DNA of 37,767 nt, taken from positions 1 through 37,767 of the forward strand of contig CACKSF010000008.1 in NCBI GenBank assembly GCA_902602795.1, written 5' to 3'. The DNA comes from an uncultured Fidelibacterota bacterium. Lineage in GTDB: Bacteria; Fidelibacterota; Marinisomatia; Marinisomatales; UBA1611. Made by a program: the position numbers and the translations under genes. Below are positions 1 to 37,767 of the stretch, piece after piece. Numbering within the stretch: position 1 is the first letter of the stretch; each line of letters opens with the position of its first letter. The notes beneath the pieces were generated by a model. It was not told the origin of the DNA. It saw nothing but the letters and a program-made list of their open reading frames with translations, and did not search any database.

Positions 1-45
1 CTCTTTCTTTAATTATTAAAAGTAAAGAAAAGTAGTTTTGATCAC

Positions 46-111
<66 letters not shown>

Positions 112-119
<8 letters not shown>

Positions 120-232
120 CTCTGAAGAGTAATACCAAACACTCCTCAATAAAAGCCTCACTTAACTGTGGGGCTTTTTGTTTTCATTCCTTATCATATT
201 TATCCATTGTTTATCAAATAAAGGACACAAAA
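112..232 (+). repeat. tRNA-Asp 3'-end / downstream module, copy 1 (reference copy)
   Basis: The order is the 3' acceptor strand of tRNA-Asp, then GCTCTGAAGAGTAATACCAAAC (119-140), then the terminator, then an AT-rich spacer ending in GGACACAAA. The same order occurs at 2391-2512 and 10034-10157, and a shorter piece occurs at 21681. This is the presumed intact attachment locus. Confidence 0.75.
152..179 (+). terminator. Rho-independent terminator of tRNA-Asp
   Basis: The hairpin AAAGCCTCAC / GTGGGGCTTT with a 6-nt loop is followed by a T-run. It lies about 30 nt after the tRNA. Confidence 0.85.
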
Positions 233-239
233 TTGAAGG

Positions 240-350
240 ACACGCTTTAAACGTCATCCATTAACTCAACGTAATTCCTAACCCACAACCTGAAAGCGAC
301 GGGGGTAGGGTGCGAGGTATAAGACGTACACACATTGTACTGCAATTTTT
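240..350. repeat. Dispersed repeat C, copy 1
   Basis: The stretch CATTAACTCAACGTAATTCC, a G-rich segment and ACACACATTGTAC...CAATTTTTT is closely repeated at about 10240-10340, and partly at about 21715-21765. It lies downstream of the att-like module in each case. No coding potential was seen. Confidence 0.7.
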
Positions 351-362
351 TGAAACACAAAC

Positions 363-383
363 AAAAAACCCCACGAATGTGAG
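363..383 (-). terminator. Terminator of the 399-2240 gene
   Basis: Read on the minus strand, CTCACATTCGTGGGG followed by TTTTTT forms a short stem with a 4-nt loop just after the stop codon. It belongs to the same hairpin family (CCCCAC-NTTC-GTGGGG-T6) found on the plus strand at 7.2, 14.3 and 16.8 kb. Confidence 0.75.
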
Positions 384-398
384 CTAATAATTATTCTT

Positions 399-2240
399 TT
401 AATTGTGACCTAATTTAAAAGATAAACCACTCCTTACTATCAAACCTTCGCTCAACCGCTCACCAAGGGAATAACCATTTGTTTTGTAGCCTAAATGGAA
501 TGTCAATCCATAATGATGTTTATTTTTTAATATCTCGTAATTAATGGTGCTTATTACTTTGCCTCCCAGCCCATCAATATTTTTTAATTTATCATTCTGG
601 TAAAATTTAATTTCTGGTTGATGCCAAATTTGTCCTGAAAAATTAAAAGATAGTTTGTCTATTGGTTTTATATTCCAAATATCTGCAGTAATTCTCCATG
701 AATCTGGTAATTCAGAATCTGAATGACTGAAACTAAACTGCATGAGTGTAGAATCGAACTTTAAATAATTCTGATATACTAACTCTGGTCCATATGGAGT
801 GTACTCAAATCTAAATCTAGGTAAATATTTAAGTCCATTTTTAAAGTTTATCATACTTACCTTAGAACAATTTTTTCCTTTTACTACATAATCATAGAAG
901 ACAGCTTTTAACGCATAATAATTCATCGGGTCTGTATAAAGAGCTATAAGAGAATAATTTCTCATCTTTTCTCGAGTTAAAACTTCCTTACCATCACCAT
1001 AAAGTGTATTTAAGTTTTTTCTATATCGAATAGGGTCACCGTTTGGATTTGTAATAAAGGCTGTATAACCAGGCATATCACCGCTGCTGTACATATAAGG
1101 CCAACTATATTTATAATTGAACTTTTGATCCAATAAAATATTTTTTCTCATTAGATCCGAAAAAATTAAATTACTTTCAGAGCCTCCAAGGTTTATCATT
1201 AGGCCTTGCTGTTTGGTAAAGTTTTCTGGATAATTTAAAGATATATAGGAAAATTCATTGTTAAAAGGTGGTGGCATATTGTATTTGATTTCTATAATTG
1301 AACCACCAGCTTCAATCCCTCTGTACCCATGGCCAAGTTCATGATTCATGGTTAACATATAATCAACTAATAAATAATTTGTAAAAAACAACTTACTTAA
1401 TCGAAAAATAGGATCATTTAATTTTGGGAAGAAAGATGAATCTAAATAATCGTATAAATGGAGTGCTGCATGAAGGTTTTCAGCTAGAAGAGTCTGATGA
1501 AATCGTTTTCCATAAACTAGGTTATATACGGAATTTTCATTTCGTGCTTTAGTATTTGAATCTTGAGGTGATCCATCAACATCTGATACTTTTTGTGTTG
1601 CTATTTGAGCTTTTAGATTTGCTAAAGAAGCTGAACCATTTACTAATACAGAAAAACTGAAGGTATTATTTTTATAGTTTGTATTGTAAAAAACATCACT
1701 TGGAACATCAGTTAATCCTAAATAATAAGAAGCACGTAAACCAATTCGCTCATTAATCATGTAATTTGCTCCAAGCAATAACCCAGCATCAAAGTTTAAA
1801 GCAGCAGGATCAACGCTTCCAGTTGAATATTCGGTTCCTACATTAGGATTTGAAGAACCCCCTAAACGTAATCCAGCTTGAATACCACCTAATCCTTCAA
1901 ATCCATATCCAAGATTTGTAGAGAAAAGTAAATGTGCAGCTACGTAATTATATGAATCATAGTAAGGAATTTCGTAAGTACCAACAATACCAGAACCGAA
2001 GGAAAAAGAATCCTTTAACTTAGACCCTCTTTGTAAAAAACTTGCTCCTACAATCAAGTTACCTGCTTGCTTTTCTAGACCAATATTAAATCCACCTTTA
2101 TATTCATTATTAAGATTCCCTAAAGGATTATTATCATCTTTAAACTTTATTTTTGACATATTATATCCACCAGTAAGTGTGAGTCCAGTCTGCGCAAAAA
2201 TATTTGATAACATAAAAACACTTATTAATATTGTTTTCAT
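399..2240 (-). CDS. Outer-membrane beta-barrel protein with HELGH metallopeptidase-like motif
   Basis: This 613-aa protein starts with a signal peptide (MKTILISVFMLSNIFAQ). Residues ~20-200 have the alternating aromatic/glycine pattern of an outer-membrane beta-barrel (porin/OmpW-like). A central region contains MNHELGHGYRG, so H300-E301-x-x-H304 matches the zinc-metalloprotease HExxH motif. The last ~120 residues again look like beta-strands and end in GLSFKLGHN. I infer a surface protein with a globular, possibly peptidase, insert. The third zinc ligand was not identified, so catalysis is not established. It is the only gene between the tRNA and the second att-like scar, on the opposite strand to most neighbours, and has its own terminator. 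Confidence 0.8.
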   Translation of the reverse strand: MKTILISVFMLSNIFAQTGLTLTGGYNMSKIKFKDDNNPLGNLNNEYKGGFNIGLEKQAGNLIVGASFLQRGSKLKDSFSFGSGIVGTYEIPYYDSYNYVAAHLLFSTNLGYGFEGLGGIQAGLRLGGSSNPNVGTEYSTGSVDPAALNFDAGLLLGANYMINERIGLRASYYLGLTDVPSDVFYNTNYKNNTFSFSVLVNGSASLANLKAQIATQKVSDVDGSPQDSNTKARNENSVYNLVYGKRFHQTLLAENLHAALHLYDYLDSSFFPKLNDPIFRLSKLFFTNYLLVDYMLTMNHELGHGYRGIEAGGSIIEIKYNMPPPFNNEFSYISLNYPENFTKQQGLMINLGGSESNLIFSDLMRKNILLDQKFNYKYSWPYMYSSGDMPGYTAFITNPNGDPIRYRKNLNTLYGDGKEVLTREKMRNYSLIALYTDPMNYYALKAVFYDYVVKGKNCSKVSMINFKNGLKYLPRFRFEYTPYGPELVYQNYLKFDSTLMQFSFSHSDSELPDSWRITADIWNIKPIDKLSFNFSGQIWHQPEIKFYQNDKLKNIDGLGGKVISTINYEILKNKHHYGLTFHLGYKTNGYSLGERLSEGLIVRSGLSFKLGHN

Positions 2241-2390
2241 AAATTATTTTTTGTCATCTTTGAAATAATTTTAAATCTTTTCAAAATGAAAGTCACATAT
2301 TAAACAAACTAAGTTATTTATAAAATGTTCCCACGGATGTGGTATTATAGATCAAGATTAACAACAAAAAGAGTTCGCTGAGTATACCGT

Positions 2391-2512
2391 CCGCCCCGCT
2401 CTGAGAAGTAATACCAAACCTCTCTCAAAAAAAGCCTCGATTTAATTCGAGGCTTTTTTGTTTCAATTATAATCAAACATATTCACATATACTTTAAAAA
2501 TGGACACAAAAT
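2391..2512 (+). repeat. tRNA-Asp 3'-end / downstream module, copy 2 (scar)
   Basis: GCTCTGAGAAGTAATACCAAAC (2398-2419) matches the tRNA-Asp tail with one small change. It is followed by a strong terminator hairpin and GGACACAAA. The preceding bases (GAGTTCGCTGAGTATACCGTCCGCCCC) are only a poor match to the tRNA T-arm, so the tRNA part is eroded. Confidence 0.7.
2430..2457 (+). terminator. Terminator inside att-like module copy 2
   Basis: AAGCCTCGA-tttaat-TCGAGGCTT is followed by a T-run, a perfect 9-bp stem. A close copy lies at 27373-27407. No active gene precedes it on this strand, so it appears carried along with the module. Confidence 0.85.
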
Positions 2513-2964
2513 ATATAATTCACTTTTTCAACCTCCCTCCTCTTCCCCAACTTCCATCAAGGGGGTGCCCCTTTGCTTAATGATAGAAGTTCAAATACTA
2601 GCCTCATTTTTAGAGAGTTGTGCGGGAGATGCAACCAGCTATGAAATATTGTGACAAATTAGGCCAACATTTAGGTTGGATGGCCTCCTCAAAAAAAGCG
2701 GTACCACGCTACTTTGTTTAATAAATGTAGTACCTACTATTCGTGTACCTTGAAAAATTCAAATAGTTAAAGTTTTGTTTTTACCTTACAATATTATTTT
2801 TTTAATTTTAGCGATGACATTTCTTTTCAGTATATCCTCATACTGGTGGCCTATAAGGCCTAGATAAAATCCCTGCGCATCACTGCGTCTAAACAATAAA
2901 CCAATATATTACCACTTTAAAAACTATAAGATAGTTTTATTTACTATCAAAATTGAGGATAAAA
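2513..2964. other. Long intergenic region upstream of trpB2
   Basis: No convincing gene is present. It shares CTCTTCCCCAACTTCCATCA...GGGTGCCCCTTTGC with 27495-27545. A minus-strand terminator-like hairpin AGCG-TGGTAC-CGCT-T7 lies at 2691-2710, next to an inverted repeat at 2661-2686 (AGGCCAAC/GTTGGatGGCCT). Just before trpB2, AAAACTAT-AAG-ATAGTTTT (2920-2938) is a perfect 8-bp inverted repeat that could be an operator or leader hairpin. GAGGA at 2955 is the trpB2 ribosome-binding site. Confidence 0.6.
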
Positions 2965-4317
2965 ATGAATATTAAAACTTTACTTTCAGAGAACGAACTA
3001 CCCAGAAGCTATTACAATATTATTTCTGATTTACCAACATCGATACCTCCAGTTCTTCACCCGGGAACAAAAAATCCTGTTGGCCCAGAAGATCTATCAC
3101 CCCTTTTCCCATTGGAATTAATAAAACAAGAAGTTTCAAATTCTCGGTTTATTGAAATTCCTGACGAAGTAATTGACATATATAAATTATATAGGCCTTC
3201 TCCGCTTTACAGAGCAAGAGCACTTGAAAAGCTATTAGATACACCTGCAAAGATATATTATAAATACGAAGGCGTTAGTCCTACAGGTAGTCACAAACCA
3301 AATACTGCAATTCCTCAAGCATATTATAATAAAGAAGAAGGAATAAAAAAAATTACTACAGAAACTGGCGCAGGCCAATGGGGTTCATCATTAGCATTCG
3401 CTTGCTCGAAATTTGGTATTGATTTGGAAGTTTTCATGGTTAAAGTAAGTTATGAGCAAAAGCCATATAGAAAAGCAATGATGGAAGCTTTTGGAGCGAA
3501 GTGCATTGCAAGCCCCTCTAATCAAACAAATGTAGGTAAAAAAATACTTTCAGAGAATCCAGATTCAACTGGTAGTCTCGGAATAGCAATTTCTGAAGCA
3601 GTAGAAAGATGCGCGATGTCTAGCAATGTTAAGTATGCTCTTGGCTCTGTTTTAAATCATGTACTAATGCACCAAACAATAATAGGTTTAGAGGCACAAA
3701 AACAATTAGAAAAATTAGATGCTAAACCAGATATTATAGTAGGATGCACAGGCGGTGGAAGCAACTTTAGCGGAATCGCACTTCCATTTTTAGGAGATTC
3801 AATAATTAATAATGATAAATTAATACTAAAAGCTATCGAACCTTCAGCCTGTCCTTCTCTAACAAAAGGTAAGTACGCATACGATTTTGGCGATACTGGA
3901 CAGATGACACCTTTAACAAAAATGCATACTCTAGGCTCTCAGTTTGTTCCATCGGGTTTTCATGCTGGTGGATTAAGATACCATGGAATGGCTCCATTAG
4001 TAAGTCATTTAGTTAATGAAGGGTTCATCATACCTGAGGCATACAATCAGACTGATATTTTTAAAGCAGGTTTATTATTTGCGAGAGCTGAAGGTATTAT
4101 ACCAGCTCCAGAGGCAAATCATGCTGTCAAAGGGGCCATAGAATCTGCACTTGATTGCAAGTTAAAGGGTGAGAAAAAAACTATCTTATTCAATCTATGC
4201 GGTCATGGTTATTTTGACATGCAAGCCTATATTGATTATTTTGACAACAAACTTTTTGATCACGAATATTCCGATAACGAAATAGCGATGGCCCTTTCGG
4301 GACTTCCCGCAGTATAG
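2965..4317 (+). CDS. trpB2: TrpB2-type tryptophan synthase beta-like PLP enzyme
   Basis: A 450-aa fold-type II PLP enzyme. The ORF track begins at a TTG 12 nt earlier, but GAGGA sits 5 nt before the ATG at 2965, so I take that start. The PLP lysine is K111 in GSHKPNTA, ETGAGQWG follows, and the phosphate-binding loop is GCTGGGSN (from ~260). The long N-terminal part with RPSPLYRA and the LHTLGSQFVPSGFHAGGLRYHG-type region are characteristic of TrpB2 (COG1350) rather than TrpB1. Characterised archaeal TrpB2 enzymes make tryptophan from indole and O-phospho-L-serine. No trpA or other trp gene is adjacent, which argues for indole salvage. It is followed after 75 bp by a serine-kinase-like gene. 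From codon ~260 onward the sequence is duplicated at 21.8 kb. Confidence 0.93.
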   Translation: MNIKTLLSENELPRSYYNIISDLPTSIPPVLHPGTKNPVGPEDLSPLFPLELIKQEVSNSRFIEIPDEVIDIYKLYRPSPLYRARALEKLLDTPAKIYYKYEGVSPTGSHKPNTAIPQAYYNKEEGIKKITTETGAGQWGSSLAFACSKFGIDLEVFMVKVSYEQKPYRKAMMEAFGAKCIASPSNQTNVGKKILSENPDSTGSLGIAISEAVERCAMSSNVKYALGSVLNHVLMHQTIIGLEAQKQLEKLDAKPDIIVGCTGGGSNFSGIALPFLGDSIINNDKLILKAIEPSACPSLTKGKYAYDFGDTGQMTPLTKMHTLGSQFVPSGFHAGGLRYHGMAPLVSHLVNEGFIIPEAYNQTDIFKAGLLFARAEGIIPAPEANHAVKGAIESALDCKLKGEKKTILFNLCGHGYFDMQAYIDYFDNKLFDHEYSDNEIAMALSGLPAV

Positions 4318-4332
4318 TTTATATCGATAATT

Positions 4333-4372
4333 TATTCTGAGGTATTTAGTATAACCTGAATACCTCAGAATA
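4333..4372 (+). promoter_or_regulatory. Intercistronic perfect inverted repeat between trpB2 and the kinase-like gene
   Basis: TATTCTGAGGTATT and AATACCTCAGAATA are perfect 14-nt arms around a 12-nt loop. There is no T-run, so it is not a classical terminator. It ends 20 nt before the downstream start codon. It could be an mRNA-stability or attenuating stem, or a dyad operator. The same structure is in the duplicate at 22408-22447. Confidence 0.7.
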
Positions 4373-4392
4373 GTATTCATTAGGGATTATTT

Positions 4393-4821
4393 ATGGTTGT
4401 TGATCAAATTAGGAACAAGCTTGTTTTAGAAAAAAAGAGTTTATTGCATAATGAATTAATGCCTCATGAAAAAGTAAGTAACAGAGGAATAAATCAACTG
4501 AATAACTACATTGGCAATATCCATCATGATATTATTCTGCCTAGTATTTTAATATGTAATAAAACCAATGTGATTATTGATGGTCACCACAGATTCCATG
4601 CCTTAAAATTACTGAACATCGATCTAATTCCTGTTTCATTGATAGACTATAATTCTGATTTAATTTTGACTAATGAAGAGAATAATTTATCAAAAAAAGA
4701 AATTATAGACTCTGCTAAGAACAAAAATATCTTTCCTCCGAGAACATCAAGGCATGTAATTAATTTTAAAAATCATAATTTTCCAATAATTATTATTTCA
4801 GACCTAAGAGTAATAAATTAA
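4393..4821 (+). CDS. ParB/Srx-fold protein resembling free L-serine kinases (SerK/SbnI-like)
   Basis: A 142-aa protein with ATG preceded by AGGGA. It contains ELMPHEKV (H25-E26) and NVIIDGHHRFHALKLL (~57-72), the ParB/Srx-type core. In the ADP-dependent free serine kinase SerK of Thermococcus and in staphylococcal SbnI, an N-terminal glutamate is catalytic and a DGxHR motif contributes to the site; both elements appear here. Those enzymes are longer, so this may be a minimal version. It lies 75 bp after trpB2 on the same strand, and TrpB2 enzymes use O-phosphoserine. I therefore infer that it makes O-phospho-L-serine for TrpB2. The alternative is a small ParB-like DNA-binding protein. An identical gene lies at 22468-22896. 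Confidence 0.72.
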   Translation: MVVDQIRNKLVLEKKSLLHNELMPHEKVSNRGINQLNNYIGNIHHDIILPSILICNKTNVIIDGHHRFHALKLLNIDLIPVSLIDYNSDLILTNEENNLSKKEIIDSAKNKNIFPPRTSRHVINFKNHNFPIIIISDLRVIN

Positions 4822-4920
4822 AATATACTAAATCCGAACATAGCACTATCCTATTACGTAATAAAAGAAGCACAAATAATAGCCTTATTTATTGAGAGAT
4901 GCGGTATATAATTAGAATTT

Positions 4921-5002
4921 AAATGAAGCACGGGTGTAATCCTAGTGTGTAATACTTTTTGCCCTTTATAGATGGGTTTTTTGTTTGTGGGATGATAGGT
5001 AA
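4921..5002 (+). repeat. Dispersed intergenic repeat A, copy 1
   Basis: The repeat is AAATGAAGCACGGGTGTAAT, then GTGTAATACTTTTTGCCCTTTATAGATG, then TTTTTTGTTTGTGGGATGAT. Six other copies occur, all on the plus strand (8.3, 13.9, 17.9, 23.0, 27.6, 34.25 kb). Most lie shortly before a gene start. Function unknown. It ends 8 nt before the LRR gene start. Confidence 0.85.
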
Positions 5003-5010
5003 ACTTTGGA

Positions 5011-7209
5011 ATGAAAAAATCACTTTTTATATTAACATTATTAACTATCGGGTTAGGTCAGTCTTCTGACTCTTTAATCAGTGTTTACACTTACCCTGAT
5101 TATTCAAACACATCCAATCCAAAAATTTTACCCTATGGAGATGATAAAGTAATAGTAGCAGGAACGAATTCGAACGATGAAACCTCAAACATACTTTTTT
5201 TAATTATAGACCACTATGGTAATATGATAAATAGTACTGAATATCCGGACCAAAATTACTTAATTGATTTTGTGACTGTCCCAGATGGTAGTTATATCAT
5301 CGCAACGGATAATGGATTGTGGAGGCTTGTGACAGTAGATAATAATTTTAATTTTTCTTTTTTGACGAATGAATTCAATGGAAATGAAATAACCTCTATT
5401 TCGGTAAATGAAGATAGTACTTTTAATGTAACCACAACCCAGTCTTCACCATCCGAAATATTACAGTTTGATCTTGATGGTGAACTTTTATCATCTTTTA
5501 ATGTTTATGATGCAGAACAAGATACCTATGTAAATGAAAATTTTAACAATCATATAAAAACATCCGATGGGGGATTCTTATTTTTCAATGACTCATCTGT
5601 CTATAAAACAGATTTTCAAGGACACGTAGAATGGATGAACGATATCTTAGGACTTTCAGGAATAATAAACGTATCGGAGAAAAATGGAGGATTTTTTATT
5701 ATTGGTTATCAAGTTATAGAGTACTGGCCTTATGACCTACATAATGTTGTTATATGGGTTGATGAATTTGGTAATGAGATTTCATCTTATGTACCTGATT
5801 ATGATAATATACTTAATTCGTGTATTTTAATTGAGGATGGTTTCATTTTTACTGGCTTTTATAGCTACTCATTTGTTTTAAGACCAATTTTCATAAGGTT
5901 TAATCAAAATTTAGATGAAGTATTATTTTATTTCGCCAGCATGAGTATTGATGGGAGCACTACGGATATGATAAGAATAAATGAAAATGAATTCTTTTCA
6001 GTGGGCATTGGTTATCCACCTCCTGAATACGATAATACATTATCGATTTGGCATTATTATTTTGAGCCTTTGCCTGAACAATCAAATTGTACTGCTGATG
6101 ATGGTACAGAAGGTGTTGAACTATGGGAAGAATGTTATTCAATAGAAAACACGACTAATATATTTTTAACCGGGCCAGAGATTGAAGATACCATTCCTCC
6201 TTTAATAGGAAATTTAGTAAATCTCACCTCTTTAGAAGTTAATTGGACAGGAATTCACGGTAATATTCCATCGGAAATAGGCAATCTAACTAATCTAACT
6301 ACTCTCTCTCTTACTGGAAACTCACTATCTGGAGAAATTCCACCGGAATTAGGAAGTCTAACAAACTTAACTACGCTTTCTTTATCGGATAACGGTTTAT
6401 CTGGATCGATTCCATCCGAGTTGGGAAACTTAATAAATTTAACAGACTTAAATTTTTTTGACACTGAGTTGTCAGGAGAAATTCCACCAGAATTAGGCAA
6501 CCTAGTAAATCTAAATTCCCTTGAACTCCACAATAACAATTTAGAAGGTATCATACCAAGCGAAATTGGGAACTTGATTAACCTCACAAATCTTCATCTG
6601 TGGAATAACTATTTGGAAGGTGATGTACCATTAGGAATTTGGGATTTAAATAATTTAGTTGAACTTGATTTATCCTCTAATCAACTTACGGGAATGATTT
6701 CTACAAATATTGGAAGTATGACAAACTTGGAATTGTTAGGTCTGGATGAAAACCAACTTAATGGATTCATTCCTGAAAGTATATGTGAATTAGAACTAAA
6801 TGAATTTGAATCAATTGCTTTGGAATATAATCAATTTTGCCCACCATACCCTTCATGCATTGAAGATTATTTGGGAGAGCAATATACAAGTAATTGTGAA
6901 AATGTATCGGTTTCAGATGATTTGATTTCATATACTTATAAGCTATACAGTTCATATCCAAACCCGTTTAATCCTTTCACTACATTGCGATATGAATTAT
7001 CAGAAGGTGGATTGGTAAATATTACTATTTATGATATGCTTGGGAATGTGATTAAACAGTTAGTAAATGAAGTCCAAAACTCTGGTTATAAATCCATTCA
7101 CTGGAACGCTACCAACGCTCAAGGTCAGCCAGTTTCTGCAGGAGTTTATCTCTACAGCATTGAAGCAGGAGATTTCAGACGGACCAAGAAAATGATATTG
7201 CTAAAATAG
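5011..7209 (+). CDS. Secreted LRR protein with C-terminal FlgD-like/type IX-like sorting tail
   Basis: A 732-aa protein. A signal peptide (MKKSLFILTLLTIGLGQ) is followed by a beta-rich, propeller-like N-terminal half (~20-355) and a short cysteine-containing linker (CTADDGTEGVELWEECYS). About nine plant-type leucine-rich repeats (LxxLxLxxNxLxGxIPxxLGNL) lie at ~390-620. The last ~80 residues (YPNPFNPFTTLRYELSEG ... GVYLYSIEAGDF ... KKMILLK) are a typical FCB-group secretion/anchoring tail. I infer export across the outer membrane and a binding role at the surface. The start lies directly after the dispersed repeat with only a weak ribosome-binding site. It is closed by a strong terminator. 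Confidence 0.92.
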   Translation: MKKSLFILTLLTIGLGQSSDSLISVYTYPDYSNTSNPKILPYGDDKVIVAGTNSNDETSNILFLIIDHYGNMINSTEYPDQNYLIDFVTVPDGSYIIATDNGLWRLVTVDNNFNFSFLTNEFNGNEITSISVNEDSTFNVTTTQSSPSEILQFDLDGELLSSFNVYDAEQDTYVNENFNNHIKTSDGGFLFFNDSSVYKTDFQGHVEWMNDILGLSGIINVSEKNGGFFIIGYQVIEYWPYDLHNVVIWVDEFGNEISSYVPDYDNILNSCILIEDGFIFTGFYSYSFVLRPIFIRFNQNLDEVLFYFASMSIDGSTTDMIRINENEFFSVGIGYPPPEYDNTLSIWHYYFEPLPEQSNCTADDGTEGVELWEECYSIENTTNIFLTGPEIEDTIPPLIGNLVNLTSLEVNWTGIHGNIPSEIGNLTNLTTLSLTGNSLSGEIPPELGSLTNLTTLSLSDNGLSGSIPSELGNLINLTDLNFFDTELSGEIPPELGNLVNLNSLELHNNNLEGIIPSEIGNLINLTNLHLWNNYLEGDVPLGIWDLNNLVELDLSSNQLTGMISTNIGSMTNLELLGLDENQLNGFIPESICELELNEFESIALEYNQFCPPYPSCIEDYLGEQYTSNCENVSVSDDLISYTYKLYSSYPNPFNPFTTLRYELSEGGLVNITIYDMLGNVIKQLVNEVQNSGYKSIHWNATNAQGQPVSAGVYLYSIEAGDFRRTKKMILLK

Positions 7210-7229
7210 AATTATCTTTACACATCAAA

Positions 7230-7251
7230 CCCCACGTTCGTGGGGTTTTTT
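7230..7251 (+). terminator. Terminator after the LRR gene
   Basis: CCCCAC-GTTC-GTGGGG is followed by T6. Beyond the T-run lies a conserved tail, GTTTGTGGGATGATGATTAGATT (7252-7274), shared with other gene junctions and not needed for a terminator. The next ATG is only 6 nt further. Confidence 0.9.
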
Positions 7252-7279
7252 GTTTGTGGGATGATGATTAGATTCTAAT

Positions 7280-8176
7280 ATGAAAATATTTACCTATATA
7301 ATTATTTTTATTTTTTCTTCACTAATCTTTTCCCATGAAGATCTCATAAATAAATCAAATGAAATGGTTGAAATTGAAACTAAAGATGGGAATATACTTT
7401 TAGGGTATATAATTGATAGTGATGGTAATGGGTTTACACTAGAGACAAAAGACGGATTAAAAATAACGATACCCAAATCTTCAGTTTTAAGATCGAATAC
7501 CTTAGAAATAAAAGATAAAGATGGTAGAATATTTCGTGCAGATCCAAACAAAAGTCTTTACATATTTGCTCCGTCGGCTTTTCCAATTGAGAATAAGAAA
7601 TCTTACTGTAGAGACTTTTGCGTTTTCTTTCCATCTTATAACAGAGGATTCAGTAATAATTTTTCATTACAGCTAGGTGCTTTTGTTGTACCCGGGATGT
7701 CATTTGATGATGTTCCTATTGTACTTTCGGGAAAATTTTCCTTTCCAGAGTATAAGTCAAAAAAGTTTTTTAAAGCCTCTTTCGCCAGCGGTCTAATGTA
7801 TGTTAGACTTCCAGAATTTGAAAAAGACAGTTTTGGATATGGCATAGCATTTGGTACTATGACACTGGGTGATAAATTCAATCATTTATCAACTTCAATA
7901 GGTTTTGGTTATTCCACAACGGGAGCTGATTGGGAATTCCAAGAAAAACCAATTTATAATTTATCTGGTAACTTTAGATTTTCAAATTCTATTGCTTTTG
8001 TCGGAGAATCATGGATTTTTCCTGAAGGAGATCTTAATGATCAACTGTTTGCGCTATCGTTAAGATTTATTGGCAGAAAATTTGCAGTTGATTTAGGTGG
8101 CCTAATGACACTTAGCATGCTTGATGAATCAGTTATTCCTATCCCAATTATAAATTTTACTTATCATACTGATTAA
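7280..8176 (+). CDS. Envelope protein with small N-terminal beta domain and barrel-like C-terminus
   Basis: A 298-aa protein with a signal peptide (MKIFTYIIIFIFSSLIFS). Residues ~25-80 (VEIETKDGNILLGYIIDSD ... TIPKSSVLR) resemble a small LSM/SH3-like beta domain seen in secreted FCB proteins. A cysteine pair (YCRDFCVFFP) follows. Residues ~115-298 have glycine- and aromatic-rich alternating strands suggesting an outer-membrane barrel. I do not recognise a named family. The start is 28 nt after a terminator T-run, inside the repeat context. Confidence 0.82.
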   Translation: MKIFTYIIIFIFSSLIFSHEDLINKSNEMVEIETKDGNILLGYIIDSDGNGFTLETKDGLKITIPKSSVLRSNTLEIKDKDGRIFRADPNKSLYIFAPSAFPIENKKSYCRDFCVFFPSYNRGFSNNFSLQLGAFVVPGMSFDDVPIVLSGKFSFPEYKSKKFFKASFASGLMYVRLPEFEKDSFGYGIAFGTMTLGDKFNHLSTSIGFGYSTTGADWEFQEKPIYNLSGNFRFSNSIAFVGESWIFPEGDLNDQLFALSLRFIGRKFAVDLGGLMTLSMLDESVIPIPIINFTYHTD

Positions 8177-8310
8177 TTTCGGACTTATAATACTTCCTTA
8201 GTCATTTTATCTTCCCAAAGATGCGCCTTTTATTGGAACAAAACCGAACCAAATATTATCCTCATTCTTAGAGTGTTGTGTATAGGGGCTTTGGTCTATA
8301 AATAGCCTAT

Positions 8311-8396
8311 AAATAAAGCACGGGTGTAATACTACTGTGTAATACTTTTTACCCTTTATATATGTGTTTTTTGTTTGTGGGATGATGGTTAGATTA
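8311..8396 (+). repeat. Dispersed intergenic repeat A, copy 2
   Basis: AAATAAAGCACGGGTGTAAT ... TGTGTAATACTTTTTACCCTTTATATATG ... TTTTTTGTTTGTGGGATGATGGTTAGATT. It is the best match to the repeat A consensus. The gap between the previous stop and this repeat (8177-8310) contains no gene. Confidence 0.85.
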
Positions 8397-8471
8397 AAAC
8401 TTTAAATATTTACTATTTAAGCATTATTTAACTATTATTAATTAATTTTTAAATATAATTGATAATAAGAT

Positions 8472-8939
8472 ATGATTAAACATTTACCATTACTGCTATT
8501 CATTGGATTAGCTTGGGGGCAAAATCTAAAATTTGTTAATACCGATAGTCAATCTGTTACCATACTAAATAGTGATTTACTATATTTAAATGGGACTAAA
8601 TATTTTTTAAAGGATGTAAATTTTAAAACAAAAGTAGTCAAGGCAAAAAAGGTATATCGCACCAGCATAGGCCAGATGATTAATTATAACAAATACGTAG
8701 AAATTCCTTTTGACTCTATTCGTTCCTTCAGGTACTTAGAACAACAATTTAACATTATTCCAACCTTAATTGGAGGTGGTCTGGGATTTTATTTTTTGGT
8801 AAATCCAGAAGCTGACACTTTATCTCTTTATTTGGGAACAATTCTTGCTGTTTTCCTTGGTATATTTTTATCATTTATACCACAATATAGTGAAGAGTTA
8901 TTTTTAAATGATGAAGGTTGGTCTATCGTTAATATCTAA
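8472..8939 (+). CDS. Small secreted/membrane protein of unknown function (family with decayed copies nearby)
   Basis: A 155-aa protein. A signal peptide (MIKHLPLLLFIGLAWGQ) is followed by a short beta-rich domain (LKFVNTDSQSVTIL ... YFLKDVNFKTKVVK) and two hydrophobic segments (~96-110 and ~118-135). It ends in DEGWSIVNI. I do not recognise a family. It is paralogous to the pseudogene at 15900-16378. A copy of its signal-peptide coding sequence starts in the bases right after its stop. It is the apparently intact member of a small family that is otherwise decaying here. Confidence 0.78.
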   Translation: MIKHLPLLLFIGLAWGQNLKFVNTDSQSVTILNSDLLYLNGTKYFLKDVNFKTKVVKAKKVYRTSIGQMINYNKYVEIPFDSIRSFRYLEQQFNIIPTLIGGGLGFYFLVNPEADTLSLYLGTILAVFLGIFLSFIPQYSEELFLNDEGWSIVNI

Positions 8940-8988
8940 ACACCCTACATTATTACTATTTATTGGGTTGGCTTGGGAGAAAAATTGA
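8938..8988 (+). pseudogene. Remnant of a tandem copy of the 8472 gene (signal peptide only)
   Basis: Read in frame from 8938, the bases encode KHPTLLLFIGLAWEKN and then TGA. This closely matches KHLPLLLFIGLAWGQN at the start of the preceding gene. The rest of the copy is missing. Its TGA overlaps the ATG of the next gene (TGATG). Confidence 0.75.
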
Positions 8989-9356
8989 TGAAATGGTATA
9001 GGTTTCAAACATATATACTGTGGCCCTCAAGTTTGGTGTTTTATACTTTAACATATTTTATGTCGGGTATAATGATAGATGGTATAATTGTTAACGACAT
9101 ACCTTTTGATACAAACTACATTGATGCAATAGTTAATTATTTGATACCAATTAATATTTTACACAGTTTGCTGCTTACATACCTATTTCATATAAAAAGC
9201 CATTTAAGCCTAAAATTTTTCATCGTATCAAATATAATATTAGGGATTGCCAGTTATTTATTTTTTGGAATTCCTATTGATGTATTATACATCATTCCTT
9301 ATCTAGTTCTTAATTTCATTTATTATAATAAAAGAAAAGAGATTTTTACGAGCTAA
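8988..9356 (+). CDS. Small polytopic membrane protein of unknown function
   Basis: The ORF track starts at a TTG (8973), but that stretch is the remnant signal peptide in another frame. The ATG at 8988, preceded by GGGAGA, gives 122 aa beginning MKWYRFQTYI. There are about four hydrophobic segments (YILWPSSLVFYTLTYF, AIVNYLIPINILHSLLLTYLF, FFIVSNIILGIASYLFF, VLYIIPYLVLNFIYY), so it is an inner-membrane protein. I recognise no family or catalytic motif. Coupling by TGATG to the upstream remnant suggests it was fused to or followed that copy. Confidence 0.68.
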   Translation: MKWYRFQTYILWPSSLVFYTLTYFMSGIMIDGIIVNDIPFDTNYIDAIVNYLIPINILHSLLLTYLFHIKSHLSLKFFIVSNIILGIASYLFFGIPIDVLYIIPYLVLNFIYYNKRKEIFTS

Positions 9357-9481
9357 TTAATAATTGCAATGATAATCCTTAAATAATAAACACCTCATAT
9401 TTTTTACAAATACATCCCTATCTATATAAAGTCCAAACAAAGTCAATTCGCTATGAGAGTGTGTTTATTGTAGGTTAAGCT

Positions 9482-9534
9482 GATACGTATAGTATAATGT
9501 CATTCTGTCCTTTTAATACTTTAAAGGACAAGTT
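9482..9534 (+). repeat. Dispersed repeat B, partial copy, with hairpin
   Basis: GATACGTATAGTATAATGTC...TTCTGTCC matches the beginning of the longer repeats at 10520 and 14990. TGTCCTTT-taatactt(t)-AAAGGACA (9510-9534) forms an 8-bp hairpin. About 16 nt later CACATTAGTGAGGTTTTTTG looks like a degenerate terminator of the CCCCAC-NTTC-GTGGGG family. Confidence 0.65.
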
Positions 9535-9595
9535 TCCTTACACACATTAGTGAGGTTTTTTGTTTTAAGGGGTGCATTACACTCCCCATATTAAC

Positions 9596-9901
9596 CTAGA
9601 GCACAAAGTCATCTATCTCTGTAGCAAGTAAAGGAGCATAATGACGCTCCATTGTGATAACAGATGAATGCCCAAGTAACTTGCTCACTTCATAGATGGG
9701 TCTGCCTTGTTTGATTAGATTATAACCAAAGGTTCTCCCAAGGTCGTGGAAACTAATATCAGGGATACCAAGCCTTCTAGCTTCTTTTTTGAACTTGTGT
9801 GTTATTAAGTCTTTGCTATAGACCCAGAGTTCATCAAGTCCCCTTAATATCTCCTGAGCTTGGTTATTCAGCTTGATTAATCTCTTACCACTTTTATGTG
9901 A
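9596..9901 (-). pseudogene. Tyrosine recombinase (integrase) C-terminal fragment 1
   Basis: A 101-codon open frame with no usable start; an in-frame TAA lies just upstream. It encodes KSGKRLIKLN (the catalytic lysine hairpin region), then FHDLGRTFGYNLI, SKLLGHSSV and MERHYAPLL, ending DDFVL. The motifs match the second half of a phage-type integrase catalytic domain. The HxLR arginine position is Gly (HDLG), while LGH and the tyrosine (HY) remain. The SAM-like core-binding half is missing. It lies ~115 bp before the duplicated tRNA-Asp 3' end at 10015, the usual layout of an integrase next to its attachment site. A second, differently damaged copy is at 17640. Confidence 0.88.
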
Positions 9902-10014
9902 TTAGGGAATATGTTTTCCATCGATATAGAGCGTATTTCACCGCTTTAGCACCAGTCTAGTAAGTGAATCTGACAAACAGATTGAAGAGATTATCCCTTA
10001 TTTTATCAAGGAGA

Positions 10015-10157
10015 GTCGCGAGTTCGAGTTTCGTCAGTCCCGCTCTAAGAAGTAATACCAAACCTCACTCAATAAAACCCTCGCTTAACCGCGGGGGTTT
10101 TTTGTGTCAAGTCTATTCATATCTATCCATTATATATTAAAATGGGGACACAAATCT
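10015..10157 (+). repeat. tRNA-Asp 3'-end / downstream module, copy 3 (att scar)
   Basis: GTCGCGAGTTCGAGTTTCGT and CAGTCCCGCTCT (10015-10046) are the T-arm and 3' acceptor strand of tRNA-Asp with a few transitions. GCTCTAAGAAGTAATACCAAAC, a terminator, and GGGGACACAAA follow as at the tRNA itself. The 5' half of the tRNA is absent, so this is a displaced attachment-site copy, not a gene. Confidence 0.85.
10078..10103 (+). terminator. Terminator inside att-like module copy 3
   Basis: CCCTCGC-ttaacc-GCGGGGG is followed by T6, homologous to the terminator behind the intact tRNA-Asp. Confidence 0.8.
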
Positions 10158-10239
10158 GTGGGACACTCCCCTATGAGCGTATGGGATTAAAAGTACATAT
10201 GTACATCTCTATCCCGCAAAGAACGAATCAAAACAAAAT

Positions 10240-10340
10240 CCATTAACTCAACGTAATTCCTAACTCTCAACCCAAAAATGAAGGGGGGTGGGGTGCGTAT
10301 GTAAGAGGCACACACATTGTACAACAATTTTTTCAATGTG
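10240..10340. repeat. Dispersed repeat C, copy 2
   Basis: CCATTAACTCAACGTAATTC ... GGGGGGTGGGGTGCG ... CACACACATTGTAC..CAATTTTTT matches 250-350. Together with the tRNA tail this extends the homology between the two loci to about 330 bp. Confidence 0.75.
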
Positions 10341-10519
10341 TTTTGAATCACTTCTATTTATATGAATAAGTAGTAAAATTTGAAAAGCGAAGTTTAAAAT
10401 GGAATTATTAGTTGTTATTTCAGTTTGTGCAATCATAGTTATGTTCTCTTAAGCACTCTTGTGGGCTATGAGGATTTTTATATATACTTATGTAAGTCTG
10501 CAAGTGAGTTTAAGATGAT

Positions 10520-10770
10520 ACTTCCTATATAATGTCCTTCTGTCCTTTTAACACTTGAGAGACAAACGGACAACAAATGCACCCTTATACCACTTTCTAA
10601 AATTAGAAGGTGTAGTATTATATATGGTAGATAACAATCTCGGATAAAAATAATTTAATTCAACTGTTTAATTTTTGTTTATAAATGTTTAATTTTGTTG
10701 AATTTTATTTTATGAAAGATAAATTGTCAGATTTGATTGAAAATATACTTTACTACATTAGTCCAGCTGT
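10520..10770 (+). repeat. Dispersed repeat B, full copy 1
   Basis: About 240 bp with clear similarity to 14990-15235: TATATAATGTCCTTCTGTCC ... GGACAACAAATGC ... ATAATTTAATTCA ... GAAAATATACTTTACTRCATTA. It lies ~170 bp before a small membrane gene, as does the other copy (~30 bp). No coding function is evident. The 10341-10519 stretch before it holds only a 17-codon hydrophobic ORF (10399-10452) that I do not call. Confidence 0.75.
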
Positions 10771-10897
10771 ACTTTTATAACCAACTTTGAAAAAACATTT
10801 AGAAAGAGTACCTAAAATAGTGTTGCCTATTTTTTATGTATTAGAGGTCCTTCACTTACCTGGATTTTGGGTAATGGAAATTTTGTATGAAGATTAA
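10712..10897 (+). pseudogene. Possible decayed small ORF interrupted by TAA
   Basis: From ATG 10712 the frame reads MKDKLSDLIENILYYISPAVLL, TAA, then PTLKKHLERVPKIVLPIFY and on to WVMEILYED before a final stop, 62 codons with one internal stop. The first third overlaps repeat B, where the sister copy is not open, so this may be chance. Confidence 0.25.
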
Positions 10898-10942
10898 GCA
10901 CTCTCTATCCTTACTGGAAAAAAATAAAAAAGGAAAAATAGA

Positions 10943-11380
10943 ATGGATAATAAAATAATAGGGTCTCTATTAGTTTATCTCTCATTATTAGGGACCATAA
11001 CCTATGCACTTTTTTTTGAAGGTTTACCAGGTAAATATAGCCTATTCTTAAGCTGGCCATCCTTTCTTGTAGTTTTTGGAGGGGGTACAGGTATCATATT
11101 GATGAGAAAGCATACTTATCAAGATAATCAATTAGGTAAATACTTAAAAAGAGAATTTATTCTTGCTGGTTGGATCGGATTTATGATAGGGCTTGTCCTG
11201 TTGTTTGCAGGTTTTAGTGACGAAGCATGGATGTTTACATCTTTTCAAAAAATTGTTCATTTTGGTTCCCCTGCTGTTGTCCCAGTTTGTTATGGATATG
11301 TTGGAGGTGCCATGGTTGAAGCCCTCTTTACTAAAGGCAGTGCACCAGTATTATCAAGAACATCAGAGGAAGAGGAATAA
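10943..11380 (+). CDS. Four-TM membrane protein, first of two tandem paralogues
   Basis: A 145-aa protein with four hydrophobic segments (~7-25, 33-52, 70-90, 108-126) and an acidic tail (SRTSEEEE). SWPSFLVVFGGGTGIILMRKH loosely recalls the first half of MotA/TolQ-type channel subunits, but it is too short and lacks the rest, so no function is assigned. The next gene is a clear paralogue: both share the pattern KH..(K/Q)DN(E/Q)LGK.L(R/K)(K/R)....GWI. The gap to that gene is 3 nt and the acyltransferase follows, so the three are probably cotranscribed and may form a membrane complex. The ATG follows AAAAAGGAAAAATAGA. Confidence 0.82.
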   Translation: MDNKIIGSLLVYLSLLGTITYALFFEGLPGKYSLFLSWPSFLVVFGGGTGIILMRKHTYQDNQLGKYLKREFILAGWIGFMIGLVLLFAGFSDEAWMFTSFQKIVHFGSPAVVPVCYGYVGGAMVEALFTKGSAPVLSRTSEEEE

Positions 11381-11383
11381 TCC

Positions 11384-11830
11384 ATGCAAATTAAAATTTT
11401 AAGAGGTACATCACTTTATATAACCACCGATAGGATGATTGGATATGTGGTAATGACCATTTCGTTGAACGGAGCAATCTACCATGCATTATTTGTCGAT
11501 GGTGCAGCCGGAGGATTTGGAAGTTTTCTTCATTGGCCAACAACCTTCTCTGTCTTGGTAATCGGTCTATCTATGACCTACATGAAAAAACATGCGCTAA
11601 AGGATAATGAATTGGGAAAAATGTTAAGAAAGGACATGGTCCTCTCAGGTTGGATATTGTTCATGCTAAACGCAGTACTCATTGGAGGTGGAATGTATAG
11701 TGAGGATAACAAAGAGCTGGCGAATATGGGGCCAGCACTCATACGATTAGTTCTCTGCGTACAGTATGGATACGTAGCCGGAATTATTTTTGAGACCTTT
11801 TACACAAGGGATGTTAGAAAAGAATCATGA
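11384..11830 (+). CDS. Four-TM membrane protein, second tandem paralogue
   Basis: A 148-aa paralogue of the preceding gene with four hydrophobic segments and the conserved cytoplasmic loop KKHALKDNELGKMLRKDM. The ATG at 11384 is 3 nt after the previous stop and preceded by GAGGAAGAGGAATAA, which overlaps the end of the upstream gene and implies coupling. It has a longer polar N-terminus (MQIKILRGTSLYITTDR) than its partner. Function unknown. Position suggests it acts with the upstream paralogue and perhaps the acyltransferase 73 nt downstream. Confidence 0.82.
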   Translation: MQIKILRGTSLYITTDRMIGYVVMTISLNGAIYHALFVDGAAGGFGSFLHWPTTFSVLVIGLSMTYMKKHALKDNELGKMLRKDMVLSGWILFMLNAVLIGGGMYSEDNKELANMGPALIRLVLCVQYGYVAGIIFETFYTRDVRKES

Positions 11831-11903
11831 TTCAAGTTTTTATAATTATGAAAAAGATTATCTTTAAAACCTCCTTAAATAATCACTCTTGAGTTAATAT
11901 ATC

Positions 11904-13595
11904 ATGGAATCTCAAAGAATACACTCTCTTGATGCTATGCGTGCAATTCTAATGCTCCTAGGTGTTTACTTTCACCTTTCATTAGCCTATGTAACCTTTG
12001 GTGATGGTAGCGAGGGGTGGGTAAAAGATCAAAGTTCTACTAGTCCCTTTTTTGATTTTGTATTTGGCGCATTACATTATTTTAGGATGCATGGATTTTT
12101 TATGATAGCAGGATTTTTTGGATCTCTTCTTTATCATAAGAAAGGTGCAAAAAGAATGATGACCAACAGAGTCAAAAGAATTCTACTTCCACTGCTTGTA
12201 ATGATAGCCCCTATAAAACTATTGATTACCTATTTCAGGAATTTTTCATTTCAAAGAAATGAAGGATTTTCTATCTGGGAGTCTTTATTACGAGGTTTTA
12301 GCATTTTTGAATTACCTGACCGTTGGGAACTTCTTCCTTTTGACACGGCTCATTTATGGTTTTTGAATTATCTTTTCTTCATGTCACTGTTAGCCTATCT
12401 TTTAAAATCACTAGTTTCTAAGTATTCTAGATTCCACGCCATCGATGATGGAATCTTTTTTTCAAATGTTCTTAGAAAAATAACGTCAAAGCTATTTTTA
12501 AAACCCTGGATTGGTACACTTCTTTTTTCCTTAAGCTATGGTTTAGTTATGATGCTTTTGAAAAGAGCTGATGCACAGTTTGGAGCACCCTTTTGGTCCT
12601 GGTACTGGTTCACAGATTTGAATGGTATTAAAACTTTTGTTGCCTTTGGATTTTTCTACTTTCTAGGTTGGCATATGTATCACTACAAAAACCTCATAAG
12701 CCAAGTCGGTTTAAAAAAACAACTAAGTATCTTGCTAGTGTATACTATCTCAATATGGGGGCTCACTTATGGGGTTTTCAGTTTATTTCCTTATAGTATT
12801 TATCCGCAAATCCAATACGGATTAGGTGAGACAAATGATGTTACACTAACTGTTGATATGTCAACGTTTGATTTTGAAAAATTTTACGAAGATGGTAATG
12901 AACTTCGAGGGGTATTTGTAAATGGCAATTTTAGTGAATGGTGCGGGGAATGTGATAAAGCGATTATGGAAGATATTGGGGAAGGTATCTATACAAAAAA
13001 ATTACAGATGTACAACGGTGACCATAAATTCATATTTTCTATAAATGGATGGGACGGTGCTAATAGGGATAAAGATAATGATTACGAAGAATGGATTTCT
13101 CCTGGGAAAGAGGGGCTGGATTGCAAACCTTTACCAGAGTTTAAAGAATACACAATTCAAGTCTTTAAGGAGGATATTATACTGGATACCATATGCTGGA
13201 AAGAGTGTACGGACTGCGAAGGCAATATCACCAATTTAACTTCAGCTGGTATGAAAGAACCTCTTGGGGAAAGCCCATATAATTTACTTTATTTATTCCT
13301 ATGGAATTTTGGTGTTCCGATGTATATAATGCTGGCGATGGCTATCTGCATAAGGTTTTTTAGGAAACAGTCAAAGAAAATGAGATATATCAGTGATGCT
13401 TCTTACTGGGTCTATATTATCCATCTACCGGCAACTCACTTTGCTCCTGGTCTATTTCATGGAGTCGCAATAAATGTATTTTTAAAATTTATTATTTCCT
13501 CCATTTTAGTTACCATCATTTGTTTTGGAAGTTATCACATTTTTGTCAGGAATACGTTCATTGGAAAGTTCTTAAATGGACGAAAATATGATTAA
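11904..13595 (+). CDS. Acyltransferase-3 family (OpgC/MdoC-like) with inserted glycan-binding-like domain
   Basis: A 563-aa protein. The N-terminus RIHSLDAMRAILMLLGVYFH has the acyltransferase-3 signature with the expected histidine (H24). HGFFMIAGFFGSLL and RVKRILLPLL follow as in OpgC/MdoC succinyltransferase-like proteins. Between the late TM segments, residues ~308-440 form a soluble insert: VTLTVDMSTFDF, GVFVNGNFSEWCGECDKAIM, GDHKFIFSINGWD, ILDTICWKECTDCEG. This pattern resembles CBM48/CBM20-like beta-sandwich domains in secreted FCB proteins. TM helices then resume (LLYLFLWNFGVPMYIML to the end). I infer transfer of an acyl group to a cell-surface glycan held by the insert, which would be extracytoplasmic. 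Substrate unknown. Confidence 0.85.
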   Translation: MESQRIHSLDAMRAILMLLGVYFHLSLAYVTFGDGSEGWVKDQSSTSPFFDFVFGALHYFRMHGFFMIAGFFGSLLYHKKGAKRMMTNRVKRILLPLLVMIAPIKLLITYFRNFSFQRNEGFSIWESLLRGFSIFELPDRWELLPFDTAHLWFLNYLFFMSLLAYLLKSLVSKYSRFHAIDDGIFFSNVLRKITSKLFLKPWIGTLLFSLSYGLVMMLLKRADAQFGAPFWSWYWFTDLNGIKTFVAFGFFYFLGWHMYHYKNLISQVGLKKQLSILLVYTISIWGLTYGVFSLFPYSIYPQIQYGLGETNDVTLTVDMSTFDFEKFYEDGNELRGVFVNGNFSEWCGECDKAIMEDIGEGIYTKKLQMYNGDHKFIFSINGWDGANRDKDNDYEEWISPGKEGLDCKPLPEFKEYTIQVFKEDIILDTICWKECTDCEGNITNLTSAGMKEPLGESPYNLLYLFLWNFGVPMYIMLAMAICIRFFRKQSKKMRYISDASYWVYIIHLPATHFAPGLFHGVAINVFLKFIISSILVTIICFGSYHIFVRNTFIGKFLNGRKYD

Positions 13596-13601
13596 ACAGG
13601 G

Positions 13602-13763
13602 ATTCGTATTGCTCTACTAAAGGATTTAAGAAAATATGAAGAAAGATTCCCAAAAGAAATAATAAGCTACTGTAGGAAAAGATGCGATTGAAATTTTGTA
13701 GATGATCCAAATCAAGAAGGTATAAGAATTGGAATGAAAGATTTATCTAAATCAATTAATTAA
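13602..13763 (+). pseudogene. Small ORF remnant with internal TGA
   Basis: The frame reads IRIALLKDLRKYEERF...CRKRCD, TGA (13689), then NFVDDPNQEGIRIGMKDLSKSIN and TAA. Both halves are charged and protein-like and in one frame. There is no start codon. It follows the acyltransferase stop by 6 nt. Family not recognised. Confidence 0.4.
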
Positions 13764-13904
13764 TACTTTATTTTTACACCTACACATCCCTCATTATAAA
13801 CCAAAACAAAGTCCTACAAAATCCGTTAGTTTTAAAATAGCCCCAAACACTAATCTAATTTTTATGGATATATGCACGGAGGATTTAGTATATAGATAGC
13901 TTCT

Positions 13905-13985
13905 AAATAAAGTACGGGTGTAATACTTGTTTGTAATACTTTTGCCCTTTGTAGATGAATTTTTTGTTTATCGGGTGATGAATAA
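13905..13985 (+). repeat. Dispersed intergenic repeat A, copy 3
   Basis: AAATAAAGTACGGGTGTAAT ... TTTGTAATACTTTTGCCCTTTGTAGATG ... TTTTTTGTTTATCGGGTGATGA. The upstream 13764-13904 stretch holds no gene but shares CACATCCCT..TATAAA..CCAAACAAAGTC with 9410-9450. Confidence 0.8.
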
Positions 13986-14030
13986 TATAAGCCTAAACAC
14001 ATAGTAATACTATTTTTTGTAATTTAAAGT

Positions 14031-14320
14031 ATGGGGAAAAAATAAAATTTGACTTTCAAGTAAATCAGAATATTTATTACAAAGCTGGAATCATTTTTAT
14101 CCTAATTGCTCTATTTATTAACTTATTAACAAAGTTCGAAATTATTCCATTAGATTGGAAACAGTTACGGCTCTTCCCAATTTCTATTGGCATACCATTT
14201 TATTTTTATGGGGTTTATGCTCATTACAAAAACACAAAAGATTTATCTTTTCTAAAACAAACATTTATGGGGTTATTGATAGGATTTACAATTTTAGGAG
14301 TAGTTTATATAACAAAATAA
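14031..14320 (+). pseudogene. Three-TM small protein with a frameshift in an A-tract after the start codon
   Basis: ATG GGG AAA AAA TAA stops at once, but one extra A in the A6 tract would join the ATG to a long open frame (KFDFQVNQNIYYKAGIIFIL ... GLLIGFTILGVVYITK). That frame encodes ~95 aa with three hydrophobic segments and has no other ATG near its start. The 61-aa ORF in the track (14155) is a shadow of it. It is a recent pseudogene, a phase-variable or slippage start, or a sequencing error. A terminator follows. Confidence 0.6.
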
Positions 14321-14343
14321 TTTTAACCTTTTCACAATAAAAA

Positions 14344-14367
14344 GCCCCACATTCGTGAGGTTTTTTT
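14344..14367 (+). terminator. Terminator of the CCCCAC-ATTC-GTGAGG family
   Basis: A hairpin with one mismatch is followed by T7, then the conserved tail GTTTGTGGGATCATGGTT. It closes the preceding small gene. Confidence 0.75.
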
Positions 14368-14488
14368 GTTTGTGGGATCATGGTTGCCTGACAATTTTAT
14401 ATTATATAAAACTAAAAGATAACTATGTCATATAATAAATTTTATATAATTTTTTTTAATTTATATTTAATCTAAACTTTTACACTCC

Positions 14489-14638
14489 ATGATACATATG
14501 AAAACATTTCTTTTAAAAATTATAGGCAAACTAAAGAAATCCCATAACGAACAAAAAAAAGAATGGGGTACTTATGGAATGTTAGGTTTGATATTTATGG
14601 TGCTTCTTAATATATTTTATATTCCTTCCGATGAGTAA
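14489..14638 (+). CDS. Small single-TM protein (49 aa), too short for the ORF track
   Basis: ATG 14489 (or the in-frame ATG 14498) encodes a basic N-terminus (MKTFLLKIIGKLKKSHNEQKK) followed by one hydrophobic helix (GMLGLIFMVLLNIFYI) and SDE. Its charge pattern is that of a real single-pass membrane peptide. No family or ribosome-binding site is recognised. Confidence 0.45.
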   Translation: MIHMKTFLLKIIGKLKKSHNEQKKEWGTYGMLGLIFMVLLNIFYIPSDE

Positions 14639-14729
14639 TTAATTCCTATGGTTCTTAATGATTTAAATGTTTACCTCTACATTGTTTCAGCTTTCATTTT
14701 TTTATTATTTATATATAAGTATGATTAAA

Positions 14730-14882
14730 ATGAAAAAATACCTCACATTATTAATATTTATCTTTTTAGCTTTTTGGAGTTGTGCTTTAACCAGTGATGA
14801 TGCATTATGGCAACAAGAAAATTTTATAAAAAATCATACTACTTGGGAAGGTCATCCACTTAATTTTGAAAAACGAAAGTAA
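14730..14882 (+). CDS. Small lipoprotein
   Basis: The track ORF starts at 14667, but the ATG at 14730 gives a clean lipoprotein signal: MKKYLTLLIFIFLAFWSCAL, with the lipobox cysteine at 18. The mature part is only ~33 aa (ALTSDDALWQQENFIKNH ... NFEKRK). An in-frame ATG at 14721 is an alternative. Function unknown. The WQQENFIKNHTTWEGHP stretch has no match I know. Confidence 0.6.
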   Translation: MKKYLTLLIFIFLAFWSCALTSDDALWQQENFIKNHTTWEGHPLNFEKRK

Positions 14883-14989
14883 GAACTGAATGCTCTTGAA
14901 ATACTTAAAAAAAATTAATAAGGAAAATAAAATTAACGCAAAACTAAATTCAATTATTTTAAACCAAAGAAAACAATAATTGTTTAATC

Positions 14990-15235
14990 TAATACGTCCA
15001 GTATATTGTCCTTCTTTGCTTTTAAGACTTGAAGGGACAAAAGGACAACAAATGCCCCCTACACCTCCTTGTTAGGTAGAAAGGCAGTATTATATCTTGT
15101 AAATAACCTTCTCACATTAAAATAATTTAATTCAGGGGTTTATTATTTGTCTAAAATTGTTTAGTTTTGTTTAATTTTATTTTAGAAAAAATAAATTTTA
15201 TTATTTAAGTGAAAATATACTTTACTGCATTAACC
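14990..15235 (+). repeat. Dispersed repeat B, full copy 2
   Basis: Homologous over its length to 10520-10770. It contains TTGTCCTT ... AAGGACAA as 8-nt inverted arms, ACAACAAATGCCCCCTACACC, an AT-rich centre, and GAAAATATACTTTACTGCATTAA. It ends ~28 nt before the next gene. The 14883-14989 stretch before it holds no gene. Confidence 0.75.
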
Positions 15236-15262
15236 ACCCTAAGCCTTTAGCTCTCGCAATCT

Positions 15263-15505
15263 ATGGATAGGAGTTATATTGAATCTGAAAAAAGAGCAAC
15301 AAAGATTGGACTATGGTTCTTGTTTTTCAATTTTTTAATAGTTTTTATTTGGTTACTTTATGAGTTATATAAATCATTTAATAGCGAGCCTGATTATAGA
15401 TGGGAATTTTCTTTTAATTTTATAGGTATACCTTTTGCGTTAATATTTGTAGGTTTATTTCTATTTACAGTCACCCGAGCACTTATTAAGGAAATTTATT
15501 CATAA
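15263..15505 (+). CDS. Small two-TM membrane protein
   Basis: An 80-aa protein with a charged N-terminus (MDRSYIESEKRATKIG) and two hydrophobic helices (LWFLFFNFLIVFIWLLYELY and FNFIGIPFALIFVGLFLFTV). It ends in basic RALIKEIYS. No family recognised. It sits directly after repeat B. Confidence 0.6.
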   Translation: MDRSYIESEKRATKIGLWFLFFNFLIVFIWLLYELYKSFNSEPDYRWEFSFNFIGIPFALIFVGLFLFTVTRALIKEIYS

Positions 15506-15615
15506 TTATTAGGTATCGGGCTTCTTACTTTGATTGTTTTTAAAAAATATTTAGTACAAATCCATTCTCATATTTATCGGGTTTCTTGTTTTAGGGATGG
15601 CTATTACATCTTTTT

Positions 15616-15804
15616 ATGAATAATATTTTAAAATATGTTTTAGACACTGGATTAATTGCTCCTATAGCATTGATAACAATGACTTTAGTTTATTATTTTG
15701 ATTTGGATAGCTTACTATTACCTATTCAAGTAGTTGGTATGTGCGGAATGCTATTCAACCTTTATTGGCTTGTTTATATAAAAAAGAAAAAGAATGGACA
15801 ATAA
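15616..15804 (+). CDS. Small two-TM membrane protein
   Basis: A 62-aa protein with two hydrophobic segments (TGLIAPIALITMTLVYYF and LLLPIQVVGMCGMLFNLYWLVYI) and a lysine-rich end (KKKKNGQ), giving an inside C-terminus by the positive-inside rule. A 20-codon ORF (MDNKKKKDLIILLFSLIIGF) overlaps its end at 15795 and may be a truncated follower. No family recognised. Confidence 0.55.
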   Translation: MNNILKYVLDTGLIAPIALITMTLVYYFDLDSLLLPIQVVGMCGMLFNLYWLVYIKKKKNGQ

Positions 15805-15899
15805 AAAAAAGAAAGATTTGATAATACTTTTATTTTCATTAATAATCGGATTTTGAATCAGAGCGTTAATAGTTGATTTACTTATTTAAAAAAGAATCA

Positions 15900-16378
15900 C
15901 TGATTAAACACCTTAAATTTTTGCTAATTATTGGGTTAGTTTTGGGGCAAAGTCTAAAATTCGTTAATACTGATGGACAATCTATTACTTTTAAAAAAGC
16001 AGAGTCATCGTTCAATCCCCACAGTACTTTTAATTTAAACGGGACTAGATATTTTTTAAAAAATACAAACTTTAAAACAAAAGTAGTTAAGGAAAAAAAG
16101 GTATACCGATCTGGCATAAGCCAATTAATTAATTATAACAAATTCTCTTTGATTCTATTCGTTCCTTCAGGTACTTAAAACGAAGTTTTAGTATCATTCC
16201 AATGTTTATTGGTGGAGCTGTAGGATAGTATTTTGTAGCGAATCCAAATGCTGATACTCTATCTTTTGCTTTTTGAAGTATTCCTGCTTTCGCATTTAGT
16301 TTTAGTTTGTCATTTCTGTAGAAGTTTAGTGAGAAATTAATTGTGGGTAATGTTGGATGGACTATCAAAACTGAATAA
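15900..16378 (+). pseudogene. Decayed paralogue of the 8472-8939 gene
   Basis: Alignment to the 155-aa protein is clear: IKHLKFLLIIGLVLGQSLKF at the start, then YFLKNTNFKTKVVKEKKVYR, then after a ~10-nt deletion in another frame FDSIRSFRYLKRSFSIIP, ANPNADTLSF and GNVGWTIKTE. The start codon is CTG where the intact copy has ATG. There is one frameshift and three in-frame stops (TAG, TGA, TAG). The 101-aa track ORF (15873) is the first fragment only. Confidence 0.9.
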
Positions 16379-16569
16379 TCATCTCACATCTTTTTTCATA
16401 TAAACTCCAGTCGCTCATCTCCATACATAAGTCCTAAAGTAAATTGGGAGTGCCCTCTAAAACTAATTTTTTTGTTTACACAAATTACTTTTGATCACGT
16501 CCGTTACTCTGGTACCCTGCTCTATGAAGTAACGATAATATTAAGAAAGTATAGAATGCAACGAGGAGA

Positions 16570-16809
16570 ATGGAAAGTATTTGTTTCACTGATTTTGAAG
16601 TTTGGTCATTTTTTGGTGGAATAGGTATAGGTAGAATGATAGAGATAAAGAATAAAAGTCAACACACACGATTTACAAAAGGTACTGGGGCTTTTGGATA
16701 TTCTTCTTATGATTTCTGTAAAGACTGTGGAATTTTAAAACATAATTTAGAATTTACTGGCACAGTACCTTTCTACAATATTACTGGAGGGGATTATAAT
16801 CCTTTATAA
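16570..16809 (+). CDS. Small hypothetical protein with a CxxC motif
   Basis: A 79-aa soluble protein. GAGGAG lies just before the ATG. It contains YDFCKDCGILKHNLEF, a single CxxC, and aromatic/glycine-rich ends. A possible zinc or redox pair is visible but two more ligands are lacking. Family not recognised. The region before it (16379-16569) may hold a very degenerate tRNA-Asp scar (TTTTGATCACG, then CTGCTCTATGAAGTAA). Confidence 0.5.
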   Translation: MESICFTDFEVWSFFGGIGIGRMIEIKNKSQHTRFTKGTGAFGYSSYDFCKDCGILKHNLEFTGTVPFYNITGGDYNPL

Positions 16810-16838
16810 TACAATTTAAAGTCATTATTATTCATCAG

Positions 16839-16860
16839 CCACACATTCGTGGAGTTTTTT
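16839..16860 (+). terminator. Terminator after the 16570 gene
   Basis: CCAC-acattc-GTGG is followed after 2 nt by T6. It is a degenerate member of the window's CCCCAC-NTTC-GTGGGG family. Confidence 0.6.
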
Positions 16861-17008
16861 AATAATCCATTTCACATGTGTGTATTTTGAAAAAAATTCT
16901 ATCAAATAGTTTTTAAATTTAATTAAATTGAAAATTAAAATATAAGCTCTAAAATAAGCTCCATTGTAGTAAAGTTTATTTAATAAAAATTATTATAGGC
17001 TATGTAAA

Positions 17009-17536
17009 ATGATTTTGTCTGGAAAAGAAATAGAGTCAAGAGTTGGTGATGATATTATAATTAAACCCTTTGATAAAAAAAAAATAAACCCGAATAGTTA
17101 TAATTTATCTTTGCATAATAAATTGATTACATACAAAGAATCACCATTAGATATGAAAAAAAATAATCAAGTTGAAAAATTAACAATTCCTCCTGAAGGA
17201 CTAGTTTTAGAGTCAAATCGTTTATATTTGGGTAGAACAATAGAATATACCGAAACAAAAAATTTAGTTCCTATGCTTGAGGGCAGGTCTTCAATTGGAA
17301 GGCTTGGTCTTTTTGTACACGTTACAGCAGGGTTTGGAGATGTTGGTTTTAAAGGATTTTGGACACTTGAAATTTTTTGTATACAGCCAATTAAAATATA
17401 TCCAAATGTAGAAATATGCCAGGTCTATTACCATACATTAGAAGGGGATTACGAAAACTATTCAAGTGGAAAATACCAAAACAATCAAGGTATCCAATCA
17501 AGTATGCTGTTTAAGGATTTTAAAATTGATAAATAA
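17009..17536 (+). CDS. dcd: dCTP deaminase family protein
   Basis: A 175-aa protein. PFDKKKINPNSYNLSL is the family N-terminal motif. EGRSSIGRLGLFVHVTAG (91-108) is the nucleotide-binding RSS motif, and GFKGFWTLE places the catalytic glutamate at E121. It converts dCTP to dUTP, or directly to dUMP in bifunctional members, supplying thymidylate synthesis. Length and motif spacing are normal for the trimeric family. It stands alone between a terminator and an integrase fragment, so it may be accessory, like mobile-element copies of dcd. The C-terminus (QGIQSSMLFKDF) is consistent with the family's flexible tail. Confidence 0.9.
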   Translation: MILSGKEIESRVGDDIIIKPFDKKKINPNSYNLSLHNKLITYKESPLDMKKNNQVEKLTIPPEGLVLESNRLYLGRTIEYTETKNLVPMLEGRSSIGRLGLFVHVTAGFGDVGFKGFWTLEIFCIQPIKIYPNVEICQVYYHTLEGDYENYSSGKYQNNQGIQSSMLFKDFKIDK

Positions 17537-17639
17537 TAGGTGGAAAAACTTTCGGAGCTTTATGCAAGTTTAGGTGAGCTACTATGAAGGGATTTTTTAT
17601 TTAAGGGAGAGCACTACACTCCCCTATTATTCTATAGCT

Positions 17640-17858
17640 TCAGTCATCAATCTCAGTAGCAAGTAAAAAATCGCAATGATGCTCTGTTGTATTCACAGAT
17701 GGATGACCCAGTAGTTTGCTTACTTTATAGATAGGTCTGCTTTGTCTAATTAGATTATATCCAAAGGTTATCCTAAGGTCGTGGAACCTAATATCAGAGA
17801 GACCAAGCCTTCTGGCTTCTTTGTTGAACTTGTGTGATAAAAGAAGCCCAAATAATAA
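17640..17858 (-). pseudogene. Tyrosine recombinase (integrase) C-terminal fragment 2
   Basis: It encodes SHKFNKEARRLGLSDIRFHD and on through HDLRITFGYNLI, VSKLLGHPSV and TTEHHCDFLLATEIDD. It is homologous to fragment 1 (9596-9901), and the homology continues into the downstream ~60 bp. Here the HxLR arginine is kept, but the nucleophilic tyrosine is His (HH instead of HY). The N-terminal part in the track ORF (MKMWLLFGLL) is unrelated junction sequence. Confidence 0.88.
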
Positions 17859-17943
17859 CCACATTTTCATAGTGATATGTGTGGGAGTTGTGGTTCATTT
17901 TTAAACTAAATAATTACGAGGATGTGATCAATAAATAACCTTT

Positions 17944-18015
17944 AAATAAAGCACAGGTGCAATACTTTTTGCGTTTTATAGATGGTTTTTTTTATTTGTG
18001 TGATGATTGGTATAT
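17944..18015 (+). repeat. Dispersed intergenic repeat A, copy 4
   Basis: AAATAAAGCACAGGTGCAATACTTTTTGCGTTTTATAGATGG, then a T-run and ATTTGTGTGATGATTGG. Shorter than other copies in the middle. Unusually, the next gene runs toward it on the minus strand. Confidence 0.75.
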
Positions 18016-18034
18016 TAGTGTAAAAACTTCTTGT

Positions 18035-18430
18035 TTATTTATCATACGTCTTTTTTAATTTATTTTTTATTGCAATATGGGTTAACTCAGGTAATTCCAT
18101 ATGTCTGTAATTAGAATTTTTATCGATGTATTTCCAAACGACTTTGAAAATATCCTCTTCATTAAAATCATCTGGTAAAACTAATTGAAATTGTTTTTCA
18201 AATATCTTTTTTTCTTGCAAAGTAATAAATTTATTTTTTATCAAATAATCAAGCGCAAACCAAATACCATATTCATAGCCCTGAATATTTCCATTTACCG
18301 TACCAATCCAATAGGTATAAGTTGCATTTTTATTATTATTTTTCAAATCACTTAGCAAATCATACCCAGTATTTGACTGCCCATGCAAAAAAGTAAAAAA
18401 AGGTAAGAAAAAAATTATATGTTTCATCAT
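18035..18430 (-). CDS. Small secreted protein, possibly Rap1a/Tai-like
   Basis: A 131-aa protein with GGAGG 5 nt before the first of two ATGs and a signal peptide (MMKHIIFFLPFFTFLHGQ). The mature part is helical: YTYWIGTVNGNIQGYEYGIWFALDYLIK, then PDDFNEEDIFKVVWKYIDK and ELTHIAIKNKLKKTY. The GxxxGxxxG-like stretch and overall pattern weakly recall Rap1a/Tai immunity-type periplasmic proteins, but I cannot confirm this. It lies alone. The 18431-18692 gap upstream has only scraps of possible decayed coding sequence. Confidence 0.7.
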   Translation of the reverse strand: MMKHIIFFLPFFTFLHGQSNTGYDLLSDLKNNNKNATYTYWIGTVNGNIQGYEYGIWFALDYLIKNKFITLQEKKIFEKQFQLVLPDDFNEEDIFKVVWKYIDKNSNYRHMELPELTHIAIKNKLKKTYDK

Positions 18431-18692
18431 TATAACCTCCGTTAAAGATATTTTATTAGAAATAAATTTACGAATGGGAAAAGCAAATAATATAGGAAGA
18501 CATATTGCTAATAATGTGAACTATTTTCCTCATATAAATAAGAATGGTAAAGAGCTGATGTCCAAAGTATAAACCGGTGGGATATGAAGTCTTTTAAAGA
18601 CGATAACTATGCTTAGCAGATGCAGAATTATATAGGATTGATTTAAAGAATACTTTAAAGATACATCGGATTTATAATACCTAATACACTTG

Positions 18693-19802
18693 CTAGTATA
18701 TGAAATAATTATTTTTTCTATTATCTATGTCGCGAGTCAGATTTTCTTTACTAACAAAATCACTTAATTTAGAGTTTTGATTCAAAATGCATAGTAAGGA
18801 CTTTACAGTTGAGACTTCTACTCCATGTACTCCATCAATGAATTCGTCGTTACTCATATTGTAATTTGTTAATTGATTTAAATCCCAAATCTCGAAATTA
18901 CTACTATTAATTCTTTTACGAACTTCAGGTAAAATTTTATCAATATATTTTTGTTTACCATTTTTTCTTATTTCTAAATTAATAATCTTAGGTAAAGGAT
19001 TGATAATTGCAACTACGTAAATATTTTTTTCATCACAGTAATTAACCAAATCTTTCAATTCATAAACTGATTCTATGTTAACATCATTAGATGATCCAAA
19101 CCAATAACCTCCATTTCTTACTCTACTTAGATCCTTTGAAAATTTTTGCATGTCGTCTTCAAACATTAACGACTTCTTTACTTCTCTTTTAAAATTCCAA
19201 CTTCCATCTTTTTGAAATCCTGTATTTTCTAAAACTGCTGCGAGTCCAATTTTATTTTTGGTATCATTTTTAAATACATAATCAAAAATAATAGATAGAT
19301 CGTATTCAAAAATAATCTTGTATAGGAATGATCTAAGATAGTCAGTGTCTGGAAAAAATTGAAGATGAGACCAAAAGTCAGCTTCTCTTGGGTTATTTTT
19401 TGAGAATTGAAACATAATTTGATCTAACCCAAGTATTAAAATAGTAGGTAACTTATCCTTTGGAATATTTTTTAAAAAATATAAATAATCCGATATCGTC
19501 TTTAATTTTAAACCGCTGGCATTATAAAATGATGTTTCAAACATTTCCTTTCTAAAAGCCATTACTCTTGAAGTTCCTAACACCCAAATGTGTTTTTTTT
19601 CATTAAGTGTTAATTCTTTCCACACAATTGGAGAATAGTTTTTATGATGATGGTGGCCTATAATATAGTCCTCATTACTTAAAATTAATTTATCTAGTGG
19701 GGTGAAAAATTCTCCAGTTTGAAAAAGAATTAGAATTATTATTCCCATTGTAAAAATAAATGGTGAAAGAAAAATTAAAACCCTACCTGTAAATTTTTTC
19801 AT
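18693..19802 (-). CDS. SGNH/DltD-like acyl-transfer partner of MBOAT
   Basis: A 369-aa protein with an N-terminal membrane anchor (VLIFLSPFIFTMGIIILILF) and an extracytoplasmic domain. VLGTSRVMAF supplies a GxS-type serine (S78), and FIDGVHGVE near the end supplies the Asp-x-x-His pair (D323, H326) of the SGNH hydrolase fold. INPLPKII fits a core strand. Its ATG overlaps the stop of the MBOAT gene (TAATG), so the two are translationally coupled. By analogy with DltB/DltD and AlgI/AlgJ-AlgX systems, I infer that it finishes transfer of an acyl (often acetyl) group to a surface polymer. Substrate unknown. Confidence 0.8.
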   Translation of the reverse strand: MKKFTGRVLIFLSPFIFTMGIIILILFQTGEFFTPLDKLILSNEDYIIGHHHHKNYSPIVWKELTLNEKKHIWVLGTSRVMAFRKEMFETSFYNASGLKLKTISDYLYFLKNIPKDKLPTILILGLDQIMFQFSKNNPREADFWSHLQFFPDTDYLRSFLYKIIFEYDLSIIFDYVFKNDTKNKIGLAAVLENTGFQKDGSWNFKREVKKSLMFEDDMQKFSKDLSRVRNGGYWFGSSNDVNIESVYELKDLVNYCDEKNIYVVAIINPLPKIINLEIRKNGKQKYIDKILPEVRKRINSSNFEIWDLNQLTNYNMSNDEFIDGVHGVEVSTVKSLLCILNQNSKLSDFVSKENLTRDIDNRKNNYFIY

Positions 19803-21247
19803 TAGAATTGAAAATAAATAAATGGTTTTTCAAACTTACTAAAGTGAATGATGGATGAAACCATACCATAATAGATAAGTATCCTTAAGATTTGCTTAAT
19901 TTTTTTTGAACGTATCCATTTTATGCTAAAAAGATCACGCTCAGTTTTATGAATGAATTTTTCAATGAAAATTAGTAGCAATATAAATGGAATCCCTCCT
20001 CTATTAGAATTTGGGAAATCAAAATTTTTAAAAGTATTTATCAAGTATCCTAATGCATCATTAATATTTTCGCTTCTAAAAAATACCCATGAGAGTGTGG
20101 TGAAGAAATATGTTGTCCCAATCTGGAATATTCTGTTTAATAATTTTAAAAAACTTTCTTTGTTATTCAGATCTTTTTTATAAACGTGGTTACCAGGTAT
20201 TATTATGGATGGTATGTAAAACATTACATGAACTATTCCCCAAATTACAAATGTCCAACTTGCTCCATGCCACATTCCACTAACTAAAAAGACAATAAAC
20301 AAATTTTTGATTGTAATTATTTTTCCATTTTTTGAACCTCCAAGCGGTATGTATAAATAATCTCTAAACCACGTTGACAAAGATATATGCCACCTTTTCC
20401 AAAATTGGGGTAGACTTTTTGCAAAATAAGGAAACTTAAAATTAGACATTAATTCTAGTCCTAACAACTTAGCTGTGCCAATAGCTATGTCAGAGTACCC
20501 ACTAAAGTCGCAATAGATTTGGAATGAAAAATATATTAATCCTACAAATAATACGCCGCCATTATATGCATTATAATCTTCAAAAATCATATTAACATGT
20601 ATTGAAAGAGTATCAGCAACAACTACTTTTTTAAATAACCCCCAAAGTATTAATCTTAGTCCCTCTATGCCTTGCATATAACTAAAAGACCTAGCTGTAT
20701 TTATTTGAGGTAAAAGATTTTTAGCTCTCTCTATTGGTCCAGCAACTAACTGTGGAAAAAAGCTCACAAATGTTGCGAATGATATAAAATCTTTATTTGG
20801 CTTGAGCTTTTTATAATATATATCTAAAGTGTAGGACATTGTTTGAAAAGTGTAAAATGAAATTCCTACAGGAACAATTATTTTGAATAATGTTGTATCT
20901 TGTTTTTCAAAACCAATCAATCTTAATAAATCAATCCATGAATTGATAAAAAAGTTGAAATATTTAAAAAAACCTAAGACACTAAGATTGAAAAAGATGC
21001 TAATCCATAAATAGAATTTTTTAGTTTTATTTTCAACAGAATTGTAAATCCTCAATCCCATAAAATAATCTATAATTGTCGACATGACAATCAAAGAAAG
21101 ATATCTCCAATCCCACCAACCATAAAATATATAGCTTGATAATAAAATAAAACTATTTTGGATTTTTAGATTTTTGGATAATACAATCCAATAAAAAAAG
21201 AAAACTATTGGTAAAAAAATTAAAAATTCTAAAGAGTTAAATAGCAT
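19802..21247 (-). CDS. MBOAT-family O-acyltransferase (AlgI-like)
   Basis: A 481-aa polytopic protein. It contains VPVGISFYTFQTMSYTLD, SFFPQLVAGPIERA, CDFSGYSDIAIG, PQFWKRWHISLSTWFRDYLY and SGMWHGASWTFVIWG, the standard AlgI/PatA/DltB signature. The conserved histidines are at H287 and H327. Length is normal for the family. It moves an acyl group from a cytoplasmic donor across the membrane to a partner, here the SGNH-like protein encoded immediately downstream with a 1-nt overlap. The pair probably O-acetylates an exopolysaccharide, cell-wall or secreted glycan. It is read opposite to the flanking accessory genes. Confidence 0.95.
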   Translation of the reverse strand: MLFNSLEFLIFLPIVFFFYWIVLSKNLKIQNSFILLSSYIFYGWWDWRYLSLIVMSTIIDYFMGLRIYNSVENKTKKFYLWISIFFNLSVLGFFKYFNFFINSWIDLLRLIGFEKQDTTLFKIIVPVGISFYTFQTMSYTLDIYYKKLKPNKDFISFATFVSFFPQLVAGPIERAKNLLPQINTARSFSYMQGIEGLRLILWGLFKKVVVADTLSIHVNMIFEDYNAYNGGVLFVGLIYFSFQIYCDFSGYSDIAIGTAKLLGLELMSNFKFPYFAKSLPQFWKRWHISLSTWFRDYLYIPLGGSKNGKIITIKNLFIVFLVSGMWHGASWTFVIWGIVHVMFYIPSIIIPGNHVYKKDLNNKESFLKLLNRIFQIGTTYFFTTLSWVFFRSENINDALGYLINTFKNFDFPNSNRGGIPFILLLIFIEKFIHKTERDLFSIKWIRSKKIKQILRILIYYGMVSSIIHFSKFEKPFIYFQF

Positions 21248-21680
21248 AGAAACTTATTTTGGTAGTATAAAAAATAAGAGTTTCAAAAATTATTACTTAA
21301 AGTCTGTATAACTTAATTTTTTATCAATTTAATAATATATGAAATCCTAATTTTTTCAAAAAATAAATAAATATAGCTCAGAATATTTATCATAGAGTAA
21401 GACGACTTTCACATCTAAACTCAAATTACAAATAATCAGTTAGCAAAACAATAAATAGCCCAATTGTAACTCGCGCTCTAATCCTTTCGTTATTGATTTT
21501 ATGTTTTAAGTCTTCATTGAATAAATTAAGATTTTAAATATGTATTTAAATCAATCATACTGAATATCTTAAATTATTATTTAAGCAATGTTATTATTGC
21601 TATACAACTAAGCTTTCGTATCTTTTTTGCTTGTATAATAAAATAAAAATTATTTAAAATAAGAAATTCAGTCTTAAGCA
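21248..21680. other. Intergenic region, no gene seen
   Basis: AT-rich sequence upstream of the MBOAT gene. It must contain that gene's promoter, but I cannot pick a convincing one. No open frame, hairpin or repeat stands out. Confidence 0.5.
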
Positions 21681-21770
21681 ACTCTGGGAAGTAATACCAA
21701 ACCCTTAACCCAAAGCGCAGGGGGTGGTGTGCTTATGTAGAAAGCACACACATTCGTGAGATTTTTTTTT
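21681..21770 (+). repeat. tRNA-Asp downstream module, partial copy 4, joined to repeat C tail
   Basis: ACTCTGGGAAGTAATACCAAAC (21681-21702) matches the tRNA tail. Then CCAAAGCGCAGGGGGTGGTGTGC ... GCACACACATTCGTGAGATTTTTTTTT resembles repeat C fused to a terminator-like hairpin. The internal terminator and GGACACAAA segment are missing. It lies 45 bp before the trpB2 fragment. Confidence 0.65.
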
Positions 21771-21792
21771 GGCATGATTAGTATATCTGGAT

Positions 21793-22392
21793 ATGTGTAG
21801 ATTAGATATCATAGCAGGATGCACAGGCGGTGGAAGCAACTTTAGCGGAATCGCACTTCCATTTTTAGGAGATTCAATAATTAATAATGATAAATTAATA
21901 CTAAAAGCTATCGAACCTTCAGCCTGTCCTTCTCTAACAAAAGGTAAGTACGCATACGATTTTGGCGATACTGGACAGATGACACCTTTAACAAAAATGC
22001 ATACTCTAGGCTCTCAGTTTGTTCCATCGGGTTTTCATGCTGGTGGATTAAGATACCATGGAATGGCTCCATTAGTAAGTCATTTAGTTAATGAAGGGTT
22101 CATCATACCTGAGGCATACAATCAGACTGATATTTTTAAAGCAGGTTTATTATTTGCGAGAGCTGAAGGTATTATACCAGCTCCAGAGGCAAATCATGCT
22201 GTCAAAGGGGCCATAGAATCTGCACTTGATTGCAAGTTAAAGGGTGAGAAAAAAACTATCTTATTCAATCTATGCGGTCATGGTTATTTTGACATGCAAG
22301 CCTATATTGATTATTTTGACAACAAACTTTTTGATCACGAATATTCCGATAACGAAATAGCGATGGCCCTTTCGGGACTTCCCGCAGTATAG
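21793..22392 (+). pseudogene. 5'-truncated trpB2 (C-terminal 195 codons)
   Basis: Apart from a junction start (MCRLDIIA), the 199-aa frame is identical to the last ~190 residues of the trpB2 at 2965, from GCTGGGSN onward. It lacks the PLP lysine and the N-terminal domain, so it cannot be an active enzyme. At the left edge the DNA is still partly similar to the original (AGATATCATAGCAGGAT against AGATATTATAGTAGGAT). Confidence 0.93.
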
Positions 22393-23067
22393 TTTATATC
22401 GATAATTTATTCTGAGGTATTTAGTATAACCTGAATACCTCAGAATAGTATTCATTAGGGATTATTTATGGTTGTTGATCAAATTAGGAACAAGCTTGTT
22501 TTAGAAAAAAAGAGTTTATTGCATAATGAATTAATGCCTCATGAAAAAGTAAGTAACAGAGGAATAAATCAACTGAATAACTACATTGGCAATATCCATC
22601 ATGATATTATTCTGCCTAGTATTTTAATATGTAATAAAACCAATGTGATTATTGATGGTCACCACAGATTCCATGCCTTAAAATTACTGAACATCGATCT
22701 AATTCCTGTTTCATTGATAGACTATAATTCTGATTTAATTTTGACTAATGAAGAGAATAATTTATCAAAAAAAGAAATTATAGACTCTGCTAAGAACAAA
22801 AATATCTTTCCTCCGAGAACATCAAGGCATGTAATTAATTTTAAAAATCATAATTTTCCAATAATTATTATTTCAGACCTAAGAGTAATAAATTAAAATA
22901 TACTAAATCCGAACATAGCACTATCCTATTACGTAATAAAAGAAGCACAAATAATAGCCTTATTTATTGAGAGATGCGGTATATAATTAGAATTTAAATG
23001 AAGCACGGGTGTAATCCTAGTGTGTAATACTTTTTGCCCTTTATAGATGGGTTTTTTGTTTGTGGGA
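21816..23067 (+). repeat. 1252-bp direct repeat, copy 2
   Basis: It appears identical to 3741-4992. It ends exactly within TTTTTTGTTTGTGGGA, after which the two loci differ (GGCCAAAAAG here, TGATAGGTAA there). The hairpin lies at 22408-22447 and repeat A copy 5 at about 22996-23067. Confidence 0.95.
22468..22896 (+). CDS. Second, identical copy of the serine-kinase-like ParB/Srx protein
   Basis: A 142-aa protein identical to the product of 4393-4821, with the same AGGGA ribosome-binding site and upstream hairpin. HE26 and DGHHR are intact, so it could be functional if transcribed. Its partner trpB2 is truncated here and no promoter was duplicated, so expression depends on upstream read-through. 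The complete absence of differences means a very recent duplication, gene conversion, or an assembly artefact. Confidence 0.75.
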   Translation: MVVDQIRNKLVLEKKSLLHNELMPHEKVSNRGINQLNNYIGNIHHDIILPSILICNKTNVIIDGHHRFHALKLLNIDLIPVSLIDYNSDLILTNEENNLSKKEIIDSAKNKNIFPPRTSRHVINFKNHNFPIIIISDLRVIN

Positions 23068-23161
23068 GGCCAAAAAGCGATTCCATAAATCTTAGCTGAA
23101 TTTTATCTGTATTTTAAATAAACATTTTCGATTTTTGTAATTTTTTTGCTTATCTTATACA

Positions 23162-24295
23162 GTGTTAAAAAAATTTAAAAGAAGAAAAATTTTAAAATTA
23201 TTATCTGGAATTTTATTTTTACCTATTGAAAAACTTCTTTCAAATTTTATGCCTAAAAAGGATATAACTATTCAAAAAGGTCTAATAAACAAAGTAACAA
23301 GGCTACCTGAAAGTGGACCTTGGCCCACGATTGATCCATTTTTATTTTGTGTTCATCATAATGATATATATCCAGCAGCAACAAAAAAATTTTCACCGAA
23401 CGCATCTCTTATTGGTAGAACCCTTGGCAATGACTTTTCAAACAAAGATGGATGGAACATGTATCATGGTGAAACAATCCCAGGCTTTCCCAAACATCCT
23501 CATAGAGGATTTGAAACCCTAACAATTGTCGAAAAAGGAATAATTGATCATTCTGATTCACTAGGGGCACGTGCACGGTACGGTGATGGTGATGCTCAAT
23601 GGCTGACTGCAGGAGATGGTATTAACCATTCTGAAATGTTTCCTTTATTTGATCAAAAAAATCAAAACAAAATTGATTTTTTCCAAATATGGATAAATCT
23701 CCCATCTTATAACAAAAGATCAAATCCTAATTTTGAAATATTCTGGAATGATGATATACCAAAAATTTCCGTAATGGATAGTAAAGGTATTGAAGCGGTT
23801 GTTGAGGTGATTTGCGGAAAATATAATGACAACATTGCACCTCCACCTCCCCTAAATTCTTGGGCACAAGATGAAAATAACCAAGTGGGTGTATGGATTC
23901 TCAGATTAAAAGAAGATGGGGATTTTAGATTACCTAAATCTATTGCTGGAGTAAATAGAAGTATTTATATCCCTAAGGACAATAAAGTCAGTTTAAATCG
24001 TAGAAATTTATTTAGTAATTGTATGATTGAATTAAATCCAGAAAGAGATTGCATATTAAGTAATGAGAGCGATAGCGCTAAAATACTTTTACTTCAAGGA
24101 AAACCTATCAATGAGCCGGTTTATCAACACGGACCATTTGTAATGAATACCAGAGCAGAGATAAAAGAAGCATTTGATGATTACAATAAAACTGGTTTTG
24201 GAGGTTGGAGTTGGAAAAATTCAGGTCCAATACACGGAAAATATCAAGGAAAATTTGCGAAATTAATAAGTGGCAAAACTTCCAAGCCAGCATAA
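23162..24295 (+). CDS. Pirin family protein with possible Tat-type leader
   Basis: A 377-aa protein starting with GTG. KHPHRGFETLTIV (H112, H114) and GDGINHSEMF (H156, E158) are the four metal ligands of the pirin cupin domain. A C-terminal cupin half follows, with LLLQGKPINEPVYQHGPFVMN as in pirins. Pirins bind Fe and some act as quercetinases or regulators. The N-terminus (KRRKILKLLSGILFLPIEKLL) has a twin arginine before a hydrophobic stretch, unusual for pirins and suggesting export or anchoring. If the GTG is wrong, starting at M30 would remove it. It follows the exact duplication by 94 bp. Confidence 0.92.
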   Translation: MLKKFKRRKILKLLSGILFLPIEKLLSNFMPKKDITIQKGLINKVTRLPESGPWPTIDPFLFCVHHNDIYPAATKKFSPNASLIGRTLGNDFSNKDGWNMYHGETIPGFPKHPHRGFETLTIVEKGIIDHSDSLGARARYGDGDAQWLTAGDGINHSEMFPLFDQKNQNKIDFFQIWINLPSYNKRSNPNFEIFWNDDIPKISVMDSKGIEAVVEVICGKYNDNIAPPPPLNSWAQDENNQVGVWILRLKEDGDFRLPKSIAGVNRSIYIPKDNKVSLNRRNLFSNCMIELNPERDCILSNESDSAKILLLQGKPINEPVYQHGPFVMNTRAEIKEAFDDYNKTGFGGWSWKNSGPIHGKYQGKFAKLISGKTSKPA

Positions 24296-24395
24296 TTTAT
24301 TTTATATAAAAATTAAGTTTCAATTTCGTGGAGTTTTTTGTTTGTGGGATGATGGGTAGATAATTTGTTTAAAACAACCTATTTAAAAGATAAAA

Positions 24396-24677
24396 ATGAA
24401 TTTAAAACAAATCATCCCATGGTATACTTGAATTGAAGCACTCTCTTACCTAACAACCATGATTTTTAGTGCAACAATAATCTTTGGACTTTCCTCCTTA
24501 TTGCTTACCTATGCGACCAATGCATGTATACTAATGAAATTATGATTGATCATATCCTTTGGTTTAATATTGATTAGAACATTATTTAGTATCATAATCT
24601 TATTTCGGTACAAAAAAATATTCAACTTTAAATCTTATTTACATATATTAAAAAATGGATCAATTAAAATTAGGTAA
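24396..24677 (+). pseudogene. Membrane protein ORF interrupted only by two TGA codons
   Basis: From ATG 24396 a single 93-codon frame reads MNLKQIIPWYT-TGA-IEALSYLTTMIFSATIIF ... ACILMKL-TGA-LIISFGLILIRTLFSIIILF ... FKSYLHILKNGSIKIR-TAA, with no frameshift. It predicts two to three TM helices. Both TGAs could have been TGG. Its end overlaps the aldo/keto reductase start by 23 nt in another frame. Other genes here end in TGA, so recoding is not supported. It is a young pseudogene. Confidence 0.6.
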
Positions 24678-25563
24678 AAGTAAAGTTTACTCATCTCGTA
24701 TCATTTATGGTTGTATGAGGTTAAATGATAGAAATTCATCCCATGAAAAAGTTAATGCTGATAGGTTAATTAAAGAGGTTTATAATTCCGGAGTAAACCA
24801 TTTTGATCTTGCTGATATTTACGGAACTGGAGAATGTGAGTCTATATTTTCAAAAAGTCTTAAGAATAATTCATCATTTAGAGATAAAATAATCTTAACA
24901 GGTAAATGTGGTATAGTTTTAAAAAATCAAAATAGAGATACAAAGTATTATGATTTATCATTTGATCATATAGTAAAAAGCGTTGAAGGATCATTGTCAC
25001 GTTTAAGAACTGACTACCTGGATTTTTTGTTGCTACACAGACCAGATTATTTACTAGATCCAGAAGAAATATCAAGAGCATTTGATAGTCTTAAAGAATC
25101 TGGTAAAGTAAGATATTTTGGAGTAAGTAATTTTTCAGTTTCTCAAATTTTGATGCTTGAAAAATATTTAAATGAGTCTCTAAATGTTTGCCAAATTGAA
25201 ATTAATCTGAAAAATTTAGAATCATATACAAATGGAATTTTAGATCTCTGCCTACAGCACAACATATCTCCTCAAGCGTGGAGCCCCCTCGCAGTTTTGA
25301 ACAATGTGTTAAACAAAAATTTATCTGAAATTCAATATAAAAATGTCATTAAGGAACTGTACATTCAATCAAAAAAATACGGATGTGATCCTGAAGCTAT
25401 ACTCCTTGCGTGGCTACTTAAACATCCTTCAAAAATATTTCCCGTGATTGGATCTACACAAATTTCCAGGATTAAAAAATGTATAAGTTCTTTAAAAGTA
25501 GAATATTTAAAAGAAGATTGGTATCGTATCCTTGAAAAAAGAAATGGTATTGAAGTCCCATGA
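24655..25563 (+). CDS. Aldo/keto reductase
   Basis: A 302-aa (beta/alpha)8 oxidoreductase. The catalytic tetrad is visible: HFDLADIYG (D51, Y56), LTGKCG (K84) and FLLLHRPD (H128). KVRYFGVSNFS and FPVIGSTQISRI are the cofactor-region motifs for NADPH binding. The sequence is closest in style to YdhF-type bacterial AKRs, which reduce small carbonyl compounds; the substrate cannot be read from sequence. It starts 92 bp before the next accessory gene's T-rich junction and is not obviously in an operon. Confidence 0.93.
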   Translation: MDQLKLGKSKVYSSRIIYGCMRLNDRNSSHEKVNADRLIKEVYNSGVNHFDLADIYGTGECESIFSKSLKNNSSFRDKIILTGKCGIVLKNQNRDTKYYDLSFDHIVKSVEGSLSRLRTDYLDFLLLHRPDYLLDPEEISRAFDSLKESGKVRYFGVSNFSVSQILMLEKYLNESLNVCQIEINLKNLESYTNGILDLCLQHNISPQAWSPLAVLNNVLNKNLSEIQYKNVIKELYIQSKKYGCDPEAILLAWLLKHPSKIFPVIGSTQISRIKKCISSLKVEYLKEDWYRILEKRNGIEVP

Positions 25564-25652
25564 TAGTTAATCTTTTCTAACTAATCCCCGCATTTGATGG
25601 GTCTTTTGTTTGTTAGAGATGGGTTATTATTTTTATTTTATTTATATAATTT

Positions 25653-26567
25653 ATGAAAGATGAAGTGAATTTATACCTTGATTGGACTCCGAATGTCAAT
25701 CACATTGGTTTTTTTGTTGCAAAAGAGTTAGGGTTCTACAAAGATTTAGAAATAAGTGTCAATATTTTAGATCCTTCGGCTGATAATTACAGAGTAACTT
25801 CAGCAAAAAAAGTGGAACTTGGTGAATCTGACTTTGCTTTATGTCCTTTTGAAAGCGTAATAAGCTATAGAACAAAAGATAAGCCTTTTGATCTGATTGC
25901 TATAGCTGCAATTTTACAGAAAGATTTAAGCGCCATTGCTGTGATAGATTCGAGGATTAAATCCCCAAGATATCTTGATAATAAAACCTATGCTTCATAT
26001 GGTGCTAGGTACGAAGATTTAATTATAAAACAAATGATAATCAATGACGGGGGAAAAGGGACAGTAGATTTTAAGTATCCTGAGAAGCTAGGTATTTGGG
26101 AAACTTTAATATCCAAAAAGCAAGACTCAACATGGATATTTTTGAATTGGGAAGGTATTGAAGCTAAGAATAAGAATATTTCTTTAAATTATTTCAAAAT
26201 GCGCGATTTTAAAATCCCATATTCTTATTCCCCTGTTATTGTTGGAAGTGAAAAATTTTGTAACGAGCATCAAGAATTAGTGAAGAAATTTTTACTTGCG
26301 ACAAAAAAAGGATTTCTGTTCTCTATTTCTAGCAAAAATGAAGCTGTGGATATTCTTAGTAAGTTCATTCCAAGTCATGAAAAGGAATTAAATCTTAAGG
26401 ATGCCCTCGAGGAGACAATTAAAGCACTTCTTGATAATAATAGCTGGGGTAAAATTCGCGAGTCAAATGTTAATGAGTTTGTCAATTGGTTAAAAGAAAA
26501 CGGAATTGTAGAATCTAATCTTAGTATCAAGCATCTGTTCACAAATGGTTTTACTTCTTCTGATTGA
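25653..26567 (+). CDS. NMT1/THI5-like (ThiY-type) substrate-binding protein without signal peptide
   Basis: A 304-aa protein. VNLYLDWTPNVNHIGFFVAK at the N-terminus is the signature of ThiY/NMT1-THI5-like periplasmic binding folds for thiamine pyrimidine precursors. GESDFALCPFESVISY is the second family motif. There is no signal peptide or lipobox. It also lacks the cysteine-rich motif and the lysine/histidine pair of yeast Thi5, so HMP synthesis is unlikely. No ABC permease or ATPase is adjacent. It may be a cytoplasmic binding protein or a component of a transporter encoded elsewhere. The ATG of the next gene directly follows its TGA. Confidence 0.85.
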   Translation: MKDEVNLYLDWTPNVNHIGFFVAKELGFYKDLEISVNILDPSADNYRVTSAKKVELGESDFALCPFESVISYRTKDKPFDLIAIAAILQKDLSAIAVIDSRIKSPRYLDNKTYASYGARYEDLIIKQMIINDGGKGTVDFKYPEKLGIWETLISKKQDSTWIFLNWEGIEAKNKNISLNYFKMRDFKIPYSYSPVIVGSEKFCNEHQELVKKFLLATKKGFLFSISSKNEAVDILSKFIPSHEKELNLKDALEETIKALLDNNSWGKIRESNVNEFVNWLKENGIVESNLSIKHLFTNGFTSSD

Positions 26568-27032
26568 ATGACTAAAAACCTAGTATTAATCATCTTTTTT
26601 TCATTATATAATTTAAATTGTAAACAGATCTATAGTTCGAAAACTGAAAACACTGACATGTCTGTAAGTAATATTTTAATGGCTTTAAATGAGCGCAATG
26701 ATCTAGGTTTTGATAATAAAACTAGAGACTTACATTCTATCGTTGAGGATAGTTTAAAATTTGATTATATATTTCCTAATACAGATGTCTCTTGCGGTTA
26801 CGTTATTAGATATTTTTTCCATACGAACATACATCTAGGTAAAGAATCGAATAAGTTAATATCAATGAATGGAAGTATTTTTAATTTTGAAAATATCAAC
26901 AGTATGGAAGAAAGAGAATATATAATAAGTTTAACAAAAAGTGTTCTTATAAAAATAGGTGATATGTATTTTGGTTCTTCGGAATTACAGGAGTTCTTGA
27001 GTGTCTATCCAAACGTAGTTATATCAAATTAA
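26568..27032 (+). CDS. Putative lipoprotein of unknown function
   Basis: A 154-aa protein. The start codon abuts the preceding TGA, so it is cotranscribed. The leader MTKNLVLIIFFSLYNLNC ends in a lipobox-like LNC (C18). The mature part is charged and helical (MALNERNDLGFDNKTRDLHS, FHTNIHLGKESNK, MYFGSSELQEFLSVYPN). No family recognised. Given the neighbour, it may be a membrane-attached partner of the binding protein, but this is inference from position. Confidence 0.7.
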   Translation: MTKNLVLIIFFSLYNLNCKQIYSSKTENTDMSVSNILMALNERNDLGFDNKTRDLHSIVEDSLKFDYIFPNTDVSCGYVIRYFFHTNIHLGKESNKLISMNGSIFNFENINSMEEREYIISLTKSVLIKIGDMYFGSSELQEFLSVYPNVVISN

Positions 27033-27065
27033 AATATTTATATAAATAAAATAAAAGGATATCAT

Positions 27066-27356
27066 ATGTTTTATAGAGTTGGAAAGTTCAAACATGAATC
27101 AGGTAAAACTGATGAAATAATGGATTTTTTTAAAAATAACGAAGATACTTTCAAATCAAGTGAAGGGCTAAAAGGTGTTTTTTATTTCAAAGCAAGCGAA
27201 GAAGAAGTTGTAGGAGTAGCTATGTGGGAAAGTAAAGAACACTTTGATCAATCTGCTGATCGTATTCAAAATGTATTGTCTGGGATAGCGGAACTAATCA
27301 GTGCCCCACCAGAAATATATGAAGGTAATTCTGGTTACAAATTTGATAGAGATTAA
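27066..27356 (+). CDS. Antibiotic biosynthesis monooxygenase (ABM)-like dimeric alpha-beta barrel protein
   Basis: A 96-aa protein with a good AAAAGGA site 7 nt before the ATG. The pattern YRVGKFKHESGKTDEIMDFF, LKGVFYFKASEEEVVGVAMW and ESKEHFDQSADRIQ is the ferredoxin-like ABM/YgiN fold. Such proteins act as small monooxygenases or heme-degrading or detoxifying enzymes; no specific residues settle which. It lies 33 bp after the lipoprotein gene and ends the operon before a strong terminator. Confidence 0.8.
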   Translation: MFYRVGKFKHESGKTDEIMDFFKNNEDTFKSSEGLKGVFYFKASEEEVVGVAMWESKEHFDQSADRIQNVLSGIAELISAPPEIYEGNSGYKFDRD

Positions 27357-27365
27357 ACATTGTTT

Positions 27366-27665
27366 ACTAATCAAAAAAAGCCTCGATCTAATTTGAGGCT
27401 TTTTTTGTTTCAATTGAACTCATATATATTAATAAATTCGCCAAAAAATAAACGCAAATTGCAAAAATAGAGAAAACAAAATATCTAATCCACTCTTCAA
27501 TCCCCCATCTCTTTCTCAATTGACATCACGTGGGTGCCCCTTTGCGTTATAAAATCAACACAAATATTTATTTCATTTTAGGGGGTTGTATGTGTGGGTT
27601 GTGATGTATAAATAACCTTTAAATAAAATACGGTCGTAATACTATTTGCTTTTTATAAATAGGTT
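27366..27665 (+). repeat. Composite repeat: module terminator, GTGCCCCTTTGC block and repeat A copy 6
   Basis: The terminator and GTTTCAATT match 2427-2470. CCCATCTCTTTCTCAATTGA ... GGGTGCCCCTTTGCGTTA matches 2540-2582. AAATAAAATACGGTCGTAATAC (27619 on) is a worn repeat A. The order terminator, then GGGTGCCCC block, is the same as at 2.4-2.6 kb. Confidence 0.7.
27373..27407 (+). terminator. Terminator after the 25653-27356 gene group
   Basis: AGCCTC-gatctaattt-GAGGCT with flanking A and T runs, followed by TTTGTTTCAATT. It is nearly the same as the hairpin at 2430-2457, including the CAATT tail. Confidence 0.88.
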
Positions 27666-27696
27666 CTTAACTAGTTTTAAGACATTAAATTTTGAA

Positions 27697-28284
27697 ATGA
27701 AATTTCATATATTTTTCTTAATATATATTTTTAACTTTATCTTTTCTCAACTGATACCGAAAATTGAAACCTATAAAGATGGTGCTATAAAAACCATTAC
27801 TTATTTAAAAAAGGATACTAATAAACTGATAAAAGTGAAAGAAGAAAACTATTTTACCAGCGGACAGTTAGAATCATCTGTAGATTTCAAAGATAACCAA
27901 AAAAATGGGAAATACATCTCATTTTGGGAAAATGGAAAAATGTCTTCAAGTGGTTTTTTTAATAAAGGTAAAATGAATGGCCTGTGGAATTTTTGGGATA
28001 GCAACGGAAATATTAAGGGAATATCAATATGGAAGAATAATTTAAAAAATGGTAAATGGACTGCTTTTTACGTTTCAGGTCAAATTAGGCAAGAATCAAT
28101 TTTTGAAAAAGGAAACCTAGAAGGATCTCAGTTTGAATATCATCAAAATGGCAGTAAAGCTTTGCAGGCCGAATGGTCAAACGGGAAAAAATGCGGAACT
28201 TGGCAATACTGGGATGAAGGCGGAACCTTATTTCTTAAAGAATATTATAATACTGACAAACTTGTTAGCAGAAAGACATACTAG
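27697..28284 (+). CDS. Secreted MORN/YwqK-like repeat protein
   Basis: The track start (27646) lies inside the repeat. ATG 27697 gives 195 aa with a clean signal peptide (MKFHIFFLIYIFNFIFS). The mature protein is built of ~23-residue repeats of the type YxxGxxxxxxxxKNGxxxGxWxxW (YFTSGQLESSVDFKD, FWENGKMSSSGFFNKGKMNG, WDSNGNIKG, YVSGQIRQ, YHQNGSKALQ). This is the YwqK/MORN-variant architecture, common in Bacteroidetes-type envelope proteins and in some polymorphic-toxin immunity proteins. Its role is likely scaffolding or binding. No toxin gene is adjacent. Confidence 0.85.
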   Translation: MKFHIFFLIYIFNFIFSQLIPKIETYKDGAIKTITYLKKDTNKLIKVKEENYFTSGQLESSVDFKDNQKNGKYISFWENGKMSSSGFFNKGKMNGLWNFWDSNGNIKGISIWKNNLKNGKWTAFYVSGQIRQESIFEKGNLEGSQFEYHQNGSKALQAEWSNGKKCGTWQYWDEGGTLFLKEYYNTDKLVSRKTY

Positions 28285-28405
28285 CTTTTATTTTGGTAAG
28301 GATTAATTTCTCATCCCAAATAGTATTTCTAAGGTCTATTTCAATAGAATGTATAAGCTAAAGGTTATTTTTTGATTGATTGTATTTTGATGACAAATTT
28401 TAAAA

Positions 28406-28567
28406 TTATTTTCGAAATTTAGATTTTTCTATTTGAACTGCAGCATATTTCTTTACTCTTAAATTTCCGAATTTGGACAGAAGAATTTCTAAATAATCGA
28501 ATCTGATCAAAATAGCAAATAGAATGATTGCAAGTAGATTAAAGACGGCTAGAAAGAGGATATTCAA
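28406..28567 (-). CDS. Possible small one-TM protein in frame after the psiE stop
   Basis: Reading on from the psiE TAA in the same frame, the next codons give HPYILNILFLAVFNLLAIIL and then FAILIRFDYLEILLSKFGN...EIEKSKFRK-like sequence to a TAA. Only a TTG (28567) can serve as start, giving 53 aa with one strong helix and a basic tail. It may be a real small gene, or the former C-terminus of psiE cut off by a stop. Too short for the ORF track. Confidence 0.45.
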   Translation of the reverse strand: MNILFLAVFNLLAIILFAILIRFDYLEILLSKFGNLRVKKYAAVQIEKSKFRK

Positions 28568-28579
28568 AATATATGGATG

Positions 28580-29062
28580 TTAATTGCGTGCAATGATTGG
28601 ATTTTTTACAACAGATCCTGAAGTTTTTGCTTGATCATTTAAACCGGGTATTTTTTTATTTAAATCAGAAATTTTAGGAATACTAAATTCAGAATCTCTA
28701 ATGTATTTTCTACCAGCTAAAGCAAGAAGAGCTAATCCAACCATTAAAATAGCTATGCTATGGTTTAGAGCATCAGCACTATCCAGTGATTCAAAACTGA
28801 TAATTCTGGCTAAATTAAACATGCAAATATACAATGGATACCTTACAGGTATTTTTCCAGAATCAAAATAAATCTGGATCATCTGAATAATTTCAAGATA
28901 TATAAAAATTAGCATTATGCTGGAGACTCCAACCGAACCATCGAGAAACATTTGAAAAATCTCCCTACCACAAAGAAATACTACTATACCAAGAATCATT
29001 AGGTGTAGAAACTTTTCAATAATTATTAATATGTTTTTTACTAATATATTTATTTTTTTCAT
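28580..29062 (-). CDS. psiE: PsiE-family membrane protein
   Basis: A 160-aa protein with about four hydrophobic segments (IIEKFLHLMILGIVVFLCGR, SIMLIFIYLEIIQMI, PLYICMFNLARIISF, SIAILMVGLALLALA). FIYLEIIQMIQIYFDSGKIP and VRYPLYICMFNLARII match the phosphate-starvation-inducible PsiE family. The soluble C-terminal tail (~125-160) is charged and proline-containing. Function in the family is not settled; PsiE is induced by phosphate starvation in E. coli. A perfect 16-bp palindrome lies 33 nt upstream of the start. Confidence 0.82.
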   Translation of the reverse strand: MKKINILVKNILIIIEKFLHLMILGIVVFLCGREIFQMFLDGSVGVSSIMLIFIYLEIIQMIQIYFDSGKIPVRYPLYICMFNLARIISFESLDSADALNHSIAILMVGLALLALAGRKYIRDSEFSIPKISDLNKKIPGLNDQAKTSGSVVKNPIIARN

Positions 29063-29094
29063 AAGAAAAAACGTTCATAACGCTCATTTGTTAC

Positions 29095-29110
29095 TGTATA
29101 TTAATATACA
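29095..29110. promoter_or_regulatory. Perfect 16-bp palindrome upstream of psiE
   Basis: TGTATATTAATATACA is fully self-complementary and lies 33-48 nt before the psiE start codon. It could be an operator for a dimeric repressor overlapping the promoter. In AT-rich DNA such sites also occur by chance. Confidence 0.5.
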
Positions 29111-29559
29111 TTTTATTTATTGTCAAGATGTTATTTTAACATTGTATTGATTAATAATAAAATTTGTTGTTTAGATAGATCCCCATAAGAATGTGATTTT
29201 AAACTAAAAAACTTTTTTAAAATAATTTTTAAACATAGACTTTATACTTACTTCCAATAATATGTGCTAATTAGTTGGTGTAAAAAATACTTAAAGTCGA
29301 TGAATACATATTAAACCATTCAATTTTCATTGTCCATCTACCCTTCTCCAGCTGAAATCTAAAGAGTGCTACTTCGAGTAATAAAATGAACCCAAATAAT
29401 TACATTATTTTTAAGATTAGCTTGAAGATTATTTTATGCAATATGTTTTGGAAACAAAATTTTAATATCAGTTCTTTTAAAATAAAGTTGAGATCTTATT
29501 ATAATTTTATAATTAGAATATCTAAAATATTTACTTAATTAAGACTTTTTATTTTATAA
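29111..29559. other. Intergenic region between divergent psiE and the epimerase operon
   Basis: No convincing gene. A 50-codon basic ORF (29386-29538, MNPNNYIIFKISLKII...) with biased composition lies just before the epimerase start; I regard it as doubtful. The operon promoter must lie here but no clear -35/-10 pair stands out. Confidence 0.4.
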
Positions 29560-30462
29560 ATGAACAAAATATTATTTATAGGAGCAACCGGATTTATTGG
29601 ATCCCATTTATTTAAAGAAATAAAAGCATCTTGTAAAAATAGGTCAATGGTCGTTTTACACAAAAATTTTAAATTTTTTGATTTTGAAAGTTTTGATGCA
29701 ATTGTAGGCGATTTTACTAGTATTGACCTTGATCACTTTAAACGCTTTAAGCCGGATACTATTTTTCACCTTGGAAGAATCAGAGGAAATGGAGTTTTCG
29801 GCAGACTTAGGGCTGCAAATAAAGGAAAGAATGGTAATACAAGGATAGTAAAATATCTTTCAAAAAATAACTTAAGTCCGCGAATATTTTACTTTTCAGG
29901 TACTTTAGTGTACGGTAATAAAAGATCTGAAAATGCCGATGAAAAAAGCGTAATAGACCCAACTTCTTTTTCTAAAGAATACTATAGAGCAGAGAAACCA
30001 TGGTATAGAGAATCCATTAAATTGAATGCAAATATTTCCATGTTTAGGTTGCCTTGGGTTGTCGGAAAAGGCTCTTGGTTTTATCATCACTATGTTCAAA
30101 TTGCTTTGAAACATGGTTTTGTTCCTCTTTATTCAAAAGGTGAAAATTGGATGAGTCTAATAGATGTACATGATTGTTGTTCTCTTGCGCATTATATAAG
30201 TAGGAAAAGCGAAATTTTTAAAATTGTAAACCTATACAATCCAAATTTAATTGTTAAGCAAACTGAATTTGTAGAAATGATATCAGATATACTAAATACG
30301 CCTGTTAAAAGGATTCGTTTGCGAAGAAAAATATTTAGAGACAATGCTTTTAATGAAGCTATGGGATTTTCTTTAAAGGTGAGCAGCATCCATACAGACT
30401 TATACAATAATTTTCAATTTAAAATAAATGATCTGAAAACCTTAATTGAACAAAATATCTGA
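29560..30462 (+). CDS. NAD-dependent epimerase/dehydratase-family (extended SDR) protein
   Basis: A 300-aa protein. ILFIGATGFIGSHLF is the GxxGxxG Rossmann motif, and EYYRAEK gives the catalytic Y142xxxK146, with YFSGTLVYG (S113/T115) as the third member. FRLPWVVGKGSWFYHHYVQI and SLIDVHDCC fit the substrate side of sugar or isoprenoid-modifying SDRs. The first of three coupled genes: its TGA overlaps the next ATG (TGATG). Substrate unknown. The nucleotidyltransferase and methyltransferase partners suggest modification of a sugar, lipid or secondary metabolite. Confidence 0.88.
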   Translation: MNKILFIGATGFIGSHLFKEIKASCKNRSMVVLHKNFKFFDFESFDAIVGDFTSIDLDHFKRFKPDTIFHLGRIRGNGVFGRLRAANKGKNGNTRIVKYLSKNNLSPRIFYFSGTLVYGNKRSENADEKSVIDPTSFSKEYYRAEKPWYRESIKLNANISMFRLPWVVGKGSWFYHHYVQIALKHGFVPLYSKGENWMSLIDVHDCCSLAHYISRKSEIFKIVNLYNPNLIVKQTEFVEMISDILNTPVKRIRLRRKIFRDNAFNEAMGFSLKVSSIHTDLYNNFQFKINDLKTLIEQNI

Positions 30463-31496
30463 TGAGATTAATGAAAAAAGGAGAATTTGATTTAACAACA
30501 AAAATAAAGACATTAATCTGTTATTCGCATGTTTTTGATTGTCCCTTAAGCGAAAAGGAGCTCTTCTACCTTTGTAATGATTACAAGAAAAATAAGGTAA
30601 AAAAAATTTTAACAAATTTAAAATTTGATAACCATGTAATATTGAAAGACGGACATATAGTTTTAAAAAAGTATAATTTTAAAAATATTTTAGAAACTAG
30701 GCAGAGAAGACTTTCCAACTCAAAAAAAATTATAGATGAGAACCAGACTATCCTTAGATTTCTATCAAAGATACCGTTTATTTTAATGATAGGAATTTCA
30801 GGAGCAGTAGCGCACCACAACACTCTTGATAAAGATAAATATCCTCCAGACTTAGACCTTTTCATAGTATGCAAGAATTATAGTTTACATCTAGCAAGAT
30901 TTATAATGATCATAATTAGACGATTATATGCGCTGTTAAATTTTGTTGGTCTTTCAAAAAAAAGGATAACAATAGATCCAAATTTTGGACTTGAAACTGG
31001 TGACCTATCTGTCAACATAAAATCTTTTTTTACAGCATATGAAGCTTTTTCTGTGAAGGTGTTAAAAGGGCAAAATATTTACAATTTATTTGTTAATGAA
31101 AATAAATGGATCTACAAGTATCTTAATCCTTATCAAACAGTTGAGAAAAACAACATTTATCTAGAACTTGATGCAAATGCTAGTTTTATAGTAAGAGTGT
31201 TAAATTATTTCTGTTTCTTATTCTTTTTAGCATTGAATCATTCGAAGCATCTTATTTTTGGAATTAAAAAAACATACTCCTTTGGAGACAATTATGATTA
31301 TACTTTTGATAGAATTCAACACGCTGACGGTGGTTATCAAACCCATATTGCATTAAAACTGGAAAAAATATATAAAACAGTATTTGAGGAAGATCATATG
31401 TTACTTTGTTTTCTTTTTCCAAAAATAAGCAATTCTAATAATTCTAAAGCTGATGATACAGATACTCATTTAACCAAAACTTTATATTATGATTAG
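30462..31496 (+). CDS. Nucleotidyltransferase-like protein with N-terminal helical/winged-helix region
   Basis: A 344-aa protein. The N-terminal ~75 residues (TTKIKTLICYSHVFDCPLSE ... LKDGHIVLKK) look like a winged helix. Residues 110-135, IGISGAVAHHN, then PPDLDLFIVC, match the GS...DxD core of DNA-polymerase-beta-like nucleotidyltransferases, though the serine is followed by Gly-Ala and the spacing is long. Two hydrophobic helices (LARFIMIIIRRLYALLNFV, VRVLNYFCFLFFLALN) suggest membrane contact. It is translationally coupled to genes on both sides (1-nt overlap upstream, 8-nt overlap downstream). Substrate unknown. Confidence 0.72.
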   Translation: MRLMKKGEFDLTTKIKTLICYSHVFDCPLSEKELFYLCNDYKKNKVKKILTNLKFDNHVILKDGHIVLKKYNFKNILETRQRRLSNSKKIIDENQTILRFLSKIPFILMIGISGAVAHHNTLDKDKYPPDLDLFIVCKNYSLHLARFIMIIIRRLYALLNFVGLSKKRITIDPNFGLETGDLSVNIKSFFTAYEAFSVKVLKGQNIYNLFVNENKWIYKYLNPYQTVEKNNIYLELDANASFIVRVLNYFCFLFFLALNHSKHLIFGIKKTYSFGDNYDYTFDRIQHADGGYQTHIALKLEKIYKTVFEEDHMLLCFLFPKISNSNNSKADDTDTHLTKTLYYD

Positions 31497-32349
31497 TAAT
31501 TATACTAAGTTAGTAGGCGATTATTACGATATTGATTCTTATGACTTTGACAAAAGGTATTGGAACAACCTCATACTTCAGAAAATAAGGCAGGATTTTA
31601 GAGAAAACACGAAGCGACTTAAATTTGATAACGCCTTAGAAATTGGATGTGGTACAGGTATAGATCTCTTGCATTTTTCAAAAATATTTCCTGAAAAAAG
31701 TTTTAGTGGAATTGATGTGTCCTCAAAAATGATCGAAATTTCAAAGTCAAAGATAGATCAAGCTAAAATATCTAACTGCGATGTTCAAAAAGGAGGCCCT
31801 GATGAAATATCTAAAATTTATCCTAATCTTAAATTTGATTTAATCTATGTTTATTTTGGTGCATTGAATACTGTCGAAAATTTGAAAGATACCGCTGATA
31901 AAATAATTGACTGCTGTGAAGATGGGGGGCACTTAGTTTTAAGTTTTGTGAATAAGCATTATTTAGCTGAAGTATTGTTAAATTTATTAAGGTTAAGATT
32001 CAGTGACGCATTTAGGCGATATAAAGAAATATGGGGAGGCTACAGTCCAAATAAACACTTAGATAGCAAATGTTTCAGCTCTAGAGAAATTAGAAAATTA
32101 TTTCTGCCAGCTAATATTGAAATTTTTCGAAAGGGGTATTCCATACTTTATCCTGCATGGTATCGTAATCACTGGTTAAATAGACTGGGGTCACTTGGAA
32201 ATAGGCTTTGGAAAATTGATTCAATATTAAATAATTCCTTTTTTTGGCAATTCGGAGAATACACCTTTTTTATTTTTAAAAAAAAAATATCTACAAATAA
32301 CTTACAGAAAAGAACCTCAAATACCAGTCCTATTTATAAGAGGCTGTAA
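31489..32349 (+). CDS. Class I SAM-dependent methyltransferase
   Basis: A 286-aa protein. ALEIGCGTGIDLLHF (motif I, E51-G57), FSGIDVSSKMIEIS (motif II acidic residue) and FDLIYVYFGALNTVENL (motif IV) define the Rossmann methyltransferase. The C-terminal ~110 residues, rich in basic and aromatic residues (YSILYPAWYRNHWLNRLGSL), likely form the substrate cap. Its start overlaps the nucleotidyltransferase gene by 8 nt. It is last in the three-gene operon and the target is unknown. Confidence 0.9.
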   Translation: MISNYTKLVGDYYDIDSYDFDKRYWNNLILQKIRQDFRENTKRLKFDNALEIGCGTGIDLLHFSKIFPEKSFSGIDVSSKMIEISKSKIDQAKISNCDVQKGGPDEISKIYPNLKFDLIYVYFGALNTVENLKDTADKIIDCCEDGGHLVLSFVNKHYLAEVLLNLLRLRFSDAFRRYKEIWGGYSPNKHLDSKCFSSREIRKLFLPANIEIFRKGYSILYPAWYRNHWLNRLGSLGNRLWKIDSILNNSFFWQFGEYTFFIFKKKISTNNLQKRTSNTSPIYKRL

Positions 32350-32493
32350 TAGTGATGAACAGCATCAAAGCATTTATTTGGGTCATCCTGAATTTGCAGG
32401 ATTTTAAGTTATCCTTTGATTTAAGCACTGCATTCGTGGGGTTTTTTATTTGTGGAGTGATAAGTAGATTTTATTAAATGAAATAGGTCAATT

Positions 32494-32748
32494 ATGCAAG
32501 TGTCCATAGAAGTAAGTCTTTATCCTTTAAATGAAAACTTTATTCCAATAATTGATGAATTTATAAGTGGCTTAAAAAAGTATGATAATATTGAAGTGAA
32601 AACAAATAGTATGAGCACTCAACTATTTGGGGAATTTGATGATTTAATGATTATTTTAAAAACTGAGATCGCAAAAAATTTTAAAAAAGAAATTAATTCA
32701 GTTCTTAATTTAAAAATCGTAAATGGTGACTCAAGAAAATACGATTAG
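32494..32748 (+). CDS. YkoF/thiamine-binding-like small protein
   Basis: An 84-aa protein. VSIEVSLYPLNENFIPIIDE, VKTNSMSTQLFGEFDDLM and a last strand NLKIVNGDSRKYD match the YKOF-related ferredoxin-like domain, which binds thiamine or its pyrimidine part in Bacillus YkoF. The MST-Q-x-x-GE(F)D motif is the most conserved part of the family. No transporter is adjacent, but a ThiY-like protein lies at 25.65 kb. It follows a junction motif CACTGCATTCGTGGGGTTTTTTATTTGTGGAGTGATAAG. Confidence 0.82.
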   Translation: MQVSIEVSLYPLNENFIPIIDEFISGLKKYDNIEVKTNSMSTQLFGEFDDLMIILKTEIAKNFKKEINSVLNLKIVNGDSRKYD

Positions 32749-32825
32749 CACTTTTTTCAATCTATTTAATTGAAAATGATAATTTCCGACTAAAACTTGT
32801 TGGATTTTTGTTTGAAAAAATCTTG

Positions 32826-34106
32826 CTAATTTATACGATCAAGAAGTAGAACCAAATCAAAGATATCTATTGCGCTGTTGTAATCTATATCTGCTAGGAA
32901 TAGATATTCTTCACCTAGAGAATTAGAATTTATAATGTGGGACAATAGTAATATAAAATCATTAAGTGTAATACTATTATCTCCATCAAAGTCCCCATTC
33001 ATTGGAGGAACAATTTGATATAGTTTATTTGCGCTAGTGGAAACCAACCAGATTGTCCCATCAGGACCTACCTTAATTGACATTAGATCCTCAATTATAT
33101 CTGTTCCCAATTTATGTATAAGTTGAAATTGATTGGTAGGTTCAAGATCATATATGTGAATATCTCCTGTAGAATAATCACTTACTAGAAGGAATGTATT
33201 GTAGATATCTATTCCTGTTGGTGAGACAAGGCCACTATCGATAACAGTTTCATAATCTGCATTAATCATACTGTAGTAGCCTTCGATATTTTCTCCATAG
33301 GGATCAAGATCGCTTCCTACTTCCCCCGCATTAATATTCATCCTGATAATTCTTTGATTCCCAGTATCGCATATGTATAACATGTCATTTGATTGATCTA
33401 GAACCATATGACTTGATAAACCTATTACTCTATTTACGCTGATTTCGTCATACCGATATATAAGCCCATCTGAGTGATCTTCACCTCCGTGCTCATGATC
33501 TGGATGAGGATCTTGAAAATTATATTTCGCAATCGTATTATGGAACCCATCAAAAAGCCAATAAGTATTATCTGTTTCAGCAGCAATCCCAACACTAAAG
33601 GGACTTTGATGAAGCATATCCCAATGGCTACCTAGCTCAGGACCATTTTGATTAATTCTTGCGTAAATAGAGGTGTCAGCTTCCCAAAGTGTGCAGCCCG
33701 AGAAATATCCGTTTGGGTTGTTGTTTGCATCTTGAACATCAAGAGTATTGGCAAAGCCACCATTATCACTGAATGCCAAGGCGCTTGCAGTATGCATAAA
33801 ATGGGCAGAATAGGAATCTTTCCTATATTCGGACCACTGCGAATCTAGACCAGCATTGTAATAAGTTACAGTACTGCCTCCAAAAGTTGGATCATATACC
33901 GCAGAATTTTCATTAATTACCCAAAGTTCATTAGGCCTGCTAGAATCAGTATGAAAATCTAAATCGCGTGGCCTATAAAGGCCATCTGATGAAGTCCCAG
34001 ATAAGTCTAAAATAAAAAAAGGAGCATTAATAATTTTATTGAAAACTGATTGAGCAAAGGAGTATTCAAATATTACTAAAATTGAAATGAAGTACATAGT
34101 TTTCAT
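32826..34106 (-). CDS. Secreted NHL/beta-propeller protein with C-terminal dockerin-like domain
   Basis: A 426-aa protein. A signal peptide (MKTMYFISILVIFEYSFAQ) precedes a propeller of NHL-type blades (VLDQSNDMLYICDTGNQRII, GIDIYNTFLLVSDYSTGDIH, VGPDGTIWLVST). Residues ~195-215 are histidine- and acid-rich (DPHPDHEHGGEDH), a possible metal site. The C-terminal ~57 residues hold two calcium-loop repeats (DFDGDNSITLNDFILLL, DIDYNSAIDIFDLVLLL) as in dockerin type I. I infer an extracellular binding protein attached through the dockerin-like part. No cohesin was seen in the window. Confidence 0.87.
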   Translation of the reverse strand: MKTMYFISILVIFEYSFAQSVFNKIINAPFFILDLSGTSSDGLYRPRDLDFHTDSSRPNELWVINENSAVYDPTFGGSTVTYYNAGLDSQWSEYRKDSYSAHFMHTASALAFSDNGGFANTLDVQDANNNPNGYFSGCTLWEADTSIYARINQNGPELGSHWDMLHQSPFSVGIAAETDNTYWLFDGFHNTIAKYNFQDPHPDHEHGGEDHSDGLIYRYDEISVNRVIGLSSHMVLDQSNDMLYICDTGNQRIIRMNINAGEVGSDLDPYGENIEGYYSMINADYETVIDSGLVSPTGIDIYNTFLLVSDYSTGDIHIYDLEPTNQFQLIHKLGTDIIEDLMSIKVGPDGTIWLVSTSANKLYQIVPPMNGDFDGDNSITLNDFILLLSHIINSNSLGEEYLFLADIDYNSAIDIFDLVLLLDRIN

Positions 34107-34251
34107 TTTTAATTTTACATTTTTTTATTTGCTCTATACCAAATAAATTTTAGAGCAGCTTTTTTATATAACGCATTCTTTATTTTAATTTTTTTTAAAA
34201 AAAATAATTAAGATATCTTTTAGAATAAACCTTGCTCTAATAAATAAACTT

Positions 34252-34326
34252 TAAATAAAGCAAAGGTGTAATACTATTTCTCCAGCATAGATGAGTTTCT
34301 TATTTGTCAAATGATTGGTAGATTTA
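34252..34326 (+). repeat. Dispersed intergenic repeat A, copy 7
   Basis: AAATAAAGCAAAGGTGTAATACTATTTCTCCAGCATAGATGAG, then CTTATTTGTCAAATGATTGGTAGAT. Worn, but the whole order is kept. It ends 4 nt before the next start codon. Confidence 0.7.
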
Positions 34327-34329
34327 ATT

Positions 34330-34542
34330 ATGAGTAAATATATATTTTTTCTTATAACTAATATATGGTATTCTATCTCTTACGGTAATCCCAGCCTAAA
34401 CAGGACTATCAAACATGCAATAAATCTCAACAAGTATGGTTTTAAGCAAGAATCGAATACTATTAATAATGAAATACAGCTTTTTAATGTCACAGAATTA
34501 AAGCCAGTAAGTTTTTTTGAAAAATTAATAACAAATCATTAG
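34330..34542 (+). CDS. Small secreted hypothetical protein
   Basis: The track start at 34315 lies in the repeat; ATG 34330 gives 70 aa with a signal peptide (MSKYIFFLITNIWYSISYG). The short mature part (NPSLNRTIKHAINLNKYGFK ... VTELKPVSFFEKL) has no recognised family. It could be the N-terminal stub of a longer secreted protein. Confidence 0.5.
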   Translation: MSKYIFFLITNIWYSISYGNPSLNRTIKHAINLNKYGFKQESNTINNEIQLFNVTELKPVSFFEKLITNH

Positions 34543-34574
34543 AAAATATATTAATTGTATTTTTAAATTTTTAT

Positions 34575-34982
34575 ATGATTAACATCAGACCCATTTTAGC
34601 TCTATTAATAATTTCTATAGGATTTCTAATTTCCATATCCGTAGTATTTTTAGATTTGTTAGGTCCTGATATACCGTTACCTAGAAAAAGTATATCTGAA
34701 ATATTAAAATCATCTGATACCTCATTTAAAATTTCGAGTAAGAAAAATGCGAGTATTAGTACTACACGAAAACTAGCGAAGCTATATTTAAATCAAGAAA
34801 ACCTTGTCCATGGGTATTCTAATTTAGATTTCAATACAAATTTATCAGATACCGATAGCGGTAATTTTACTTTTTTATCAGCATTATGCTATGGCAAATC
34901 AGAAAATGATTGTATTTACTTAAATGCATACCTGAAATCTTCTGATTACGGAGAAACATGGGAGATTGGTCTCCTGGAATAA
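34575..34982 (+). CDS. Hypothetical protein with N-terminal TM anchor
   Basis: A 135-aa protein. It has a hydrophobic anchor (ILALLIISIGFLISISVVFL), then a polar extracytoplasmic part ending FLSALCYGKSENDCIYLNAY ... DYGETWEIGLLE with two cysteines that could pair. The phrase SSDYGETW is like Asp-box loops (SxDxGxTW) of sialidase-type propellers, but only one is present. It lies 32 bp after the preceding small gene. No family assigned. Confidence 0.65.
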   Translation: MINIRPILALLIISIGFLISISVVFLDLLGPDIPLPRKSISEILKSSDTSFKISSKKNASISTTRKLAKLYLNQENLVHGYSNLDFNTNLSDTDSGNFTFLSALCYGKSENDCIYLNAYLKSSDYGETWEIGLLE

Positions 34983-35283
34983 AATACTAATATATAGTAT
35001 GTATTAATACTTTTAATCACTCTACTCAATTTTGAGAAACTATTAACCCCAATAATGCTTCATAAATAAAGTTTATCACACTTTACAATCAACACTGTAT
35101 TCTGTATTATTTTATTAATTGGATAAACTTTTGCATAATCATGTAAATAGTTTAACCATATTTTTTTAAAAATATTTATTTATACCTGAAAATTTGAGTA
35201 GAAAAGGAAGCCTTTTGCCCTTAATTCTATCATTGCTTCGGAATTAATCTTATAATTATTTACTCAAAAGATTTTTTTATAAA
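34983..35283. other. Intergenic region between convergent genes, nothing recognised
   Basis: About 300 bp of AT-rich sequence with no open frame, repeat A or clear hairpin. It separates the accessory region from ubiE. Confidence 0.4.
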
Positions 35284-36030
35284 TTACTTATTTGCTATAT
35301 AAAGAGTACAAATACCTAAAGATAAAGGAATAGCTTTAATATTTCTAAGGCCTATTGAATCCAATAGAGAAATGAATTCCGAACGTGTTGGAAAATTCAT
35401 AATAGAATCGGCTAAATATTCATAAGCAGCTGGATTCGTGGTAAACCATTTAGCTATTTTGGGTAAAAGACCGTTTAAGTAAAAACTGTAAATGTCTTTA
35501 AAAAAACCGGGATCTGGAGTTGTAAGCTCCAAGATAAGTATTTGGCCATCTGGCAAAGCAACTCTCTTCATTTCGTTTAAGGCTTTAACTTTATCAGGAA
35601 TATTTCTAATACCAAATGCCATAGCTGTCACATCAAAAGTATTATCTTCATAATCAATATTAGTAGCATCACCCCATTTTAGGTCCAGTCGATGTTTTAA
35701 GTTTTGATCTTTAATTTTATCATTTCCATAATCAATCATATTTTGAACAAAATCGATTCCAATTGCTTTTACATTTGGATGAGAATTAACAGTATTAATT
35801 GCTAAATCTCCAGTACCTGTGGCAATATCCAAAAATTTATACGATTTAAAAAACTGCATTTTTTCTACAGTTTTTTTTCGCCATAATAAATCTTGTCTTA
35901 AAGATAAAAACCGATTTAAAAAGTCATACTTGTTTGTTATAGATGAAAAGATATCCATAACAATTTCAACTTTTTGATCTTGATTCATTTGATTTACAGG
36001 GGGATAATCATTTGTATTTTTTTTATTCAT
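35284..36030 (-). CDS. ubiE: Demethylmenaquinone methyltransferase (UbiE/MenG)
   Basis: A 248-aa protein of normal family length. FSSITNKYDFLNRFLSLRQD is the family N-terminal signature. FLDIATGTGDLA (68-76) binds SAM, and VTAMAFGIRNIPDKVKAL plus MKRVALPDGQILILEL are UbiE/COQ5 signatures. It carries out the C-methylation step of menaquinone (or ubiquinone) synthesis; in an FCB organism menaquinone is the more likely product. It is monocistronic here and probably a core gene marking the host backbone. Confidence 0.95.
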   Translation of the reverse strand: MNKKNTNDYPPVNQMNQDQKVEIVMDIFSSITNKYDFLNRFLSLRQDLLWRKKTVEKMQFFKSYKFLDIATGTGDLAINTVNSHPNVKAIGIDFVQNMIDYGNDKIKDQNLKHRLDLKWGDATNIDYEDNTFDVTAMAFGIRNIPDKVKALNEMKRVALPDGQILILELTTPDPGFFKDIYSFYLNGLLPKIAKWFTTNPAAYEYLADSIMNFPTRSEFISLLDSIGLRNIKAIPLSLGICTLYIANK

Positions 36031-36289
36031 ATACTATTTTGTGAAAGATGATATTTAGCTTTTCGTGATAACAGGATAAATATGGACATCTTTTAACTAT
36101 CTTATTAATTGAAACATGTATCTTTAGAAATAATTAATTAGAAATCTAATTGATAAAAGAACTCGAATGATTGAGGCTAAAAACGTAAAAATAATTTATA
36201 ATAAAATATATTAAATATTTTTAAAACAATTCAAACTATTTAAATGTTAGAAAAGCTAAATAACAACTAAAAAAACAAAGGAGTTTATA

Positions 36290-36586
36290 ATGAAGACTTA
36301 CATTCAAGGTATTATCACTGGTGGATTACTTGTATTTACATTTATGGTAACCTTAGGCCATAAAGATTACTCGCGTTACAGTACAGAAAGTGCTGGCAGG
36401 TACACCTACAGTTTTAACACTAGTAAAGAAATTGAAGATCTTATAGAAATTTTTGATAATAAGTCTGGAAAACTTTACATAAGCTCCAAAGAAAAAGGTC
36501 GAGGATTTGAAGTAAGAATGATTGACTACAAAGGATTAGAGGAAAGATATAATACTCTATTAAATGAGTCTCAAAATAAAAATTAA
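36290..36586 (+). CDS. Small membrane-anchored protein
   Basis: A 98-aa protein with a strong AAGGAG site before the ATG. One N-terminal TM helix (YIQGIITGGLLVFTFMVTLG) is followed by a charged domain (DYSRYSTESAGRYTYSFNTS, SGKLYISSKEKGRGFEVRMID). It ends in a coiled, acidic stretch. No family recognised. It lies 32 bp before the M23 peptidase gene and may be expressed with it. Confidence 0.75.
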   Translation: MKTYIQGIITGGLLVFTFMVTLGHKDYSRYSTESAGRYTYSFNTSKEIEDLIEIFDNKSGKLYISSKEKGRGFEVRMIDYKGLEERYNTLLNESQNKN

Positions 36587-36618
36587 AAATCACTATTCTC
36601 TCAAAAACCCATATACCA

Positions 36619-37251
36619 ATGTCAGCAAACTCTTTTTTTAAGCACATAAATCACATCCCAGAAGTTCCCATATTATCTAATTATAAATTTGAGAGTATTG
36701 TTGATTTACCTAAAAATATTCATGTTCATGATTTTGAAACTAAAAATAATTTTCAGAATATTAAGGATTCGTTTTCTATAGGTAAATACAATGAAAAAAG
36801 ACATAATATGTACAAAGGAAAATTATTTGAAAAAACAAAGAGATTTATACACATGGGTATTGATATTGGTGCACCAGCTGGAACTATAGTAAAGTCTTTT
36901 TATGATGGAGAAATATTTCTTTTTAAAAATAACAATCTCAAATTAGATTATGGTTACACAATTATAGTTAAGTACAATTTTAATAACCAGAATCTATATG
37001 CTCTCTATGGGCACCTAAGTAAATCTTCAATATTGAATAAAAAAATTGGACAAAAAATTTACTCTGGTGAAACATTAGCATATGTAGGGGAAAAGGAAGA
37101 AAATGGTGGTTGGCCACCTCATGTTCATTTTCAATTATGTCTTTTAGAGCCTAAAGAATGTGATCTTCCAGGAGTAGTTTCTGAAGAACAACATGCCAGT
37201 GCTTTAAAAATTTTTCCAGACCCACGAATTGTTTTGGGAAAAGTTTATTAA
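36619..37251 (+). CDS. M23/LytM-type peptidase-fold protein without signal peptide
   Basis: A 210-aa protein. HMGIDIGAPAG gives the HxxxD zinc ligands (H78, D82) and PPHVHFQL the HxH ligand pair (H168, H170), with LYALYGHLS between. These are all the residues of an M23 endopeptidase. There is no signal peptide, TM helix or coiled coil. The C-terminus (LPGVVSEEQHASALKIFPDP, then RIVLGKVY) recalls the linker after M23-like domains fused to class III aminotransferases. It may be cytoplasmic and act on something other than murein, or be exported without a classical signal. Confidence 0.85.
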   Translation: MSANSFFKHINHIPEVPILSNYKFESIVDLPKNIHVHDFETKNNFQNIKDSFSIGKYNEKRHNMYKGKLFEKTKRFIHMGIDIGAPAGTIVKSFYDGEIFLFKNNNLKLDYGYTIIVKYNFNNQNLYALYGHLSKSSILNKKIGQKIYSGETLAYVGEKEENGGWPPHVHFQLCLLEPKECDLPGVVSEEQHASALKIFPDPRIVLGKVY

Positions 37252-37767
37252 TATTCAAAAATTATCTTCTTTTTATTAAACCTTATTCGGTTATATTATA
37301 CCATAAAGTGTTATCTCTTTAAAAGAATTACCATTTTTTGAATAATGCTTCCTGGTTAATTCAGATTACAAGATAATTAATCAACATATTTCAATACTAT
37401 AAATATAAAATTTTATCATCTTAGTTAATGTTTTATATAAAAAAAATAAAAAAACTAAATATGCAAAAAAATTTGATGTCTTAAAAATTATGTGTGTTGT
37501 TGGCTCAACCACTCTGAGTACTTGATTGGAATCTGACATTGATCTCTGTTATCTTAAGAAACTTGAGATTTATTTAAGATCGCAAAAATTAATATCAAGG
37601 TAATAAATGCTTATATAAATTTTGGTGTGTTTGAATTCATCCCACGATTAATACTTATCATTACAAACACCAGGGAGAAAGCATGAAATACTTTTCAGAA
37701 CCTTGATTAATCAAGATCTATTAATCGGCTTCAAAAAATAAATTAGTATTATCATCAATATCGCTAA
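37252..37767. other. Right-edge non-coding stretch
   Basis: No ORF of note. A 12-bp palindrome TTGATTAATCAA lies near 37704-37715. GGGAGAAAGCATG at ~37673 opens a frame that stops after eight codons. The neighbouring gene presumably lies outside the window. Confidence 0.4.

Follow-up and report, generated by a model that had tools for sequence, protein, structure and literature searches.

An acyltransferase-3 protein with an internal CBM48-like domain encoded beside shortened MotA homologues in a Fidelibacterota genome

Acyltransferase-3 (AT3) proteins acylate sugars outside the cytoplasm, with acyl-CoA as the donor whose acyl group is passed through the membrane (PMC12423673, PMC9558356), and a DxxRx10H motif has been defined for the family (PMC12423673). 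How stand-alone AT3s recognize their acceptors, and whether they need partner proteins to do so, is an open question (PMC9558356). The protein considered here is like the stand-alone AT3s of the MdoC/OpgC type (PF01757, TmAT superfamily) in having ten predicted core transmembrane (TM) helices and the DxxRx10H motif, and like the AT3-SGNH proteins (OafA, OafB, and OatA) in joining this core to a soluble domain predicted to be extracytoplasmic; in the latter proteins, this domain has been suggested to work on the acceptor glycan. It differs from MdoC/OpgC in carrying an internal, CBM-like domain of ~155 residues in the loop between TMH7 and TMH8, and no opgG or opgH was identified in the window. 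In the AT3-SGNH proteins, by comparison, the domain is C-terminal and a catalytic SGNH hydrolase, whereas here it lies within the protein and is of the CBM48 type. The two genes beside it encode small proteins that share four TM helices with MotA and PomA (MotA_ExbB family).

The window, by which we mean the whole 37,767-nucleotide stretch of DNA analyzed (contig CACKSF010000008.1 of assembly GCA_902602795.1), is contig 8 of the 59%-complete genome of a marine Marinimicrobia bacterium; single cells and MAGs of Candidatus Marinimicrobia / Neomarinimicrobiota are among its relatives. The cassette within it consists of three close open reading frames on the same strand, separated by gaps of 3 and 73 nt (Table 1). 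A preliminary description of this DNA had pointed out two tightly spaced paralogues upstream of the acyltransferase, and this arrangement was borne out (paralogy at E about 1e-22; a gap of 3 nt between the two genes). The AT3 and both small genes are conserved in other genera, with orthologues of the second small gene in the same tandem order in three further genomes (G015, G005, and G025). The cassette genes are under purifying selection, with dN/dS of about 0.1–0.4 computed on relatives (~0.18–0.38 for the small proteins; 0.19 for the AT3 pair L002/L086, and 0.09 for the insert of that pair). The AT3 copy in G001 has in-frame stops.

Table 1 Positions of the cassette genes, their parts and the nearest repeats in the window.
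Feature	Position	Strand	Basis
Repeat in the intergenic region preceding the cassette, with another copy (79% identical) at 14982-15232	10508..10760		
Mini-MotA 1 (145 aa), four TM helices, TM1-TM2 joined to TM3-TM4 via a 19-residue loop	10943..11380	+	
Mini-MotA 1 shortened cytoplasmic loop RKHTYQDNQLGKYLKREF, replacing the ~103-residue MotA cytoplasmic domain	11105..11158	+	
Mini-MotA 2 (148 aa), paralogue of mini-MotA 1	11384..11830	+	
Mini-MotA 2 shortened cytoplasmic loop KKHALKDNELGKMLRK	11585..11632	+	
Acyltransferase-3 (AT3) with internal CBM48-like domain, 563 aa	11904..13595	+	Pfam Acyl_transf_3 and predicted model
AT3 DxxRx10H motif (D10, R13, H24)	11931..11975	+	Invariant in the family
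CBM48/CBM20/AMPK-like insert in the TMH7-TMH8 loop, predicted periplasmic	12801..13268	+	
AT3 C-terminal part: TMH8-10 plus cytoplasmic tail	13275..13592	+	
Dispersed intergenic repeat (~95 bp) downstream of AT3; further copies at 4903, 8287, 17925 and 22978	13881..13980		

The AT3 matches the Pfam family Acyl_transf_3 (PF01757) with E=1.2e-31 and a score of 110.5 bits (curated cut-off 31), and the three residues of its DxxRx10H motif, located in TMH1, are unchanged in 10 of 10 relatives. In the predicted model (mean pLDDT 68.5), ten long helices lie outside the insert; assigning the helices N-in gives a mostly positive-inside pattern and makes the segment that links TMH7 to TMH8 (residues 295–457; 14 K/R versus 33 D/E) periplasmic. 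The earlier view of an acyltransferase-3 protein split by a soluble domain is upheld by these results, with an insert of ~155 residues (about 300–455). A PDB fold search with the same model (mean pLDDT 68.5) returned no AT3-type match. The best NCBIfam model was MdoC, and because its score of 122.3 bits lies below the NF003014 equivalog cut-off of 338, we rejected an MdoC/OpgC identity and refer to the protein as MdoC-like. Pfam detected no SGNH domain in it, and the protein ends after TMH10.

AT3 relatives examined outside the phylum are without the insert: the aligned best matches from a plasmid collection (Spirosoma and Pseudoalteromonas; ~385–400 aa) match both flanks with nothing comparable between them. 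This survey outside the phylum consisted of one effective scan of genome contigs together with the plasmid collection. A single-protein AT3 query against the contigs confirmed nothing, and the alignment query, of limited sensitivity because it is based on two peptide patterns, matched only Neomarinimicrobiota genomes (including 'bacterium TMED46' and 'bacterium TMED217'). Another membrane acylation gene lies some 5 kb away from the AT3 in the window (18693–21247, minus strand): it encodes an MBOAT O-acyltransferase (E=9e-26), and the gene after it a 369-aa protein that matches nothing in Pfam.

The insert is Cys-rich (C346, C349, C431, C435, and C438), and its kinship emerged from its wider family. 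Neither the window insert taken alone (18.3 bits to the pullulanase X25 Pfam model) nor a paralogue protein (20.2 bits to AMPK1_CBM) reached the cut-off (~27), and phmmer against the PDB with the single insert sequence gave no match, the family alignment being needed. Secreted proteins of the phylum carry homologous modules that did exceed the cut-offs (AMPK1_CBM 31.8 and 37.4 bits; CBM_48 28.0 and 30.1 bits), and a profile of 18 modules matched pullulanase (3.5e-5), the AMPK-beta CBM (6.7e-4), SEX4 (0.003), and also branching enzymes in the PDB. Structure prediction of the insert, proposed in the preliminary description, helped in part: Foldseek with the AT3 model matched SEX4 and AMPK-beta CBMs at probability 0.99–1.00, but with weak E-values (0.02–0.06) and with low confidence in parts of the insert (block pLDDT 27–72). 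Because the homologous modules score above their cut-offs and both the PDB profile and Foldseek find CBMs, we accept the homology of the insert to the CBM48/CBM20 group, and the resemblance first suggested for it is thus supported, although the window insert itself scores below the Pfam cut-offs and its fold is modelled at low confidence in parts.

Like the CBM48, CBM20, and AMPK-beta glycogen-binding domains, the insert keeps two aromatic residues, W345 and W383, which we take to be the two aromatic positions of the AMPK glycan site. Unlike them, it is Cys-rich, has a longer C-terminal part, lacks the ligand lysine in its window form, and is embedded in a membrane enzyme. Carbohydrate binding, which we infer from the homology, is not assured for the window insert, which has another residue (KFIF) in place of the lysine found in the AMPK CBM site. 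A divergent second form of the insert, found in G002:C49, G016:C8, G016:C18, and G001, keeps YKF/YRF and the second Trp. Instead of binding glycans, the insert could be an E-set domain with a structural or regulatory task, capping the periplasmic face of the AT3 or docking a partner protein; E-set domains can also serve to dock proteins, a weak match is to the T9SS Plug protein, the Pfam scores of the insert are sub-threshold, and the AMPK ligand residues are partly lost in the window form. We nonetheless consider this unlikely, given that W383 is invariant in 10 of 10 family members and that the same module occurs on secreted proteins in a typical CBM context (three of the scanned module-bearing secreted proteins have GH16, one of which also has GH5 and CBM6).

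As a separate observation, several secreted proteins (L092:7147-8619, L150, L153, L154, L160, L161, and L011) bear the CBM48-like module, often as tandem copies, and some of them carry GH16, GH5, CBM6, dockerin, DUF1800, or T9SS-type C-terminal domains.

The two small proteins, which the preliminary description called paralogous 4-TM proteins without recognizing their family, are loop-less homologues of MotA, and we refer to them as mini-MotAs. Searched against relatives, either one matches proteins of ~265 aa via their first ~65 residues; these longer proteins are MotAs (MotA_ExbB, 1.6e-26) and are followed by MotBs with MotB_plug and OmpA domains. Profile–profile comparison with hhalign aligned mini-MotA to MotA at a probability of 98.6% (E=6e-16), PDB matches of the mini-MotA profile were led by MotA/PomA chains, and across the phylum TM1–2 and TM3–4 of the mini-MotAs match opposite ends of full-length MotA. 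Both MotA-type halves are recognizable (YALF..G..GGFG.F.S.PSF in TM1–2; G..G..IG... and YG in TM3–4).

What sets the mini-MotAs apart from MotA and PomA is the reduction of the cytoplasmic stretch, the loss of ion-path threonines, and the lack of an adjacent B subunit. We take PomA T158 and T186 to be the ion-path threonines; the equivalent of T186 is lost in all 14 mini-MotAs examined and that of T158 in 13 of them, with changes of T to F and T to V at these positions in the window proteins. Gene tables around the mini-MotAs list no adjacent MotB or ExbD-like gene. The stretch between TM2 and TM3 is 19 residues long in 14/14 mini-MotAs examined, versus 103 in MotA. The motif K/QDN(E/Q)LGK, already noticed in both proteins, forms the core of this loop, whose length is the same in all 14 homologues, and is what remains of the MotA cytoplasmic part. 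Two-helix condensed domains (the CCD2 class, ExbB) have been described among non-flagellar homologues (PMC12505986), and the cytoplasmic part of the mini-MotAs is smaller still. A predicted mini-MotA model (pLDDT 52) was set aside, and no mini-MotA was confirmed in viral contigs.

The window genome encodes a full-length MotA elsewhere, in a MotA-MotB-FliF-FliG operon. Strong matches to TM1–2 of the mini-MotAs fall in MotAs of the window's own family, which suggests a local origin from such a protein; the sequences thus suggest that the mini-MotAs derive from a MotA of their own lineage through loss of the cytoplasmic domain and the ion-path threonines. Given the recognizably MotA-like TM3–TM4 core, with PDB matches led by MotA and PomA, and the full-length MotA and MotB encoded elsewhere in the same genome, one could imagine a mini-MotA ring that teams up with this MotB, or with another single-TM partner, and draws on a proton or sodium gradient to drive the AT3 or glycan export. 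We regard such an ion-motive unit as improbable and disfavor a PMF-driven motor, because both threonines are lost in the window mini-MotAs, the cytoplasmic domain is gone, and no MotB/ExbD-like gene is adjacent. Since FliG coupling and the ion path are lost and MotB is not adjacent, a scaffold or regulatory role is likelier than a motor.

Other observations were made on MotA and its surroundings in this group. A conserved MotA-MotB-FliF-like-FliG operon occurs at L097:3568-8084 (G000:C14), and also at L100 and L101; FliG_C was above its cut-off in 48 of the 61 genomes searched, and the flagellar export gene FlhA was found in 4/61. Most of these genomes therefore appear to encode a rotor–stator set without a flagellum, for which we found no report in the literature (open-licence papers gave none on Marinimicrobia MotA, FliG, or stators), and which is possibly more interesting than the AT3/mini-MotA finding itself. 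A hydrophobic protein of 122–127 aa is encoded near mini-MotA genes in the window (8973–9356) and at L092:2978-3346 (79% identical).

The AT3-insert proteins were found in eight genomes, all within the window's family, and seven of these contain a mini-MotA (P=1.4e-5 by a hypergeometric test within the family that treats related genomes as independent). A mini-MotA lies within about 130 nt at 6/11 AT3-insert loci (partial fragments excluded), as a pair in the window, G015, G005, and G025, and singly in G001 and G002:C49; the mini-MotA genes are downstream of the AT3 in G015, G005, and G001 and upstream in the remaining linked loci. The AT3s linked to a pair form one clade (support 100/100) and those linked to a single mini-MotA another (100/99), while the others lack an intact mini-MotA neighbor. 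The linkage of AT3 and mini-MotA is thus genuine but specific to two AT3 clades, and the co-occurrence raised originally is supported (7/8 genomes; adjacency at 6/11 loci). The enzyme does not generally need the mini-MotAs, because five AT3-insert loci are without an intact adjacent one. The second AT3 copy in the same genome is preceded, 2.3 kb upstream, by a remnant of a mini-MotA C-terminus.

The surroundings of the cassette bear on how this adjacency arose. Dispersed intergenic repeats of ~90–95 bp recur in the same orientation at 4903, 8287, 13881, 17925, 22978, 27597, and 34239, and two remnants of tyrosine-recombinase C-termini flank the cassette on the minus strand (9450–9950 and 17500–18000, the second with a Pfam Phage_integrase match of 1e-9). 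Between G015 and G005 (L083, L084), dS is 0.011 for the AT3 versus 0.14–0.17 for the neighboring mini-MotAs, which points to recombination around the AT3. Given the flanking repeats, the recombinase remnants, and this disparity in dS, linkage without interaction is possible: the cassette may have been shuffled within a repeat-rich region, leaving mini-MotAs that act independently of the AT3 and that do occur without it (in G004 and G169, and in G002, G015, and G025 on contigs apart from it). We think it fairly unlikely that shared history alone explains the arrangement, as the adjacency is kept over three genera and in both gene orders, suggesting selection rather than inertia, and as the pair-linked AT3s form a single clade.

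An integron attC interpretation of the ~95-bp repeats was dropped, since three copies folded as single strands did no better than shuffles. The window also contains a 1264-bp direct repeat of 99.8% identity (3729–4992 and 21804–23067), which includes a 142-aa ORF as well as a portion of a PALP-family gene and is either a recent duplication or an assembly artefact.

Our preferred reading, to which we give close to an even chance, is that the AT3 is a glycan acyltransferase of the inner membrane, that its CBM-like domain presents the acceptor on the periplasmic side, and that the mini-MotAs are non-conducting accessory or scaffold subunits. The AT3 core, with its ten TM helices and DxxRx10H motif, would take an acyl group from cytoplasmic acyl-CoA and transfer it at the periplasmic face, where the CBM48-type beta-sandwich between TMH7 and TMH8 would sit over the periplasmic mouth and hold or present the acceptor glycan, much as has been proposed for the fused SGNH domains of AT3-SGNH proteins. 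The mini-MotAs would most likely serve the linked AT3 clade as a non-conducting oligomeric membrane scaffold or as a regulatory partner. It is conceivable, though we hold it rather doubtful, that a stripped rotary-stator fold has been reused as a hetero-oligomeric scaffold for an AT3 with a spliced-in glycan-binding domain, and that the three proteins form a glycan-acylating complex of an undescribed kind.

Open-licence papers held no report of AT3 plus CBM48, and no description of an AT3 with a CBM-like insert combined with cut-down relatives of MotA turned up in the literature covered. Because this family unites an AT3, a CBM-like domain within it, and conserved partner genes, acceptor choice could be probed by deleting the domain. 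The mini-MotAs, for their part, are natural stator cores minus the torque-generating region, which makes them suited to studying what the bare core does.
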